Shown here: piece after piece, positions 1-64,000 of the stretch
How positions within the stretch are numbered: the stretch's first letter is position 1
Layout of the letters: each line of letters begins with the position of its first letter
NCBI RefSeq assembly: GCF_000758685.1
Contig: NZ_CP009286.1
Location: forward strand, 4,556,501 to 4,620,500
Source of the DNA: Paenibacillus stellifer
Lineage (GTDB): Bacteria; Bacillota; Bacilli; Paenibacillales; Paenibacillaceae
DNA length: 64,000 nt
Direction of reading: 5' to 3'
Made by a program: the position numbers and the translations under genes
The notes under the pieces: model-generated
The model's database searches: none
What the model was told of the DNA's origin: nothing
Seen by the model: only the letters and a program-made list of their open reading frames with translations

Positions 1-101
1 CTTTGACCACTTCTTGGTAGTTTTCTTATTGATTCTGTTGAGAGCTTATTTATTTGGAGCACTTCAAGAACATCAGAATCACTAACAGAATATTTATTCA
101 T
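1..101 (-). CDS. Partial CDS running off the left edge, unknown
   Basis: An open frame begins with ATG at 101 and stays open to the window edge (33 codons). It starts MNKYSVSDSDVLEVLQINKL and is rich in Ser and acidic residues. A GGGAG Shine-Dalgarno-like stretch lies a few bases upstream (about 107-113). The family is not recognised. The good ribosome binding site is the main support; the short visible length keeps confidence low. Confidence 0.4.
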   Translation of the reverse strand, partial: MNKYSVSDSDVLEVLQINKLSTESIRKLPRSGQ

Positions 102-216
102 AAATCTACTCCCTATAGAATATTCCACCAACAGCTACCAAATTATACTATACTTTATAGCTAGAGAGTAGGACTTATTTCTCAAAAAAAAGTTTGATGG
201 TAAAAACTTTGAAACT

Positions 217-288
217 TTCGCCCTACTTATGACATCGGTCAGCATAGCGTATCTTACTTATTTTGCTACCCCTATGCCTTATCAGGGG
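217..288. repeat. Dispersed hairpin repeat, copy 1 (divergent)
   Basis: The core GCCCTACTTATGACATCGGTC (219-239) matches the family seen at 4.3, 9.1, 10.0, 12.4, 18.8, 19.5, 21.6 and 28.4 kb. A small hairpin CCCCT/AGGGG (269-288) lies between this core and the end of the minus-strand gene at 387, the same gene-hairpin-core order as several other copies. The rest of 102-386 holds no convincing gene. Confidence 0.5.
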
Positions 289-386
289 ACTCCGAAACAT
301 AATTCAGCTGTTAGTCCGCTCCTAGCTTAACGTGGCGACGACCACTTCGTCCTGCTCTTTGAGAGTCTACGGCTGCAAACATATAG

Positions 387-731
387 TTAACCTGAATTTC
401 GAAAGTGGAATCCTAATTCCTTAAGAGTCTTTTTGAACAACAGCTTGCAGCCAATTAAGGTAATTGCCACCTGAAACAGATCCCATAAAATGAAGCGGGC
501 AATATTCCCTTCAATCCCTATAACGGAAAAAACCTTAACAAGAGAACTCGAAGGCCCCCGATAGTCATAGGATAAAAAATTCACCAAATGCTGTACGCTA
601 TATAAAATAAACAACAAAATGATGACCCACGTACTTTTAATAATAACCCCTTTGACCTTTACCAAAATCATACTCCCCCACTTATCTTGGTAAGTATCAA
701 TATTCCATACTTTTCTAGAAATCACCTGCAA
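387..731 (-). pseudogene. N-terminal fragment of a CPBP-like membrane protein
   Basis: The frame opens with TTG at 731, or with ATG at 671 preceded closely by GGGGGAG. It encodes about 94-114 residues with hydrophobic segments (ILLFILYSVQHLV and LWDLFQVAITLIGCKLL) and ends with LKELGFHFRNSG. The 'xLGF+F+' ending after a membrane helix is typical of the N-terminal part of CPBP-family intramembrane proteases, but the catalytic EExxxR and HxxxB helices are missing. It is most likely a truncated gene. It follows the vanZ-like gene in the same orientation. Confidence 0.45.
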
Positions 732-755
732 ATATAGGCCGCAACATTCACGCGA

Positions 756-1286
756 TCAAGCCCGCCGCTCCCCGGTGACCCTTCTCCCCTTATGGGCAGC
801 AGATGACTTTATGTATTTGCCGTAAAATCGATAGACGACGTAGCCCGATAACGCCCCTGTGGTGTTAAGGATTAGATCATCGACATCAAAGCTCCCGATA
901 GAAAAAATAATCTGTGAGCATTCCAGGCATAAGCTGAGCACGAACGATCGGATGAGCACGCCTATAAATGACATCTTGTGGTTCGTAGATAATACCAGAA
1001 ATATGCCGAACGGCATGAAGATCACGATATTGCCAACCAGATTGATGAGATCGAGGCTCGACTGATTGTGAATATTACGGGATATGGACAGGAACGGCGT
1101 AAAATTGGCGAGCTGCAGCCGGTACATGATACGCCCAGGATTGGCCATAAATTTTGACAGCTGCTCCCACAGAAAGGGGACATTGATCGAACCAAACTTA
1201 AATAGAATCACTTTGAGCAAGGCATACATATATAAGGCGAACAGTCCCGGCACCATATACTCGCTCCATAATTTTTTAGGCTTCAT
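756..1286 (-). CDS. vanZ: VanZ family membrane protein
   Basis: This 176-residue protein has about four to five membrane helices. VanZ-family features are visible: NLVGNIVIFMPFGIFL in the middle and the later SLCLECSQIIFSIGSFDVDD followed by ILNTTGALSGY, the conserved E-x-x-Q and DxDDxxxNxxGxxxG pattern. VanZ proteins give low-level teicoplanin or lipoglycopeptide tolerance by an unknown mechanism. It lies downstream of vanY in the same direction, so it is probably part of the vanRSYZ transcription unit. The basic tail (KGRRVTGERRA) is cytoplasmic by the positive-inside rule. The ribosome binding site is weak. Confidence 0.85.
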   Translation of the reverse strand: MKPKKLWSEYMVPGLFALYMYALLKVILFKFGSINVPFLWEQLSKFMANPGRIMYRLQLANFTPFLSISRNIHNQSSLDLINLVGNIVIFMPFGIFLVLSTNHKMSFIGVLIRSFVLSLCLECSQIIFSIGSFDVDDLILNTTGALSGYVVYRFYGKYIKSSAAHKGRRVTGERRA

Positions 1287-1322
1287 TTCTCATTCACATC
1301 CTCTTGATTTTCTGGACGCCGG

Positions 1323-2126
1323 TCAGGGAAGCACTGTTACAATGACTCCATCGACGTTGTTGCCCGATATTTCATAATGGCGATTCGCGGGTACTTGAAC
1401 GGCTGTTTTTTTCCCGACCGGATAATAAGCAATTTCGTAGTTCTTGCCATTAACATCAGCCGACAGGGTCTTGTTCTCTCTCAGATACTCCAAATATTGC
1501 TCCAATGTAAAATCGTTCTCCTGCATAATCATGCTGTGCGGTAATCCGACATAGCGAAAATGCCAGGGCTCATACTGGATTCCCGTAATCGCCGCCTTGT
1601 CCTTCGGATAACGCAGAACGAACCCGTACTCCGATGCATGCTGTTCCAGCCACTTTCCTTCAGGCGCCTGGCTCATTTCCTCTTCGGTAGAACCAATATC
1701 CAGGGACAAACCCAGGTTATGCTCGCTATGGCCCGCCGGCAGAGCGTAATCAGCACCTTTTTCCCGATATAACTTGCGCTGTTCTGAAGCGTCCCGGTAA
1801 CCGCTGCTGATCATAAAGTGACGAACCCCGTCTTCTCTGGCGGCGCTTATCATGGATACAAACTGCTGCGCAACGCTCTCTGACAGCCGGATCGTATTGT
1901 TCAGCACACTGTAGCCCTGTACCAGCTCCTTATGCTGGAACAGATTGACCACATCGGATTTCACCCCTTGCGAATGAACAGCATGCTCCTTATTGACCAA
2001 TACCAAATTTCCTTCGTAAATCTGCTCTTTAGTTATATTGATCAAAATATTCTTTCGGGATGGAGCCTCAACGACTTCAACCCCAATCAGTATTAGGATG
2101 ACAAGCCAAAAAACCCACTTCTTCAT
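1323..2126 (-). CDS. vanY: VanY-type D-alanyl-D-alanine carboxypeptidase
   Basis: A membrane-anchored or secreted zinc carboxypeptidase of the VanY/peptidase M15B family that trims the terminal D-Ala from muropeptides. The zinc motif SEHNLGLSLDIG (SxHxxGxxxD) and the distal EPWHFRYVG are both intact. An N-terminal hydrophobic helix (WVFWLVILILIGVEVV) serves as signal or anchor. The ATG at 2126 is chosen over an in-frame ATG 10 codons upstream because AAGGAGG sits 9 bases before it. The C-terminal ~60 residues after the catalytic domain are of unknown role. It lies between vanS and vanZ. Confidence 0.88.
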   Translation of the reverse strand: MKKWVFWLVILILIGVEVVEAPSRKNILINITKEQIYEGNLVLVNKEHAVHSQGVKSDVVNLFQHKELVQGYSVLNNTIRLSESVAQQFVSMISAAREDGVRHFMISSGYRDASEQRKLYREKGADYALPAGHSEHNLGLSLDIGSTEEEMSQAPEGKWLEQHASEYGFVLRYPKDKAAITGIQYEPWHFRYVGLPHSMIMQENDFTLEQYLEYLRENKTLSADVNGKNYEIAYYPVGKKTAVQVPANRHYEISGNNVDGVIVTVLP

Positions 2127-2219
2127 CTTCCATATCCTCCTTAACCTCTCGTCCATTCAGGATAAGGAAAATATTTTAAATAAGAAGTAGGGTAAAAATA
2201 AAGTTTTTCTTAAGTTGGT

Positions 2220-3308
2220 TTATTGCGGCAGACGCACCTCAAAGACCGTACGAATCACGCTGCTCTGGGCCGAAATGGTTCCTTGATGCTGCTCTACAAT
2301 ATTTTTGGCAATGAACAAGCCGAGGCCTGTGCTTCCCTCTTGATGGACCCGGGACTTGTCCCCTGTATAGAACATATCAAACAGATGCGGAAGTTCCTCC
2401 GGCGGAATCGAATCCCCATAATTAATCACTTGAACGACCGCTTCTCCATTATCAAGCTTACCGTTCACATCGACAAACTGACCATCCTTGCCGTAACGGG
2501 CGGCATTCGTCAACAGATTCTCGAATACACGGGCCAGCAGCTCTCCGTCGCCCCAAATATGCAAATTCGGTGCGATATCCAATCTGGACTCCAGATGATT
2601 GTTCTCAAACACAGGATATAATTCTTCGTTTAATTGCAGGAGAAGCTCGCTTAAGTCTATCTGGTTCTTATCAATGGTCAGCATGCCATAATTCATCCTG
2701 GTGATTTCAAATAATTCATCAATCAGCTTCTCCAGGCGCCGGGATTTGGTATAAGCAATGGTCGTATAATGTCTCACCTGCTCCGCAGTCAATTGATCGT
2801 CCTTGAGGATAAAATCCAAATAGCCCAATACCGAAGTCAGCGGCGTGCGCAAATCATGAGCCAAGTTCAAGACCAACTGCTCCTTGCTGCTCTCGGCAAA
2901 ATCCCCCCGCTCAACCGCTTGCTGCAGCTTCTCACTGGCCAGATTCATGTCCGCGGCGATGGTCCCGAACTCGTCATTCGATGAAATATGCACACGGTTG
3001 TTAAACTCGCCATTGGCAAGATGATGTATCCCCGTCGATATTTCATGAAAATAGGTGGCATAAGGCTTCGTCAGCAGGTAGAAGAACAAAATCGCAAGCG
3101 GAATGAAGAAGATCAGAAAGAAATTCAAATCCCCGATGCTGCGCATCATGTGACGAAATTGCGCTGCGGTATCCTCTGCCATAACGCTTGTATGGTAATA
3201 CAGTTGAAGCGCTTTATAGATCGCATAGGTGATCGCGCCCGAGAACAGCATGCTTAGGCCCAGATAGTAGATCATTTTAAACCGGAAGCTTGACATCATC
3301 TTAGCCAT
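2220..3308 (-). CDS. vanS: VanS-type sensor histidine kinase
   Basis: This 362-residue kinase has two membrane helices (about residues 13-32 and 62-79), a HAMP-like linker, the H box LAHDLRTPLTS with phospho-acceptor His about 151, an N box ENLLTNAARYG, and a G box STGLGLFIAKNIVEQHQG. The extracytoplasmic loop between the helices is short, as in intramembrane or van-type sensors. It overlaps the upstream response regulator gene by 8 bases, indicating translational coupling. The context with vanY and vanZ suggests cell-wall stress or glycopeptide sensing; the inducer is not readable from sequence. Confidence 0.85.
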   Translation of the reverse strand: MAKMMSSFRFKMIYYLGLSMLFSGAITYAIYKALQLYYHTSVMAEDTAAQFRHMMRSIGDLNFFLIFFIPLAILFFYLLTKPYATYFHEISTGIHHLANGEFNNRVHISSNDEFGTIAADMNLASEKLQQAVERGDFAESSKEQLVLNLAHDLRTPLTSVLGYLDFILKDDQLTAEQVRHYTTIAYTKSRRLEKLIDELFEITRMNYGMLTIDKNQIDLSELLLQLNEELYPVFENNHLESRLDIAPNLHIWGDGELLARVFENLLTNAARYGKDGQFVDVNGKLDNGEAVVQVINYGDSIPPEELPHLFDMFYTGDKSRVHQEGSTGLGLFIAKNIVEQHQGTISAQSSVIRTVFEVRLPQ

Positions 3309-3996
3309 TGAATGTATAACCTACTCCCCACACGGTTTTGATCCATTTGTTCTTATCTGTATCTTCACCGAGTTTTTTCCGAAGGGTCCGAATGTGCACC
3401 ATGACTGTATTGCCGCCTTCGTAGTAAGCATCGCCCCACACTTGCCGGAAAATATTGTCCGCGCTGAATACTTTCTTCGAGTGACCAGCCAGCAAATACA
3501 GAATATCAAACTCCTTCGGAGTCAGCTCAATGCTTCTGCCATACAGGAACACCGTACGCTTATCCGGATCAATGGTCAAGCCGCCTGCCTCGAGTACCGG
3601 GTTGCTCGCCGTGTCCGGCTGGTTTAACTGCAGGGAACGCCGCAGCTGTGCATTCACCCTTGCCACCAATTCCATCGGGTTGAACGGCTTGGTCATATAA
3701 TCATCGGCCCCGATCACAAGCCCCGTTATCTTGTCCAGGTCAGACGTTTTGGCGCTCAGGAAAATAATCGGCATCCGGTGCTGCTCCCGAATTTGGCGTG
3801 TCACTTCATAGCCATCCAGATCCGGCATCATAATATCCAGAATCGCCAAATCAATCGGATGAGATTGGACGGCACGAATGGCTTCTCTCCCGTTCGAAGC
3901 TTTAATGAGATGGTAGCCCTCTTTTTCCAGATGCAGTGCAATCAGGTCCGCAATTTCCGTCTCGTCATCAGCTATCAAAATCGTAATCTGCCTCAT
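3301..3996 (-). CDS. vanR: VanR-type OmpR-family response regulator
   Basis: This 231-residue regulator has a receiver domain (acidic pair at 10-11, phospho-acceptor Asp54 in AILDIMMPD, conserved Ser81 and Lys103 in MTKPF) and a C-terminal winged helix (ELTPKEFDILYLLA and WGDAYYEGGNTVMVHIRTLR). It is the first gene of the set and is expected to activate the downstream vanS, vanY and vanZ genes. No vanH, vanA or vanX homologue is nearby, so this is not a full glycopeptide-resistance operon. Confidence 0.88.
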   Translation of the reverse strand: MRQITILIADDETEIADLIALHLEKEGYHLIKASNGREAIRAVQSHPIDLAILDIMMPDLDGYEVTRQIREQHRMPIIFLSAKTSDLDKITGLVIGADDYMTKPFNPMELVARVNAQLRRSLQLNQPDTASNPVLEAGGLTIDPDKRTVFLYGRSIELTPKEFDILYLLAGHSKKVFSADNIFRQVWGDAYYEGGNTVMVHIRTLRKKLGEDTDKNKWIKTVWGVGYTFNG

Positions 3997-4111
3997 CCCA
4001 TCCCGCTCCTGAATAAAAGTAACGATAACCGTTCATCATCTATAGTTCTTATTCTACCCTAACGGAAGGCGGTTGTTCCACGCTGCGGGCCGAATCTGAT
4101 GCGCATCCAGC

Positions 4112-4204
4112 TCAATGGCTTGCCGACTGCGGCGCGCCCAGAATCATACTGCTAATAATGGCAACGATAAATCCCAATACTGCATACTTTCGATTGATCT
4201 TCAT
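4112..4204 (-). CDS. Possible 30-residue hydrophobic peptide
   Basis: A short frame reads MKINRKYAVLGFIVAIISSM and ends LGAPQSASH. It looks like a signal peptide or single membrane helix with basic N-terminal residues. A weak GGCAGGGAG stretch lies about 13 bases upstream. It sits just upstream of vanR in the same direction. It may be a real small peptide or the stub of a longer decayed gene; nothing else supports it. Confidence 0.25.
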   Translation of the reverse strand: MKINRKYAVLGFIVAIISSMILGAPQSASH

Positions 4205-4283
4205 ATGCTGTCAGACGCTCCCTGCCAAAGTTAATTCTAAAAGTTATTTCTATGTTAATATCGGACAATGAAGGGGGCATGTA

Positions 4284-4368
4284 AAGTTGCTACGTGGCAG
4301 TCAGTCTTAGGTTCCCCACGCTGTCTGGCGGCACGTTAAAGGACCATCCATTTGCCGGATGGCCCCTT
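4284..4368. repeat. Dispersed hairpin repeat, copy 2, with terminator-like hairpin
   Basis: The right part (GGTTCCCCACGCTGTCTGGC, 4310-4329, then CACGTTAAAGG) aligns closely with the copy at 19.5 kb. The left core is disrupted (CTACGTGGCAGTCAGTCTTAGG). It is followed by a second hairpin, CCATCC/GGATGG (about 4343-4362), just beyond the stop of the minus-strand methyltransferase at 4386, where it may also act as a terminator. Confidence 0.55.
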
Positions 4369-4385
4369 CTACTATTGAGACACGG

Positions 4386-5192
4386 TTATTTACGGACCTG
4401 TTTACGATACCTGTATATATCGCCGCCAGATTTACTAACATGGTAAAACGACTCAAAACCTCTTTTTATTAATTCATCATCGGGTTTTCTTTTCCTATTA
4501 TCCTCTCCGATACAATCAATAATGTAGCCTCCGTTTTTAACAACCCTTGATAGTTCAGCTAGCTCAAGGTCATAATTATCGCCTACTACATGTCCCGACA
4601 TCACAATATCAAAAGTATTAGCCTCATATGGGATTTGCTCGATCATGCCATCTACGACTACAACATTATGGATGTTCTCGCGCTTGATTCTGTCACGCAT
4701 GTACTCCCTCAGCATATCGGTAGGTTCGCTTGCATAAACACGCTTCGCCTTCTCTGCCGCGGCAAACGCAAGCCTTCCGGTACCGCTTCCTACGTCGAGA
4801 ACAATCTTATCCGTAAAATCTGCAAGTTCTAATAACAAACGATTGTCCCAGTCGTAAATGTAATCACAATTCTGGTTCATCATTTCGGGATAAGCGTAAA
4901 CGACAAATGTTTCCATCGCGTGAATTACAAATACCTCTGCCATTCGAACATCATGAGGTGCAAGATTTCTGGGCGCTGCCGCGATCATTTGTTCAAGCGA
5001 AGGCTTGCTTTCAGGACTTTTGTGAGCGAAATACCATGATACTGATGGGTTATATGCTAAAGCTATGCCCAAATTATCACAAAAATCGCCCCATCCGGCA
5101 TACTCATTACAAATCATTCGAATGATCCATCTGTCCATTAACAAGAAGCTGTTAAAAGAAAACTTGTCTGCATCTATCCAGTTGTATGACAT
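4386..5192 (-). CDS. Class I SAM-dependent methyltransferase
   Basis: This protein of about 268 residues has a Rossmann methyltransferase core: VLDVGSGTGRLAF (SAM-binding motif I), an acidic residue at the end of strand 2 (VYASEP), VVVDGMIEQIPYEANTFDIVMSG (motifs III and IV region) and a UbiE-like ELSRVVKNGGYIIDCIG. The N-terminal ~120 residues are helical and not assigned. The ATG at 5192 is preferred over one six codons upstream because GGAGG lies 11 bases before it and the upstream ATG has no such site. The substrate is unknown. Confidence 0.75.
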   Translation of the reverse strand: MSYNWIDADKFSFNSFLLMDRWIIRMICNEYAGWGDFCDNLGIALAYNPSVSWYFAHKSPESKPSLEQMIAAAPRNLAPHDVRMAEVFVIHAMETFVVYAYPEMMNQNCDYIYDWDNRLLLELADFTDKIVLDVGSGTGRLAFAAAEKAKRVYASEPTDMLREYMRDRIKRENIHNVVVVDGMIEQIPYEANTFDIVMSGHVVGDNYDLELAELSRVVKNGGYIIDCIGEDNRKRKPDDELIKRGFESFYHVSKSGGDIYRYRKQVRK

Positions 5193-5412
5193 TATAGACA
5201 AAACCTCCATTTAATTAGGAGGGTTAAAGTATTGTTCCCCTCCAAGAAATTATGCGGGCGGAAAATTTAGTGTTATTCATCTGACATCATCCTTTCATTA
5301 TTCAATGGAGAGCTGGTCTGTGTTCTCCATGATTGTACCTGACATAAATTGGGTTATCAATGTAAAGTTCTATTCAAGTCGATAATAGCATGCAAGACTT
5401 GGAGACCTCCAG

Positions 5413-5765
5413 ATGAAGTATTGTTCCATCAGCGAAGCTTCAGCCAAATTCAGCATTCCGGAATCCACACTGCGCTATTATGAGAAAAAGGGGCTGCTGC
5501 CGCTAATCGAACGTGATGAAGCAGGCAGACGGTTATTCTCGGAACATCAAATGGCGCTCTCATAGAGGGAGACAGCACGATTGAACGCCGGCTTGACATG
5601 ATGATGAAGCATAAACAAGCTGTGCTGGACGAGATCTCAGTAATGACTGAATCCTTGCAAGGCATTGATGTAAAGATCCCGTATCTGCATGATCCCCAAG
5701 TTACGTTCAAGCTGACGTATGATGCGAAGAACAATCTGTATACCGTCTCTGCAAAAGGTAAATAG
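5413..5765 (+). pseudogene. MerR-family regulator, internally deleted
   Basis: The N-terminus encodes a MerR winged helix (KYCSISEASAKFSIPESTL, then RYYEKKGLLP and a second helix ending SEHQMALS) and stops with TAG at 5563-5565. In another frame the sequence resumes with GDSTIERRLDMMMKHKQAVL, the usual C-terminal coiled coil of this family, and runs to TAG at 5763. About 25-30 codons between the two parts are missing. The last ~30 codons (LHDPQVTFKLTYDAKNNLYT) do not look like MerR and may come from another gene. The group II intron lies immediately downstream. Confidence 0.7.
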
Positions 5766-5848
5766 GCTTCGCCGAAATCGGCAGCTGTCATCTATACACC
5801 AGTGGCCGAATAAAGCCTGCACCTTGATCATATTTCATGATTGCGCAA

Positions 5849-7753
5849 ATCGGATAGGAGGCTACCCATTAATTGAGTAGCCGACCTTCCACACCACCGT
5901 ACGTACCGTTCGGTATACGGCGGTTCAACCGTTTGAGTGCAATTGACGCAAGCGCTCGTACTGGGCAGGGAAGTCATAATACCCTGCCTGTACGAGCCTT
6001 TCGTTTGTTACAGAGCGATTCAATACTGCGCTTCTGGCTATTCGCCAGTAGCCCCGCCTTGTATTTCCCCATTGGTAAGCCTGCCACTCCGGTATCCCCA
6101 GCTTTCGCAGATTTTGTACCTTCGTTCTTGGCTTCTTCCATTGCTTCCAGATGTACATGCGCATCCGCCTTCGCAGCCATTCATTCCAGTTTTGCAGGAT
6201 TCGCTTCATGTCGGCTACGTAGAAGTGACCCAGCCAGCCGCGAATGTAGACTTTTACGTTCTCCATTACCTCTCTTGCACTCCTGCCTTGTCTTCGATTC
6301 GTGAGCTCTTTCAGTTTCCTCTTTGCTTTAGCGAGAGATTGCGGATGGGTGCGAATGTACACACCGTTCCCGTTCTTTCCCAGCGCATAGCCGAGGAATT
6401 TAAAGTGTTTCTGCGCCACGACGCTGACGACCTTACTCTTCTGCGGGTTCATTTGAAGTTTTAGCTTCTGCTCCAAGTACGTCCGGCTGGATTCCAGCAG
6501 TCGCATGGCTGCTCGTTTGCTCTTCGCCAGCACGACAATGTCGTCCGCATAGCGGATGACCCTCACGCCTCGGCTCTCCATCTCCTGATCGAATTCGTTC
6601 AGATAGACATTTGACAAAAGCGGAGACAGCGGCCCGCCTTGCGGCGATCCTTCCTCCGTTGCGCGTCGTACCCCGTTTTCCATGACTCCGCTTTTCAGGT
6701 ACTTTTTGATCAGGTCGATGACGCGTTTATCCTCGATCTGTTTGCGCAGCAAGTTCAAAAGAAGCTCATGGTTCAACGTGTCAAAGTATTTCGACAGATC
6801 GATTTCAACCGCTTGTCCATAGCCCTGCTCGGCGTACGTTTTGACTTTCCGAATGGCCTGTTGCGCACTTCGACCCCGGCGGTAGCCATAGCTTCCATCC
6901 GAGAAAAGTGGCTCGAATAACGGTTGCAGTTGCTGGGAGATCGCTTGCTGGATCACCCGATCTACGACGGTCGGGATGCCGAGCTTTCTCACTCCGCTTC
7001 CATCTGGTTTGGGGATTTCCTTGCGCCGCACCGGGCTTGGTTTGTATTTCCCTTCCCGGATGCTTTGCAGCAGTTCATCTCTGTTTTCCCGCAGCCACGG
7101 AAGCGCCGCCTCTACGGTCATCCCATCGATCCCGGGCGCTCCGTGATTACTTTTGACCTGTTTGTACGCCCGGTTCAGATTATCTCTGTCCAGGATGCGT
7201 TCCATCAGATCGTTTGCACCGTCTCTTTCTTTACCTTCCCGAGCTCCGGCACTCCGCACTCCCGCATACTCTTCGTGTTCCACACTATCCCTTTGAGGGC
7301 AGCCCTTTCGGTATTCTGCTTTCATCGCACCGGTTCTCCTTCCAGTCTGTACTCGAGACTTACGATTGTTCAGCCCTTCCGCTTGCCGCTGACGCAACAG
7401 GCGTACTATGGCGTCTGCTGACCTCTCACAACAAGCTTTACTCCGTGTTTCGGATTTTTTTTCTCCTACTCCCCGTCTGTGAGATCTCCCCGGGTAAGAG
7501 CGATAACTTTCCCCTCATCTATCTGCCACATTTACATCATGGGATTCGGGCAGTATTGGACTTTGCTTTGTGTGGCAAGCTCGTCCGTCCCATCATGCCT
7601 TATATGTGATTTCTGTTCGTCAGACCGAGGGTTTGCCTCCAGCTTCCTTCAGATTCCGCCTCGCGGCGGACACCCTTGCCTTCAGCTAACAGTTCCTACT
7701 GCCAAGCCCGTAGCGGACTTTCACCGCCGAGTTATCGCCCATGCCGGGCGCAC
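5849..7753 (-). mobile_element. Group IIC (bacterial class C) intron
   Basis: On the minus strand the element begins GTGCGCCCGGCAT (7753 downward), the usual GUGYG-type 5' end, and ends CCTATCCGAT at 5849, a 3' AY end. A domain V-like hairpin (AACCGCCGTATACC ... GTACGTACGGTGG, about 5891-5926) and a domain VI hairpin (GGCTAC/GGGTAGCC) precede the 3' end. It encodes a maturase with no endonuclease domain. The 5' exon is a perfect rho-independent terminator stem (7760-7785), the classic target of class C introns. Total length is about 1.9 kb. Confidence 0.85.
5925..7325 (-). CDS. ltrA: Group II intron reverse transcriptase/maturase
   Basis: The intron-encoded protein has about 466 residues from the chosen ATG. 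Reverse transcriptase motifs are in order: NHGAPGIDGMTVE, IPKPDGSGVRKLGIPTVVDR, EIDLSKYFDTLNH, EEGSPQGGPLSPLLSNVYLN and the catalytic YADD (VIRYADDIVVLAKS). A maturase domain X follows (VKVYIRGWLGHFYVAD), then the end of the protein with no HNH endonuclease, as in class C. AAGGAG lies about 10 bases before the ATG at 7325; the frame is open 24 codons further upstream. It supports intron splicing and retrohoming. Confidence 0.9.
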   Translation of the reverse strand: MKAEYRKGCPQRDSVEHEEYAGVRSAGAREGKERDGANDLMERILDRDNLNRAYKQVKSNHGAPGIDGMTVEAALPWLRENRDELLQSIREGKYKPSPVRRKEIPKPDGSGVRKLGIPTVVDRVIQQAISQQLQPLFEPLFSDGSYGYRRGRSAQQAIRKVKTYAEQGYGQAVEIDLSKYFDTLNHELLLNLLRKQIEDKRVIDLIKKYLKSGVMENGVRRATEEGSPQGGPLSPLLSNVYLNEFDQEMESRGVRVIRYADDIVVLAKSKRAAMRLLESSRTYLEQKLKLQMNPQKSKVVSVVAQKHFKFLGYALGKNGNGVYIRTHPQSLAKAKRKLKELTNRRQGRSAREVMENVKVYIRGWLGHFYVADMKRILQNWNEWLRRRMRMYIWKQWKKPRTKVQNLRKLGIPEWQAYQWGNTRRGYWRIARSAVLNRSVTNERLVQAGYYDFPAQYERLRQLHSNG

Positions 7754-7759
7754 CACAAC

Positions 7760-7785
7760 AAAGACCCCTTTCGCAAGGGGTCTTT
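7760..7785. terminator. Perfect 11-bp terminator stem, intron insertion target
   Basis: AAAGACCCCTT / AAGGGGTCTTT with a TCGC loop. Read on the plus strand it would end the broken MerR gene, from which it is now separated by the intron. Read on the minus strand it is the 5' exon of the group IIC intron, seven bases from the splice site. Confidence 0.85.
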
Positions 7786-7920
7786 AACTTTCTTAACCAC
7801 AGATTGGAGAATACCGATTCTCGTTTCAACATCATATCAAACGAGGAAATATAAGTCTATATTTTTTTGACTATATATGTAAAACTATGCTCGATAACAA
7901 ATGTATGGGAGGATGCAAAT

Positions 7921-8832
7921 ATGATTCCAATATGCTTTTCAGCTTATTGCACGATGATCCCCTTATTGAATGAGGTATCTGAATGGTCACTTTTAAGGAA
8001 ATGGGCTCTTTCAGAAGTTTACAGAGTAAAGTTGAGAACAGGTGAATCACGCATTATAAAATGGGGCGGAAGTGAGATGGCAAGGGAGGTTGAGGTGTAC
8101 CAAAAATTAGTGAATCCACTGCAAATCAAAGCTCCGCACATCTTTGAGTTTATTCAACTGAAGGACAGCGGAGTGATGATCATGGAAGATGCCGGAATAA
8201 GAAATTTGGAACAACAACCGGAACCCGAGTATTTTCTTGAGGCCTCGAGGGAATTAGCAAGACTTAGAGTGAGAGCAACAGCCAACTTAAAGAAGGTGTC
8301 AAGAAAGTCCATTGAAGCATATTCAGTTTCAAAGAACGAATTTCTTCAACTGTTGGATGATACATTGAGCTCGGATAATTTAGACACAAACAGAGTGTTA
8401 CTGCAAGTCAAGAGAGTATTACCTCGTCATTTAGATCAGCTATATCAAATGGTCCCTGCTTCACTGGTTCATCATGATTATCATGCAAAAAACCTTTTGA
8501 TTCAACTAAATGGCATTATGCCGATTGATTGGTCCAATGCTTATTTAAGTCCGCATCTTGGTGACTTGTATTGCTTAATTAAGGAAGTACACATCTTCTG
8601 CAATCTCTCAAGAGAAGATATGATTTCAGTTTACATGGAGGTAACTAATTTACAAATTGATCATTTGAACTGGCAAGTGCGAATTGGTGGTTTATGTTGG
8701 CTGATTAAAACTTTGCATTGGCTTTTATATGGCGGCACAAATATAATCCCAGGAGCAGAAGCTTGGATACCCGGTCTGCTGAATGATGTAAATAATCTAT
8801 ATGAGGAGTTAATAAATGATACTGCCTTGTAG
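7921..8832 (+). CDS. Aminoglycoside phosphotransferase (APH) family kinase
   Basis: This 303-residue protein has the APH/choline-kinase fold. The Brenner catalytic loop LVHHDYHAKNLL (HxDxxxxN) and the metal-binding stretch PIDWSNAYLSPHLGDLY (DxD-like) are intact. An N-lobe segment SRIIKWGG carries the probable ATP-contacting Lys. ATG 7921 is chosen because GGGAGG ends 7 bases upstream; the frame is open 18 codons further. The substrate cannot be named: members phosphorylate aminoglycosides, macrolides, choline or homoserine. It is monocistronic. Confidence 0.75.
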   Translation: MIPICFSAYCTMIPLLNEVSEWSLLRKWALSEVYRVKLRTGESRIIKWGGSEMAREVEVYQKLVNPLQIKAPHIFEFIQLKDSGVMIMEDAGIRNLEQQPEPEYFLEASRELARLRVRATANLKKVSRKSIEAYSVSKNEFLQLLDDTLSSDNLDTNRVLLQVKRVLPRHLDQLYQMVPASLVHHDYHAKNLLIQLNGIMPIDWSNAYLSPHLGDLYCLIKEVHIFCNLSREDMISVYMEVTNLQIDHLNWQVRIGGLCWLIKTLHWLLYGGTNIIPGAEAWIPGLLNDVNNLYEELINDTAL

Positions 8833-8992
8833 AGTTAACCGGCACGTTATAGTACTCCCCAAATCCCGTCCCGTCAAGAGAAATGATGCGAATGAGCGAC
8901 ATAGCGGGAGTTCCCCCCTTATGCTTTCGAAATTGGAATGAATTTCGGGGTATGAGGAGCGGGAGCTCTTTTTCCAATTTATCCGGTTTCAC
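8833..8992 (-). pseudogene. Unrecognised protein fragment
   Basis: From a GTG at 8992 the minus strand encodes KPDKLEKELPLLIPRNSF ... AMSLIRIISL ... GFGEYYNVPVN, which reads like genuine protein. The frame then runs over the end of the kinase gene into unlikely sequence. There is no ribosome binding site. I cannot name the family. The rest of the gap to 9067 holds a 27-codon plus-strand frame at 9028-9111 with a strong AAAGGAGG site. Confidence 0.25.
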
Positions 8993-9061
8993 GTAAAATT
9001 ATTAAGAAAGACAGAAAAGGAGGCGCGATGGGGTCGGGTAATACGCAGGACAGGCTGCTGA

Positions 9062-9090
9062 TCGCCGTCACTTATGATAAGGTTCTTCCT
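9062..9090. repeat. Dispersed hairpin repeat, core-only copy
   Basis: TCGCCGTCACTTATGATAAGG (9062-9082) followed by TTCTTCC matches the family core (compare 19.5 kb CTACTTATGATAAGGCTC). It overlaps the last codons and stop codon of the minus-strand hydrolase gene, so the repeat forms part of the coding end (the protein ends EEPYHK). Confidence 0.6.
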
Positions 9091-9949
9091 TCTTCAGAAA
9101 AAGAAGTGTGAGTTCGTTCACGACGTCCGCATGCTCCATTGTTAAGGAATGGCTCGCTCCAGCGATTAAATGGCTCTCCAAATTGGGGATCATGTTTTGC
9201 GCGTTGGCTATCGTCTTCTTGGCAGGGTATATGACCTCTTTGTCTCCGATAAGGAGCAACGTAGGAACCTGAAAGCTGCTGAATTCCTCTTTTGGAAATA
9301 CGGAGGGCATCAGCTGCAAAAGAGGCTTGGCATGCCGATAACCTGCAATGACCTGAGAGCGAAATACAGGATGTAATAACTCTCCTTTGCCTGAGAACCA
9401 TCCAAAAGCTTTGTCGATCCATTTCTCTGTATGAAACAATAATGCAGGATAAATCTTTGCGAAGAATTTCAAGCTTATTTTATGGAAAGTCCCGGCAGGG
9501 GCATAAAGCATCAGCTTGGACAATCGCTCCGGATAGGTAAGGGCAAAATTCAAAGATAAGAATCCGCCCATTGAGTGACCTGCTAGATCCACCTTGTTGA
9601 ATTGAAGTGCATTCACAACCTCAAGAACCCACTGCCCCGCGTCCTTTCTATTTTTTATAGCTATTAAAGGCTTGCTTTTACCAAAATCGCCTATTACATC
9701 AATAGCATATACGCAGCGTTCTTGAATCAATTGCTTCATATTGGGATACCACATCGTACTGCTCATTGTCATTCCATGAAGAAGCAATAACGGCTGCATA
9801 TTCTTGTCACCAAAACAAAGTACATGCGTTTCTCCAAATGTTGTCGGGATATGAAGTGACGTAAAACCCGTTTCAAACATAGCTAAACTTCTCTCATAGC
9901 AAAGATAATATTCTTTTTCGACTGCGTCGTTCTTGAAAATGGATACCAC
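9068..9949 (-). CDS. Alpha/beta hydrolase
   Basis: This protein of about 293 residues has an alpha/beta hydrolase fold: oxyanion motif LLLHGMTMSS, nucleophile elbow AGHSMGG (Ser), acidic residue in LLIGDKEV and the catalytic His in AGASHSLTMEH. It is probably an esterase or C-C hydrolase; the substrate is unknown. GTG 9949 is chosen because AGGAGG lies 7 bases upstream. The 3' end carries a copy of the dispersed repeat. Confidence 0.8.
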   Translation of the reverse strand: MVSIFKNDAVEKEYYLCYERSLAMFETGFTSLHIPTTFGETHVLCFGDKNMQPLLLLHGMTMSSTMWYPNMKQLIQERCVYAIDVIGDFGKSKPLIAIKNRKDAGQWVLEVVNALQFNKVDLAGHSMGGFLSLNFALTYPERLSKLMLYAPAGTFHKISLKFFAKIYPALLFHTEKWIDKAFGWFSGKGELLHPVFRSQVIAGYRHAKPLLQLMPSVFPKEEFSSFQVPTLLLIGDKEVIYPAKKTIANAQNMIPNLESHLIAGASHSLTMEHADVVNELTLLFLKKEEPYHK

Positions 9950-9999
9950 TGAACCCCCTCCTATTCTCACTATTTACCTATTATCCTATCAAAAAAACC

Positions 10000-10037
10000 T
10001 TGCCCTACTTGTGATACGGTTCAGCTTAACGGGCCAA
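10000..10037. repeat. Dispersed hairpin repeat, copy
   Basis: TTGCCC (10000-10005), core TACTTGTGATACGGTTC (10006-10022), then CAGC-TTAAC and GGGCCAA (10031-10037). The outer arms TTGCCC and GGG(C)CAA can pair with one bulge. A short plus-strand frame end (AEKFTKELHIPPIRYN, stop at 10088-10090) just beyond may be a gene remnant. Confidence 0.65.
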
Positions 10038-10086
10038 TCGCCGAAAAATTCACCAAAGAGCTGCATATTCCGCCTATACGTTACAA

Positions 10087-10332
10087 CTAGCCCTCAATCC
10101 CCGCCTCGATCAGCTTCCAGACCGCTTCGAATTCTGCCTTGAAATTTATACGCAGCCAATTGTCTGCATAAGCCGGCGCGGAAAAATAAGAAAACGCCAG
10201 CATGATAGCATTCAGCCGCCCAACGTCCTCAATGCCGCACTCTGAACAAAAAGAGGGTCGTTCCGGGCTTCTCCAAATTTTCGCGCTTTGCAGGGAAATA
10301 CTTTCCGGATACACTTTCGAATACGATGGCAC
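10087..10332 (-). pseudogene. Hypothetical or remnant protein
   Basis: An 81-codon frame from GTG 10332 contains FCSECGIEDVGRLNAIMLAF and ends NFKAEFEAVWKLIEAGIEG. No ribosome binding site and no recognised family. The repeat copy at 10.0 kb lies just beyond its stop, the arrangement seen at the ends of several minus-strand genes, which hints that this was once a gene. It may be only the 3' part of one. Confidence 0.25.
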
Positions 10333-10363
10333 GGAGCTGAGGGGTAATCTATCGGAGGAAAAA

Positions 10364-10406
10364 AAGAGGATGTCTCTCCGCCATTAAGGCTTTGAGACAT
10401 CCTCTT
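10364..10406. terminator. Strong bidirectional terminator hairpin
   Basis: Perfect 13-bp stem AAGAGGATGTCTC / GAGACATCCTCTT with a 17-base loop, preceded by a run of A and followed by AATTATTTT. It lies downstream of the collagen-like gene (minus strand). Confidence 0.8.
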
Positions 10407-10482
10407 GAATTATTTTGCAGGCACTAGCTGCTCGCCTTACATGTAAGACGGCTCTGTAATACGGCTCACTGTGCCGTCTGCC

Positions 10483-10869
10483 TTAGAAGCATGTGAACGA
10501 GCTAATCCGATTCAAATCAATACCGAAGTACGCCCAGAAGAAACCGAACCATCTGAACCCTGCAATAGAATTACGCCCGACGAATACCGGGAAGAACCAG
10601 AATTGCTCGCCGTTGTTCAGCCAAACGTATGTGTTGCGGAACAGGCAGCGTCTGATCGCGCCGGGGTCGATAGCATATGCGGTGACCGGCATTTGCGGTA
10701 CGAATTGCGGTGGAGGAGCCGTCGGCGGTTGAACGCCTCCCGGTGCACCCCCCGGGATTCCCGGAGTCCCCGGAAATCCGCCTGGACCTCCCGGCACGCC
10801 AGGTCCTCCAGGTCCGCCCGGGAATCCCGGAAATCCTCCGCCTGTTCCCGGCGTTGGAAAAAATCCCAT
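10483..10869 (-). CDS. Small collagen-like protein with conserved aromatic C-terminal domain
   Basis: 128 residues. Residues about 4-46 are Gly-X-Y type repeats (PGGPGGPGVPGGPGGFPG), then a Pro-rich linker. A compact C-terminal domain has two Cys and many aromatics (RRCLFRNTYVWLNNGEQFWF, FRWFGFFWAYFGIDL, SFTC). Similar small proteins occur in spore-forming Bacillales and are often guessed to be spore-surface or envelope components; this is inference. AAAGGAG precedes the ATG. The gene is monocistronic, with a strong terminator downstream. Confidence 0.7.
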   Translation of the reverse strand: MGFFPTPGTGGGFPGFPGGPGGPGVPGGPGGFPGTPGIPGGAPGGVQPPTAPPPQFVPQMPVTAYAIDPGAIRRCLFRNTYVWLNNGEQFWFFPVFVGRNSIAGFRWFGFFWAYFGIDLNRISSFTCF

Positions 10870-10991
10870 ATGTGATCGCTCCTTTCAATGAATAGGCATA
10901 ATCATCATATGCATTCGCGGAAAGGGCGCTTGGGCGGATGCCCATTAGAAATCTCTGCCCAGCATTTCAGTGCTGTCGGTCTCCCTTCTTT

Positions 10992-11837
10992 TTATGCAAA
11001 ATAATGTCCTTCTTCGAGATCGGCGATCAGTCCGGGCTGCACCGGTGTCCAGCCCAGAAGCTCCCTTGTTGCCAGACTCGCCTGCGCAGTGTCATACAGG
11101 CTTGTGATGTCGAGTGCGGCAATGGCGCCAAGAAAGCCAAAATGGGCGGCAGCTTCTTCAGATGTTATGCTAACCGCCGGCACGTTCAGCTGTCGCCCGA
11201 TGACTTCGGCGATCTGGCTGAGCGGAATGCCTTCATCGCCGGCGCCAAGCAGTCGTGAGCCTGCCGGTGCAGATTCCAGCGCCAGACGGTACAGAACCGC
11301 CGCATCCAGGCGGTGAACCGCCGGCCAGCGGTTTGTTCCTTCGCCGATGTAGGCGGCGAACCCCTTCGCCCGGGCGATGTTGATCATCATCGGCACAAAG
11401 CCCTTATCGCCTTCGCCATGCACGGACGGTGCAAGCGAGACGATGGACGCCCGGATGTTCCGCTCTGCCATTGCGAGCACTGCCTGGTCCACAGCGGTTC
11501 CATTTGCGTGCGCCGTAGTAATGAACGGCTTCCCGGAACCTTCTAGCGCCGCTCCTAGGGTCTGAACGGCCTGTAAATCCAGAGCCAACGCACCTTCAAA
11601 GTCGGAGAAGTCGTTGGTGAACGCCAGATGAATCACGCCGTCCGCAGCAGCGGCGGCGCTGCGCAGCGTATCGAGATCATTTAGCGTACCGTACACCGCT
11701 TCGGCGCCTGCCTCCTTCATACCTGCGGCCTTTTCTTCAGAGCGGCAAAGACCCGTCACTGTATGGCCCGCTCCGATCAATTCCCGGACGACTGCGGAAC
11801 CAACATACCCTGTTGCTCCTGTAACCAAAACATGCAT
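10992..11837 (-). CDS. NAD(P)-dependent atypical SDR / epimerase-like reductase
   Basis: This protein of about 281 residues opens with a Rossmann motif VLVTGATGYVGSAVVREL, followed by GTLNDLDTL, DGVIHLAF and a central SLAPSVHGEGDKGFVPMMI. It belongs to the extended or atypical SDR group (NmrA/WcaG-like, YwnB-type); the substrate is unknown. ATG 11837 is preferred over the ATG two codons upstream because GGAGG lies 8 bases before it. It is transcribed divergently from a MerR regulator and is preceded by a promoter with a 19-bp spacer, so MerR-type control is likely. Confidence 0.8.
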   Translation of the reverse strand: MHVLVTGATGYVGSAVVRELIGAGHTVTGLCRSEEKAAGMKEAGAEAVYGTLNDLDTLRSAAAAADGVIHLAFTNDFSDFEGALALDLQAVQTLGAALEGSGKPFITTAHANGTAVDQAVLAMAERNIRASIVSLAPSVHGEGDKGFVPMMINIARAKGFAAYIGEGTNRWPAVHRLDAAVLYRLALESAPAGSRLLGAGDEGIPLSQIAEVIGRQLNVPAVSITSEEAAAHFGFLGAIAALDITSLYDTAQASLATRELLGWTPVQPGLIADLEEGHYFA

Positions 11838-11878
11838 ACTCATTTCCTCCTTCAGTGATTGACTGCTTGAATAGCTAA

Positions 11879-11909
11879 AGCATAAACTATGAAGTGAACT
11901 CTAGGGCAA
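11879..11909 (-). promoter_or_regulatory. MerR-type promoter with 19-bp spacer
   Basis: On the minus strand TTGCCC (11909-11904) and TATGCT (11884-11879) are separated by 19 bases, longer than the usual 17. The spacer contains the imperfect dyad CTAGAGTTCACTTCATAG. An over-long spacer with a dyad between -35 and -10 is the hallmark of promoters activated by DNA-distorting MerR regulators. It faces the reductase gene and lies next to the merR gene. Confidence 0.7.
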
Positions 11910-11931
11910 GCAATCTGAAGGAGAAATGATT

Positions 11932-12345
11932 ATGAGAATTCAGGAACTGGCGGACAAGATGGGATTAACGATCCATACGATCCGCTTTTATGAAAAGGAA
12001 GGCTTGCTGGATAACCGGCATGTCCGGCGGGAAAGCAACAATTACCGCAACTATTCGGAAGAGGCAATCGATCGGCTAAAGCTAATTAAGAAGTTCCAGT
12101 CCATCGGCTGTTCGCTGGCTGAACTTAAGGAAGCTCTGCAGGACCACGATACGAATTCGCGGACCAACCTGCAGATTATCGATTGGATTCAAGGCAAGAA
12201 AGAGGAGATCGAACGCAAGAAGCAAGAATATGACCAGATGCTGGACACCCTCAATAAGATGCTGGAGTACCGGATTTTGCTCATGAACGACCCGCAAAAA
12301 GCCGAGGAGATGCTAAGAAATTGGCATGTCGGCACGTCTGATTGA
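11932..12345 (+). CDS. MerR-family transcriptional regulator
   Basis: About 137 residues. N-terminal winged helix RIQELADKMGLTIHTIRFYE with KEGLLDN, then YRNYSEEAIDRLKLIKKFQSIG, and a long C-terminal dimerisation coiled coil (KKEEIERKKQEYDQMLDTL). No cysteine pair, so it is not of the metal-sensing type; it resembles the aldehyde/electrophile-responsive group. AAGGAG lies 8 bases before ATG 11932; an ATG two codons upstream is also possible. It is divergent from the reductase it probably activates. Confidence 0.85.
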   Translation: MRIQELADKMGLTIHTIRFYEKEGLLDNRHVRRESNNYRNYSEEAIDRLKLIKKFQSIGCSLAELKEALQDHDTNSRTNLQIIDWIQGKKEEIERKKQEYDQMLDTLNKMLEYRILLMNDPQKAEEMLRNWHVGTSD

Positions 12346-12406
12346 GCTGGTTTGAAGTTAAACCTAATAAGAAATTTACCTGGGAATATCTAAAAAGCCA
12401 ATTTTT

Positions 12407-12445
12407 TTACCCTGCTTGTGATACGGTTCAGCGCGATTTGCCCTC
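12407..12445. repeat. Dispersed hairpin repeat, copy
   Basis: TTACCC, core TGCTTGTGATACGGTTC (12413-12429), then AGCGCGATTTGCCC. The stop codon of the minus-strand regulator (12428-12430) lies inside the repeat. The arms pair poorly here. Confidence 0.6.
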
Positions 12446-13129
12446 AATATCCAATGAAAATACTTCTTTAAGGCCTATTTCACCCTCGGAAGTAATTTTT
12501 ATCGCTCGTGTCTTTGGTAGACGCTGCACCCAATTTAGCTCTAACAACTTCTCCAGAAGGGCATTTCCTAATGCTCCAGCAAGATGGTGGCGTCTTTCAC
12601 TCCAATCCAGACATTTGTGTGAAAAAGAGCGGCGTTTCCTTCTAACCTTTTCAAGGTTAATTTGAAAGCTTGCAAAGAACTTCTCCCCATTTTCAGTAAC
12701 CGTAAACCCTTCCTTTTCTTCACGCAGAATACCCGCTCTAAGCATGGCATTTGTTAACTGCACCCCTAAGCTCCCGGCGAGATGATCATAACAAGTTCTT
12801 GCGTAACGCAGCGCTTTATCCTCTGAAGATTGTTTTAATGACTTGATTTCAATTGGTGGGGCGATTGATAATAATGATTCCATAACCTGGGCAACCTCTT
12901 GATTTTGAATCCCATAGTATCGATGCCTCCCTTGTTTCTCAACAGCAACTACGTTAGCATTGACCAATTTGGCTAAATGGAAGCTTGCCGTTTGAGGCTG
13001 GATTCTTACCATATATGCTAGCTCACTTGCTGCATGAAACCTCCCGTCTAGTAAAACAGTTAATATTGCTGCGCGAGAAGTTTCGCTCACGAGAGAAGCA
13101 ATCATTGCTATATTCGAGTTTGCTTTCAT
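12428..13129 (-). CDS. ArsR-like winged-helix transcriptional regulator
   Basis: This protein of about 233 residues has an N-terminal ArsR-type helix-turn-helix (ILTVLLDGRFHAASELAYMV, QPQTASFHLAKLVNANVV) with the wing EKQGRHRYYGI. A longer C-terminal part contains CYDHLAGSLGVQLTNAML and LDWSERRHHLAGALGNALL, as in the HTH_20-containing family. No metal-binding CxC motif is seen. ATG 13129 follows a GGGGGTC stretch; an upstream ATG at 13153 is possible. It is divergent from the flavin reductase-like gene, which it probably represses. Confidence 0.8.
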   Translation of the reverse strand: MKANSNIAMIASLVSETSRAAILTVLLDGRFHAASELAYMVRIQPQTASFHLAKLVNANVVAVEKQGRHRYYGIQNQEVAQVMESLLSIAPPIEIKSLKQSSEDKALRYARTCYDHLAGSLGVQLTNAMLRAGILREEKEGFTVTENGEKFFASFQINLEKVRRKRRSFSHKCLDWSERRHHLAGALGNALLEKLLELNWVQRLPKTRAIKITSEGEIGLKEVFSLDIEGKSR

Positions 13130-13222
13130 TTTGACCCCCATTTTGTAATCCATACTTCGACGATAATTGAACTATTTAAATTATACAATTAGGGAGGATG
13201 AATAAATAGGAGGAGAAATACA

Positions 13223-13843
13223 ATGACAAATACGAAGCAGATCCCTAACACAGAAATGATTAAACCTAAGATTCTATATTATGGGACCCCTGTAATTTTG
13301 CTGAATACATTGAATGAAGATGGAACAGTAAATATAAGCCCTATTTCATCATCATGGGCATTAGGAGATTGTATTGTATTAGGGATTGGTCTTGGGGGAA
13401 AAACGATTGAAAATTTAGAACAACGTCCTGAGTGTGTAATTAATATTCCCGGTCCATCTCTTTGGGAGAATGTTGAACAACTCGCCCCTTACACAGGGAA
13501 AAATCCCGTTCCTGAAAACAAGCAAAAATATGGATGTACATATCAAAAAGACAAATATGCTATAAGTGGATTGACTCCCGTTGAGTCTAAGGATGTAAAA
13601 CCCACACGAATTATGGAATGCCCGCTACAAATTGAAGCAATAGTAAAAAATATTCGAATTCCTGATCATTCCCCTAACTTTGCAATCATTGAGACACAAG
13701 CTGTGCATGTGCATGCTCACAAAGAAATTATCATTGAAGGAAATCATATCGACCCCCAAACATGGAGTCCCCTAATCTATAATTTTCGTCATTATTTCGG
13801 TCTTAGTCATCAGCTCGGTAAATCCTTTCGATCTGAAATTTAA
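13223..13843 (+). CDS. Flavin reductase-like (FMN-binding split-barrel) protein
   Basis: 206 residues with the flavin reductase-like fold: PVILLNTLNEDGTVNISPIS SSW, GKTIENLEQRPECVINIPG and IMECPLQIEAIV are the usual FMN-contact and core segments. It is probably an NAD(P)H:FMN oxidoreductase or an FMN-binding enzyme; no partner monooxygenase is adjacent. AGGAG lies 8 bases before the ATG. Divergent from the ArsR-like gene. Confidence 0.8.
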   Translation: MTNTKQIPNTEMIKPKILYYGTPVILLNTLNEDGTVNISPISSSWALGDCIVLGIGLGGKTIENLEQRPECVINIPGPSLWENVEQLAPYTGKNPVPENKQKYGCTYQKDKYAISGLTPVESKDVKPTRIMECPLQIEAIVKNIRIPDHSPNFAIIETQAVHVHAHKEIIIEGNHIDPQTWSPLIYNFRHYFGLSHQLGKSFRSEI

Positions 13844-14019
13844 TGAACTGCTTAATCCCCAAGAGCTCCAGCCGTCTGTTAGGGCAAGTTTAATTAAACT
13901 CATATTGTGCCTTGAATCACATATGCCGAGTCTATATTTTTAAACTATAACCGCTAGTGAGGTCATGAAACATACCTGCCCCATTGGCGTTTGAATGCCC
14001 AGGAAAGGAACTTGAGGCT

Positions 14020-14949
14020 ATGAAAATCCAGAATCGAGCATTTGATGACAGAAAATTTGATTTCGATCGTCTGTGGCAGTTTTTGGTTGATGATTATGCG
14101 GTAAGGCAAGAACGGTTCATTTGGACAATAGGGCGATTAGGCGGTTGGAAATTTGGGATCTGGAACGAGGAAAAGTACTTTCCCAGCTTTATGAGGAAAA
14201 ATGCACAACTCTGGCTTAACAACTTCGACGAATTAATTGGCTTTGTGATATCCGAGAAAGGCGATAGTTACTTCAATGTTTTTGCAAGGAGAGGGTACGA
14301 GTTCCTCTATTCCGAAATGCTTCAATGGGCGATAACCAATTGGAACGACCGGAACGGGGCGTTAAGCACGGATGCACATGAAGACCATCATCTGTTGATG
14401 CAGGAGCTGGAGAAGGCAGGTTTTCGAAAAAAAGGGGTATCAGCCATAACCGGACAGTATCATTTGAGGGAGAAAGCGGCGGAAGGTATCGTGCTCCGTG
14501 AAGAGTATTCGGTTCAGGATATGCTGGCGAACCCGGACCTCCGAGGAAAGGCAACGCTAGGAATAAATGCCTGGAGCAACGGAACTCGAACAGAAGCGCT
14601 AAACAAACTGGATTTGCTGCAGTACGAGTATAACAGAGAAAGCCCGTGTTTTTCTCCCGGGTTTGATCTGTCGGTTGTGGATCAGGAGGGACGGCATCTA
14701 TCTTCCTGTGTTGCCTTTGTCGATTACAAGAATAACTATGCCGAAATCGAAAAAGTCTGCACTCATACGGAATATAGAAGAAAGGGCCTGGCAGAGGCTG
14801 TTATCCGGAAGTGCTTCCATCGCTTGCATCAAAAAGGAATTGAATACGCTTATTTAACCGGCTTTGGTCCGGAAGCCCAAAACCTCTACAACAAGCTGGG
14901 CCCAGCCCAAAGTGTAAACTTGTTCAGCTACGTCTTAGGAGAGAACTAG
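14020..14949 (+). CDS. GNAT family N-acetyltransferase
   Basis: This protein of about 309 residues appears to hold two GNAT-like domains. The C-terminal one is clear: DLSVVDQEGRHLSSCVAFVD, then EIEKVCTHTEYRRKGLAEAV (acetyl-CoA pyrophosphate loop RRKGLA) and EYAYLTGFGPEAQNLYNKLG. The N-terminal half is a degenerate GNAT (DELIGFVISEKG, LEKAGFRKKGV). ATG 14020 is preferred over the TTG at 13984. The substrate is unknown. The interval 13844-14019 shows no other feature. It converges, with a 4-base overlap, on the TetR gene. Confidence 0.75.
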   Translation: MKIQNRAFDDRKFDFDRLWQFLVDDYAVRQERFIWTIGRLGGWKFGIWNEEKYFPSFMRKNAQLWLNNFDELIGFVISEKGDSYFNVFARRGYEFLYSEMLQWAITNWNDRNGALSTDAHEDHHLLMQELEKAGFRKKGVSAITGQYHLREKAAEGIVLREEYSVQDMLANPDLRGKATLGINAWSNGTRTEALNKLDLLQYEYNRESPCFSPGFDLSVVDQEGRHLSSCVAFVDYKNNYAEIEKVCTHTEYRRKGLAEAVIRKCFHRLHQKGIEYAYLTGFGPEAQNLYNKLGPAQSVNLFSYVLGEN

Positions 14950-15512
14950 TTTTGATTTTTTTCAAATAATTTCCTAACCTGATCGGCCATAAAATCCGTG
15001 GAATGCGGCATTTGATTACGAACCCACCACTCGACTACCCCGATAAAAGCAGACGTCATGAATTGGGCATTGATCTCATTCTCGACATCAGACTTATTGC
15101 CCTGCTTATTCAATTTATCCATAAGACTGACGGAGATAAATTGCTGCAGCCGGTCCCGGAATACAAAAGTCCTTTGATTCGAGAACATGGAAGAAAAGAA
15201 CGGAAAGTGGTCTCGCAAATAATCAAAAAACGGTTTTGGCTCATGTATGAGCTCTTGATTAACTTCATCGGCATCCCCTCTCTTGCACAGCGAAATTAGT
15301 TCATTAATACGTTCTTCAATGCATTTGTCCAAGAGATCATATTTGTCCATGTAGTGTAGATAAATGGTACCACGGTTAACATTGGCGCGTTCCGCAATAT
15401 CGTTAATCGTAATGGCTTCGAAATCTTTTTCCTCGAACAGCTCCAAAAAGGACTTCGTAATGGATTGCTTTGTGCGGAGAATGCGGCGGTCGGTTTTTAC
15501 GGCATGTTCCAT
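14946..15512 (-). CDS. TetR-family transcriptional regulator
   Basis: This protein of about 188 residues has the N-terminal TetR helix-turn-helix (SITKSFLELFEEKDFEAITI, NDIAERANVNRGTIYLHYMDKYDLL) and a C-terminal ligand/dimerisation domain (QFMTSAFIGVVEWWVRNQMP). AAGGAGG lies 11 bases before ATG 15512; the frame remains open 24 codons upstream. It is divergent from an SDR gene, with a perfect palindrome between them, so it is probably a local repressor. Confidence 0.85.
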   Translation of the reverse strand: MEHAVKTDRRILRTKQSITKSFLELFEEKDFEAITINDIAERANVNRGTIYLHYMDKYDLLDKCIEERINELISLCKRGDADEVNQELIHEPKPFFDYLRDHFPFFSSMFSNQRTFVFRDRLQQFISVSLMDKLNKQGNKSDVENEINAQFMTSAFIGVVEWWVRNQMPHSTDFMADQVRKLFEKNQN

Positions 15513-15628
15513 TGCATTCGTTACCTCCTTAAGATCATCAACAATTCCCGGTGTACTGTTGGATATCCAACATATACGCATCACTTAACCATTGAATATT
15601 CGGGTCTACTATCTATAATTTTAATCAA

Positions 15629-15638
15629 CGGACGTCCG
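15629..15638. promoter_or_regulatory. Putative TetR operator palindrome
   Basis: CGGACGTCCG is a perfect 10-bp palindrome flanked by TCAA and ATAT, located between the divergent TetR and SDR genes. The position and symmetry fit a TetR operator; binding is inferred. Confidence 0.5.
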
Positions 15639-15688
15639 ATATTCAACGCGTGTTATATATTTGATGGTTAGCAAAGGAGCAGTAACTC

Positions 15689-16426
<738 letters not shown>

Positions 16427-16463
16427 ACATTGGCATTACAAAAATGCCCGCTTATTGAAATAG

Positions 16464-16487
16464 CGCAGCCCGATGGGCTGCGTTTTT
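16464..16487 (+). terminator. Rho-independent terminator of the SDR gene
   Basis: CGCAGCCC / GGGCTGCG stem with a GAT loop followed by TTTTT, 38 bases after the SDR stop. Confidence 0.85.
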
Positions 16488-16623
16488 CGCTCAGCTTGTC
16501 GAACAGGCTGTCAAATTTCATCAAAGCTTCCAAAACGATTGTACAATCCAGCCTTAACAGCAAAGAACTTGAAAATAGTTTCGCCCGCAAAGACGATTCT
16601 ATTCTTTGCAAATTGAATCATTA

Positions 16624-16836
16624 TCAGCAATTGATTGCACCCACAAACCTCTCAATTGCAACAGCAACACCATCGTTATCATTTGAATCGGTTATGTGGG
16701 TTGCGCAATTTTTCAATTCAATTATCGCGTTCTCCATTGCGATCGGAAATCCGCACATTTGGAATAGTCCTAAATCATTAAAGTCATCCCTGAATACCTG
16801 TTGGCTAATCTCATTTGGGATACTAATGTGCCGCTG
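16624..16836 (-). pseudogene. C-terminal remnant of a Cof-type HAD hydrolase
   Basis: On the minus strand the frame reads SQQVFRDDFNDLGLFQMCGF, PIAMENAIIELKNCATHIT and SNDNDGVAVAIERFVGAINC before a stop. The DDFND motif and the DGVAxAIE ending are those of Cof-family phosphatases, but the N-terminal half with the DxDGT nucleophile is absent. A complete homologue is present at 52.6-53.4 kb. Confidence 0.7.
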
Positions 16837-16943
16837 AGTTTGCTACATCAGATCCACTTTTTATATGTTGAATTTAGATCATTTAGTATATGATGATTCA
16901 TAGATGATAGAATGTATTCGTTTTCAAAGGAGGTTTCTGCGAA

Positions 16944-17648
16944 TTGACGCGTGTTACGTATCACGATTTTGTGGAGAGGGTGACGGAGCTTGGTTTCCTG
17001 TTTCCTCCGGACAAGACCCTGAAAGGGTTCCCGACCATTAACGATTTTGTACCGGAGAGCCAATGGTGGACCAATGATCCTGAACTCGACCCCTGGCTCT
17101 GGAAAGACCGGGTAGCAGAGGAGAAGAAGCTGGCGTACGGCACCTTTTTTAATGGGAAAAAGGGATTCATCGCTCAGCCGTTTTATTCGATATTCATAGA
17201 CGCCTTTCGGCCGCAGTCAAGCATGGAGGAACGATGGCAATCCGGCAAGCTGGGAGCGTATGAGCGGAAATTCTGGAACCTGCTGACGAGCGAGAATCGT
17301 CCTATCGGCACCCACGAATACCGCAAAATGCTCGATAATGAGGACAAATCCGCCAAAAGCGCCTTGGATACAGCAGTAGTCCAACTGCAAATGACCTTCG
17401 ATGTGACCATTGCCGGCAATGTAGACATGCTGGACAAGAACGGCAATCCATACAATAAAGCCGTGGCTTTCGATACAGTGGAGAACTGGGTGCCCAAGGA
17501 ATGGCTGTCCATGAATCCGCGTATGAATCACCAGGAAGCATTGGAGAAGCTTTACACCCGGACAGAGCGGATCGGTCAGAGTGTAGACATGAAGCAAATC
17601 AAAAAAATGTTCGCCAAATCGCTCAAAGCCTATCAGCGTTTCGGCTGA
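16944..17648 (+). CDS. AlkZ-related or uncharacterised protein
   Basis: 234 residues. Contains WWTNDPELDPWLWKDRVAEE, KLAYGTFFNGKKGFIA and FWNLLTSENRPIGTHEYRKM. The pattern of WLWKDR and 'tYGtfF+gk+gFI' resembles proteins annotated as AlkZ-related (winged-helix glycosylase-like), but no catalytic residues can be assigned, so the function is uncertain. It starts with TTG 16944, 10 bases after AGGAGG. A VOC gene follows after 24 bases and is likely cotranscribed. Confidence 0.6.
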   Translation: MTRVTYHDFVERVTELGFLFPPDKTLKGFPTINDFVPESQWWTNDPELDPWLWKDRVAEEKKLAYGTFFNGKKGFIAQPFYSIFIDAFRPQSSMEERWQSGKLGAYERKFWNLLTSENRPIGTHEYRKMLDNEDKSAKSALDTAVVQLQMTFDVTIAGNVDMLDKNGNPYNKAVAFDTVENWVPKEWLSMNPRMNHQEALEKLYTRTERIGQSVDMKQIKKMFAKSLKAYQRFG

Positions 17649-17672
17649 CAGACCTAAGGGAGGATGCACAGC

Positions 17673-18041
17673 GTGATTGATGTTGGTCTATTTGTGGGGA
17701 ATATGGAAAAGATGGTAGCCTTCTACTGCGACATTTTGAACTTTGAAACCGATTGGGACGGCGGCCTGTTTGCGACTTTCAAGAAGGACAGGGATCAACT
17801 GTTTATGTTTGATCGCAAGCATTTTGCCGAGTCCATAGGCGAGACCTATGTTCCACCGAGCGGCATCAACCTGACCATGGAAATGTACATGCGTTTTGCC
17901 ACGACTGAGGTGGATCAGGAATACGAGCGGCTGAAAGCGCTGAATGTGAGAATCATTGAAGAGTTATCTACCAAGCCATGGGGGCAGCGGAACTTCTTCA
18001 TTGCGGACCCGGAGGGAAACATTATTGAAATTGGCGATTAG
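17673..18041 (+). CDS. VOC (glyoxalase/bleomycin resistance) family protein
   Basis: 122-residue VOC fold: IDVGLFVGNMEKMVAFYCDI with LNFETDWDGGLFATF, and the C-terminal FFIADPEGNIIEIGD (DPxGN motif). Probably a metal-dependent lyase or dioxygenase-like or ligand-binding protein; substrate unknown. GTG 17673 is chosen because AGGGAGG is 9 bases upstream; the ATG at 17664 touches the ribosome binding site. Follows the AlkZ-like gene. Confidence 0.8.
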   Translation: MIDVGLFVGNMEKMVAFYCDILNFETDWDGGLFATFKKDRDQLFMFDRKHFAESIGETYVPPSGINLTMEMYMRFATTEVDQEYERLKALNVRIIEELSTKPWGQRNFFIADPEGNIIEIGD

Positions 18042-18102
18042 TCCTCCTCTGAATCAAGACCTCAACGCTTTCTTGCTAAGAATAATATAATGCTCCCATA
18101 GG

Positions 18103-18794
18103 TTGAGACACGGGAGCGTGATAGCATCCGCGTCAAATGAAGTTCTTACAGCGATCATGAATCATCGCTCGATCCGCAAGTTCAAGGACGAGAAGCTGGC
18201 GCCGTTCCAAATCGAAACCATCGTTCCTGCCGCGCAGATGGCTTCGTCCTCCCGTTTCATGCAAGCCTACTCGATCATCGGCCTTACCAATCCGGCCTTG
18301 AAGCGTGAACTGCGCGAGATCACGAAGACACCGTATATCGAAGAGAATGGACATCTGTTCATTTTCTGCGCAGACCTGAAACGATTCACGGTTATGGGCA
18401 ATGAACAAGAACAGAGGGACATGCGGACGATGCTGGAGAGCTCCACCGTATACCAGACAGCTGTCATCGACGCATCGCTTGCCGCACAGAACGCCGTTCT
18501 GGCCGCAGAATCACTCGGTCTTGGCGCCGTCATTATGGGGTCGGTCAACAAGGACATTCGACGGCTTGACCAGATGCTTGCTCTGCCTGAGTATGTCGTT
18601 CCGCTCTTTGGTATCGCCGTCGGCGTACCCGACCAGCAGCCCGAGATTAAGCCTCGGCTTCCGTCTACCAGACCCGCAGCGAGAATAACCGCGACGCCGG
18701 CTGGTCACGGAGTCACATCGACTTGCTCAAATTGAAAATGCCGCTCGGCAGCATGACGGAATACTTACACGGAAAGGGCTTAAACGTCATCTGA
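18103..18794 (+). pseudogene. NfsA-type nitroreductase with C-terminal frameshift
   Basis: NfsA/FRP-like flavin nitroreductase: IMNHRSIRKFKDEKLAPFQI, ASSSRFMQAYSIIGLTNPAL and GLGAVIMGSVNKDIRRLDQM. After KPRLP (about 18665) the family's C-terminal segment continues in another frame (VYQTRSENNRDAGWS, then HIDLLKLKM) to a stop at 18792. The normal ATG start just before NEVLTAIMNHRS is also absent; only TTG 18103 or GTG 18118 without a good ribosome binding site are available. It is probably inactive. Confidence 0.65.
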
Positions 18795-18810
18795 ACGAGG
18801 GGGCAGCGGC

Positions 18811-18845
18811 GATTTCGCTCTACTTAAGATACGGTTCACCGTGAT
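18811..18845. repeat. Dispersed hairpin repeat, copy
   Basis: GATTTCGCTC, core TACTTAAGATACGGTTC (18821-18837), ACCGTGAT. It lies about 20 bases beyond the terminator of the minus-strand FlxA-like gene. Confidence 0.55.
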
Positions 18846-18863
18846 GGTTGATGGCTCAAAAAA

Positions 18864-18910
18864 GAAGGTGCGAAAAGGCCAGTTCATCACTGGACGCTTG
18901 TCGCACCTTC
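18864..18910. terminator. Terminator hairpin of the FlxA-like gene
   Basis: GAAGGTGCGA (18864-18873) pairs with TCGCACCTTC (18901-18910), with an inner CCAGT/ACTGG stem. On the minus strand it is followed by TTTTTTGAG, 11 bases after the FlxA-like stop codon. Confidence 0.8.
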
Positions 18911-18920
18911 GCTCTGTTGC

Positions 18921-19298
18921 CTAAATTAACTCGTTGAAATGTCCCTCCGAGTTCACCGTGGCCGTCCGGGGATCAGCCAGACCGATGCCCTTAAAGCCTC
19001 CCTTCCACTCATTCCGCAAGAGCGGGGGCTGGTCTTTCGGGGAAGCTGATACAAAATCAACGGAAGCGCTGCTCCCGACTTTCTGCGCGAGTTTGACCTC
19101 TAACAGTCGGATTTGTCTCTGCAGCTGCTCTCGGCGGTAAGAACTCTGCGTCTCGCCGTCCTGCGCCGCATTTACCTTGTCCAGCTCCATGATCAGCCGG
19201 TCTCGCTGCTTCTCCAGGGAACTGACATCGCTCTGTGTGCCGCCGTAAGCCATAATTGCCTGTACCGAGCTGACTCTTGATAATGTATATTCCGCCAT
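18921..19298 (-). CDS. FlxA-like small coiled-coil protein
   Basis: 125 residues with a central coiled coil (SSLEKQRDRLIMELDKVNA, REQLQRQIRLLEVKLAQKVG) of the FlxA-like type and an unstructured C-terminus. Function unknown; such proteins are common in Paenibacillus. GGGGAGG lies 8 bases before the ATG. Its own terminator follows. Confidence 0.6.
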   Translation of the reverse strand: MAEYTLSRVSSVQAIMAYGGTQSDVSSLEKQRDRLIMELDKVNAAQDGETQSSYRREQLQRQIRLLEVKLAQKVGSSASVDFVSASPKDQPPLLRNEWKGGFKGIGLADPRTATVNSEGHFNELI

Positions 19299-19493
19299 AA
19301 TCTGTACCTCCCCACTCTTGGCTTCCGCTCCAAATGCAGTCTATTCAAAAGTTCTATTCACAGTTATTACCCGGCCGTCCCCGCCATGACAACATCCTAA
19401 CCGAATATCAGAAATAATCGTTTTTCGTCCAAGGCACATCTCCAACAGCCGCCTGGCTGCGGACCAAGCCTAACGAAACGGCGAATACTGTTA

Positions 19494-19576
19494 AACTTGC
19501 CGCTACTTATGATAAGGCTCCCCGCGCTGTCTGTAACGGCAAGTTAAAGGGCCATCCTTTGCAGGAATGGCCCTTT
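19494..19576. repeat. Dispersed hairpin repeat, best-preserved copy, with second hairpin
   Basis: Perfect 9-bp arms AACTTGCCG (19494-19502) and CGGCAAGTT (19537-19545) enclose CTACTTATGATAAGGCTC and CCCGCGCTGTCTGTAA. It is followed at once by a second hairpin, AAAGGGCCAT / ATGGCCCTTT (19546-19576). The second hairpin ends about 40 bases from the yidC stop codon and probably serves as its terminator. Confidence 0.75.
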
Positions 19577-19617
19577 CATTTTACTCATTATTAGTATTGT
19601 TTTATGACTGGTTCAAC

Positions 19618-20469
19618 TTATAAATCTTCTACACCAGTGGGTAGGTTTTTACTCGCTATATTTGGTTTCGTGTACATTTTATTGAGTATGATCGTTTGTA
19701 CGATAATGAATATACCGCCAACCGCCCAATACAATGGTAACGCGGCGGGCATCATAAAAGAAAACACACCCATCATGATCGGTGACAACAATCCGATGAA
19801 AGCCATTTGGTTATTTTGGTTATTTTGATTTTGCTGATACTGCGCTGAAACGGATTGAGACACGCGGAATTGAACGTAATACACCGCAGCGGCAATAAGC
19901 GGCAAAATCATATCTGTTTTCCCCAAGCTAAACCACAGAAAATCGTGAGCTGCAATCTCTGGGGTACGACGAATGGCATAGTAAAATGCGAGGGTGATCG
20001 GCCATTGGATAAGCATCGGTAAACACCCCATGTTTAAGGGATTAAATTGATGCTTCTGGTAGAGCTGCATCATCTCGACTTGCTGTTGTTTTTTTGCATC
20101 CGCACTGACGTCGTTCTTATACTTCTCCTTAAGTGCAGTTAACTCCGGCTGGAGGACGGCCATCTTTTCTTTCATGTCCATTTGTTTCTTGGCTTGAATC
20201 ATCATGAGCGGCATGATCGCGAGTCTGATGATGAAAGTCATCATCACGATTGATAATCCGTAATCTCCGTGAAGTGCATTCGCGAAGAATTTGATCAAGA
20301 TCGAAAATGGATAAATAAAATAGTGGTTAAATATCCCTGGTGAGTCGGCATTAATCGAGATTGATTGGGATGCTGTCGAACACCCGCTAAGCACAATGAT
20401 CGGAATAACCCCAATCAACATGACGAGAATGGGCTTCGCCCATTTTTGGAGCAAAAAAATCTTTTTCAT
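19618..20469 (-). CDS. yidC: YidC/Oxa1-family membrane protein insertase (lipoprotein type)
   Basis: This protein of about 283 residues inserts and folds membrane proteins. It has a lipoprotein signal (IPIIVLSGCSTA, lipobox Cys), then five membrane segments. The conserved substrate-groove Arg lies in TFIIRLAIMP. The cytoplasmic C1 loop is charged (KKQMDMKEKMAVLQPELTAL) and is followed by MGCLPMLIQWPITLAFYYAI. It is an isolated copy, not in the rpmH-rnpA locus, so it is probably the second paralogue (YidC2/YqjG-like). ATG 20469 is preceded 6 bases upstream by GGGAGG, which is buried in a hairpin with the end of the upstream small gene. Confidence 0.88.
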   Translation of the reverse strand: MKKIFLLQKWAKPILVMLIGVIPIIVLSGCSTASQSISINADSPGIFNHYFIYPFSILIKFFANALHGDYGLSIVMMTFIIRLAIMPLMMIQAKKQMDMKEKMAVLQPELTALKEKYKNDVSADAKKQQQVEMMQLYQKHQFNPLNMGCLPMLIQWPITLAFYYAIRRTPEIAAHDFLWFSLGKTDMILPLIAAAVYYVQFRVSQSVSAQYQQNQNNQNNQMAFIGLLSPIMMGVFSFMMPAALPLYWAVGGIFIIVQTIILNKMYTKPNIASKNLPTGVEDL

Positions 20470-20471
20470 CG

Positions 20472-20519
20472 TGGTCCTCCCTAATTGAAAGTATGGAATA
20501 TCAATGTAGGGAAGGACCA
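20472..20519 (-). promoter_or_regulatory. Hairpin sequestering the yidC Shine-Dalgarno
   Basis: On the minus-strand mRNA, TGGTCCTTCCCTA (20519-20507) pairs with TAGGGAGGACCA (20483-20472): 12 pairs with one bulged base and a 23-base loop. The 3' arm contains the yidC ribosome binding site. The 5' arm is the coding sequence for the last residues (G-P-S-L) of the upstream small protein. A ribosome held on the preceding Asp codons would cover the 5' arm and free the site. Confidence 0.85.
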
Positions 20520-20731
20520 TTGTCGTCATCATCAGGCGCTTCTCTTCGTCTGACGGTACGTACTATCCACCGCTGAATGCTGCTCTGTTGCGACAGTCTG
20601 ACAGCCACAAACCAAGTTGAACCGGCTGCAGCAATTTCATGATCCCAGTGTATCTCTTGTAAAGAAAAATAAGTGTATGGAAGTATCACTATGGAAGAGA
20701 TGAGAGCGATCGTGAATGCCAATTGAACCAA
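20501..20731 (-). CDS. MifM-like arrest (monitoring) peptide upstream of yidC
   Basis: 76 residues. The N-terminus is one membrane segment (VQLAFTIALISSIVILPYTY), followed by a ~30-residue spacer and a C-terminus SSIQRWIVRTVRRREAPDDD-D-N-G-P-S-L-H. B. subtilis MifM has the same plan: N-terminal membrane segment, a W-I/Arg-rich stretch and an acidic cluster where the ribosome pauses, located just upstream of yidC2. The stop codon is 31 bases before the yidC ATG, and the codons after the Asp run form one arm of the hairpin hiding the yidC ribosome site. The only in-frame start is TTG 20731, with TGGAG 12 bases upstream; an ATG at 20736 is one frame off, so a sequence error or one-base change at the start is possible. 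No tool was used to confirm homology. Confidence 0.75.
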   Translation of the reverse strand: MVQLAFTIALISSIVILPYTYFSLQEIHWDHEIAAAGSTWFVAVRLSQQSSIQRWIVRTVRRREAPDDDDNGPSLH

Positions 20732-21069
20732 GTCATAAAAATGCTCCAGTCAAGTTCACCTCCGAATGAGCCATATTGGGAAGATTTGAATAATGGTTAT
20801 ACGTTAGAGAGACTTTATGGTTTCTAACCTGCCTGTTAGCTTACACATATATACAAATCCATGCCCCGCAAGGAATTCCGCAAAAAACAACTTTCCTTTG
20901 TTAGGGTTCTCCAAGCTGTCTATTTTAAGACTCTATCAGTTGAACCATACCTAAGTCGAACAGAGGATTATGATAGCGTTTTAATATTGTATTATTCTTC
21001 ACATGCACTAAAATTTTACAATGGTAAGCTTAATCATGTATGCCTTATGACTCTTTAGGAGGTAATATA
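20732..21069. other. Divergent intergenic region
   Basis: This gap lies between the divergent arrest-peptide/yidC unit and the PNPOx-like gene, and presumably contains promoters for both. A GGAGG on the minus strand (about 20757-20761) precedes a 6-codon TTG frame ending at the out-of-frame ATG of the arrest peptide. No further gene is convincing. Confidence 0.4.
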
Positions 21070-21540
21070 ATGAGCAAGTACGACGAAGCCATGAAGCTGC
21101 TGCAAGAACAAGTGGGTAACAAGGACGGCCTGATCTCTCTGTCCACCATCGCGCTGGAACCAGGGGCCGATGGCAAAAGCCGTCCCGCCGCCCGCATTGT
21201 GGACGCCTATTATGAGGACGGCGCGTTCTACACCGTCACTTACGCGACCACAGGCAAGATGCAGCAGATCGCCCAAAACCCCGAAGTCGCCGTTTGTATC
21301 ATCGTCGAAAACTTTACGGCCGATGGTATCGGTGAAAACCTGGGCTGGGTATGTGACGAGAAAAACGCGGAGATGATGACAAAGCTGCGCACCATATTCG
21401 CCGAGTGGTATTACGAAGCCAATAACGACGAAGACCCTAACACATGCCTGCTGCGCATTCGCCTGACAAAGGGCCTGTGGAATGACGCCCATAAAGGGAT
21501 CAGAAATGAGATTGATTTTGTCAATAAGACGGCAAATTAA
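21070..21540 (+). CDS. Pyridoxamine 5'-phosphate oxidase-like (split-barrel flavin) protein
   Basis: 156 residues: SKYDEAMKLLQEQVGNKDGL, SRPAARIVDAYYEDGAFYTV, TYATTGKMQQIAQNPEVAVC and LLRIRLTKGLWNDAHKGIR match the PNPOx-like split barrel, which binds FMN or F420/heme-like cofactors. Substrate unknown. ATG 21070 is 8 bases after AGGAGG. A terminator follows at 21613. Confidence 0.75.
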   Translation: MSKYDEAMKLLQEQVGNKDGLISLSTIALEPGADGKSRPAARIVDAYYEDGAFYTVTYATTGKMQQIAQNPEVAVCIIVENFTADGIGENLGWVCDEKNAEMMTKLRTIFAEWYYEANNDEDPNTCLLRIRLTKGLWNDAHKGIRNEIDFVNKTAN

Positions 21541-21612
21541 GTGGTCTATGTGATTCGTCTTAATGGATTAATGTGAAGTAGACATTTGATAACAGACAAT
21601 ATTAGCTCAAAG

Positions 21613-21637
21613 GGAGTGTCCGCACACTCCTTTTTTT
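21613..21637 (+). terminator. Terminator
   Basis: GGAGTGT / ACACTCC stem with CCGC loop followed by seven T, about 70 bases after the PNPOx-like stop. Confidence 0.85.
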
Positions 21638-21681
21638 CGCCGTTACTTATGGTACGGTTCTCCGTATATCGCAAAGGCGAA
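21636..21681. repeat. Dispersed hairpin repeat, copy
   Basis: Perfect 6-bp arms TTCGCC (21636-21641) and GGCGAA (21676-21681) enclose the core GTTACTTATGGTACGGTTC and CTCCGTATATCGCAAA. The arm sequence differs from the copies at 19.5 and 28.4 kb but still pairs. Unlike most copies, it follows a plus-strand gene and its terminator. Confidence 0.65.
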
Positions 21682-21889
21682 TATTTTCAAATAGAGTTGT
21701 AGGAGCTAAATGAACAAGTCGTTTGAGCTTTTCAGCAAAGTATTCTCGCCGGTTTCCAGTTATACTAAAATATAAGTGTAGGTCCGGTTTCTAATTATTC
21801 TACAGGTAAGCGCAGACTGGCATAGCCGAATGGGTGATAATGAAATGGAAGCTAGAGCAATCGCAGGTACAAGTAAGGGGGAGACGCCT

Positions 21890-22792
21890 ATGACTATGAG
21901 ATCAAGCAAAATGGTCAAGGTGCCTCATGAACTGGTAAAGTCTCCGAATAAAAAAGGGAGCTTGAAGCTGGATGGGATGTCCGTTATTGAATTTTGTTTT
22001 TACACGCAAGGCATAAAAGGAACCTTTTTTTTGCAGGATCATCTTCTGCTAATCGTCAAATCGGGTGTCTACACAGTTCGCTTCGGTGATCAAGAATATA
22101 CGATGCGGAGCAACGAAATGATGTTTATTCATAAATCAATTGGAGTCCAGTACGAGAAATCGGGTGAACCCGATTCCAATTACATCCTCGACTATATGAT
22201 GTTTTTCCTGAACGAGAAGGTAGTACATGAATTCCTCAAATTCGCCGGTTTAAAACCAATTTATCTCACTAATGATGTTGTTCCGATAACAGTCTTTCCG
22301 ATCAGTGACCGCATTGGAAGCTATATTGAGTCGTTAAAACCCTATTTCGAAAACCCTGACGAAGTCAAAGAAGGACTGGTGCGTGTGAAGCTGATCGAAT
22401 TGCTGTTTCACATAGCAGATTCGAATGATCGTTTTTTGCATCAAATGAGGCAACCTGTAAGCAAGGACAGAGACAGCATCGCAAAGATCATGGAGGAGAA
22501 CTTCTTGAATCCCGTTTCCCTTAACGACCTGGCCTATTTGTCCGGCCGAAGCCTGGCGACGTTCAAAAGGGATTTTCAAACAATATACAACACCCCCCCG
22601 CTCAAATGGGTTCGCAATCGGAGGCTGGATAAAGCCAAGGAACTGTTAACGGAATCGGCGCTATCTGTTACGGATGTCTGTTTTTCGACCGGATTCGAAA
22701 ATATCGCTCACTTTTCCAAAGTATTCAAGAAAAGATTCGGACTCCCACCGTCGGAGTTTAGACAGCATCTGAGGTTGAAAGAGAAGGTCTAA
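21890..22792 (+). CDS. AraC-family transcriptional regulator
   Basis: 300 residues with an N-terminal cupin-like sensor region (HLLLIVKSGVYTVRFGDQEY) and the C-terminal double helix-turn-helix (NPVSLNDLAYLSGRSLATFK, SVTDVCFSTGFENIAHFSKV, FKKRFGLPPSEFR). GGGGGAG lies 9 bases before ATG 21890. It is followed directly by an aldo/keto reductase lacking its start, a likely former target. Confidence 0.85.
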   Translation: MTMRSSKMVKVPHELVKSPNKKGSLKLDGMSVIEFCFYTQGIKGTFFLQDHLLLIVKSGVYTVRFGDQEYTMRSNEMMFIHKSIGVQYEKSGEPDSNYILDYMMFFLNEKVVHEFLKFAGLKPIYLTNDVVPITVFPISDRIGSYIESLKPYFENPDEVKEGLVRVKLIELLFHIADSNDRFLHQMRQPVSKDRDSIAKIMEENFLNPVSLNDLAYLSGRSLATFKRDFQTIYNTPPLKWVRNRRLDKAKELLTESALSVTDVCFSTGFENIAHFSKVFKKRFGLPPSEFRQHLRLKEKV

Positions 22793-22895
22793 GGGGGCTA
22801 AAGTTGCTTCATGGGGGACCGGTCAAGGCGGCGGAGATGCTATTTTTGGGAATTCTCTTACCGCGGAAGATTTAAAGCCGGTTTTTGATTCGGCG

Positions 22896-23702
22896 ATGGA
22901 AGCCGGACTCCATTTATGGGACACTGCGACTGTGTACGGAATGGGGGCTTCCGAAATCATTCTGGGCGAGCTTGCAAAAGGCCGCGACGATGTGTTGCTC
23001 TCAACGAAATTCACTCCGCAACTTGGCGGGCCTGTTGAAGACCGCCTGAACAGTAGCCTGAGCCAGCTCGGCGCAGACCATACGTATCTATATTGGATCC
23101 ATAATCCTCTTGATGTAAAAACATGGACCCCAGAGCTGATTCCGCTCATGAAAAGCGGAAAAGTAAAATATGCAGGCGTCTCCAACCACAATCTGGAGGA
23201 AATCAAACTAGCGCAAAGTATTCTGGCTGAAGAAGGGCTGAAAATCTCTGCTGTACAAAATCATTACAGCTTACTGTACCGTTCGTCCGAAGAAGCCGGA
23301 ATTATTGATTACTGCAACGAAAACAACATTGTGTTTTTCTCCTATATGGTGTTGGAACAAGGCGCATTAACCGACAAATACAATGCGAAAAATCCTCTTC
23401 CAAGCGGCACCAGAAGAGGAGAGGCGTTTAATGAAGACGTGCTTGCGAAACTGGGAGGCTTGATCCATGTTATGAATGAAATCGGCACTAAGCACAATGC
23501 GGCTTCTGCACAAGTTGCAATCGCTTGGGCCATTGCGAAAGGAACCGTTCCGATTATCGGTGTTACGAGAATCACCCAAGTTGCTGATGCTGTAAAAGCC
23601 GCTGAAATCACGCTGACAGCACAGGAAATCCATGATCTTGAAGCAGCGGCGAAAGAGACAGGAATCGTAATCAAAGGTGAATGGGAAAAACCGATGCATT
23701 AA
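22896..23702 (+). pseudogene. Aldo/keto reductase missing its N-terminus
   Basis: From ATG 22896 there are 268 residues: LHLWDTATVYGMG (catalytic D and Y of AKRs), LLSTKFTPQ (Lys), YLYWIHNPLD (His replaced by the usual WH/IHNP form), GKVKYAGVSNHNLEEIK, VQNHYSLLYR and PIIGVTRITQV. The family sequence continues upstream in frame from about 22800 (VASWGTGQGGGDAIFG, NSLTAEDLKPVFDSA) but no start codon exists there, and the frame meets a stop inside the araC gene. The first ~15 residues (strand 1) are lost, probably by a deletion joining it to the AraC gene. It may be non-functional. Confidence 0.65.
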
Positions 23703-23730
23703 TCACTATAATCGTCTTTTTGGATTACTG

Positions 23731-23766
23731 AACCGTTTCTCGGAAATTACCGCGAAACGGTTTTTT
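23731..23766. terminator. Terminator
   Basis: AACCGTTTC / GAAACGGTT stem followed by TTTTTT, 29 bases after the aldo/keto reductase stop. Confidence 0.8.
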
Positions 23767-23878
23767 AGTATCCGCAGAAAAACTGATGAACCAAATAAAC
23801 AAATTATTTCTGATCTGGAACGAACAAGATTAGCGTAGTTGTGGATATATACAGAATGGAGAGTGGACTTGCTTCTTT

Positions 23879-24778
23879 TCACCTGTATTCTGTCAATAAT
23901 TCGTTTTTTAGATAATGGTACAATGCACGGCTCGCTGGAAGCATCGGAAGCTTATCAGTTTGATATAGAAAGCCAGTTGTCATATTAATTGAGTGCGATC
24001 CCATTTCGCGTACCACTGCACCTGGTATCGGTGACTCAGTCATTATCCTAGGAACTAACGCAATGCCAATTCCGTGCTCAACGTAACTCGTTAGGGCTGT
24101 CATACTTGTGATTTCGAGTGTGTTTAGCGTGTTTAATGGTATGTTCCACTCTTGGGCAACCACTTCAAGTTTCTTGCGGTACGGGCAATTCTTGGCTGTG
24201 ATAAGTAGTCGTTGTCCGACGAAATCCTCAGGTGAAATGGTGGATTGTTCGCTGAGGGGATTATGCTCCGGCAGTAATACCACAAACCCTTCTTGGAATA
24301 ACGGTTCAAAGAATAAACTGGTACCCATTTCAGGAGTGGAACAAAGTGCAATGTCAATCTCCCCTGTATGTAGCAAGTTGTTAAGTATGGGGGTGTTGGC
24401 GATATGTACGCTCACATGCACTTTGGGATGGGTGTTTAAGAATTTACCAAGAATTGCTGGAAATCGAAAGCTCGCGGACGGCTCCGTGACACCAATGCGT
24501 ACACTTCCGGATTCCGCTTGGGCCACCTCTATCATTGTCAACTTCAGTTGGTCGATCCGTTTCATAATATCAATGCTCTGTTCATAAAACACTCTGCCTG
24601 CCTCAGTCAAACCAACGGATTTTTGAGTCCTGTCAAACAACTGCACACCTACCTCTGCTTCCAGCCTCTGTATCTGCATTGAGACAGTGGATTGGGCGTA
24701 GTTCATCTCCTCAGCCGCCCGGTGAAAACTCCCTGAGCTCAGAATCCTGTGGAATGTTTTCAGTGATTTTAGGTCCAT
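23879..24778 (-). CDS. LysR-family transcriptional regulator
   Basis: 299 residues. N-terminal winged helix DLKSLKTFHRILSSGSFHRA, AEEMNYAQSTVSMQIQRLE, VGVQLFDRTQKSVGLTEAG, then a periplasmic-binding-like effector domain (SGSVRIGVTEPSASFRFPAI, EIDIALCSTPE, HGIGIALVPR). ATG 24778 is chosen over GTG 24787. It is divergent from the SDR fragment at 24883, which was probably its regulated gene before the IS insertion. Confidence 0.85.
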   Translation of the reverse strand: MDLKSLKTFHRILSSGSFHRAAEEMNYAQSTVSMQIQRLEAEVGVQLFDRTQKSVGLTEAGRVFYEQSIDIMKRIDQLKLTMIEVAQAESGSVRIGVTEPSASFRFPAILGKFLNTHPKVHVSVHIANTPILNNLLHTGEIDIALCSTPEMGTSLFFEPLFQEGFVVLLPEHNPLSEQSTISPEDFVGQRLLITAKNCPYRKKLEVVAQEWNIPLNTLNTLEITSMTALTSYVEHGIGIALVPRIMTESPIPGAVVREMGSHSINMTTGFLYQTDKLPMLPASRALYHYLKNELLTEYR

Positions 24779-24882
24779 GGTCACCATCCTGTGTTCAACT
24801 TAATTGAACTCTATTATCAACAAGTTCAATTATACAGATACACGAATGAAGTGTACAATATCTTTTGAGAGAGGATGAAGAT

Positions 24883-24979
24883 ATGAACTTCGAGGTGAAG
24901 GTGGCGCTCATTACAGGATGCGGCACGGGCATTGGCAGCGCAACCATAATAGCACTCGCGAAGCGTGGTGCTGTCGTGG
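24883..24979 (+). pseudogene. N-terminal SDR fragment cut by the IS110-family element
   Basis: MNFEVKVALITGCGTGIGSA and TIIALAKRGAVVA are an SDR start with the TGxxxGIG cofactor motif. At about 24979 the sequence switches to IS110 transposase sequence on the opposite strand. GAGAGAGGATG lies upstream. Related SDR remains at 27.5-28.2 kb could be the rest of this gene or of another SDR. Confidence 0.7.
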
Positions 24980-25954
24980 CTTCGAAGGCGCCGGACTGAT
25001 GCTTTCGCCATGTAAGGCCGGCATACTTGGCCACGGCGGCCTGATCCTTGAACCGTTCGATGTCGCCGAGTTCCCCGAGCAGGCCGGCGGCGTAGACCTT
25101 GCCGATGCCGGGTGCGCGCCCGGGATGCCGTCCAGAATGCGTTCAATGGCCTTGTCCAGATCCTTGAGTTGCTTCTGGATGCTGCGAATGGACTCGATGG
25201 ACGTGCCGAGCACAAGGTCAATGGAATCTTCCACGACCTTCGATAACCGGTAGGAGGCGCGGGCGGCTTGCTGGATGCAGCGAGCCACACGTTCAGGGTC
25301 GGGGAAGCGATTCCGCCCCTTGTCCCGCAGATAGTCAGCCAGGTCGGTAACATTCATCTCGGCAATGTCATCGAGGCTGAACTTCTCCGAGAGCATTTCC
25401 ATGTGGGCGTGGCCGAATACTGAACTGTCCACTTCGGTGGTGAAGGCATTGCACTTGTAGAACAGGTTCTGCAAGAAGCATTGCTTCTCCCGGGCGAGGT
25501 TGTGTACCAGGTGGAACCGCATGCGCGTAAGGCGCTGGAGCGCGATATACTGCTCCTGCATGACGAGGGTGGTCGTCAGGCGGCCGAAGTGAAGGCGATC
25601 CGCAATGACCCAGGCATCCAGACGGTCGGTCTTGTCCATGTCGGCGTAAGCTTCGCGGAACTTGCAGATGAGCTTGGGGTTCAGCGTAAACACCTTGGTC
25701 TTGCGCTCACGAAGTGCCGGGTCCTGGTGGAAATACATGGCCGGGTGCCAACTGTAGACGGAAGTAGCCTCAAGGCCGATGTGAATCTCAGATACGGCAA
25801 GCTTGTCCGCTGCGACAACGATACGGTCGCGAAGGTGAGAAGCGCCGTGAAGGTTATTGGGGACGGTGAACGATTCGAAGTTGTCTCCGTCCGAGTTCAT
25901 GAAACACGCTTCGAGCTCTTGGGAGCTCACGTCAATTCCGACAAAAAGCTTCAA
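24979..25954 (-). pseudogene. IS110-family transposase, frameshifted and truncated
   Basis: The N-terminal RuvC-like DEDD domain is recognisable: KLFVGIDVSSQELEACF (first Asp), IHIGLEATSVYSWHPAMYF (Glu) and FREAYADMDKTDRLDAWVIA (Asp pair). Near ERILDGIPGA (about 25130) the frame breaks: the C-terminal domain continues in another frame as GIGKVYAAGLLGELGDIERF and VAKYAGLTWRKHQSGAFEA, then ends at the junction with the SDR fragment. The final part with the catalytic Ser is missing, so it cannot be active. Confidence 0.8.
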
Positions 25955-26340
25955 GGGAAAATCCTCCTTTCCTTTAGGGATTCAGGGAATGGACGCTCCG
26001 GGATGCCTCCGGTGCACGCGCCCAACCTCACCCTCGCGTATGAGAACACGCTTCGGTCCATGAGCTGCCCTGGGTCTGCTAAAGCCAGGCATGGGCTGCC
26101 GAAGGGAACAGCCAGCGGGTAAGAAGTTCGGACACGTACCGGAGAAACAGACTTAAGGAGTAGACGAGGCTACGGGAGGCGCAAGAATATCCCCGAATGA
26201 ACCCTAAGATTCATTGTCCAGAAGCACGCCGGAAAGTCCAGTCCCTGATTCGATGTTCAAGGAGCAAGTGACTGGTAAATCTTCGAGTGGCCGTTAGTCC
26301 CCTCGGGGACTGGAAATTAGCTTATACAAGGCTTTTGAAA
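25955..26340 (-). ncRNA. IS110 left-end non-coding region, candidate bridge RNA
   Basis: About 390 bases upstream of the transposase start contain no gene but several stems, for example GGCTG/CAGCC near 26092-26112 and GTCCCC/GGGGAC near 26295-26309. IS110-family elements encode a bridge (seek) RNA in the non-coding end next to the transposase. The location fits; target and donor loops cannot be assigned by eye. Confidence 0.3.
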
Positions 26341-26360
26341 ATACTATACGAGGAGGTACA

Positions 26361-27380
26361 ATGATGAGCAGTCTGAACCATGCTTCACAATACTATACTT
26401 CTATGTCCACCGTACCGAATTTAGCAAAGGAGTGGGCCGATAGAGGGCAATACACTACTTGGACTTCTACAGTGCCTGAAAATGCTCGTTTTGGGTCTCT
26501 CGATGTGTTTACAATTTGCGCAGGCAACATAGACAATCCTGCCATTCTCTTCATTCATGGTTATCCCACAAGCAGTTTTGACTTTCGGGAGTTGTTCGAG
26601 GAATTGAGTCAGGATTATTACGTCTGTGCGATTGATACACCTGGTTACGGGTTTTCTTCGAAGCCTCGAGACGGATATGTATACTCCATCCACGATGACG
26701 CACGTTTAGTGGATCACGTCGTTCGAGAAGTGTTAAAGCTCGATAAGTTTGCCCTGTTCACTCATGATAAAGGAGACACCGTGGGCTTTGCCTTGCTGGC
26801 ACTGTATCAGAAATACAGTAAATGTCCATATCAGATTACTCATCATTTCATCACCAATGGCAATGTCTATCTGCCACTGGCGCAACTCACGCAGCTTCAA
26901 AAACAGCTACTCGATCCGGTGTCCGGCCCGGCCCTGTCCTCCAATCTCAACGGCACGATTTTGGCGCAAGCTCTTGCAACGTTGACGTATTCGAAAACCT
27001 TGTCTTCTGACGAAATCGCGTCACTCGCTTCCATCTTTGATTATCAGGACGGAGCCAATGTTCAACACGATGTCATTCAATATCTCAATCAGCGTTCACA
27101 ATTCGAAGTAGGCTGGCTTGAGACGTTGCATAAAAGCGATGTGCCGACCACAATCATTTGGGGGGAACAGGATCAAATTTCACCGATTCGTGTTCCTGAT
27201 TATGTCTGGACGACATATCTGAAATCTAGGAACCACGTTTCGACGTACTGGCGGTTACCTCAAGCAAATCATTATCTCCAGAATGATGCGCCCCGAGTTG
27301 TGGCTTCCATTGTGAACAGCGAGTTGAGGTCAGCCAATGATCTTGATCTCCGCAACGAAGAGGCATATAGGGTCTTTTGA
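26361..27380 (+). CDS. Alpha/beta hydrolase, haloalkane dehalogenase / epoxide hydrolase-like
   Basis: 339 residues. Oxyanion motif ILFIHGYPTSSFDFRELFE, IDTPGYGFSSKP, and nucleophile elbow LFTHDKGDTVGFALLA with Asp in the position used by haloalkane dehalogenases and epoxide hydrolases (HDxG). Later acidic residue in TTIIWGEQDQISP and His in QANHYLQNDAP complete the triad. Substrate unknown. AGGAGGTACA precedes the ATG. It lies between the IS110 element and SDR remains, so it may have arrived with them. Confidence 0.8.
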   Translation: MMSSLNHASQYYTSMSTVPNLAKEWADRGQYTTWTSTVPENARFGSLDVFTICAGNIDNPAILFIHGYPTSSFDFRELFEELSQDYYVCAIDTPGYGFSSKPRDGYVYSIHDDARLVDHVVREVLKLDKFALFTHDKGDTVGFALLALYQKYSKCPYQITHHFITNGNVYLPLAQLTQLQKQLLDPVSGPALSSNLNGTILAQALATLTYSKTLSSDEIASLASIFDYQDGANVQHDVIQYLNQRSQFEVGWLETLHKSDVPTTIIWGEQDQISPIRVPDYVWTTYLKSRNHVSTYWRLPQANHYLQNDAPRVVASIVNSELRSANDLDLRNEEAYRVF

Positions 27381-27511
27381 CGGTGAGGGCATTGATGTCC
27401 AAGCACCCATAGATCAGCATCTGTATTAGCAGAATATCGTTTGTGTTGCAATACGCGATCTAGCGCCGTCAATCGATTCATGCCCTCCCAAGTGCCTACA
27501 ACATATCTGTT

Positions 27512-28222
27512 TTGGCCATTTTAAGGACGGAGATCAACCAACTGAGTAAAGCGATAACGAGAAGGATAATCGACTTCGCCGACATTAAAAGTGTACACCG
27601 AGCTCCTACTGAGATCGACGCGCTCAAGCTTCCGATTGCCGGTCTGGCGAATAATGCGGGTATTATGCCGATGAAGGGTGGCCAGAGCAAACAGAGGTGG
27701 GACCTCGCTTTCGCGACAAATCACTTTGGGCCGTTCGTGTTCACGGAGGCACTTATTCTACATCTGCGAGGGGTGGGCGCTATATCTCCGCTGAGGCAAG
27801 CGCATGAGACGAATGGGAACCCGGCGGTTCTTCGAAGCCGGGTTATGACGCATATCCTCGAAGCAGTGCAATCTCGCGACGGTTTTCGCGTTCTCACATG
27901 AGATACCGCGTCTGCGATTCAACGCCGTCGAGCCGGGTTTCAACCCCGGCACCGGTCTTAGTCGCGACACAAATGCCATTCTTCAGTTTATCGCGAAGTA
28001 TGTGATGTCTCCACTAGCCCCTTTAATCAAGTACTGGAGCACCCCGAAGCGAGACACTTGCGTTATTAGCAAGGTCCTAACCGACACGTCTGATGCGACT
28101 GGAGTGTACTACGATGGGAATGGGAAACCCATGCTTGCCTCGGCACAGGTACGTGATATGCGGTTCAGCGAACGAGTCATAGACGAAACTCGAAAGCTGC
28201 TCGCCACAGTCCAAATGGGTTA
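27512..28222 (+). pseudogene. Degenerate short-chain dehydrogenase
   Basis: Middle part in one frame: LKLPIAGLANNAGIMPMKGG and KQRWDLAFATNHFGPFVFTE, the SDR NNAG and NHFG segments. The C-terminal part in a shifted frame: AVEPGFNPGTGLSRDTN, AKYVMSPLAPLIKYWSTP and TGVYYDGNGKPMLASAQVRD, ending at 28222. The catalytic S-Y-K region is scrambled near 27800-27900. Not functional. Confidence 0.7.
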
Positions 28223-28410
28223 AAATATTCGCATGCTAGTTGAGAGAAGGCCGCCGATCCATTCGGCAGCCTTTGCCAGTTAGCGCAATCCTCATATCAA
28301 TTTTAACACAGTATCGCTTACAGCCCGCACAACCTAGCCTGCGCATGGATCTTCCCCAAAGGCAGTCTCGCCGGCAAGTTTCCCCACCCCGTGCGTGAAC
28401 AAGATCAGAA

Positions 28411-28484
28411 ATTTCGCCTCACTTGTGACACGGTTCCCCGCATCACTCTAACGCGAAATAATAAAGGCATCCCCGCAGGATGCC
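28411..28484. repeat. Dispersed hairpin repeat, copy with second hairpin
   Basis: Perfect 7-bp arms ATTTCGC (28411-28417) and GCGAAAT (28453-28459) enclose CTCACTTGTGACACGGTTC and CCCGCATCACTCTAAC. A second hairpin GGCATCC/GGATGCC (28466-28484) follows after AATAAA, as in the 19.5-kb copy. It lies about 100 bases beyond the minus-strand amidohydrolase stop. Confidence 0.75.
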
Positions 28485-28587
28485 CCAGACAACACACAAA
28501 GCCCTGGTTATCCCAGAGCCTTGTCCATTTCAGTGAAGCCTAAGCCTCAGCTTGTGCACCCGGGAATTACGCCATCAAGCTCTTCCC

Positions 28588-29856
28588 CTACTTTCTAATA
28601 CCACGCTGCCATACTGCACGGATCGATAGCGTATCCGAGATATGGGCTGTCGGGTCGCCGTCCACCAACACCAGGTCCGCCCTGGCCCCTTCCACGATAC
28701 GTCCGCGGTCATCCAGGCTAAAGCGGCGGGCCGTCTTCGAAGTCGCTGACTGAAGGGCCTCTACAGGCGTGAACCCGGCTTCCACCAATAGCTGCATCTC
28801 ATGATGCACGCTGGCGCCATGGGCAAGCCCTCCAAGGGATGGAACCGGCACGGACACATCCGTTCCCACCAGAATGTCTACGCCTGCACGGTGAAGGTCC
28901 ATCACATTCCGATAGTTGTCTTCCAAGCTGCCCTGCGGGTAGGTATTGAAGCTGGCATTCAAGGTATCCATCCATTCCGGACTGAGCTTGGAGCTCACAC
29001 GCGGATCTTGTGCCAGCTCCGAAGCAGGATTTCCGATAATCGAGGAATTCAGGACGAGACATGGCGTGACAAAAGCGCCGGCGTCCGCAATCTTGTTCAC
29101 CAGGTCCGCAGTGGCCTCCGGTCGGTCGATGAATAAATGCGCAAGTCCGTCGACCCCGACTTCGATCGCTTGTCTGGAGGATTCGGCAGTCAATACATGG
29201 GCTATCGCCAGCTTGTGATGCCGATGCGCTTCCTCGACGGCTGCTCTCAGAATCTCTTGACCGAAGACAGGCAGGCCGGGGGCAGCCAACACAGTCCCTT
29301 CCTCGATCATAATCTTGATATAATCGGCGCCCTGGCTGACTTGCTCTTTAACGAATGCCTTGGCTTCATCGGGGTTCGCAAGCGCAGGCGCTTCTCCATG
29401 ATCATGCGCATGAGCAGCCATCAAGGCATTGCGATCTTCCTCGCTCATCTTCTCCAGTTCCTTCAACACGAACTCTGGAATTTCTCCGTCACCGGGCATG
29501 AGTTCATCGGGGTGCCCTCCGGGAGGCGTGACCCCCATTCCGGCGGAACGCACATCGGCAATATCCTCGATTCCTTGCAGCTGTGCCTCGCGCCCGCTTT
29601 TCGTGAAACCGCCCATCATTTCCAGTTCGGTCGTAACGCCGAATTTCAGCGCGTCGCGCAAGCCTTCTACGTATGTGTGAACATGAGCGTCGATCAGACC
29701 CGGCAGCAAAGTCCCACCTTTTGCATCGATAATCGTTGCATGCTCAGGAATTTCACCGCCAATCGATACGATCTGATCGCCTTCGATCACAACCGTTGAG
29801 GCCCCGATTACTTGTTCCCCGTCAAAAATCCGTGCATTGATAATTGCTGTAATCAT
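28588..29856 (-). CDS. Metal-dependent amidohydrolase family protein
   Basis: This protein of about 422 residues has the urease-superfamily fold. Metal site HVH in TLLPGLIDAHVHTYVEGLRD, a later KIMIEEG segment in the position of the bridging Lys, His in KLAIAHVLT and GLAHLF, and the final Asp in DILVGTDVSVP. The C-terminal ADLVLVDGDP closes the beta-sandwich. Probably an imidazolonepropionase/prolidase-like hydrolase of unknown substrate. ATG 29856 is 8 bases after AGGAGG. Divergent from a MarR regulator, with matching operators. Confidence 0.85.
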   Translation of the reverse strand: MITAIINARIFDGEQVIGASTVVIEGDQIVSIGGEIPEHATIIDAKGGTLLPGLIDAHVHTYVEGLRDALKFGVTTELEMMGGFTKSGREAQLQGIEDIADVRSAGMGVTPPGGHPDELMPGDGEIPEFVLKELEKMSEEDRNALMAAHAHDHGEAPALANPDEAKAFVKEQVSQGADYIKIMIEEGTVLAAPGLPVFGQEILRAAVEEAHRHHKLAIAHVLTAESSRQAIEVGVDGLAHLFIDRPEATADLVNKIADAGAFVTPCLVLNSSIIGNPASELAQDPRVSSKLSPEWMDTLNASFNTYPQGSLEDNYRNVMDLHRAGVDILVGTDVSVPVPSLGGLAHGASVHHEMQLLVEAGFTPVEALQSATSKTARRFSLDDRGRIVEGARADLVLVDGDPTAHISDTLSIRAVWQRGIRK

Positions 29857-29900
29857 TGTGTTTTCCTCCTCTGAAGGTTTCATTCGCCTTTATAGATCGA

Positions 29901-29929
29901 AATATAACAGTTAGAATTCTAATTGTCAA
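29901..29929 (-). promoter_or_regulatory. Amidohydrolase promoter with MarR operator in the spacer
   Basis: On the minus strand TTGACA (29929-29924), a 17-base spacer and TATATT (29906-29901). The spacer holds the perfect palindrome TTAGAATTCTAA (29911-29922), identical to one next to the marR promoter. The placement would block polymerase binding. Confidence 0.8.
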
Positions 29930-29962
29930 CATACAAACTGAATGCTCCCTAATAATATGCAT

Positions 29963-30013
29963 TTGACAATTAGGCGTGGGAACATTAAGATTTCCATATA
30001 GTTAGAATTCTAA
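29963..30013 (+). promoter_or_regulatory. marR promoter and second operator
   Basis: TTGACA (29963-29968), 17 bases, TAAGAT (29986-29991), then TTAGAATTCTAA (30002-30013) about 10 bases downstream of the -10. The same 12-bp palindrome as in the amidohydrolase promoter, so MarR probably represses both directions. Confidence 0.75.
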
Positions 30014-30038
30014 GTATAGAAAGGGAATCGGAAGCACG

Positions 30039-30470
30039 ATGACAACATTTAATTCGTATACCCCATACTCGGATTCGATCCGCGCCATCGGAATGAAGAT
30101 CCAAAACATGGCCAACAACCGATTGTCGGAGCTGGGACTGAATGCTCAGCAGGGACAGATGATGGGCTACATTTTTGAGCATCAGGACAAGGGTGTGATC
30201 CAGAAGGATTTGGCCGATCATTTCGGCCGCAAGGGGGCCACCATCACCAGCATGCTTCAAGGGTTGGAGAAGAAGGGCTATATCAAACGGGTAATTCCGA
30301 AAGAGAACGAGCGGCAGAAAAATATATACTTGTTGAAAAAAGGAACCGATCTCGTCGAAGAATTCAAAGACATCTTCCTGGGAGTAGAAAAAAGCATTAC
30401 CCAAGGCCTTACCGAAGCAGAAAGCAAAACCTTCATGAAATTGTTAATCAAAGTAAAAGAGACCATGTAG
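30039..30470 (+). CDS. MarR-family transcriptional regulator
   Basis: 143 residues with the MarR winged helix: LNAQQGQMMGYIFEHQDKGV, IQKDLADHFGRKGATITSML and QGLEKKGYIKRVIPKENERQ (wing). No Cys, so probably ligand-responsive rather than redox-sensing. It is divergent from the amidohydrolase; two identical palindromes lie between. A YvaD-like membrane gene follows after 39 bases. Confidence 0.88.
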   Translation: MTTFNSYTPYSDSIRAIGMKIQNMANNRLSELGLNAQQGQMMGYIFEHQDKGVIQKDLADHFGRKGATITSMLQGLEKKGYIKRVIPKENERQKNIYLLKKGTDLVEEFKDIFLGVEKSITQGLTEAESKTFMKLLIKVKETM

Positions 30471-30509
30471 CCAGCAATTCGGCTGCGAAAATGAAGCTGG
30501 GAGGGTAAG

Positions 30510-30944
30510 ATGAGGCTGCTAAAACCTTTTTTTCTAGTCACTGATATCGGGTTCATCCTCTATTGGATTGTAACCTTTTTTCACATCATCCCCGATTCGA
30601 TGGCCTTCAAAGATTATCACGACCCGATTATGGTCAATTGGAACTGGTCCTTTTTTCCGCTGGATATTATGATTTCGATTACCGGTTTGAGCAGTTTGTA
30701 TTTATTCAAACGAAACCGTCCCTCTTGGCGGCCCTGTGCCCTGATCTCGCTTGTCCTCACCTTCTGTTCGGGCCTTCAAGCCATTGCCTTTTGGACATTC
30801 GCGATGGATTTCGATATATTCTGGTGGAGCTTCAACTTATATTTAATGATCTACCCTTTGTTTTTTATCAAAAAAGTATCGATGAGCCGGGCACCAGAAC
30901 AACTGACCCCTGATCAGCAAGCTTCCCTTCGAAGGGGTCTTTAA
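30510..30944 (+). CDS. YvaD-like (DUF5360) membrane protein
   Basis: 144 residues with about four membrane helices (VTDIGFILYWIVTFFHIIP, WSFFPLDIMISITGLSSLYL, ALISLVLTFCSGLQAIAFW, FWWSFNLYLMIYPLFFI). Resembles B. subtilis YvaD/DUF5360 proteins of unknown function. GGGAGG lies 6 bases before the ATG. Probably cotranscribed with marR. Confidence 0.7.
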   Translation: MRLLKPFFLVTDIGFILYWIVTFFHIIPDSMAFKDYHDPIMVNWNWSFFPLDIMISITGLSSLYLFKRNRPSWRPCALISLVLTFCSGLQAIAFWTFAMDFDIFWWSFNLYLMIYPLFFIKKVSMSRAPEQLTPDQQASLRRGL

Positions 30945-31050
30945 GCCTTGAAGCAGGTGACCGTAAGGATATTCGTTCTCTTCGAAAAGGTTTGACCCCA
31001 CACATACCGAGTATTACAATTAATTACATCTAACGGAAAGGATGTGCCAT

Positions 31051-31092
31051 ATGAAGAGCATTGTGCGAGTAAGAAAGGTGAGTTTTAACTAA
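31051..31092 (+). CDS. 13-residue leader peptide MKSIVRVRKVSFN
   Basis: A short frame with GGAAAGGA 8 bases before its ATG. It contains R6-V7-R8-K9. Arg/Lys-X-Arg/Lys motifs in leader peptides are known sites of macrolide-dependent ribosome stalling (ErmD-type leaders). It is followed directly by a terminator with a competing hairpin and then by a methyltransferase gene, the usual layout of antibiotic-inducible attenuation. Confidence 0.65.
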   Translation: MKSIVRVRKVSFN

Positions 31093-31140
31093 CCCTGTAA
31101 AGGGCATGAACGAGATAGGGTCTACCCTATGCCCTTTTTT
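31093..31140 (+). promoter_or_regulatory. Attenuator: terminator with competing antiterminator hairpin
   Basis: Terminator AAAGGGCAT (31099-31107) / ATGCCCTTT (31129-31137) followed by T. An alternative small hairpin CCCT-GTAA-AGGG (31093-31104, GNRA loop) begins one base after the leader stop codon and uses the same AGGG, so the two are mutually exclusive. A ribosome reaching the leader stop would cover CCCT and favour termination; one stalled upstream would leave it free and favour readthrough. Confidence 0.7.
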
Positions 31141-31173
31141 GACCTTTGCAGGGACAAAAAGGGAGAATAAATA

Positions 31174-31893
31174 ATGAGAACATATCGTTTCAAAGAAAAA
31201 TACGGCAGCCTGATCAACGAACTTATTCAAGATTTTGAAGAACAAACGAACAGTAAATATATTATGGGCCCGGATGCCCTTTGCCTGCTCGAGTTACTGT
31301 GCGACAAGATGAAGCTTGCACCTGGTATGCGGGTTCTGGATATGGGTTGCGGAACAGGCTTCACCTCGATTATTCTGGCCAAGGAATATGGAGTCACGGT
31401 ATTCGCTAATGACCTCTGGTTTCGTGCAACCGATAACTACAAGCGCTTTCTTAAAGCAGGAGTCCAAGATCTTGTGGTTCCAATCCAAGCCGAGGCTCAT
31501 AGCTTGCCTTATGCCAGTGAATTTTTCGATGCCGCGATCAGTATTGATGCGTATCATTATTTCGGGACCGATGAGTGTTACTTCAACAACCATTACGCGA
31601 GATTAGTCAAGCAAGGCGGTCAGTTTGGGATTGTCAGCCCTGCGCTGACGCGGGAATTTACGGGAGGCTTGCCGGAGGAGCTGGTTCCGCTATGGGAACC
31701 GGATATGTATACCTGGCACAGTGCCGATTGGTGGAGAATGATGTGGCAAAAAACAAACCTTGTGGACGTTACATGCTCGGAGGATATACCGAACGGCAAG
31801 GCGTTGTGGAGAGCGACCGCTGATTTCGAGCTTCACGATGCCGACACCGAGAATTACTTAACCCTCATGCTCATGACTGCGGTAAAAAGATAG
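31174..31893 (+). CDS. Class I SAM-dependent methyltransferase
   Basis: 239 residues. Motif I MRVLDMGCGTGFTSIILAKE, acidic end of strand 2 (VFANDLW), DLVVPIQAEAHSLPYASEFF, then DAAISIDAYHYFG and LVKQGGQFGIVSPAL. Resembles small-molecule or fatty-acid-type methyltransferases; it lacks the NPPF/NPPY-type motif of N6-adenine rRNA (Erm) enzymes. AAGGGAG precedes the ATG. It follows a leader peptide and attenuator, so induction by a translation-targeting compound is plausible, but the substrate is unknown. Confidence 0.75.
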   Translation: MRTYRFKEKYGSLINELIQDFEEQTNSKYIMGPDALCLLELLCDKMKLAPGMRVLDMGCGTGFTSIILAKEYGVTVFANDLWFRATDNYKRFLKAGVQDLVVPIQAEAHSLPYASEFFDAAISIDAYHYFGTDECYFNNHYARLVKQGGQFGIVSPALTREFTGGLPEELVPLWEPDMYTWHSADWWRMMWQKTNLVDVTCSEDIPNGKALWRATADFELHDADTENYLTLMLMTAVKR

Positions 31894-31908
31894 TTTTTTC
31901 TTGGCAGA

Positions 31909-32078
31909 TGGTGCTGTCCCAAAAGCCTCTTTAGAGTAAACCAGTGAGCAGCGCACGAAGCAGAAATAAACAAAAGGGACGAAGCGGAAGACTTTCCGGC
32001 TTTGTCCCTTTTGTGTTTGACTAAGTTAAAAAGAAGTCTGTTCCTACATCATCTACGATGATTTCAGGGACAGCCCTC
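31909..32078. mobile_element. Probable MITE with IS1182-like ends
   Basis: GGTGCTGTCCC at the left (31910-31920) and GGGACAGCCC at the right (32067-32076) form imperfect terminal inverted repeats. GGGCTGTCCC-type ends are common in IS1182-like elements of Bacillales. There is no coding capacity; the interior has a 10-bp hairpin CAAAAGGGAC / GTCCCTTTTG (31971-32013) that may also end the methyltransferase transcript. No clear target duplication was found. Confidence 0.45.
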
Positions 32079-32083
32079 TTACT

Positions 32084-32222
32084 CTATGCATTTGCTGTTC
32101 TTTTATTGATCTTTTCCATCATCTTCTCAAGCGAAGAAGAGACTTCCTCATAAGCTAAATCCTTTTGTTTTAACTGCTTCGGTTACATCTCCATTAATTG
32201 AAACGTAAACTTTTCTTGCCAT
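32084..32222 (-). pseudogene. Small frameshifted gene, unknown
   Basis: From ATG 32222, preceded by AGAAGGGGTG, the frame reads MARKVYVSINGDVTEAV. It then needs a one-base shift to continue LKQKDLAYEEVSSSLEKMME and KINKRTANA to a stop at 32084. Both halves read as one small protein of about 45 residues with a helical C-terminus. The family is unknown. The interval 32223-32459 shows nothing else. Confidence 0.4.
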
Positions 32223-32459
32223 TTAGATCACCCCTTCTAAAACCGAAACTGCTGTATAAAAAAGCTCACCATTTTTATTCAGATCGAAGTTTCTCAAAGC
32301 TGGTATTTCTTGTTTGAGTATAGGATGACTGTGATGCTGAGCTTAAAAAGATTTTGGTCTTTGGCAAGATTGACACCTCTTCATCGTTACGCTCTTACCA
32401 AATTATACAATAAATATTCCAAAAATCCTTGGTATCGCGATGTTCAACTATCGTTGCCC

Positions 32460-32924
32460 TTAATATTCTCCCTTAATTACAAAGAACGAACCTCGAATGG
32501 TTCCGGCCAGCTTGGACTTCTGTCTGGCGAACTTAAACTTGTCTTCCAGTTCCTTTGGTATCTCCATCCCCTCGGAAAGCTTAAAGCCAACAGCCCGCTT
32601 CTTAGGATCATCAACCGTATACAGAACATTGACTTCTAGTCCGTCCTCAAAAAAGACGAAGGCCCAATTGATATTTTCCACTTGAAAACGCGATGTTTCC
32701 AAAGGCTTGGCTGCAAACTCAATATTACGTTCTTCTTTCAAAATCCGGTACACATAATCAAGGGTCTCCTGGCTTTCACCGGCCGGTTCAACCGTAAATT
32801 CATGCTTGTATTTGTTCATGAAGTAACGGGCTTCATTGGCGCGCAAACCGGCAAGCGTATCTGCTACAGGCGAAGACTCTAGACCCACTGTAGACACATT
32901 TTTAAAATCAACGATATAGGACAT
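32460..32924 (-). CDS. Uncharacterised protein
   Basis: 154 residues, soluble, mixed alpha/beta (VADTLAGLRANEARYFMNKY, VENINWAFVFFEDGLEVNVL, KELEDKFKFARQKSKLAG). No family recognised. ATG 32924 is 7 bases after GGAGG; another ATG lies two codons upstream. It follows the GyrI-like gene after 27 bases and is likely in the same operon. Confidence 0.6.
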   Translation of the reverse strand: MSYIVDFKNVSTVGLESSPVADTLAGLRANEARYFMNKYKHEFTVEPAGESQETLDYVYRILKEERNIEFAAKPLETSRFQVENINWAFVFFEDGLEVNVLYTVDDPKKRAVGFKLSEGMEIPKELEDKFKFARQKSKLAGTIRGSFFVIKGEY

Positions 32925-32951
32925 ATCCATCCCTCCATGATCTCACTATCC

Positions 32952-33443
32952 CTATTTCCTAACAACAGGAATCCACATTTCACCAACAAGCAAGCCGTTT
33001 CTCTGTCCCATCACAACCGATGCATTGGGCCCGCCAACATAGGCGAAATTTTGGGCTTCCGGCAAGACTTGACCAAAGGCAATACCGGCAAGCTTGTTAT
33101 TCAATTCATCAGCCGTCTTCCCTTCCCCTTTAACAACCAGGTATTCCCCATTAGGAAATTGGATAACCCTGGACCCTTCTGATGCCGGTACCGATGCCTC
33201 TGTCATGACCCCAGCATAATGCATCATCTTGTTATTCACCGCTTCGTTCACGGCAAAAACATAGACATTTGTGGCTAAAGCCTTTAAAGCATCAAGTCTG
33301 CCATCTTCACTGACTGCCTGCCAGAAGTCTGACTTCTCCTTATTAATTCCAGCGTAGTCTGTGTAATCGCTCTTAAGCTCAGTTCCAAGACCAAAAACGG
33401 TGAAGCCGGCTTTTTCCTCCAGTACATAATCTGCCATCTTCAT
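32952..33443 (-). CDS. GyrI-like small-molecule-binding (effector) domain protein
   Basis: 163 residues matching the GyrI-like/SHOX fold: EKAGFTVFGLGTELKSDY, DFWQAVSEDGRLDAL, HYAGVMTEASVP, FPNGEYLVVKGEGKTADELN and a final LLVGEMWIPVVR. Stand-alone proteins of this fold bind or hydrolyse small compounds. GGAAGG lies just upstream. Divergent from a WYL-type regulator, probably its controller. Confidence 0.75.
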   Translation of the reverse strand: MKMADYVLEEKAGFTVFGLGTELKSDYTDYAGINKEKSDFWQAVSEDGRLDALKALATNVYVFAVNEAVNNKMMHYAGVMTEASVPASEGSRVIQFPNGEYLVVKGEGKTADELNNKLAGIAFGQVLPEAQNFAYVGGPNASVVMGQRNGLLVGEMWIPVVRK

Positions 33444-33541
33444 AACCTTCCTTCTTATTCATTTAGTGATTTGTCTACTTCACTTGATAGGTATATGATA
33501 ACCTTAAATCATGTCAAAAAATGATACGGTTAGGAGTCCCG

Positions 33542-34516
33542 ATGAAAAAAGTTGAACGGATCAATACGATCATGCGGTATATCAACAATCGGTCCCAATT
33601 CACCATTTCCGAAATCATGCGGGAGTTCCATATTTCCCGTTCGACAGCTATTAGAGATATCCGGGAGATTGAGGCCCTGGGGATGCCGCTTGTCGCCGAA
33701 GTTGGAAGGGATGGTGGATATTTTGTCATGCACAACTCTCTCCTGCCTGGCGTGCGTTTTACCGATAATGAGGTCAAAGCTCTTTTTATTGCCTTTATGG
33801 CGACAAGAAATGCGGAGCTCCCCTATTTAAAAAGCCGCCAGTCTTTAGCTGAAAAATTACTCGGCCTCATCTCCAACAACCAGCAGGATGACCTTGTTCT
33901 TCTGAATCAAATCCTGCTGTTTGAAGGAACCACCCCGCATAATCCCGACCTGCTTGAGCTTTCAGACCTTCCCCACCCTATGTTGGAAAAGCTCATTCAA
34001 AACCTTCTGATGGATCGCTATTTATGGATTGCCATCGAAGAAGAGAAGGTCATCAAACCCTATACAATCTATCTCTTGAACCTGTATCGCGAGAAGAGCC
34101 TTTGGCTCATTGAAGGCTTTGACTTGAAGGAAGAGAAAAAGAAGGTTTTTCCTGTGGACCAGCTCACCGATGTCAAACCCTACCCGGCGAAAAACAGATT
34201 AGCTCAGAAAAAGATTTTAGAAAAATTAAGCCAGCGGGAAGAAGAAATCAACCTTGTCATGGAACTCGGTCCCACCGCAATTGCACAGTACAAAAAATAC
34301 CATCCTTTACGAGCTTCAATTTCCTATATGAACCCTTTCCAAACCACAGCCATTCTAAAGATTTTTGTCCATGTGAACAAGCCCGAAGAATTGACCGAAA
34401 TAACGAATTGGCTGTTGTTCCTGGGTGAAGATATCAAGGTCAGGGAAGCGCCAGCAGAAGTCTTGGAAGGTGTACAAGAGAGAGCAGATTCTCTTAAAGA
34501 ACAGTTGAGCAGATAA
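33542..34516 (+). CDS. YafY-type HTH/WYL-domain transcriptional regulator
   Basis: 324 residues. N-terminal HTH_11 (VERINTIMRYINNRSQFTIS, EIMREFHISRSTAIRDIREI, EALGMPLVAEVGRDGGYFV) and a C-terminal WYL region (PYTIYLLNLYREKSLWLIEG, FDLKEEKKKVFPVDQLTDV). ATG 33542 is 7 bases after AGGAG. Divergent from the GyrI-like and unknown genes. Confidence 0.85.
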   Translation: MKKVERINTIMRYINNRSQFTISEIMREFHISRSTAIRDIREIEALGMPLVAEVGRDGGYFVMHNSLLPGVRFTDNEVKALFIAFMATRNAELPYLKSRQSLAEKLLGLISNNQQDDLVLLNQILLFEGTTPHNPDLLELSDLPHPMLEKLIQNLLMDRYLWIAIEEEKVIKPYTIYLLNLYREKSLWLIEGFDLKEEKKKVFPVDQLTDVKPYPAKNRLAQKKILEKLSQREEEINLVMELGPTAIAQYKKYHPLRASISYMNPFQTTAILKIFVHVNKPEELTEITNWLLFLGEDIKVREAPAEVLEGVQERADSLKEQLSR

Positions 34517-34567
34517 CAACAGCTACCACTCATACACTAATAGAGCGAGCTCGAAGGGGCTGTTGTT
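34515..34567. terminator. Inverted repeat after the WYL regulator
   Basis: AACAACAGC (34515-34523) and GCTGTTGTT (34559-34567), 9 bp perfect with a long loop. The left arm overlaps the regulator's stop. Probably a terminator between convergent units, though without a clear T run. Confidence 0.45.
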
Positions 34568-34622
34568 CACAAGCCGCCTCCACTCTCAGGGGAGTCAAAG
34601 CATTGTTGGAAGGTATACCGCC

Positions 34623-35575
34623 CTACTTGGAAAAAAGCTGCGCCGCATCATCCAGCGCCATCCGCTGCCCGATCGCGGAATAATCGAGCCAGGCCGGTCC
34701 GTTGACCAGATAGACATGGTTGTTCTGTACGGCCTTCAGGTTTTTCCAGATGGCGCTTTTCTGAAGCTCCTCGAAATTCCCCTTGGCAGCAGTCCCGGTG
34801 CTGATAATTACGAAGATCGCATCGGCGTTGAAGTCTGGAAGCATCTCCTGCGAGATGACGGCGTAAGGCTCATCCGCAATCTTCTCGACTCCATCCGCCG
34901 GCTTCAGCCCCAAATCCTGATACAGCAGCGGACCTACCGGACGCTTCATTCCCATGACCCGCAGCTCTTTGGGCGTCGAACGGATCGCCATCACCTTCGC
35001 ATCCTGCCCGAGCTTGCTCTTGATCAGCTCTCCGACCTCTTTGGCTTTGACTTCATACTCGTCGATAAAAGCCTTCGCTTCATCCTGCTTGCCCACATAC
35101 TCCGCCAGGCGGTTCAGATGATCTCTCCAGGTCCCTTCGTCCATGTCGATCGAATACGTGGGTGCGATCTTCTCCAGCTGAGGGATCGTGTCACCTCCGA
35201 GCGAGGAGTCGGTATAGATGACATCGGGCTTCAGCGCGAGCACCGCCTCCAGATCCGGATCGCTGATTACGCCAAGCTTGTCGTGCCTTCAAGACGGTCG
35301 GCCACATGAGGCAGGAAGCCCTTGACGTCGCCCCCGATAACGGAGCCGGCAGGCTTCAGTCCCAGCGCCAGCAAATTATTCGTCACGTGGATTGACATGG
35401 AGGCGATTTTGGCGCCATCGGCAGGTGGAGAAGCGGCGGCCGATGCCGCCGGAGAGGCAGTTCCCTCTGCCGCGGTTCCGTTTGAATTCCCCCCGGTTCC
35501 ACAGGCTGCAAGCCACAGGGCCGCCGAGACGGCAAGCGTCAGCAGCAGCGTATATCTCAATTTGGTTCTCATCAT
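34623..35575 (-). pseudogene. Iron-siderophore ABC transporter binding protein, frameshifted
   Basis: The first 102 codons (35575-35267) give a lipoprotein signal (SAALWLAACGTGG), a low-complexity Ala/Ser linker and the FepB-like start (IASMSIHVTNNLLALGLKPA, GSVIGGDVKGFLPHVADRL). The frame is then lost by what looks like one missing base near 35280. The rest continues in the next frame (KLGVISDPDLEAVLALKPDV, IYTDSSLGGDTIPQLEKIAP) to 34623. All other parts are present, so it may be a recent mutation or a sequencing error. It follows two FecCD permeases. Confidence 0.8.
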
Positions 35576-35590
35576 TCATACTCCTTCATT

Positions 35591-36610
35591 CTAGGATTTC
35601 GTTCTTAACAGCAAATATAGAAAGTACGGGCCGCTGATCGCTGCCACCACAACCCCTGCCGGAATCGCATTGGGCTGAAAAAGAGAGCGTCCGATCGTGT
35701 CCGCCCCAACCAGCACGATAAGCCCTGTCAGCGCGGCAACCGGAAGAGAATGCCGGTGCTGCGGTCCCGCCAGCCTTCTGGCGATGTGGGGAGACACCAG
35801 TCCGATGAAGCCGATGCCGCCCGCCATCGAGGTGCTGGCGCAGGACAAGGCCACCGCCGCAGCCAGCAGCACAAGACGGCTGCGGAAGGCGCTGCTGCCA
35901 AGGCCTGCCGCCGTCTCATCACCCAGCGCGAACAGATCGAGCGTCCGCGAGCGGTAGTACACGAGCGGCACAAGCACAGCGATCCAGGGCAGGAGCGCCC
36001 AGACGCCGAACCAGTCTCTTCCCCATATGCTTCCCGCAAGCCAGCGGGCTGCGAACGCATAAGTGTCTTCATCCAGCTTCAGCGACAAATACAGCGTCAC
36101 CGCGCTGACTCCCGCCTCCACGGCGATGCCGACGAGAATGAGGCGGATCGGCGGCAGGCCTCTGTACCGGTCGTACGCCAGAAGCACGATCAGCAGCGCG
36201 ACCAACGTTCCGCCCGCAAAAGTGAACAGCGGAAGCATCAACGACACGGGGCCCTTCAAGGAATGGAAGAACGAGACGAAGATGACCAGGCCAAAGGCCG
36301 CGCCGGCGTTCAAACCGAGAATGCCGGGGTCAGCCAGCGCGTTGCGGGATACGCCCTGAAGGACGGCTCCGGCAACGCCCAGCCCGATTCCCGCCAGGGC
36401 GGAAATCAGAATACGGGGAAGCCGGTATTCAAACAGAATCAGACGCTGATCGGCAGTGCCGGACCCTGTCAGCGTCCGCAGCACCTCGCCGGGCGACAGC
36501 CGGATAGAGCCGGTATTCAGGCTGATCAGGATGACCGCGCAGGCCAGCAGTATAAAAGCGAGAGACAGGACAAGCATCCTCCGGTTCCTCGCAGGAGCTC
36601 TCGTCTCCAT
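35591..36610 (-). CDS. FecCD-family siderophore ABC permease
   Basis: 339 residues with about nine to ten membrane helices. Family motifs: EYRLPRILISALAGIGLGVAG, VSRNALADPGILGLNAGAAF, ARWLAGSIWG, and GGIGFIGLVSPHIARRL (coupling helix). Imports ferric siderophores together with the neighbouring permease. Its ATG lies one base after the upstream permease stop, so the two are translationally coupled. No ATPase gene is present in the unit, so a shared FhuC-type ATPase elsewhere is presumed. Confidence 0.88.
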   Translation of the reverse strand: METRAPARNRRMLVLSLAFILLACAVILISLNTGSIRLSPGEVLRTLTGSGTADQRLILFEYRLPRILISALAGIGLGVAGAVLQGVSRNALADPGILGLNAGAAFGLVIFVSFFHSLKGPVSLMLPLFTFAGGTLVALLIVLLAYDRYRGLPPIRLILVGIAVEAGVSAVTLYLSLKLDEDTYAFAARWLAGSIWGRDWFGVWALLPWIAVLVPLVYYRSRTLDLFALGDETAAGLGSSAFRSRLVLLAAAVALSCASTSMAGGIGFIGLVSPHIARRLAGPQHRHSLPVAALTGLIVLVGADTIGRSLFQPNAIPAGVVVAAISGPYFLYLLLRTKS

Positions 36611-36611
36611 G

Positions 36612-37613
36612 CTAGAGCTCCCTCCCTTCCTTGCGTGCCAGGTACAGAAAGAAAGGAACGCCGATTATGGCTACCATTGCCCCGATGGCGAATTCTCTGG
36701 GGGGATTGACGGTTCGTGCCGCCAGATCGGCGAGAACGAGCAGGATCGCCCCCAGCAGCGCGGACAGCGGCAGCATCTTGGCGAAGGTGACGCCGACAAG
36801 CCTGCGGGCGATATGGGGCACGACCAGCCCCACGAAGGCGATGGAGCCGGCCGCCGATACCGCGGCTCCCGCAAGAATAACGGCCGCTCCCATGCCGAGC
36901 AGCCGGACCCGGCCTGTACGGATTCCGAGTCCGGCTGCTGACTCCTCCCCAAGCGACATGAGCGTAATGGAGCGGCTCATGAGCAGTGTCAGCAGGAGCG
37001 CGGGCACAATGACAGGCGCCAGCAGTCTGAGCTGGCTCCAGCCGATCCCCGCCACGCCTCCTGCGTACCAGAAGGCCAGGTCCTGATTCAGCGCATAATA
37101 AATGGCGATTCCGGCGGTAACGGAATGGAGCATGGCTGAAATGACCGCGCCCGCAATGGTCAGCCGCAGCGAGGCAAGCCCTCCCGGAGTCAGCGAGGCG
37201 AGGCCTGTAATAGCCAGCGTGCTGAGAGCCGCGCCGAGGAACGACAGCATCATTAATTGTATGTATGGCAGCCCTGGCCAGAAAGCGAAGCTGAGAGCCA
37301 CCGCCATAGCCGCACCGGCGTTGATTCCGAGCACACCGGAGTCCGCGAGAGGATTGCGGGTGACGGCCTGCATGATCGCTCCCGCCGCGCCGAAGGCCAT
37401 ACCGGACAAGGCGGCTCCAAGCACCCGCGGCAGCCGCAAATCATGAATAATCTGATGGGAGGTCAGACGGTCGTCGTAGGCAAATACCGCCGTCCACACC
37501 GTCCGGAGACTGAGCTCTTTCGCTCCGTATGAAGCGGCGAACCCGATTGAGAGGAGCAGAACCGCTGCCGCTAAGACGAACCAACAGGCGGCGGCCCACC
37601 GTTTATGCTGCAC
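36612..37613 (-). CDS. FecCD-family siderophore ABC permease
   Basis: 333 residues from GTG 37613, with the same motifs as its partner: HDLRLPRVLGAALSGMAFGA, VTRNPLADSGVLGINAGAAM, GSIAFVGLVVPHIARRLVG. The frame is open 48 codons further upstream, but that part would cover the Fur box. AAAGGAAG lies 10 bases before the GTG. First gene of the permease-permease-binding protein unit. Confidence 0.85.
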   Translation of the reverse strand: MQHKRWAAACWFVLAAAVLLLSIGFAASYGAKELSLRTVWTAVFAYDDRLTSHQIIHDLRLPRVLGAALSGMAFGAAGAIMQAVTRNPLADSGVLGINAGAAMAVALSFAFWPGLPYIQLMMLSFLGAALSTLAITGLASLTPGGLASLRLTIAGAVISAMLHSVTAGIAIYYALNQDLAFWYAGGVAGIGWSQLRLLAPVIVPALLLTLLMSRSITLMSLGEESAAGLGIRTGRVRLLGMGAAVILAGAAVSAAGSIAFVGLVVPHIARRLVGVTFAKMLPLSALLGAILLVLADLAARTVNPPREFAIGAMVAIIGVPFFLYLARKEGREL

Positions 37614-37659
37614 ATTGCCACTTCCTTTGAAAGCTGATGAAAAACAAGAAATATGAAAA

Positions 37660-37674
37660 TGAGAATCAGTTTCA
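37660..37674 (-). promoter_or_regulatory. Fur box upstream of the siderophore uptake operon
   Basis: TGAGAATCAGTTTCA fits the 7-1-7 Fur consensus TGATAATnATTATCA with three mismatches, and lies 47 bases before the first permease start. Repression by Fur with iron is expected. Confidence 0.75.
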
Positions 37675-37806
37675 TTTGCTGTTAGTATAATAGTATATGG
37701 GACCTGACTTGTCCAGCCCCCGGGTATCATTGCCTGCGGTTCCCTTACGCCGGACAATCAAAGCCTCTATTGTGCAGGGCTACCCGGCTCTTCCCCCCAA
37801 AAAAAT

Positions 37807-37847
37807 GACCGCCCTTTACGTCATCATCAATAACGTAAAGGGCGGTC
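37807..37847 (-). terminator. uvrC terminator
   Basis: Perfect 15-bp stem GACCGCCCTTTACGT / ACGTAAAGGGCGGTC followed on the minus strand by ATTTTTTT, 30 bases after the uvrC stop. Confidence 0.9.
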
Positions 37848-37877
37848 TTGCTTTTCATTCATATATGATCAATAGAA

Positions 37878-39857
37878 TCAGACCGTCTCCTCGTCCTGGA
37901 GCGCGTCGAGTATTTGCCGGGCCAGCTTGTCGCCGATGGATAGCGGCCGGAAATCCTCCACGCTGGCCTCCCGGATCTTCTTCAGCGAGCCGAAATGCTT
38001 CAGCAGCAGCTTCCGGCGCTTCTCGCCGATGCCCGGGATGGAATCCAGCCGGGAGGTCACCATCGATTTGCCGCGCTGCTCCCGGTGGAAGGTGATCGCG
38101 AAGCGGTGCACCTCGTCCTGGATGCGCTGGAGGAGATAGAACTCCTCGCTGTCCCGGGCCAAGCGCACCGGCTCGGGCGGATCGCCGACCAGGAGTTCGG
38201 CGGTCTTGTGCTTGTCGTCCTTGACCAGCCCGCAGACCGGGATGAACAGGCCGAGCTCGTTCTCCAGAATGTCCACGGCGGCCGAAATCTGGCCGCGTCC
38301 GCCGTCCACGACGATCAGGTCAGGCTGCGGGAGGTCTTCCTTCAGCACGCGCTCATAGCGGCGGCGGATAACCTCGCGCATCGTCTCGTAATCGTCGGGG
38401 CCCTGAACGGTCCGCACCTTGTATTTGCGGTACTCCTTCTTAGCGGGCTTGCCGTCGATGAAGACGACCATGGCCGATACAGGGTTCGTCCCCTGTATGT
38501 TCGAGTTGTCGAACGCCTCGATGCGGCTCAGGTTCTCCAGGCCGAGGCTTTGGCCCAGGCTCTGGGCCGCTCCGGAGGTGCGCTCTTCGTCCCGCTCAAT
38601 CAGGCGGAACTTCTCCTCCAGCGCCACGCGCCCGTTCTCGCAGGCCATGCGCACCATTTTCTTCTTGTGGCCGCGTCTTGGCACAAGCACCTTGACGCCC
38701 AGCCATTCCTGCAGGGCGGCCGCTCCTCCGGCGGCGTCGACTATGCCTTCGGCGGAGGCGTCCCTGGCCTCGGTTACGGCCGCTTCGTCCGCGGCCGTCT
38801 CCTCCTCCGCGTCATCCTCCGCGGAGAGCTCGGCTGCGCCGCCGCCGGAAGCCGCGGTTGCCGCCGCGGCTTCTTCATCAGGCTCCGGCGGCAGCACCGT
38901 CGCCGCATCCTTGACCTCCAGCGCCTCCGGCAGGAGGATTTCCTGCGGCAGCGCCGGATTGTCGCTGTAATACTGCGTCACATAGGACATGAAGTCGCTG
39001 TACGCTTCCCCGTAGAACGGGAAGCTGGAGGAGTGGCGCTGAATCATTTTTCCCTGCCGCATATAGAGAATCTGTACGCACATCCAGCCCTTGTCCACAG
39101 CATAGCCGAACACATCGCGGTCCTTCGTGTCTGTCGTGTTGATGTTCTGCTTCTCCATCAGAGCCTCGATGTGGATGATCTGGTCCCGAAGTTCCTTCGC
39201 CCGCTCGAAATACAGCTCCTCGGCCGCCTCCTGCATCTTCTGCTGAAGATCCTTCTTCACCGCCTCATGACCGCCTCCAAGGAATGTTGAAATGTTCTGG
39301 ATGATCTCGTCATATTCCGGCTTCTCCACTTCCTTCTCGCAGGGGGCGAGGCACTGGCCCATATGATAATACAGGCAGACCTCCTTCGGCATCGTCTTGC
39401 ATTTGCGCAGGGGGTACATCCGGTCGAGCAGCTTCTTCGTTTGCTGGGCCGCATAGCCGTTCGGATACGGTCCGAAATATTTCGCTTTATCTTTAAGCAC
39501 CCGTCGTGTCACTTCAAGGCGCGGATGGCGTTCGTTCGTGATTTTGATGTAGGGAAAAGTCTTGTCATCCTTCAGCAGCACATTATAGCGCGGCATATGC
39601 TTTTTGATCAGGTTGCACTCCAGAATGAGCGCTTCCATGTTGCTGCCGGTCACAATGTACTCGAAGTCGCGGATGTCCGCAACGAGCCGCTGGGTTTTGC
39701 CGTTATGGCTGCCCGTAAAATAGGAGCGGACCCGGTTCTTCAGCACCTTCGCCTTGCCAACGTAAATAATGGTCCCTTGTTCGTTCTTCATCAGGTAGCA
39801 TCCGGGTAAATCCGGCAGCAGCGCCAGCTTGTTGCGGATGTTGTCGTTGTAGTCCAC
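37878..39857 (-). CDS. uvrC: Excinuclease ABC subunit C
   Basis: 659-residue UvrC, the dual-incision nuclease of nucleotide excision repair. GIY-YIG domain at about 10-95 ([20 protein letters not shown]), Cys-rich [20 protein letters not shown] near 151-170, UVR/UvrB-binding motif about 200-235, RNase H-like endonuclease with ASN in [10 protein letters not shown] and [11 protein letters not shown], and C-terminal helix-hairpin-helix ([20 protein letters not shown]). It is about 60 residues longer than the usual ~600 because of an Ala/Glu-rich insertion at about 324-383. It lies downstream of trxA. Confidence 0.95.
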
Positions 39858-40078
39858 GGTTTCCCCTCCTCAATCCTCCCCACTGGGGAGGACTCCAAGG
39901 GCTCCGCCCTCTGGACACCCTAAACTGGCGAACGAGTGGCGTTTGAGCTCCTGGGTAAATGACTGGCTGTGAATCAAGCGGTCCTTCTCGCACGCCGCCC
40001 TGCCGGGCTGCGTGCTCGGGACTCTTTCATGCGGCGCTCCTGCTTTGGCTTCGGCGTAATCGTATACGACGTGGCCTG

Positions 40079-40311
40079 CCCCCCGCTCTCCCTTCGGGAT
40101 TCGCTCTACTTCGGCGCGCTGGGCGGTGCTTTGTCCAGCATACGTGCTCCCCCCGCTCTCCCTTCGGGATTCGCTCTACTTTGGTGCGCTGAGCGCGCTA
40201 TGTTCAGCATACGTGCTGCCCCCCGCTCTCCCTTCGGGATTCGCTCTACTTCGGCGCGCTGGGCGGTGCTTTGTCCAGCATACGTGCTGCCCCCGCTCTC
40301 CCTTCGGGATT
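40079..40311. repeat. 70-bp tandem repeat, three full units plus a partial
   Basis: CCCCGCTCTCCCTTCGGGAT recurs at exactly 40081, 40151, 40221 and 40291. Unit 2 differs from units 1 and 3 at about eight positions; unit 4 stops after about 21 bases. Each unit contains small stems such as CCC-TTC-GGG and the phrase CCAGCATACGTGCT. The preceding stretch 39858-40078, between uvrC and the array, is GC-rich with weak stems and no gene. Confidence 0.85.
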
Positions 40312-40334
40312 TCCTCTTCTTTCATAGCGCACAA

Positions 40335-40362
40335 AGCGCCTCCGGTATGAACCGAAGGCGCT
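40335..40362 (-). terminator. trxA terminator
   Basis: AGCGCCTCCGGT / ACCGAAGGCGCT with an ATGA loop (one mismatch), about 40 bases after the trxA stop on the minus strand, followed by TTTGTG. Confidence 0.8.
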
Positions 40363-40402
40363 GGATGGGCGCGGGGCCCGGACATGCGGCGGTATGAATC
40401 AA

Positions 40403-40723
40403 TTATTGATGCTTGGCGACGATGTTCTTGAGGGATTCCTTGGAGTTCAGTCCGACTACTTTATCGACAGGCTGGCCGTCTTTAAAGAAGATCAGGGTAG
40501 GAATGCTCATCACGCCAAATTTGGAAGCCGTTTCCGGGTTCTCGTCTACATTCAATTTGGCGATTTTAAGGCTGTCGCCCAGTTCGCTGGACAGTTCGTC
40601 CAGGATAGGAGCCAGCATTTTGCAAGGACCGCACCAAGGGGCCCAAAAGTCCACGACTACAGTACCTTCGCCTGTTTGGACTTCGTTATTAAAGGTTTGG
40701 TCAGACACGTTCACGATTGCCAT
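40403..40723 (-). CDS. trxA: Thioredoxin
   Basis: 106-residue thioredoxin with the active site WAPWCGPCKMLAP and the cis-Pro loop VMSIPTLIFFKDG. Cytoplasmic disulfide reductant. GGAGG lies upstream of the ATG. The trxA-uvrC order is typical of Bacillales. It is separated from uvrC by a terminator and the 70-bp repeat array. Confidence 0.95.
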   Translation of the reverse strand: MAIVNVSDQTFNNEVQTGEGTVVVDFWAPWCGPCKMLAPILDELSSELGDSLKIAKLNVDENPETASKFGVMSIPTLIFFKDGQPVDKVVGLNSKESLKNIVAKHQ

Positions 40724-41152
40724 GATAAGTTCCTCCTTAAATGGTAGTGACAGTCCAAGGCCGGTTTCATAACTCCTTCATATACCGGCAAGAATGGCGG
40801 TCTTCAGGAATCGCAAAAGACTGCGAAACTGCTCTGTATATGTCGGTGTTCTGCGCCGGAGCGGATGAACTGCCCGTTCTATGCAGTTGCGGAGCCGCAA
40901 AGACTTGCGGTAATCCGGTATTCAAAAAGCCGGTATTGTGAACTGCAGCATGTAAGTATGATAACCAGATTGCCATTTACCGACACATAATCAGTATAAC
41001 ATAATTTGAACCAATATGTGAAATGTCACATCTTTTTGAAAAAGATATGGTTTCCACTTCCAGTACGGTATCTAGAGGGTTCAGCATAACGGAATGAACA
41101 ACAGCAGTCCGCCACCCGGATCTGCCTTTGCGTATGACTCGGATATGCTGTC
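40724..41152. other. Non-coding region upstream of trxA
   Basis: Presumably holds the trxA promoter; a TATACT -10-like sequence lies near 40996 on the minus strand. A CCGGTATT / GCCGGTATT direct repeat (40916-40935) is visible. No gene or terminator for dnaI is clear. Confidence 0.35.
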
Positions 41153-42118
41153 TCAGGAGCGCGACAGTCCCCGCTGATTCTCTCCGACCAGCTGCACGAC
41201 CTCAACATACGGTGAGATGCGGTTCATCAGCCGCTGGCCTTTATGGATTTCCTCGCCATCCTTGCTCGTGAAGCTGAGATGCTTCTCCAGGCCCTCCAGC
41301 GGATAATTGGACGTGTAAAATGTCGGTTTGCGTTCCATCCGGTAATTGAGGATTGGTCCCAGGACATGATCACGCGCCCAGGGGTTAAGGTTCTCCGCGC
41401 CGATGTCGTCGAAGATCAGCAGATCGCAGTTCTTCAGTGTATCGACTGTCTCTTTCAGCTTGGCGCCGTCCGTCATCATCGACTTCAGCTCTTCGATGAA
41501 GTCTGGCATGTAGACGATTACGCCGCTGTATCCCGCAACGGCCAGTTCATGAAGCAGATAGCACATCAGGAACGTCTTCCCCGTCCCGAAAGATCCGTAC
41601 AGGTACAGGCCGCGCGCGGACAATCCGCTCTCCTTGACGCTCCCGATATACTGATACAATCGTGTTACCGCCGGAGCGCGCCTCGGGTCCTTGCCCATAA
41701 TCTCAATCTCATCATACCCTTCGTTCAGCACCCGCTCGTCGACATAGAAGCTGGTGATCCGGCGGCGAATCCGCTCCTGGCTGTCTCTGGCAATCTGAAG
41801 CTGGCAGGCGGTCTTCCGTTCATACAGATCCGGGAATCCTCCGGCTGTCTCCACGGTCAGCTTGCTGTAATGGCCCTGGAAGTCATTAGGACACTTATCA
41901 AGCCCGGGACAGCTCGCACAATTCCGGGCCTCCTCCACATATTGATACAGGCGGGGCAGATGCAGCCTCAACCTGGATTCGTCCAGTTCAGGATGCTCGG
42001 CTCTCAGCCGGAGCACCAGTTCATGGTTCAGAAGCTCACGCTCCAGATCCCTTGATCGCAGGCGTACAGCGGGATTACTCATCGAACGAAGCACTTCGCC
42101 CATCGATTCCATCCCCAC
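41153..42118 (-). CDS. dnaI: Primosomal protein DnaI (helicase loader)
   Basis: 321-residue AAA+ loader that delivers the replicative helicase at oriC and during restart. N-terminal zinc-binding/helicase-interaction domain with CASCPGLDKCPND, then the AAA+ ATPase: Walker A LYGSFGTGKTFLM, Walker B CDLLIFDDIGAE, sensor region TFYTSNYPLEGLEKHLS and Arg finger RLMNRISPYVEVVQL. Located 15 bases downstream of dnaB, as usual. Confidence 0.95.
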   Translation of the reverse strand: MGMESMGEVLRSMSNPAVRLRSRDLERELLNHELVLRLRAEHPELDESRLRLHLPRLYQYVEEARNCASCPGLDKCPNDFQGHYSKLTVETAGGFPDLYERKTACQLQIARDSQERIRRRITSFYVDERVLNEGYDEIEIMGKDPRRAPAVTRLYQYIGSVKESGLSARGLYLYGSFGTGKTFLMCYLLHELAVAGYSGVIVYMPDFIEELKSMMTDGAKLKETVDTLKNCDLLIFDDIGAENLNPWARDHVLGPILNYRMERKPTFYTSNYPLEGLEKHLSFTSKDGEEIHKGQRLMNRISPYVEVVQLVGENQRGLSRS

Positions 42119-42133
42119 ACACCTCTCTTTCGC

Positions 42134-43657
42134 TTACGGCGTATCCGCCGCTCCTTTTTTCTTGCTGGCCTTGATGCTGGCGGCCATCTTCATCATCTCC
42201 GCGAATTCCTCCTCGGACACAGCTCCCGCCTGTCCGTCGTCCACCGCCATCTGGATTTCAGGCTTGGCCGGACGGGCTCCCGATTTGGCATAAGTCCGCT
42301 GCCGCGCCGAAGATCCCGCGCTGCCCTTGCCCTTGACCTTGGATTGATCGCGTATGTAGCGTACCGCCTTCTCGTATGTGTTAACCTGCTTCACCAGCAT
42401 GTTGGAGGCGATCGCTTCCACGAAGTTGCGGTTGATCCGCTGCTCGCCCTCCGACGCCACCATCGTCATCAGATAGTGGATCAGAATGTTGATCACTTCC
42501 TCCGGAAGCTTGTAATTGCTGTCGATGCTCTGGAAGATATCCATCAGTCCGCCCGGTACCGCGCCGGGAAAGAAGTTCTCGAGCATACGCGTATAGGGCT
42601 CGTTGCGAAGCATCATATTATATTGGTGAATGTCGCACTTTGAGAGGAATTGCGGAGGCACCTCCACGTAATACTCCATCTCTACATGATGCTCCTGCGG
42701 AAAAGCCTCCTCGTCTTCCTGCCCGGAAGCCCGCAGCGCCACCACCTTGGCGGCCGCTACTTCGCGCTGTTCCTTGCGCTTCATGCCCTGCCGGAATTGC
42801 TGGCTCGCCCGGTGCTGGATCACATCCAGCATAAGCTCGCCCTCCTCCGAGAAGGCGCCGTCCTCATCCAGCAGCCGGCACAGATCCTGAGCGCCCAGCT
42901 TGTACTTGTGAGCAACATAGTTGATGACGCCCATCTGCTCGAAATCGAAACGCAGCTTCTCGACATGGGCGCGATTGACCGACTCACGCGGGAAGCGCAG
43001 AATGAGATCGCTGTATCCGATCGCCGGCTTGCCCTCCGTGCTCTTCTGGGGCTGACGGACAGAAGCCACTTCAGTCAGCGCCTGCTCCAGCTCATAATCG
43101 ATAACATGCGTGTTCAACTCAAAAATATCATAGAACGGCCGCGAGATATTCTCCTTGCCGACGGCTCCCCGGCTCCATTCCTCCGGCTCCCGGCTCCAGA
43201 ACTGCTCTCTGAGGGACAGAACGGCGAATTTGCCGACCTTGTCGCGGAGCAGCAGCGTCAGATGCTGGGTGGAGAAGAAGTCGTTCGGAGACAGCGGCTG
43301 CAGCAGCTCGTATTCGTACATATAATCTTCCGACTCCGGAACAAATATCCGGCTGGTCTGAAGCAGACCGACGGCTTCCAGACGGGATGCCTGCTCGATC
43401 ATCATTCTGCGGCCCTTCTCGTTCGGCTCAACGCCCAGCGTCAGAAACAGGCGGCGCTGCGGTTCCGCGGCGGAGTACCCGATGCTTTCTGCGGGAACAT
43501 GGCTGAAGAGCAGACGGTACAAGCCTATTGCAAAAGCGCCGACCATAGGCTGATAAATCGAATTCAGCATACGCTCGTCGACGGGACTGAGGCCGAATTC
43601 GCGGGAAACGCAGTACCGATGATGCTCGGTGAAATGATGCAGATGCTGGATATGCAT
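42134..43657 (-). CDS. dnaB: Replication initiation and membrane attachment protein DnaB
   Basis: 507 residues, the Bacillus-type DnaB (not the helicase) required with DnaD and DnaI for primosome assembly. N-terminal winged-helix DDBH1 domain (MLNSIYQPMVGAFAIGLYRL), then DDBH2 with ILIHYLMTMVASEGEQRINR and the conserved YEKAVRYIRDQSKV. The C-terminal tail is low-complexity and basic/acidic (QMAVDDGQAGAVSEEEFAEM), consistent with regulated membrane or ssDNA binding. Confidence 0.92.
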   Translation of the reverse strand: MHIQHLHHFTEHHRYCVSREFGLSPVDERMLNSIYQPMVGAFAIGLYRLLFSHVPAESIGYSAAEPQRRLFLTLGVEPNEKGRRMMIEQASRLEAVGLLQTSRIFVPESEDYMYEYELLQPLSPNDFFSTQHLTLLLRDKVGKFAVLSLREQFWSREPEEWSRGAVGKENISRPFYDIFELNTHVIDYELEQALTEVASVRQPQKSTEGKPAIGYSDLILRFPRESVNRAHVEKLRFDFEQMGVINYVAHKYKLGAQDLCRLLDEDGAFSEEGELMLDVIQHRASQQFRQGMKRKEQREVAAAKVVALRASGQEDEEAFPQEHHVEMEYYVEVPPQFLSKCDIHQYNMMLRNEPYTRMLENFFPGAVPGGLMDIFQSIDSNYKLPEEVINILIHYLMTMVASEGEQRINRNFVEAIASNMLVKQVNTYEKAVRYIRDQSKVKGKGSAGSSARQRTYAKSGARPAKPEIQMAVDDGQAGAVSEEEFAEMMKMAASIKASKKKGAADTP

Positions 43658-43854
43658 CTTTCGGAACCCCCCAAAAATTCACGAATTCATAATCTTGTCT
43701 ATGACAAGTAGAGTTCTATTCTATCATAAATCGACAGTCTGGAAATGTGGAAAAAAGCCCAAATCAGGCGCTTTCTAGGGACGTTTCGCATCCGGCCCCC
43801 GGCATCCTGTATCTTGCTGGATTTTTGGGGCTCTGTTATGAAAAAAAAGGTGAA

Positions 43855-43892
43855 ACGGCCGCATCCCGGATAATCCTCCGGAATGCGGCCGT
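43855..43892 (-). terminator. Terminator of the Dabb gene
   Basis: ACGGCCGCAT / ATGCGGCCGT with inner CCGGA/TCCGG pairs, followed on the minus strand by TCACCTTTTTTTT, about 50 bases after the Dabb stop. Confidence 0.85.
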
Positions 43893-43940
43893 CTTCAAGC
43901 GCCTACTCTATTATTATGCCGGGCTCCATGCTCATATAAC

Positions 43941-44228
43941 TCAGTCTTGATATAGCAGCGAAGCGCCGGATTCTATAACGCCCTGCATAAATGCCGACAC
44001 CTCGACATGTATGGGATGTATCAAATAAGCCTCGTAATCCTCTATGGACCGGAAACGGGTAATCAGCATCAGGTCAAAGGCTGATTGTCCGGTTCGGACT
44101 TCCTCCCTAACTTCGATCCCCGCAAGATTCTCAATCTGTCCTTTCATGCCGAGCAATCTTTCCCGGACGCGGCTTCTTAATTCAGGGCTGTTGTTCTTCA
44201 GCTTAATTAGCAGATTATTCGTAAGCAT
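43941..44228 (-). CDS. Dabb (stress-responsive alpha/beta barrel) domain protein
   Basis: 95 residues: NNLLIKLKNNSPELRSRVRE, AGIEVREEVRTGQSAFDLML, ITRFRSIEDYEAYLIHPIHV match the dimeric Dabb fold. Function unknown, possibly small-molecule or polyketide-type chemistry. Downstream of an SDR gene in the same direction, so probably cotranscribed. Confidence 0.8.
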   Translation of the reverse strand: MLTNNLLIKLKNNSPELRSRVRERLLGMKGQIENLAGIEVREEVRTGQSAFDLMLITRFRSIEDYEAYLIHPIHVEVSAFMQGVIESGASLLYQD

Positions 44229-44293
44229 TTAGGAAGCTCCTTTCTCCTAACCAATGTGCTAAATCCAGGATATCTTAATTCCGCTCTTTCCTG

Positions 44294-45085
44294 TTACACG
44301 GCGGGAAGCGTCCCGCCATCGATCACATACTCGCTGCCGGTGATGGAGGCCGCCCTGTCGGATGCCAGAAATGCAACCAGCTCCGCTACTTCCTCCGGAT
44401 ATCCTGGACGGCCAAGCGGGATGCCGCCAAGCGAATCCATCAGCGCATTCAGTGCCGTTTCCCGGCTCCCCGTGTCGGCGCTCAGCCTCTCAATTAACGC
44501 ATCGGCAGCCTTGGTCTGGATGAAGCCAGGAGCTACCGTATTGATTCGCACACCCAAAGGGGCGAATTGCTTGGACAATCCCTTGCTGTAGGTGGTTAAC
44601 GCCGCTTTGGCCGCTGCATAAGCGAGTGTCGCCTCATACAAGGGGAGCCGGCGCTGAATGGAGGAAATATGAATGATGACTCCGCTTTTACGCTCAACCA
44701 TGCCTGGCAGCAGACCTCGGTCCAGCCTGACCGATGCAAGCAGATTGGCGTTCAATGTCTCCTGCCAATCTTGATCGCTTAAGGCGAGCGCTCCTCCTGA
44801 AGGAGCGGACGAACCGCCGACATTATTTACCAGAATGTCCACTCCGCCCAGACATTTCACAGCCTCCTGTACTACCTTGTCCGTTCCTTCCGCTGTACTG
44901 ATATCCGCTTCAACGAATATTCCCGGGAAGCTCCCCGGTTCAGGCGCCGAACGGGCCGTAATGATAACGGTCGCGCCGGAATCCGCCAGTCTTTTCGCAA
45001 TCGCAGCTCCCATCCCCTTGGTACCGCCAGTTACCAGCACGCGTTTTCCGGCAAATTCCTTCTCTCCCGCATTATAAAAAGCCAT
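44294..45085 (-). CDS. Short-chain dehydrogenase/reductase
   Basis: 263-residue [41 protein letters not shown] (NNVG variant of NNAG), Ser in [13 protein letters not shown], Tyr-x-x-x-Lys in [15 protein letters not shown], and [14 protein letters not shown] at the end. ATG 45085 is 8 bases after AAGGAG; the frame is open 17 codons upstream. Divergent from a LysR regulator. Confidence 0.85.
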
Positions 45086-45209
45086 AATCTCATCTCCTTG
45101 TATCATGTGCTTCGATCGGACAGCTACATCATACAATGGACTTTTTGATTAATCTATTTTATTATTTTCATCAAATCATTGAATAATAATCATGAAAGGA
45201 CAGTCCCTA

Positions 45210-46112
45210 ATGGAACTGACTCAACTCGAATATTTCCTGACGGTTGTCCGTCACCAGCATTTGACCAAGGCGGCTGAGGAACTGCGGGTAACCCAGTCTG
45301 CCCTAAGTTATGCTATTTCCAAGCTTGAGAGCGAAGTGGGTATCCCGTTATTCGACCGGACGGGGCGCAATATCCGGGTTAATGCCTACGGCCTCATGTT
45401 CGCCAAGCGGGTGGAGCAGGGACTCATGGAACTGAAATCGGGCATTCATGAAATCGCGGCCTATACAAACCCTGATACCGGAATCGTGAACCTCTCTTAT
45501 CTCAATATTTTGGGCGCCGAGCAGGTTCCGCGGCTCATCAAACGCTATCAGCTCAAGAGGCCGGGCATTAGATTCGAGTTGACGCAGGGTAACTATGACG
45601 TGATCAACGCCCATCTTGAAAGAGGGTACTCGGATTTGATGATAACATCCAAAGAGGCGGCTGACGACCAGTACGAGTGGACATCGATCGACACGGTTCC
45701 GCTGTACCTCGCCGTGCCTGACAGCCATCCCTTTGCGTCTCGCGGATCAATCAGCCTTCGCGAGATTACCGGTGAGCCTTTTATCGGAATGAACAAGAAC
45801 TGCGGGCTTAAACGAACACTGGCGGCCCGGTTCGAGAACACCGATTTTGAGCTAAACGCCCTGTACGACGCCGAAGATTTAATCACTGTCGCTGGTTTCA
45901 TCTCCGCTGGACTCGGGTTGTCCGTGCTTCCCAGAATGACGGGGCTTCTGCTGGAAGGCATCTCCTGGCTCCCGATTGAAGAGAAGGGCTGGATGTGGGA
46001 AATCGGCCTTAAATGGAGAAGAGACCGTTATCTGCCTCCAGCGGCCCGCGGATTTCTGGACTTTATTCGAAGCTGTTACCCGGAACAAGTGAAGACCGTT
46101 CCTCCGGCTTAA
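45210..46112 (+). CDS. LysR-family transcriptional regulator
   Basis: 300 residues: ELTQLEYFLTVVRHQHLTKA, AEELRVTQSALSYAISKLE, VGIPLFDRTGRNIRVNAYG and an effector-binding domain (LNALYDAEDLITVAGFISAG, LGLSVLPRM). ATG 45210 is 9 bases after AAAGGA. Divergent from the SDR/Dabb pair, its probable target; the AT-rich gap 45086-45209 would hold the operators. Confidence 0.87.
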   Translation: MELTQLEYFLTVVRHQHLTKAAEELRVTQSALSYAISKLESEVGIPLFDRTGRNIRVNAYGLMFAKRVEQGLMELKSGIHEIAAYTNPDTGIVNLSYLNILGAEQVPRLIKRYQLKRPGIRFELTQGNYDVINAHLERGYSDLMITSKEAADDQYEWTSIDTVPLYLAVPDSHPFASRGSISLREITGEPFIGMNKNCGLKRTLAARFENTDFELNALYDAEDLITVAGFISAGLGLSVLPRMTGLLLEGISWLPIEEKGWMWEIGLKWRRDRYLPPAARGFLDFIRSCYPEQVKTVPPA

Positions 46113-46145
46113 CCCGTGAAAAGACTTGGCAGCCTTGCCTTAACC

Positions 46146-46442
46146 CTACAACATTTTATACCCGCCAAGACGTAGACGTCGGATCACCCTGCCGCTGAGC
46201 GCCGCTCCGGCCAACCCGGCAATCCCGGTCGTATAGTCCGCAGGGCGAAAGGACGATAAATGCTCCCACGGGGACGCCGAGGAACGGTCCCATATCGAGT
46301 ATACGATCACCGGCAGGATCAAGAGCACATAGAGATAGACCGGCAGCCAGGTGGTCTTCATCAGCATGTTGAGGATAAATCCGATAAGGAACATCATGAC
46401 ACCAAACAGAACGGCCAGCCCAATTACGGGGATGAATCCCAT
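46146..46442 (-). CDS. YuiB-like membrane protein
   Basis: 98 residues with two N-terminal membrane helices (VIGLAVLFGVMMFLIGFIL, LPVYLYVLLILPVIVYSIW) and a Gly/Ala-rich C-terminus with RRLRLGG. Matches the YuiB family of Bacillales; in B. subtilis yuiB also lies near the NADH dehydrogenase and yumC genes. Function unknown. Confidence 0.7.
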   Translation of the reverse strand: MGFIPVIGLAVLFGVMMFLIGFILNMLMKTTWLPVYLYVLLILPVIVYSIWDRSSASPWEHLSSFRPADYTTGIAGLAGAALSGRVIRRLRLGGYKML

Positions 46443-46716
46443 CCATTCCCCACCTCTTTCTTCCTAATTATAAAGCGCTCTCAAAACAACGTTCACAACC
46501 TCGCTCCAGAGTCATCATTAATTCCGCTTGTCGGCACAGTCAAGTACCTTCAGAGGATACACACCGAAGGAGTCAAGACCAGGTTATTTCAGGATAGTGT
46601 ACTTGAAAATGTCAGCGTGAGCAATAAAGTTTGAAGGAAACGGATTCAGTCCGTTTGATTCAGCCGTCCCGCTTGCGCTACAATGCATAGAGGACAATCA
46701 ATTGAGGAGTGATCAC

Positions 46717-47469
46717 ATGAATGAAGCCGCTTTGACGCTGGAAGGATGGTATGCGCTCCATGACTTCCGCTCTCTGAATTGGACCGCCTGGACGGCGGCC
46801 GATGACGAGGAACGCGCTGTGGCTCTGGATGAATTGAACGCTTTTGTACAGGAATGGTCCGGTGTGGAGGAGGCCAAGCTCGGCAGCTCCGCCTGGTATT
46901 CGATCGTCGGGCAGAAGGCCGACTTCGTGATGATGCATCTTCGCGAGAGCTTGGAAGAGCTGAACAAGCTGGAGACCGCTTTTAATAAGACCGCATTCGC
47001 CCGCTTCACATCCAAGGCTTATTCGTATGTCAGCATTGTGGAGCTGAGCAATTATAACGCAAGCGGAGACAATGGCGGCGACCCGATGCAGAATCCGCAT
47101 GTCGCCGCCCGCCTGAAGCCGGTGCTGCCGAAGGCGAAGCATATCTGCTTCTATCCAATGAACAAGAAGCGCGAGCTGGATGACAACTGGTATATGCTCG
47201 ACATGGCGAAGCGCAAGGAGCTGATGTACTCGCACGGCCTGATCGGACGCGGTTACGCCGGCAAGGTCAAGCAGATCATCACAGGCTCGGTAGGCTTCGA
47301 CGACTGGGAATGGGGAGTCACCCTGTTCTCCGACGACGCCCTGCATTTCAAGAAGCTCGTCTATGAAATGCGTTTTGACGAAGTCAGCGCCCGGTACGGC
47401 GAATTCGGTTCGTTCTATGTCGGCAACCTGCTTGATTTGGAGACACTCGACGAAATGCTCAAAGTATAG
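46717..47469 (+). CDS. hemQ: Coproheme decarboxylase HemQ (chlorite dismutase-like)
   Basis: 250 residues. Catalyses oxidative decarboxylation of coproheme III to heme b, the last step of the coproporphyrin-dependent pathway of Gram-positives. Family features: [21 protein letters not shown], catalytic Tyr in [19 protein letters not shown], proximal His in [16 protein letters not shown], and [21 protein letters not shown] 46717 lies 6 bases after GAGGAG; an ATG at 46702 is upstream in frame. Monocistronic. Confidence 0.93.
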
Positions 47470-47564
47470 ACAGAACCGGATTACATCTTCGATTGAAACA
47501 CAACAAAGGGTGCCTCCCTGGCGTGATACACGCCTTGGACGCACCCTTCTTTATTCCGAGCTAT

Positions 47565-47819
47565 TTAAGACTCGGATACCTCTTCCCCATCCTGCAGAGC
47601 CTTCAAATAATCGGCAGTGGCCCGGTCGCGGGCACGGCTCTTCTCCTTCAGCCGCTCGATTGCGGGAAGGATCAGGATGTCCACTTCTTTCTGGACGATA
47701 TAGGCCAGTTCATACCGGCTCTGGTCCTCGAGGTAAGAGCCGACCTCCATCAGGCCGTTATACCGGTCAAGCTCCTCCCGGGTCAGAAGCCCCCTTACCT
47801 GCACGCTGCAGTGGCGCAT
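47565..47819 (-). CDS. Uncharacterised small protein downstream of ndh
   Basis: 84 residues, helical and charged (LTREELDRYNGLMEVGSYLE, YELAYIVQKEVDILILPAIE, RARDRATADYLKALQDGEEV). The ATG follows the ndh stop by one base, with AAAGGCAG about 10 bases upstream inside ndh, so it is translationally coupled. Family not recognised. An imperfect hairpin at 47503-47551 (AGGGTGCCTCC / GACGCACCCTT) may end both this gene and hemQ. Confidence 0.55.
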   Translation of the reverse strand: MRHCSVQVRGLLTREELDRYNGLMEVGSYLEDQSRYELAYIVQKEVDILILPAIERLKEKSRARDRATADYLKALQDGEEVSES

Positions 47820-47820
47820 T

Positions 47821-49014
47821 TTACAGGAATCTGCCTTTCTTCAGCACCAGCGGAATACCGCCGATAATGAACAGGTAGCGCATATCGACAACCTTCTTCA
47901 ACTGCGCGGCGAACCAGCCCTTGTACTTCTTGTCCCCGACAACGGCAATGCCTTGGCCTTTGCCCAGGGAAGCAACCGTACCCTTGTTGCTGAACACGAA
48001 TTTCTTCGACTGCTGTCCGCGAATCGCAGCTACCAGATTATGTGCGCAGCACTCGCCCTGCTGCATCGCAATCTGTGCTGTCGGCGGATACGGACGTCCT
48101 TCAGGACCCATAACGAGCGAACCGTCGCCGATGATGAAGATGTTGTCATGTCCTGGCACACGCAGGAACTCGTCCACCTTGACGCGTCCGCGCATCGCCT
48201 CGAAGCCTGCGGCTTCGATCAGACGGTTGCCGCGGATGCCGCCTGTCCAGACGATGGTCGATGCCTTGATTTCTTCGCCTGTTGCCAGCAGAACAGAACC
48301 CGGCATACATTCCTTGATCGCAACACCGATCTTGAACGTCACGCCCTTCTTGACCAGCACGTTCATCGCATGCTCAACGAGCTCCGGAGCGAAGCCCGGG
48401 AGCGCGGTTGGAGCGGCTTCCACGTTATATATGTTGACCATGCTCGGATCAATGTCGTATTCCTTGCACAGATCCGGAATGCGGTCTGCCAGCTCGGCAA
48501 CGAATTCGATTCCGCTGAAGCCCGCGCCGCCGACAACGAAATTGATATGCTCCTGCGGGTTGCCTTCATTCTTGTATTTGGCGAACTGGTATTCAATATG
48601 CTCGCGAATGAGGCGAACGGAGTTAATGCTGCGGATCGTCAGGGCGTACTTGTCCAGTCCCGGGATACCGAAGGTCTCCGGTTCTCCGCCAAGCGCGATA
48701 ACCAGGTAATCGTAAGACAGGGTGCCGTCCTCCAGAATTACTTTCTTCTGCTGGGTCCGAATCTCCTGGACGGAAGACTTCACCAGGTCGATTTTGAACT
48801 CGTCAATCAGCTTGGAGATCGCAACTCGCGAGTGCTCAATGCTGTCGGTACCTGCTGCGGGCATATGAAGATGGGTTGTAAAATAATGATACTCGTGACG
48901 GTTGACGAGCGTGACATCCGCCTCATTGTAGTTCAATGCCTTCTGCAGACGCTGTGCGGTCAAAATGCCTCCGTAGCCCGCACCTAGAATAACGATTTTG
49001 GGAATGCTGTTCAT
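47821..49014 (-). CDS. ndh: Type II NADH dehydrogenase (NDH-2)
   Basis: 397-residue membrane-associated FAD enzyme passing electrons from NADH to quinone without proton pumping. FAD motif IVILGAGYGGILTAQRLQKA, NADH motif INFVVGGAGFSGIEFVAELA, DYLVIALGGEPETFGIPG, and the second FAD-contact GDGSLVMGPEGRPYPPTAQI. ATG 49014 is 7 bases after AAGGAG; the frame is open eight codons upstream. Located beside yumC as in B. subtilis (YumB-like). Confidence 0.92.
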   Translation of the reverse strand: MNSIPKIVILGAGYGGILTAQRLQKALNYNEADVTLVNRHEYHYFTTHLHMPAAGTDSIEHSRVAISKLIDEFKIDLVKSSVQEIRTQQKKVILEDGTLSYDYLVIALGGEPETFGIPGLDKYALTIRSINSVRLIREHIEYQFAKYKNEGNPQEHINFVVGGAGFSGIEFVAELADRIPDLCKEYDIDPSMVNIYNVEAAPTALPGFAPELVEHAMNVLVKKGVTFKIGVAIKECMPGSVLLATGEEIKASTIVWTGGIRGNRLIEAAGFEAMRGRVKVDEFLRVPGHDNIFIIGDGSLVMGPEGRPYPPTAQIAMQQGECCAHNLVAAIRGQQSKKFVFSNKGTVASLGKGQGIAVVGDKKYKGWFAAQLKKVVDMRYLFIIGGIPLVLKKGRFL

Positions 49015-49296
49015 GTTCCGGCTCCTTCCAACAACCATACAGATTTTCTCTGCTTTATTTTTGTGAAATCATACACATGGAATTAGAATAAATTCCAATA
49101 AAACTTAAAGGATTCAAAAAAATATCATATGTATTTTAAATAATATCGTGCTATTTAGCAAATAGCAATTGTTATCAGACAATCCTGAAATCCCCCGTTT
49201 TCATGCCTGACTGTCTCTTTGCAGGATGGGTCGGCTGTGGTTATAATGAGTTAGTATGGCAAATTGATTATATCAACTCGGAGGTGTAAAAATCCT

Positions 49297-50298
49297 GTGA
49301 CTTCCCAGCAACCCGACATTCCCATGAGTGACCTGCTAATCATCGGCGGAGGTCCGGCCGGCATGTTCGCTGCGTTCTACGGCGGTATGCGCCAGACTAC
49401 CGTTACCTTAATAGAAAGTATGCCCCAACTGGGCGGACAGCTTGCCGCTCTCTACCCGGAGAAGCATATTTATGATGTGGCAGGATTTCCAAAAATAACT
49501 GCTCAAGAACTGGTAAACAATCTTTCCAGTCAAATGAATTTATTCCAAAGCAATATCCGCCTGGAGGAAAAGGTCGTATCCGTCGCTAAACAAGACGAGC
49601 GGCATTTCATCGTTACAACCGACAAAGCGGAATACCACACGAAAGCCATTATCATTACTGCAGGCGTCGGCGCTTTTGAACCACGGCGTCTGGAGACTCC
49701 GGGTGCGGAACGGTTCGAGAAAGCGAATCTTCATTACTTCGTAAGCGATCTGAATTCGTTCAAGGACAAGAAAGTGCTTATCAGCGGCGGCGGAGACTCC
49801 GCGGTTGACTGGGCGCTTATGCTGGAACCGGTAGCCGCTGAGGTTACGCTGATTCACCGCCGCAACAAGTTCCGTGCACATGAGCACAGCGTGGAGAACC
49901 TGATGAATTCCAAGGTCAAGGTCATTACGCCTACCGAGATTACCGAACTTCATGGGGATGGATTTATCGAGAAGGTTACGCTCACGGATGTGAAGACTAA
50001 GGAGAAGCAGGACATTGAAGTTGACAGCGTTATCGTTAACTTCGGGTTTGTCTCTTCGCTCGGTCCCATCACCGACTGGGGAATTGAGATCGAGAACAAC
50101 TCCATCGTCGTGGATTCACGGATGGAGACCAGTATTCCCGGCATCTTCGCAGCAGGGGACATCACCACATACCCTGGCAAGCTGAAGCTCATCGCCGTCG
50201 GCTTCGGAGAAGCTCCGACAGCCGTCAATAACGCCAAGGTGTATATCGATCCCGAAGCCAAGCTGTCCCCGGGACACAGCAGCAATCTGAAGCTGTAA
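49297..50298 (+). CDS. yumC: Ferredoxin/flavodoxin-NADP+ reductase (YumC type)
   Basis: 333 residues, thioredoxin-reductase-like flavoprotein without the redox Cys pair. FAD motif [44 protein letters not shown] motif [20 protein letters not shown], and the C-terminal [20 protein letters not shown]. Essential enzyme in B. subtilis. GTG 49297 follows CGGAGGTG by 10-11 bases. The gap 49015-49296 presumably holds divergent promoters for this gene and ndh. Confidence 0.92.
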
Positions 50299-50339
50299 TC
50301 GCCGGCGGTCGTTATGAATCGGTGCTAAATACAACAAAA

Positions 50340-50388
50340 AGGGTATCCCGAGGGGCAAACGATTTCTCGAAGCTCATCAGGATACCCT
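50340..50388. terminator. Bidirectional terminator between yumC and sda
   Basis: AGGGTATCC (50340-50348) and GGATACCCT (50380-50388) form a perfect 9-bp stem with inner pairing, preceded by AAAAA and followed by ATTTCAT. Confidence 0.8.
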
Positions 50389-50445
50389 ATTTCATAACAG
50401 CAGCGGTTTAATGATATGTAGTTCGTCGTTACCGGGTCTAAACCA

Positions 50446-50598
50446 CTATTGGAGCACCGCATCTTCTGGAGAGTGTAAGTTCCGTTTAAGAATTTCAACA
50501 AGCAACAGTGCGATAAAATCATGCTCCAGCTGAAGTTCTATGGCTTTGTGATAAGAGTCAAGCAACATCTCATCCGATAATTCCACCACAACGTTCAC
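50446..50598 (-). CDS. sda: Sporulation checkpoint inhibitor Sda
   Basis: 50 residues from GTG 50598: VELSDEMLLDSYHKAIELQL, EHDFIALLLVEILKRNL. This closely follows B. subtilis Sda, in which LSDELLxxSYxKAxELxLxxDFIxLLxxEIxRR forms an antiparallel helical hairpin that binds the KinA/KinB dimerisation domain and blocks autophosphorylation when replication is perturbed. AAAGGTAG lies just upstream; the second GTG pair (50589 or 50586) is an alternative start. The 13 residues after KRN are a short tail. DnaA-box-like sites lie upstream. Confidence 0.85.
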   Translation of the reverse strand: MNVVVELSDEMLLDSYHKAIELQLEHDFIALLLVEILKRNLHSPEDAVLQ

Positions 50599-50664
50599 CT
50601 ACCTTTCCTTTATTTGGTTCTCTCTAATCATAGCAAACTATCTATTTTCGAACAAGTGTTCCTA

Positions 50665-50764
50665 ATATCCACAGGAGCATGTGGAAATCCTGTGCATAGA
50701 ATGTGTATAGTGTTCATTTCCTCGATTAAACTGCAGTGGAAGTTGGGGATAAAAGTTATACACA
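50665..50764. promoter_or_regulatory. Cluster of DnaA-box-like sites upstream of sda
   Basis: Five 9-mers resembling TTATNCACA: ATATCCACA (50665-50673), inverted TGTGGAAAT (50680-50688), inverted TGTGCATAG (50691-50699), inverted TGTGTATAG (50702-50710) and a perfect TTATACACA (50756-50764). B. subtilis sda is DnaA-controlled through similar boxes. The region 50599-50884 contains no gene. Confidence 0.75.
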
Positions 50765-50884
50765 GGATTTTTCAACCTTTGGTAGTATAATAAAAAAATT
50801 TCCTTTTTTCCATTACAAATTTTCGAATATTCGAGTTTTTTTGTCTATAATTTTATTATCGGAATATTAAAGCGTTTTCTTTAT

Positions 50885-51547
50885 CTATTGGGGTCTAGTA
50901 TTTACTTCCAGTATCCAAATTCGCCCTGAACGATCCACAGCGTAGTCAAATCCGAGCTCTCCGATTCCCGGAAAATGACGCTCCATCACCTCGATGCAGA
51001 CCCGAGTCAAATTTCGCATTTCTCTCTTCTTGGCAGTGGCTTTCAGCTTCGGGAGCGAGCGCCGCAGCCCTTCATAACAGGTCATCATGGCTCCTCCCTT
51101 ACACAGGTTGGTCACGAACAGACCGGGTCTGGCCAGACGGCCAACCATGGAACGAAACTCCCAATGATCGCCGTTCTTCACCACCTTCACCCGATAGTCA
51201 ATCGGACGGCTCCCAATGCTCGCCAGCGCGATGCCCTGCTGGATCAGATAACGCCGTTTCACCTTGGCCCGGGACAGCGCCTTCTCCATTCCCGCGAAGC
51301 TCCCGAACACCCGGGTCACCGACATAAAGGTGAAACCGTAGCCTCTGGCGTCATGGAACACTTTGATGACACCGTATCCGCCTCCGCCCACAATTGGCTT
51401 GATCACAACGACCCCGTACCGGTTCAGCATGGAATGCAAGGCGGTGCCGCTGTAAGTAACCGTTCTGGGTACATAGCCGCATATCCGTTTGTCGCTCAGC
51501 AGCGCCTCCGTCTTCCGCCATTTGCTTGCCAGCTGTCTTCCTGCCAT
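50885..51547 (-). CDS. YheC/YheD family spore coat-associated (ATP-grasp-like) protein
   Basis: About 220 residues: LASKWRKTEALLSDKRICGY, VVVIKPIVGGGGYGVIKV, RYLIQQGIALASIGSRPIDY RVKV, PGIGELGFDYAVDRSGRIWI and the C-terminal LEVNTRPQ match the YheC/YheD ATP-grasp-like family associated with endospore coats. ATG 51547 is preceded by GGAGAGGGACGTA; the frame is open 47 codons upstream without motif support. Expected in the mother cell; function uncertain. Confidence 0.78.
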   Translation of the reverse strand: MAGRQLASKWRKTEALLSDKRICGYVPRTVTYSGTALHSMLNRYGVVVIKPIVGGGGYGVIKVFHDARGYGFTFMSVTRVFGSFAGMEKALSRAKVKRRYLIQQGIALASIGSRPIDYRVKVVKNGDHWEFRSMVGRLARPGLFVTNLCKGGAMMTCYEGLRRSLPKLKATAKKREMRNLTRVCIEVMERHFPGIGELGFDYAVDRSGRIWILEVNTRPQ

Positions 51548-52142
51548 TACGTCCCTCTCCTTTCTCACAAGCCTGCTATACTGTACGCTCACCTCTCCCG
51601 GTCTTCCTGTATGATTGTCCGCCTGAGACAGGCATCTATTGAAAAGAGGCATCTGTGCTAAGGGAACCGCCTTGAAGCGGGGCTGCATCGGTTACTGGGC
51701 CCTTCCTCGATCATGCACGGCGTGCTTCAAACTTTTATCCGAATGCTCCGTGTTTGGTATTTTAGAAATGGAGAAGATTTCATGGAGGAAATGTCGAATG
51801 GCAATGGCTTGGCTGTTCGGAGGAAATGCGGATTGACCGAGGCGGGAACTTCCGCAGCTCTGTCAGCGGATAGCTGTTGCTCTGTACACGGGGATCAATA
51901 GGAGAGGGCGCGAAGTGGATTTTACAAAATGAGAAGGGTCTCTCGAAACTGACGAATGAGGCCCGTGCCACGCATGGCTGAGAACGAAGATGTGATGCAG
52001 CCGCAGCTGAAAGTCCGGTTCTTCATGCAGAACAAAATACTGCCGGAAGGCTGTTAAGATCAAGCCTGCCGGCAGCAGAAGCAAAAATTGGCGAATTGTC
52101 TCGATTCCTAGAATAAAGGAACTTCCTGTCACCCCATTTTTC
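51548..52142. other. Region without convincing genes
   Basis: Only poorly supported short frames are visible here, for example a 62-codon plus-strand frame at 51713. It separates the YheC/D gene and its promoter from the decayed NTPase gene. No repeats were noticed. Confidence 0.3.
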
Positions 52143-52553
52143 CTAATAGGATGGTTCACATAGGATCGTTCGCAGCGCGCTTGCACAGGTATCCCGGCTG
52201 TAGCTTGAGTTATCCAGCATACATGTCTCGATGTCCAGAAGACCGAGAATTTCAAGCTCCCGTTCCTTGCGCTCCAGAAGCACCTGAATTGTGCCCTCAA
52301 TCCCTGATACTCACGCGCCCGGCCGAAGCCCTTCCAGCATTCCAGCGATCCCGGGAACCCTCGCCTTCAGCGCCTCGAACTTCCCATTCATATAACAGGC
52401 AACTCCGTCATAATCCGCCGGATGATCAAGATTCCCTTCCAGATACAGCTGCGCCCCGATGCCCTGTTCCGTAAGCACCTGTGCCGTAAGCTGTGCGACT
52501 GTCGATTTTCCCGAGCCGGGAAGTCCTTCGATCAGAATAAAACGGTGATTCAT
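52143..52553 (-). pseudogene. P-loop NTPase with internal deletion
   Basis: The N-terminus is intact (MNHRFILIEGLPGSGKSTVA, Walker A; QLTAQVLTEQGIGAQLYLEG, NLDHPADYDGVACYMNGKF) with a GAGGGGGG site upstream, but it stops after about 79 residues at 52311. Further down, in another frame, GIEGTIQVLLERKERELEIL, GLLDIETCMLDNSSYSRDTC and ASALRTILCEPSY (stop at 52143) read as the C-terminal end of the same protein. The central catalytic part is missing. Confidence 0.65.
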
Positions 52554-52588
52554 AAAATCCCCCCTCGTGTATCGTCTTGCTGTCAGGT

Positions 52589-53374
52589 TCACCCTTCCAA
52601 CAGTAATCGCTCCAATACTAGGGCGACTCCGTCCTGGTCATTGCTGTCCGTGATCTCTTTGCTCATACTCTTCAATTCATGAACCGCATTGCCCATGGCA
52701 ACCGGCCAGCCGCAAATTTGGAACAGCCCGATATCGTTATAATCATCACCAAAGGCTGCGACATGTTCAAGCGGAATATCCAGTCGCTCGCATAGCCTGG
52801 TCAGCGCATTCTCTTTCGAAGCCGCTGTGGACGATATTTGCACCAGACTGCCGTTGTCCGTAACCAGGATATTCAGCCGTGTCCCGAATTTCTCAATCAA
52901 CGGCTTCGGATTCACTTTGCCAGAATAGAGAATTTTGGTAGCCTCCCGTTTCATCAGTTCCTCAACCGGCATGACTTGCGGCCTGTCTATGACCTTTAGC
53001 AGCGTCTCCTCCGGGTAAATCTTATGGCTCAGCCAGACATCCATAATTTCCAGACTGATATCCAGATCCGGCTCACAGTCCAGGCAATAACGCAGCACCT
53101 CGGCGGTAAGCGAAGCTTCAATCGGATCATGATGATCGATGCCGGTATGCCTGCATTGGGTATAAGCCCCGTTATAGTAAATGAAGGAGCCCCACTCGAT
53201 AAATTCTTCCGGAAGCAGTGCCTTTACCGCTCTCGGAGGACGCGCAGTTGCAAAGATGATTTTCATGCCGCGCATATAGCAGTCACGGACTGCCTCAAAG
53301 CTGCGGGCAGATACGGTTTTTTCCGAGTTTAGTAGAGTGCCGTCCAAATCAAGCACAACAGCGGAACAGTTCAC
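52589..53374 (-). CDS. Cof-type HAD-superfamily phosphatase
   Basis: 261 residues: nucleophile motif VVLDLDGTLLNSEKTVSARS, motif II IIFATARPPRAVKALL, cap domain, motif IV GDDYNDIGLFQICGWPVAMG and the terminal DSNDQDGVALVLERLLLEG. Likely dephosphorylates sugar or nucleotide phosphates. GTG 53374 is preceded by AGGAGGGG; ATG 53413 is an alternative that would overlap the upstream membrane gene. Confidence 0.85.
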   Translation of the reverse strand: MNCSAVVLDLDGTLLNSEKTVSARSFEAVRDCYMRGMKIIFATARPPRAVKALLPEEFIEWGSFIYYNGAYTQCRHTGIDHHDPIEASLTAEVLRYCLDCEPDLDISLEIMDVWLSHKIYPEETLLKVIDRPQVMPVEELMKREATKILYSGKVNPKPLIEKFGTRLNILVTDNGSLVQISSTAASKENALTRLCERLDIPLEHVAAFGDDYNDIGLFQICGWPVAMGNAVHELKSMSKEITDSNDQDGVALVLERLLLEG

Positions 53375-53396
53375 GAATCTCCCCTCCTGCAAACTA

Positions 53397-53870
53397 TCAT
53401 TTTTTTCTGTCACCTCCTATTTGCCGGTACATATGGAGGCTGGCCGGGATATGTCCGGCTCCCAGTATCAGGCTGCTGATCAGCAGCAATGGGGAATGCA
53501 GAAAGAGCGAGGCGCTTATGAAAAAAAGAACAGGCGCAACAGCCATAGGAACGGGCAGCCCGCCCATCGGGAGAAAGAGCAGACTCCATTCCCTCCCGCC
53601 TGCCAAATATCTGGCCCAACCGGCATAATATAACAGCAGGAAGACGATCATACCGGATAAGAAGAAGGTTTCATACAGATTGAACTGCGGAGCAGCGGAG
53701 AAAATGGGAGTTATCATCACCCCTGCCCTCCCCGCGCCTTCAACAATTTTATACAAGAGGCTCCTTGGAGAATCCGTAAGTTTTGGAACGTTCGCAGCCG
53801 GCCAAAAGGCATATAGCAAGTTGGGCAGCAGCACGGCGGCGGGAATCAGCAGGTTTCCAAATTCAATCAT
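53397..53870 (-). CDS. Uncharacterised membrane protein
   Basis: 157 residues with about four membrane helices (LLIPAAVLLPNLLYAFW, LSGMIVFLLLYYAGWARYL, LFLPMGGLPVPMAVAPVLFF, LLLISSLILGAGHIPASLHM). AGGAGG lies about 10 bases before the ATG. Family not named. It is in a co-directional run with the HAD phosphatase and VOC genes. Confidence 0.65.
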   Translation of the reverse strand: MIEFGNLLIPAAVLLPNLLYAFWPAANVPKLTDSPRSLLYKIVEGAGRAGVMITPIFSAAPQFNLYETFFLSGMIVFLLLYYAGWARYLAGGREWSLLFLPMGGLPVPMAVAPVLFFISASLFLHSPLLLISSLILGAGHIPASLHMYRQIGGDRKK

Positions 53871-53891
53871 GGCAGCGTATCCTCCTGCCTG

Positions 53892-54314
53892 CTACTTCAT
53901 CCGCTTCATGATGGGATGATCCTCATTAAGCTGGAGCAAATCCCACTGATTGCCGTACAAGTCCTTGAATACCGCAACCATTCCATAAGGCTGTTCTTTT
54001 GGCTCGCGGACAAATTCAATGCCTTTGGCAACCATATCGTTATAATCCCGCCAGAAATCATCACTGTTCAGAAACAAAAACACTCTCCCGCCCGTCTGAT
54101 TCCCGATAAAAGGCTCCTGCTCCGGCTTCGAGGCTCTTGCAAGCAGAATCGTCGTTCCTACGGAACCGGGAGGCGAGATAACAACCCAGCGTTTGTCCTG
54201 CTCGGGCTGGTAAATATCCTCGACCAATACGAAATTCAGCTTCTGTGTATAGAATTCGATGGCCTCATCGTAATCTTTGACGACAAGCGCGATGTGGACG
54301 ATGGATTGAATCAT
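53892..54314 (-). CDS. VOC family protein (glyoxalase-like)
   Basis: 140 residues: SIVHIALVVKDYDEAIEFYT, QKLNFVLVEDIYQPEQDKRW, GGRVFLFLNSDDFWRDYNDM and AVFKDLYGNQWDLLQL (DxxGNxWDL). Substrate unknown. Its ATG overlaps the upstream stop by ATGA, so it is translationally coupled. Confidence 0.85.
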   Translation of the reverse strand: MIQSIVHIALVVKDYDEAIEFYTQKLNFVLVEDIYQPEQDKRWVVISPPGSVGTTILLARASKPEQEPFIGNQTGGRVFLFLNSDDFWRDYNDMVAKGIEFVREPKEQPYGMVAVFKDLYGNQWDLLQLNEDHPIMKRMK

Positions 54315-54562
54315 GGTTCATTTCCTTTCTGCGTAAAAAGTATGCTGCCGCTCCAGTTCAGGACAGGCTTGCCCTGCTGAATGAAGAATTTTAGGAGATA
54401 TTTTCGAATTATGCTGCTGGTGAAGACATAATGGATTGCTGCAGTCTTCGACTTTTTCGGCTTATATCCGAGCTGCATCGCATATTCGGCAATTTCCGCG
54501 AACAATGCTCTGTCCTCCGGGGACAGGTTGGTATAGAAGGGGTCAAGGGTCAGCATTTGCAC
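54311..54562 (-). CDS. Uncharacterised small protein
   Basis: 83 residues: TLDPFYTNLSPEDRALFAEI, AEYAMQLGYKPKKSKTAAIH. It resembles the N-terminal part of a longer Paenibacillus protein family and may be truncated after about residue 60. It overlaps the upstream VOC gene by 13 bases and the downstream one by 4. Confidence 0.55.
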   Translation of the reverse strand: MQMLTLDPFYTNLSPEDRALFAEIAEYAMQLGYKPKKSKTAAIHYVFTSSIIRKYLLKFFIQQGKPVLNWSGSILFTQKGNEP

Positions 54563-54900
54563 ATCATCAGATGATTGCCGTCAGGGTCTCTAAAGTTAAA
54601 CCAGTGGTTGTTCTCAATTTCCGTCGTGAGCTCTACATCCCTGCTATTCATATACTCGTAAGCTTGCTCAATATCCTCTGTATTAAAATGAAAAGCCGGG
54701 ACCTGAAAGAGATTCTCTTCCGAATAAATCCGGCTGTCCAGCACCAGATTCATTCCTTGTAGAGGAATTACATAGAGATGGCCGAATAAAATCTCGCCAC
54801 GCTCCGGCAGACCCAGCAGATCGCTGTACCAATCACGCGCCTTCTCAATGTCTCGGACCGGGATAAAGACCGCGCCGATTTGATGCAGAATCGGATTCAT
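54550..54900 (-). CDS. VOC family protein
   Basis: 116 residues: PILHQIGAVFIPVRDIEKAR, DWYSDLLGLPERGEILFGHL, and NNHWFNFRDPDGNHLMMCKC (RDPDGN). Probably a lyase or antibiotic-binding-like fold; substrate unknown. AGGAGG lies upstream of the ATG. Overlaps the following small gene. Confidence 0.85.
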   Translation of the reverse strand: MNPILHQIGAVFIPVRDIEKARDWYSDLLGLPERGEILFGHLYVIPLQGMNLVLDSRIYSEENLFQVPAFHFNTEDIEQAYEYMNSRDVELTTEIENNHWFNFRDPDGNHLMMCKC

Positions 54901-54928
54901 TGAAACTCCTCCTTATGGTGCCTATTCT

Positions 54929-55405
54929 CTATGGATGCCAGTTTTGAGCAACCTTCCCGATAATTTGATCCTCAGGGATGGCTCCCAGCATCCGGCTGTC
55001 CACGCTGTCGCCGCGGTTGTCGCCCAATACAAATACGCTGTTCTCCGGAATTTTCATTTCCTCCATATCGCCATTGGGGCTGTCCGGGTCGGCCGGGTCT
55101 TGCAGATACGTTTCCTTAAGCGGAGCGCCGTTGATGTACAGGACATTTCCGGCCAGCTTGATTCTTTCTCCAGGCAAGCCTACAATCCGCTTAATAAATG
55201 TGACATCCTCGGAAGGCTCATTAAATACAATAAGGTCGCCCCGCTCAAAGTCATGGTTCGAGTAGTATTGGGTGTCTACAGTGAGACGCTCTCCCGCTGA
55301 AATCGTCGGCTCCATCGACGGCCCGTCCGCAATATAGTGCTTGTAGGCTGAATGGTCTCCAATCCCCGAAACCAGCAGCATGAACAAGATCAGAATATAC
55401 GGCAT
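54929..55405 (-). CDS. Type I signal peptidase
   Basis: 158 residues, a small SipS/LepB-like membrane protease that removes signal peptides. One N-terminal helix (ILILFMLLVSGIGD), Ser30 in DGPSMEPTIS (box B), Lys72 in TFIKRIVGLPGERI (box D) and box E VLGDNRGDSVDSRMLG. All catalytic elements are intact. Confidence 0.9.
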   Translation of the reverse strand: MPYILILFMLLVSGIGDHSAYKHYIADGPSMEPTISAGERLTVDTQYYSNHDFERGDLIVFNEPSEDVTFIKRIVGLPGERIKLAGNVLYINGAPLKETYLQDPADPDSPNGDMEEMKIPENSVFVLGDNRGDSVDSRMLGAIPEDQIIGKVAQNWHP

Positions 55406-55431
55406 GTCCTTGCTCCTTTATTGTTGGAATG

Positions 55432-55959
55432 TTATAGATTCAGTGAGGCAATCGTTGTAAAAATCCGGGAGTATACATCCTTGATGTTGGCATCATTAAG
55501 CTTATCGTTATAGAGCCCGTATCCCCAATATTTACCCTTGTCGCCCGTTTGATAATACCCGGTGGCATACATATCTGCAGACAGATCAGGGACATCCTGA
55601 TAAGCCAGGTCTTCATGGACAAATGGAATGTAGGACTTCTTGGACCCGATGAAGAAAAAGGGGATGCCGCCCTCTTGATACAGCTTCGCATACTCAGGTG
55701 AGTCGGCTTCCGCCAAATGATCCTCCGTAATAATCACCGCATCGATCTCGGACTTATCCCGGCTGTTCTGGAGTGAAGTGAAAGTGACTTCCTTCCATTT
55801 AACTGTATATGCAGCTTCTCTTACCTTCGGGGGATTTCCAATTACGCCGATGACCAGCCTTTTTCCTTCATAGCGCGGCGTATCGACGCTGTCTGAGCTG
55901 CAGCCCGAAAGCGCCAAGCCAGCGGCGAGCAAGAAGATACAGATTTTTTTCAAGTACAA
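55432..55959 (-). CDS. Lipoprotein, uncharacterised
   Basis: 175 residues with a lipoprotein signal (ICIFLLAAGLALSGCSSD, lipobox LSGC) and a domain KRLVIGVIGNPPKVREAAYT, DAVIITEDHLAEADSPEYAK, VHEDLAYQDVPDLSADMYAT. Similar extracytoplasmic proteins occur in Bacillus, but no function is assigned. It lies next to the signal peptidase in the same direction. Confidence 0.7.
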   Translation of the reverse strand: MYLKKICIFLLAAGLALSGCSSDSVDTPRYEGKRLVIGVIGNPPKVREAAYTVKWKEVTFTSLQNSRDKSEIDAVIITEDHLAEADSPEYAKLYQEGGIPFFFIGSKKSYIPFVHEDLAYQDVPDLSADMYATGYYQTGDKGKYWGYGLYNDKLNDANIKDVYSRIFTTIASLNL

Positions 55960-55980
55960 CCCTCCTGTGCAGTCAAGCGT

Positions 55981-56589
55981 TCAGCCTCTCTTTTTCGCCG
56001 GCACCTCCCACACGATCTTTCCTTTGAAATACCGGTCCATAGGATACTCCAGGCAGGTCATCTTCTCCCACAGGTCATTGCCGAAATAATAATCAACCTG
56101 TTCCCTGTCAAAATACCGGCGCATTAAACCTCCGACTTCTATGTAATATCCGGTGTAAACCGGCAGCGATCGGATGGAATTCAGCCTGCAGAGCAGCAGT
56201 CCCCCCTCCTCCAGCACTCTATGAATGTCCCGCACAATCCGAAACGTATCCGCCTCATCGAAATAGTGCAGGGACAAATCCGCGATGACAAGAGGAAAGC
56301 TCCCGTCAGCAAAAGAAAGACCCTCCAGCATATTAAGCCTTTTGGTCTCCGCCTCGGGCACAAAAGCGCGCAGCTTCTCCAAAGCAACCTCAGACTGATC
56401 GCAGCAAAGGACCTTGTGTCCACGCTCGGTCAAATATTTCGCATTATTTCCGATGCCGCAGCCCAAATCCAGAATAGTTCTTCCGCTGCATCGATCCAGC
56501 TCTTCCTTATATTTGTCCAGCCAGTCATCATAATGAGGCTCCAGACCTGACCTGCCGAACGCCTGGTTCCAGAATTCGTTGGGATTCAT
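55981..56589 (-). CDS. Class I SAM-dependent methyltransferase
   Basis: About 202 residues: NEFWNQAFGRSG, GRTILDLGCGIGNNAKYLTE (motif I), VLCCDQSEVALEKL, LNMLEGLSFADGSFPLVIAD, LSLHYFDEADTFRIVRDIHR, VLEEGGLLLCRLNS. UbiE/tellurite-resistance-like. ATG 56589 (or GTG 56592) follows AAAGGAG; a TTG at 56613 is also in frame. Substrate unknown. Confidence 0.78.
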   Translation of the reverse strand: MNPNEFWNQAFGRSGLEPHYDDWLDKYKEELDRCSGRTILDLGCGIGNNAKYLTERGHKVLCCDQSEVALEKLRAFVPEAETKRLNMLEGLSFADGSFPLVIADLSLHYFDEADTFRIVRDIHRVLEEGGLLLCRLNSIRSLPVYTGYYIEVGGLMRRYFDREQVDYYFGNDLWEKMTCLEYPMDRYFKGKIVWEVPAKKRG

Positions 56590-56636
56590 CACAACAGCCC
56601 GGCTCCTTTCCAATCCTGTCTCGGATTAATCGCCGC

Positions 56637-57122
56637 TTAAATCAAGAACTCGACAACAGGATAGGAAATGACATTGCGGTCCCGGTAAGTTGCGTCAACA
56701 GCATCGCTATGAGTGCTGAGAACGCCATTTTGCAGAATAACAGGTCTGAACCCTCTTTCTTCCGCTCCATTATAGGTAAACAGCACGCACTGCTCAGCCG
56801 CGAATCCCGCGATAATGACCAACCTTACCCCGTGACGGGCCAGAACCTGCTCCAGCTCCGTGTTCCAGAACGCATTCCCGCTCTCCTTGGCTACCCTCAG
56901 GTCCGAATCGTACACGTGAACCTCCGGAATCACCGCATACAGCTCCCGGTTATCCTCCGTCATCCCCTCGACATCCTGCACATGAATTACAACTTGATTC
57001 TTCGAACGAAGCTGCCCGGCGACATAGTTGATGTACTCGCAGGCCCGGTTTATTTTTCGCTCATCCACTTGGTCCTGTACGTGCACGGACTGCATATCCA
57101 CAATCAGCAATGCTATTTTCAT
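56637..57122 (-). CDS. Isochorismatase-like cysteine hydrolase
   Basis: 161 residues: IALLIVDMQSVHVQDQVDER (catalytic Asp), VVIHVQDVEGMTED, and the nucleophile Cys in LVIIAGFAAEQCVLFTYNGA. Belongs to the isochorismatase/nicotinamidase superfamily; substrate unknown. ATG 57122 is chosen with GAGGG upstream; an ATG three bases earlier and one at 57134 are alternatives. Confidence 0.82.
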   Translation of the reverse strand: MKIALLIVDMQSVHVQDQVDERKINRACEYINYVAGQLRSKNQVVIHVQDVEGMTEDNRELYAVIPEVHVYDSDLRVAKESGNAFWNTELEQVLARHGVRLVIIAGFAAEQCVLFTYNGAEERGFRPVILQNGVLSTHSDAVDATYRDRNVISYPVVEFLI

Positions 57123-57162
57123 CATAGCCCTCATTTCCAGTTCTTGAAGTATTGGAGTAAAT

Positions 57163-57522
57163 TTAGAATGGGATGTAATGCTTCAAATCCTTTTCCTTAA
57201 AATCATGATCCCTGCCTTCCGGAGTCAGCCGATAGCCGAACTGATGCACCTCATTATGGGCAAAATAGATATATTCCACATGAGGCTCATCCTTAAACGT
57301 AACAACAGCGAAAAATGACGGCAGCTTGATCCCCCATATTCCCCGAACCGATTGAATTTCTTCTTTCCGGTAATGCTCTTGTTCCAGCAGATAGGCCTTA
57401 ACCTTGTGCGCATAAATAAGCTTGTTTCCCTGGACATATACGATTGGCGTCATGACCAGAACCGCGAGCAGGATTCCGATCGATATTCGAACAATCTTCT
57501 CTCTCCTCATCCTCCGCCCCAT
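57163..57522 (-). CDS. DUF3139-family protein
   Basis: About 119 residues with one membrane helix (ISIGILLAVLVMTPIVYVQG) and an extracytoplasmic domain containing AYLLEQEHYRKEEIQSVRGI, IKLPSFFAVVTFKDEPHVEY, the DUF3139 signature. The start is uncertain: ATGs at 57522 and 57510, with GGCGGAGG touching the latter. Function unknown. The gap 57541-57825 holds no gene; a small AGCGCC/GGCGCT hairpin at 57791-57811 follows the large downstream gene. Confidence 0.7.
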   Translation of the reverse strand: MGRRMRREKIVRISIGILLAVLVMTPIVYVQGNKLIYAHKVKAYLLEQEHYRKEEIQSVRGIWGIKLPSFFAVVTFKDEPHVEYIYFAHNEVHQFGYRLTPEGRDHDFKEKDLKHYIPF

Positions 57523-57825
57523 TCCCTGAATCTGAAGCACCGTCTGCCATGCCAGGAATTGCTTCGGGATTGCTTCCGTTTTCTTGAGCTCTCTTACTTG
57601 AGCACTGACCTATGTAAGCGTCTATACTGAGGATTTTACCATGATATGGAACGGTCCGGTAGACTCAACTGGCTATGGAAAAAGTTAACAGCCTCCGCCG
57701 CCCCATACCGTGTTCTTCCTCGGGTATGCGGCAGCGTGAGGCTGCAAGCAGCGGCGCACTGATGTAACGCGCCGCCGGTCAAGTATAGACAGCGCCCTCA
57801 GGTCCGGCGCTTATTGGATAGCCGT

Positions 57826-60800
57826 TTACTGCTGCTTCAGATCCAGCATTCTCGACAGCATGGCCGCCGCTTCCGCGCGGGAGACCTTCGCTTTCGGCAG
57901 GAAGCGGGAACCGTCCACGCCGTTGATCAGGCCAAGCGACCGGGCGGTGCGGATTGAAGCTGCGGCCCATTGGGAAGCCGAGCCCATGTCGGTGAAGTCG
58001 GCTGCGGCGCTAGCGGACGAGCTTGCTTGAGCGCCGGTGGACAATGCATGCAGCTTCGTCAGCATGACCGCCGCCTCTTCCCGGGTGATGGAATCGCCCG
58101 GCCGGAAGCTGCCGCCGTAGCCCTGGATCAGGCCGAGCTCGGCGGCCTTGGCGACATAACCGGCGTAGTACGCAGATGCCGGCACGTCGGTGAATGATGT
58201 GCCTGCCGCCGGGCTGCTGTATCCGAGCAGCTTCACGGCCAGCACGGCAAAGTCGGCCCGCGTGATGCTGCGGCTTGGCGCGAACAGCTTGTCCGACACG
58301 CCGGTGACCACATGCTTGGCAGCCAGACGCTGCACATCGCGATTCGCCCAATGACCCTGCAGATCGTTGAACTGCTTGCGGTAATCAAGCACGGCGAAGG
58401 TCGAGAAATGGCTCGTGCCGAAGGTCACAGTGCCATCTGCGAACGTTCCTCCCATATACTGCGCGGAAGAACCATTAATATAGTAGACACCTGCATAGTC
58501 CTGATCAAGACCGGCATTCTGCTGCTGCGTCAGTCCCGCCGTTACGGTGACCGGCGCGGCGAACGAAGTCAGCCGGGTCTCTTCCGTTCCATTCCGCAGC
58601 GTCAGGGTGAAGGTGTAGCCCGCGCCGTTCGCGGACAGCGCCGGATCGGCTCCGGTTGCGGCGCTTGTCTCCGCCTGAAGCTGCGCGGCGGTCAAGGCGC
58701 GGATCGTCAGCGTGACCGTCTGCGCATCCTGCGCCTGCCGAAGCACGGCACTCGGCAGCTCGACCGATGTGTTTCCGGCGAAGACCTTCAGCGATGCCTG
58801 CCGCTGCTGCACGGCCTGCACGCCGGCGCCGTCGAGACGCAGCACCATGTCGCTTCCAGCTGCGGGTTCCGCCGGGATGTGGACTTCAACCGCTGATGCA
58901 CCGTTCAACTGGCCTGCCGCTTTCGACAAGGCATCTGCCCCGGCGATGTACACGCCGTTCTCCAGCACCGGCACCACGACAGCCGATCCGGCGGTAGCGG
59001 AAGGTGACGGCGATGCCACCGGAGCCTGGCTTGGCACCGGCTCAGGTGTCGGGGTAGCAGTCGGTCCGGTCGAAGGCTGCGGACTTTCCGTCGGCGTAAC
59101 CGGATTGATTTCGCCGGTTGTGAACGACCAGATGTCGGACAGCGTTCTGCCGCCATATTCGTCCTCAGCCGTGGCATACCATTCATAGCGGGTCTGCGGA
59201 GACAATCCGCTCCAGACGGCGCTGGCTGTCTCGCCGCTGGCTACATTCGGCTTCTCGCCAACCTTGATGTCTGTATACACATTCACGCCGAAATAATCGG
59301 TTGAGACTTCTTTCGTCTGCGGCTGCAGATCAAGGTCGATCACAAATTCATCTTTGCCGGGATCCTGCTCCGGTTTGTAGAAATTGTATTCTTTAAGATA
59401 AGGCGAATACGTCTGTACGTAAATTTTATTATGGGCGGCATCGACCTTCAGCAGACGGATGTACCCCAGACCGCCTTCGGGCGCACCCTGATAGTCGGCC
59501 AGCATTTGATAGACGTTGCGGTCATTGACGCCGTCGCCGTCATCGTCGATCCCGTCGACGAGCAGCTCCGAGTCATGGTAATGGCCGCTTAGGGTTGCAA
59601 TAACATTCTTGTTCGGCATGACGACCCGCTCGAACACCTTGTCGGCGATCGGAGCGCGGTTGCCGGAGACGAGCAAATATTCATGCATGCAGATGATGGC
59701 TTTACGGTTCGGATACTTTTGCAGAACCTCGTTCATCCAGTCGATCTCGTCGTCTCCCAGTCCCCAGCCCATATACAGCATAATATAATCGTTGCCGCCA
59801 GCAGAGATCAGATCATAGTGTCCCATGTTGTTCTTGTAGGATTCTCCGTAATACGGCTGATCCTTGAACCGGTCTTCCCCATAATGCGTCCAATAGTAGC
59901 TGTAATCGCCGTACTGATGATCGACGTCATGGTTGCCAGCCAGCACGCCATAAGGCAGTCCGGCATCTTCCAGCACCTTCATGTTCTGGTTGGCAACGTC
60001 CCACTCGTAGGCCTGATCGGCGTCATCGACGATGTCGCCGGTGTGGAACACATACTTGATGTTCAACTCATCCTTCTTCGCAGCGATCCAGTTGACAATG
60101 TCTTCATATATATGTGGATAGCTCTCCGCATAATACTGCGTATCGGACATCCAGACGAATGAATAATCGAACGGCACGGATTCTTGCGGCGCTGCTTCCT
60201 TGGGCGCAATTTTGTCCTGAACCATCAGGTGAATCGTATTGCCTTCACGATAGTCGCCAGCAGCTACGGAAGACTTCAGCTCAAAATCCTCAATTCCGGC
60301 AATCTTGTACACCAGCGATTTCCAGGCGCCTTCGGCAGGGCTCCAGGCATACAGCGATACCTTCCGGCCTTCGAGCGAGTGTCCCTGCCAAGCGATCTCC
60401 ACGAGATCGGTGTCTTTGACAAGCGGATTCAGATTAATGTCGAACCGGTGATACGGGAACGCCTCGGTAGAGTCCTCCGTGAGATAGTCGCCGTCCGCCT
60501 TCGCAATCTTCGCATAATCGCTGCCGGTCAGCGCGCTCTCGCCGCCAGGGGTCAGCGATTTCGGCGGCTCGGTATCGGCCGCGCCTTTGAAGGCCGTAAT
60601 GGAGGCCAGGTTCGACGCATCATGCTTGAAGCCCCGGTAGAAGGACACATTCAGCTTATCCTGCAGCGGATCACTTACCTTCACCGCCAGCTCCGCGCTG
60701 GATGTCAATCCGGTCGCCCCCTCCCCGGGAGATACCAGCTCCGGTTTATTCGGCAGCTCATCCGGAACCGAGAAGCCGATCTCGCTCGTACCGGTGTTGC

Positions 60801-63800
60801 CGGCGAGGTCGCTCGCCTCAATCTTCAGATGATGCTGTCCCCCGGTCAGCAGATACGACGCTGTGGCGTAAGGCAGCTTGATCGGCTTGTCATCCAGCCA
60901 TGCCTTCACGGTGCCCACTCCGGCTATCGCATCGGTTACTGCCGCATCAATTGTGAATGCTCCGCGGTATTCGCGGCCTTCTTCCACGCTTGACTTAACG
61001 GCAGGCGCCGTATTGTCCACCTGGAATGCAGAGGTTACGGCTGGTTCGCCTGCCCGCTCAACTGCCAACGTATGTCCGCCGTCCGCCAGTTGGTGGGTAT
61101 CGAGCTTGTATGTGGCCGAAGACAGCTTGTCATCAGGAAGAACGAAGCTGAAATCCACGAACTCGTTCTTTCCCGCGGAATCGCCCATCTGAATTTCCTG
61201 ATTCGGATTCGCGAACCTGGAGTCGTAGATTTCCGTTCCGTCAGCCAGTACCAATCTTACATTGCGGACAGTGAAATCATCCTTGTTCTCCTCGGCGCGG
61301 TCATCAAAAGGAGAGGTCTTTGATCCTGCCCGAATCGAAATGGTATTCGCACCAGTCTTCAGACGCTCCGCTTCAATCGGCACCGTCAGCGTCGTGTACT
61401 GATCAATCGGGTCCTGGAAAGTGTAGAGAATCTCCTGGCCGATCGTGACGCCATTTTTAAAGTAGTAATTGACTGCGGAAGCGTCAAAAGCAAAGTAGGC
61501 GTTATTCTCAAGCGAAGCGTAAGTCCCCTGAAGCGCCTTTCCGTCCAGCGACAGCTTCAGATCCGACGGAGAACCCTGCTCAGCCGTAGCCTTCAGCAGC
61601 TTCTCACCGGAGAGAATGTCCCCGTCCTTCACATTCAGACGCAGGGGCGCCGTATCTCTGCCGCCCGTTATCACCAGACGGTACTTGTCCGAAGTCGTCT
61701 CGAAAGTCCCGTCCGACACCGTGAAGTAATACTCGATATAATCCCGGCCGATCAGGTCCGGGGAGAACAGCTTGTAATGATACATGCCGTCATTATAGCT
61801 CTCGGCCAAGTAACGCTTCGTGTACTCGCTCTGCAGGTTGCTCCGGTAATATACCGCAACCGACTTGATGCCTGCGTCATCCTGAGCGTCGGCGACAAGC
61901 TCGAAGTCCTTGCCCTGATCGGTCTCACCGGAAGCCGTCAGATTGGCAACCGTCGGTGCAGTCAGATCGTCCGGGACATGCACCTTCGTCGCCGGCACCT
62001 GAAGCGGATCGACCGTTCCAGGTGTAGCTGGCAGCAGTCCGGCGCTGGTCTTGATCATCTGAGTTGTGCCGTCAGTAGGCGCCTTATAGAAAATGCCCTT
62101 ATTCGCAACGGTCTCCCCATCGTTGTCGTAGGAAGCGACGGCAATTTCCTTGCGTGTATTGGTCGCGATAACCAGAGCCCGTCCTCCGCCATTGGCCATA
62201 CCGGCGCTGTATATGCGGAAGATGTTCTCATTCTCTACAAGTTGTGTGCCGTAATTCGCGTTGAAGTCGGCAACTGTACTGCTGCCATTGGCGGAATTGA
62301 TCACCCAGAAGACGATTGTCTGGCCCGATTTGATGAGAATGTCCTCACGATCAGTCGGCCAGATAACATCGGCATCCGGTCCCGAAGCGGTGTAGCGGTA
62401 CATCAGCTTATAGTCTTTCAGGTTGATGTCGCGATCACTGTTGTTATACAGCTCGACGAATTCGTAGCCGTCTGCGCTGCCGATATTGGTGGAATCAGGC
62501 ACCAGTTCGGTAATAAGCAGACGCGGCGCTTTGGTATCATCGCCTCCCTGAACTGTGACCGCTACGGAATAATTCGGCGTAACCGCCAGTTGCTTGCCAT
62601 CGCTGGCTTCGATCCGGTATTCCAGCTCAGCGGATGTAAGCTCTAATGATGGAATAACCGCGCTATACCGGCTGCCAACGCTCTGTGCCATGACCAGTTT
62701 GCGGTATTCGCCCTGTCCGCCGAGACGATAATAGACCGCCGCCGTTACTGTAGGCTGCTCATCCGTAATCTCGGCTTCAATTGTCAGGTTCTGGCGCGAA
62801 TCGGCTGATGTCACTGGCTGATGGACGATAACCGGCGGCTGATCCGCTACCTCTCCGACGGCAACAGTGTACGGTTGCGTATCTACGGTATGCTCCGAAT
62901 CCCGCGCTTCAATGTAGTAGGTCAGCTCATTGCCATGGAGCGCTGAACCCGGGATGACAGCGCTGAACGCGCGTTCCCCGTTCGCATTCATCGGAACCCA
63001 CTCGAAGTCGGTTCCACCGGCTTTGTAATAGACGTCTCCCGTAACCGTCTCCGATGCATAGACGGAACCGATGACGGAAGCATCCGGATTGACAATGGAT
63101 GCGCTGATTGCGAGATTCTCTGAAGGCGCAGCGTTCTTCACCGGCTGATGCGAAATATAGGGCGGCAGATTGTCCTCGCCCGACAGCATAAACAGCTGTC
63201 CGGCCTGGGCTCTGCCCGGCGTCGGCGGACTTTGGACGGCGAACTTCGCCTCATCCGATCCGCTTGCTCCAGGCATATACTGAACGCCCAGACCGGCCCC
63301 GATATCCGCTTTCAAGTATGCGGCCGAGGCGATTTCGGTTCCGTCGGCGCGGCGAACGGCAATCGCCCGGTTGCCACTGTTGTAGAACCCGTCGAACCCG
63401 GTCAGCTGAATGACATCGAGATCGCTGAGCGCCGTTCCGAACTTGGCATTAAAGTCGGCAAGCGTCTTTGGAGCGGTCGTATTAATATTATTCCAGACTA
63501 CCAGCAGCCTTCCGGGGCCAATCGTGGCCGCAGGCAAATTCAATTGCGCATCCGGCTTGCTGTTATCCGTATACCGATACAGCAGCTTATACTGGCTCAG
63601 ATCAAGCGGCGAATCGGATGCATTGAACAATTCAAAGAACTCAAAATCATCCGTTCCCGAATTATCGGGATGAATTTCCGTTATGTACAGCTCGGGCCCT
63701 GCCTGCTGTGCTGGCTCCGCCTGGACGGTTGCTGGCATAACCAGCGTTCCCATTGCCAAGCTAAGCGCCATCACTCCTGACATGATCCGGCTGGCGGTTC

Positions 63801-63843
63801 TTTTGCCGATCCGTCTCCAAGACTTACTTCGCGTGCTCTCCAA
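57826..63843 (-). CDS. Giant secreted lamin-tail / metallophosphatase / SLH surface protein
   Basis: About 2005 residues from TTG 63843, which has GGGGAG 10 bases upstream (an in-frame TTG at 63903 lacks one). Signal peptide with SGVMALSLAMGTLVMPATVQ and AEP. Two lamin-tail domains (LYITEIHPDNSGTDDFEFFE near residue 50; LLITELVPDSTNIGSADGYE near 440), beta-sandwich repeats, then a calcineurin-like phosphoesterase about 1230-1530 with FVWMSDTQYYAESYPHIYED, FHTGDIVDDADQAYEWD, GVLAGNHDVDH and LSGHYHDSE. A Pro/Thr/Ser linker leads to three SLH domains (DLQGHWANRDVQRLAAKHVV; FTDVPASAYYAGYVAKAAEL; FTDMGSASQWAAASIRTARS) for cell-wall polymer anchoring. Expected at the cell surface, perhaps releasing phosphate. 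Confidence 0.88.
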   Translation of the reverse strand: MESTRSKSWRRIGKRTASRIMSGVMALSLAMGTLVMPATVQAEPAQQAGPELYITEIHPDNSGTDDFEFFELFNASDSPLDLSQYKLLYRYTDNSKPDAQLNLPAATIGPGRLLVVWNNINTTAPKTLADFNAKFGTALSDLDVIQLTGFDGFYNSGNRAIAVRRADGTEIASAAYLKADIGAGLGVQYMPGASGSDEAKFAVQSPPTPGRAQAGQLFMLSGEDNLPPYISHQPVKNAAPSENLAISASIVNPDASVIGSVYASETVTGDVYYKAGGTDFEWVPMNANGERAFSAVIPGSALHGNELTYYIEARDSEHTVDTQPYTVAVGEVADQPPVIVHQPVTSADSRQNLTIEAEITDEQPTVTAAVYYRLGGQGEYRKLVMAQSVGSRYSAVIPSLELTSAELEYRIEASDGKQLAVTPNYSVAVTVQGGDDTKAPRLLITELVPDSTNIGSADGYEFVELYNNSDRDINLKDYKLMYRYTASGPDADVIWPTDREDILIKSGQTIVFWVINSANGSSTVADFNANYGTQLVENENIFRIYSAGMANGGGRALVIATNTRKEIAVASYDNDGETVANKGIFYKAPTDGTTQMIKTSAGLLPATPGTVDPLQVPATKVHVPDDLTAPTVANLTASGETDQGKDFELVADAQDDAGIKSVAVYYRSNLQSEYTKRYLAESYNDGMYHYKLFSPDLIGRDYIEYYFTVSDGTFETTSDKYRLVITGGRDTAPLRLNVKDGDILSGEKLLKATAEQGSPSDLKLSLDGKALQGTYASLENNAYFAFDASAVNYYFKNGVTIGQEILYTFQDPIDQYTTLTVPIEAERLKTGANTISIRAGSKTSPFDDRAEENKDDFTVRNVRLVLADGTEIYDSRFANPNQEIQMGDSAGKNEFVDFSFVLPDDKLSSATYKLDTHQLADGGHTLAVERAGEPAVTSAFQVDNTAPAVKSSVEEGREYRGAFTIDAAVTDAIAGVGTVKAWLDDKPIKLPYATASYLLTGGQHHLKIEASDLAGNTGTSEIGFSVPDELPNKPELVSPGEGATGLTSSAELAVKVSDPLQDKLNVSFYRGFKHDASNLASITAFKGAADTEPPKSLTPGGESALTGSDYAKIAKADGDYLTEDSTEAFPYHRFDINLNPLVKDTDLVEIAWQGHSLEGRKVSLYAWSPAEGAWKSLVYKIAGIEDFELKSSVAAGDYREGNTIHLMVQDKIAPKEAAPQESVPFDYSFVWMSDTQYYAESYPHIYEDIVNWIAAKKDELNIKYVFHTGDIVDDADQAYEWDVANQNMKVLEDAGLPYGVLAGNHDVDHQYGDYSYYWTHYGEDRFKDQPYYGESYKNNMGHYDLISAGGNDYIMLYMGWGLGDDEIDWMNEVLQKYPNRKAIICMHEYLLVSGNRAPIADKVFERVVMPNKNVIATLSGHYHDSELLVDGIDDDGDGVNDRNVYQMLADYQGAPEGGLGYIRLLKVDAAHNKIYVQTYSPYLKEYNFYKPEQDPGKDEFVIDLDLQPQTKEVSTDYFGVNVYTDIKVGEKPNVASGETASAVWSGLSPQTRYEWYATAEDEYGGRTLSDIWSFTTGEINPVTPTESPQPSTGPTATPTPEPVPSQAPVASPSPSATAGSAVVVPVLENGVYIAGADALSKAAGQLNGASAVEVHIPAEPAAGSDMVLRLDGAGVQAVQQRQASLKVFAGNTSVELPSAVLRQAQDAQTVTLTIRALTAAQLQAETSAATGADPALSANGAGYTFTLTLRNGTEETRLTSFAAPVTVTAGLTQQQNAGLDQDYAGVYYINGSSAQYMGGTFADGTVTFGTSHFSTFAVLDYRKQFNDLQGHWANRDVQRLAAKHVVTGVSDKLFAPSRSITRADFAVLAVKLLGYSSPAAGTSFTDVPASAYYAGYVAKAAELGLIQGYGGSFRPGDSITREEAAVMLTKLHALSTGAQASSSASAAADFTDMGSASQWAAASIRTARSLGLINGVDGSRFLPKAKVSRAEAAAMLSRMLDLKQQ

Positions 63844-63962
63844 CTTCCCTTCACTCCCCAGTGTGATAGATTCTCGCTGCCTGAATATCCCTACGGACTG
63901 CAACGCATAAATTTTAATATAAAGGTGGAATGTTAAATCTATCCGGTCAGAAGGTTAATGCT

Positions 63963-64000
63963 GTGAAAAGAAAAGCTATATTCAGAGCGAGCGACTGGGG
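63963..64000 (+). CDS. Possible 5' end of a gene running off the right edge
   Basis: GTG 63963 follows AGAAGG by 8 bases and opens KRKAIFRASDWG. Only 12 codons are visible. It would be divergent from the giant surface protein gene. Confidence 0.3.
   Translation, partial: MKRKAIFRASDW

Follow-up and report, generated by a model that had tools for sequence, protein, structure and literature searches.

In Bacillus subtilis, a ribosome stalled on the upstream peptide MifM switches on the gene of a spare insertase when membrane insertion falters. MifM and CliM are the arrest peptides for which a monitoring of YidC has been demonstrated by experiment (PMC13183943). The arrest motif of MifM has been given as RIxxWIxxxxxMNxxxxDEED (PMC7897499), its stalls have been reported at codons 89-92 (PMC6037786), and stalling has been tied to residues Met90 and Phe85 of the ribosomal protein L22 (PMC4423224). 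A published survey assembled 572 MifM sequences from 592 Firmicutes genomes by selecting annotated upstream open reading frames (uORFs) whose residues 70 to 100 include an acidic stretch (PMC10987492).

The window analysed here, a stretch of 64,000 nucleotides from Paenibacillus stellifer, carries on its minus strand a uORF followed by a secondary yidC (yidC2, YqjG-type). With high confidence, this uORF is assigned to the MifM family of translation-arrest peptides, with a CUG start at 20749 and control over yidC2 in cis. By analogy with B. subtilis, it very probably stalls its own ribosome and so switches yidC2 on when membrane insertion falters. Read or computed from the sequences were the gene and its conservation, the hairpin and the geometry, as well as the pairing of the uORF with yidC2 and the YidC2 grouping. 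The locus is composed of the following features:

20757..20763, minus strand: ribosome binding site GGAGGTG of the uORF, identical or similar ahead of the CTG in relatives.
20501..20749, minus strand: uORF, putative MifM-family arrest peptide of 82 codons, with CUG start at 20749 and stop codon TGA at 20503-20501.
20660..20731, minus strand: transmembrane segment predicted from hydropathy, approximately residues 7-30.
20522..20578, minus strand: arrest-like segment from I58 to D76 (IQRWIVRTVRRREAPDDDD), conserved in alignments A2 and A3.
20522..20533, minus strand: acidic codons D73-D76, predicted stall region by positional match to the acidic run of B. subtilis MifM.
20501..20519, minus strand: 5' arm of the hairpin masking yidC2, from the last base of the codon 77 region to the stop.
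20472..20488, minus strand: 3' arm of the hairpin, including the yidC2 ribosome site.
20476..20481, minus strand: yidC2 ribosome binding site GGGAGG.
19618..20469, minus strand: yidC2, secondary YidC insertase of 283 aa with ATG at 20469 (PF02096, 2.3e-41).
19546..19576, minus strand: probable intrinsic terminator downstream of yidC2, AAAGGGCCAT...ATGGCCCTTT, recognized by eye.

The uORF ends 31 bases before the yidC2 ATG at 20469 (minus strand) and contains a single hydrophobic segment, whose best 19-residue mean hydropathy is 2.07 (residues 7-25) versus 2.24 in the MifM of locus L091. The original prediction described a frame of 76 codons with one N-terminal membrane helix directly 5' of yidC; the position and the helix were confirmed, whereas the length was revised to 82 codons. 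The C-terminus, RWIVRTVRRREAPDDDDNG, agrees with the R-W-I-V-R-T-V-R-R-R-E-A-P-D-D-D-D-N-G given in the original prediction. The terminator-like hairpin right after yidC2 suggests a two-gene transcription unit. It is absent from the list of the terminator scan, which permits loops of 3-8 only, and the promoter scan found no sigma-70-like promoter upstream of the uORF. Elsewhere in the window, an IS110-type transposase (PF01548, residues 5-161 only) is located at 24914-25954. Across 20300-21100, no known Rfam element was matched at E up to 1. A PDB sequence search with the peptide gave no match at E up to 1, nor did the peptide match Pfam (E up to 0.001) or NCBIfam (E up to 0.1), against which the MifM of L091 obtained only an unrelated match far below the cutoff. 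Since neither Pfam nor NCBIfam matches, genome annotation probably misses or mis-starts the peptide; judging from the usual set of start codons, members with a CUG start would receive a wrong start or none in standard annotation.

Similar to MifM-YidC2 (YqjG), the locus places a uORF with one N-terminal hydrophobic segment directly 5' of a secondary yidC and a hairpin over the yidC site. The likeness extends to the I..WI pattern followed by an acidic run 12-16 residues past the Trp. Within the window peptide (S57 to D76: S-I-Q-R-W-I-V-R-T-V-R-R-R-E-A-P-D-D-D-D), Ile58, Trp61, Ile62 and four acidic residues of the MifM arrest motif are kept. In contrast to MifM, the window has a basic run (RRREAP) before the Asp codons, a distance from the Trp to the acidic run that is one residue shorter, and a CUG start with 82 codons instead of 95 (PMC6037786). 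The proposal that the uORF has an arrest sequence of its own did not hold, since the arrest-like segment is common to the family, although in the window Ser57, Arg68 and Arg69 stand in place of the Arg69, Met80 and Asn81 of B. subtilis MifM. The locus also resembles that of CliM (uC_KYxIW, Clostridia), a YidC-monitoring uORF 5' of a yidC with a transmembrane segment and a C-terminal arrest region (PMC13183943), and that of the actinobacterial ApcA, a uORF 5' of yidC2 that causes translation arrest (PMC10987492). Unlike ApcA with its R-A-P-G arrest motif, the window uORF has E-A-P followed by Asp codons. The CliM motif K-(Y/W)-x-I-W is absent from the 82 codons, and none of R-A-P-P, R-A-P-G and R-A-G-P occurs near the C-terminus, which has R-R-R-E-A-P-D. 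Membership in the CliM or RAPP-like families is ruled out by the motifs missing from the 82 codons.

Upstream of TTG 20731 the frame stays open as far as CTG 20749, which lies in the frame of the uORF 7 nt behind GGAGGTG (20763-20757). Codon 1 is CTG in all 37 near rows of the alignment, while invariant or nearly invariant Leu codons elsewhere (10, 16 and 52) vary synonymously in these rows. In the 40 family loci that are more distant, the ribosome site is followed by TTG in 20, ATG in 11, GTG in four and CTG in four, with L078 left unassigned; the first candidate was taken in loci offering several, and L085 and L088 were assigned by eye. The invariance of codon 1, the synonymous change at other Leu codons and the turnover among TTG, ATG, GTG and CTG make up a start-codon pattern, and translation of the uORF appears to begin at CUG 20749. 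A start at TTG 20731 with 76 codons concerns the start only and would be compatible with a MifM-like mechanism. TTG is a standard start codon and occupies codon 7 in 33/37 near rows, but no ribosome site lies in front of TTG 20731, the other four rows have TTA, TTC or CTG at codon 7 compared with CTG in 37/37 at codon 1, and codons 2-6 have a dN/dS of 0.14. Moreover, the ribosome site shared with more distant loci is followed there by ATG, GTG or TTG; on this point and on the conservation of codon 1 the TTG start, a very improbable one, was rejected. As a guess, the retained CUG, being a weak start, may limit the flow of ribosomes to the point where a single stall sets the state of the switch.

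The uORF is a genuine gene under selection. Its pooled pairwise dN/dS over codons 2-82 is 0.38 in 33 of the 37 near rows, L039, L040, L045 and L049 being left out and relatedness uncorrected. By part, the transmembrane segment has a ratio of 0.34 and the spacer one of 0.59; codons 51-72 stand at 0.23 and the acidic codons at 0.35. Over codons 77-82, synonymous change nearly stops (dS 0.04) while replacement continues, yielding a ratio of 4.3. Codon 78 is GGT, AGT, CGT or TGT in 31/37 near rows, hence its amino acid is free and two bases pairing near the yidC2 site are fixed. A protein constraint on the arrest-like segment (I..WI.R...RREAPDDDD) is followed by an RNA constraint on the next six codons, because these form the arm that hides the yidC2 ribosome site. 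A spurious frame is ruled out by dN/dS and synteny, and a chance frame is excluded since the uORF is conserved in many genomes.

A scan of genome contigs recovered ten named Paenibacillus loci at 72-99% identity. The uORF profile matched 36/100 genomes of the genus (one match broken by stops in G050, another a 20-residue piece in G029) and a broader profile matched 223/394 genomes of the family, in 16/19 genera, in agreement with the expectation that the small frame and its C-terminus are conserved in relatives. An earlier family search had matched 101 family genomes, 46 of which were fetched for reading by place. In all 40 divergent family loci fetched, yidC lies directly downstream. Many of these relatives (L067-L077, L079-L087 and others) have a uORF without a stop before yidC, which continues across the yidC ribosome site and terminates within yidC; the length of the tail is therefore free and the distance from motif to site nearly fixed.

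Within the genus, the uORF and yidC2 are gained and lost together. Among the 36 genomes with a uORF, yidC2 is present in 34 (29 in one piece, four in two pieces and one truncated, in G029), the exceptions being G026 and G050. None of the 64 genomes without a uORF contains an intact yidC2, fragments occurring in two (G053 and G063). A YidC match was found in 100/100 genus genomes, and the YidC1 of the 64 uORF-less genomes is 32-38% identical to YidC2. Several individual genomes deserve mention. In G046, G055, G064 and G087, a full-length uORF match accompanies a yidC2 split into two frames at differing places, by pseudogenization or sequencing errors. The uORF is open in G026 (L032) and broken by stops in G050 (L047), each of them without a yidC2 match and each probably a remnant of recent loss. 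G051 has a second, partial yidC2 (G051:C139:2527-3039) beside the full copy, 97% identical to the window YidC2 over residues 109-282, which represents a duplication or an assembly artefact.

The relation to B. subtilis MifM was examined with sequence profiles. Five B. subtilis-type genomes gave no match to the Paenibacillaceae profile A3 at E 0.1, and a MifM query matched well only five Bacillus-type loci and no uORF of the Paenibacillaceae family. A3 finds members in other families of the Bacilli, including another genus of the B. subtilis-type family (best E 7.1e-6). From 50 genomes outside the family matching A3 at E up to 0.1, 13 loci were fetched, and yidC lies downstream in 12 of them (in one only in part), as it does in 5/5 in-family loci fetched alongside. 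Three loci of one Bacillaceae-type genus (L147, L148 and L152) have Gly in place of the Pro and an acidic run of only DD (RRYDAGDDTPSG and similar), so that the arrest region is altered further there. The mixed profile A7 aligned with the B. subtilis-type MifM profile A4 at a probability of 87.9 and a score of 34.6, compared with at most 19.0 in 400 column permutations. A3 and A4 directly reached a probability of only 28.7 and a score of 23.8 (permutations at most 18.2). As far as profiles can tell, these two ends are linked through intermediates and not directly.

The window genome encodes two YidCs, one of them yidC2 (LSGC resembles a lipobox by eye). YidC1 lies between frames resembling, by eye, rnpA and jag. 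In a tree of 28 YidCs from 14 genomes, the 14 YidC2s that follow a uORF split from the 14 YidC1s with a branch support of 100/100, and the window YidC2 falls together with those encoded behind B. subtilis-type MifM. The original prediction left open whether the uORF is a functional analogue or a divergent homologue. The members in other Bacilli, the match between A7 and A4 and the YidC2 grouping favour the homologue and led to the rejection of an unrelated analogue; from the same evidence, the best reading is that uORF and yidC2 represent a single inherited unit of the Bacilli, lost in many genomes. Residue 90 of L22 was inspected as well, because it differs in other lineages and a T72R suppressor has been reported (PMC4423224). 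The tip of the L22 hairpin reads KRFRPRAMGRA, with Met90 and Phe85, in 6/6 genomes searched, that of the window included, and coevolution with a changed residue 90 was rejected on account of this Met90.

In the window, the stem of 20519-20501 with 20488-20472 comprises 17 pairs and leaves two bases of the 5' side unpaired, at -22.2 kcal/mol and a z of -3.6 relative to dinucleotide shuffles of arm and loop. A hairpin burying GGGAGG had been foreseen and is real, although with a larger extent than the 12 bp (20507-20519/20472-20483) initially assigned. In 96/96 loci scored, the conserved Pro (or its substitute) lies 44-64 nt from the yidC2 site (53 nt in the window, 55 in L091 and 54-58 in five B. 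subtilis-type loci), and the folding z is below 0 in all 96, with a mean of -2.26. These loci include the five B. subtilis-type MifM loci and close relatives and contain 91 distinct hairpin stretches; for L032, which has no intact yidC2, the first GGAGG was used. The count left out L153 (no yidC, taken as a chance match), L154-L156 (no ribosome site by the rule used), L047 and L048 (uORF broken or a fragment), and L003-L007 and L010-L012 (named loci repeating a genome already included). The mean pairing of the yidC2 site is 0.92 versus 0.71 in shuffles, in which the G-rich site often pairs too, and 17 of 71 loci, taken singly, reach p 0.05 for site pairing.

Covariation of the stem, a prediction of the masking model, is clear in distant family members and slight in the close group of the window. 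Among 19 more distant members, changes on both sides occur in 7/12 stem pairs and the covariation is 0.269 versus 0.082 in shuffles, with 0/500 as high; when the partner is shifted by 1-3 columns, the value drops to at most 0.10. The stem is almost invariant in the window and 19 close relatives, with both sides changed in 2/17 pairs, a number reached by 88/500 shuffles, and a covariation of 0.044 versus 0.031 in shuffles.

The effect of a ribosome on this structure was modelled codon by codon, with an assumed footprint of 17 nt from the first base of the P-site codon. When the P-site occupies the fifth codon past the conserved Pro, the median cost of opening the site decreases from 10.0 to 2.3 kcal/mol across the 96 loci; in 95 of them the cost drops by more than 1 kcal/mol. 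For the window, the cost is 16.9 kcal/mol initially, 3.8 once the P-site reaches the third Asp codon, 4.6 one codon later and 3.3 at codon 77. The drop in L091 comes at the fifth and sixth codons after the Pro, corresponding to codons 88-89 of B. subtilis MifM, adjacent to its reported stalls at 89-92 (PMC6037786), if the 93-residue L091 row is offset by two from the 95-codon peptide. Expressed as pairing probability, the effect is less clear-cut: with the arm removed, the predicted residual pairing of the site is 0.6-0.8 in the window, approximately 0.8 in L072 and 0.1-0.4 in L091. It had been proposed that a ribosome on the Asp codons (20533-20522) would cover the arm, and the computation agrees, as most of the outer arm is cleared once the P-site has reached the third Asp codon. 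By this computation, the window shares with MifM a hairpin over the yidC2 site that a suitably placed ribosome opens.

The stall, its release by insertion and the induction of yidC2 are modelled on B. subtilis MifM. Translation would start at CUG 20749, and the N-terminal helix would emerge from the ribosome. With YidC insertase available, the helix would be inserted into the membrane and the resulting pull would let elongation finish, after which the hairpin 20519-20501/20488-20472 would form and yidC2 would be off. Upon poor insertion, the segment I..WI.R...RREAPDDDD would hold the ribosome on or just after the Asp codons, the footprint of the stalled ribosome would remove the 5' arm, and the exposed GGGAGG would permit synthesis of YidC2.

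Because the uORF stop codon of the window falls within the inner stem, a ribosome terminating there would open the hairpin as well. This accords with simple translational coupling, in which any ribosome finishing the uORF melts the hairpin with neither a programmed stall nor sensing. Coupling is nonetheless very improbable: the C-terminal segment is conserved more than it requires, the uORF stop of distant members lies inside yidC, past the ribosome site, with a nearly fixed distance from motif to site, and the downstream gene groups with MifM-controlled YidC2. An arrest peptide may alternatively respond to a signal other than YidC activity, such as Sec function, the membrane state or a ligand, and the N-terminal half is indeed less conserved across the family than the C-terminal motif. 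Yet the target gene encodes a YidC paralogue, which the genus has gained and lost along with the uORF, and the A7-A4 profile match together with the YidC2 grouping ties the peptide to MifM, which renders such a sensor highly unlikely. A MifM-type sensor of membrane insertion is the reading preferred here.

The main text of the MifM survey does not name Paenibacillus, and some of the Paenibacillaceae loci described here may already be within its set of 572 sequences (PMC10987492). Within the library searched, no paper on a YidC arrest peptide in Paenibacillus was retrieved. The new features are an unusual start and a changed arrest core within the known MifM kind. A broader proposal, plausible though somewhat short of probable, is that the strictly conserved CUG of the Paenibacillus clade makes weak initiation a selected part of the switch, and that MifM-yidC2 is an ancient unit of the Bacilli with the wider motif W[IL]xR..[KR]R[KR]E[AS]PD together with acidic residues, the arrest sequence of B. 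subtilis being one form derived from this motif. If this is true, start-codon turnover (CUG, UUG, GUG and AUG) at a fixed place would tune the set point of the sensor between species, and the conserved CUG would clearly exemplify a bacterial regulatory peptide in which non-AUG initiation has been selected. The family-wide natural variants, with their fixed geometry, covarying hairpin and replaced 'essential' residues, would make the arrest code readable from evolution and testable on the B. subtilis ribosome, which is well characterised and has a matching L22 tip.
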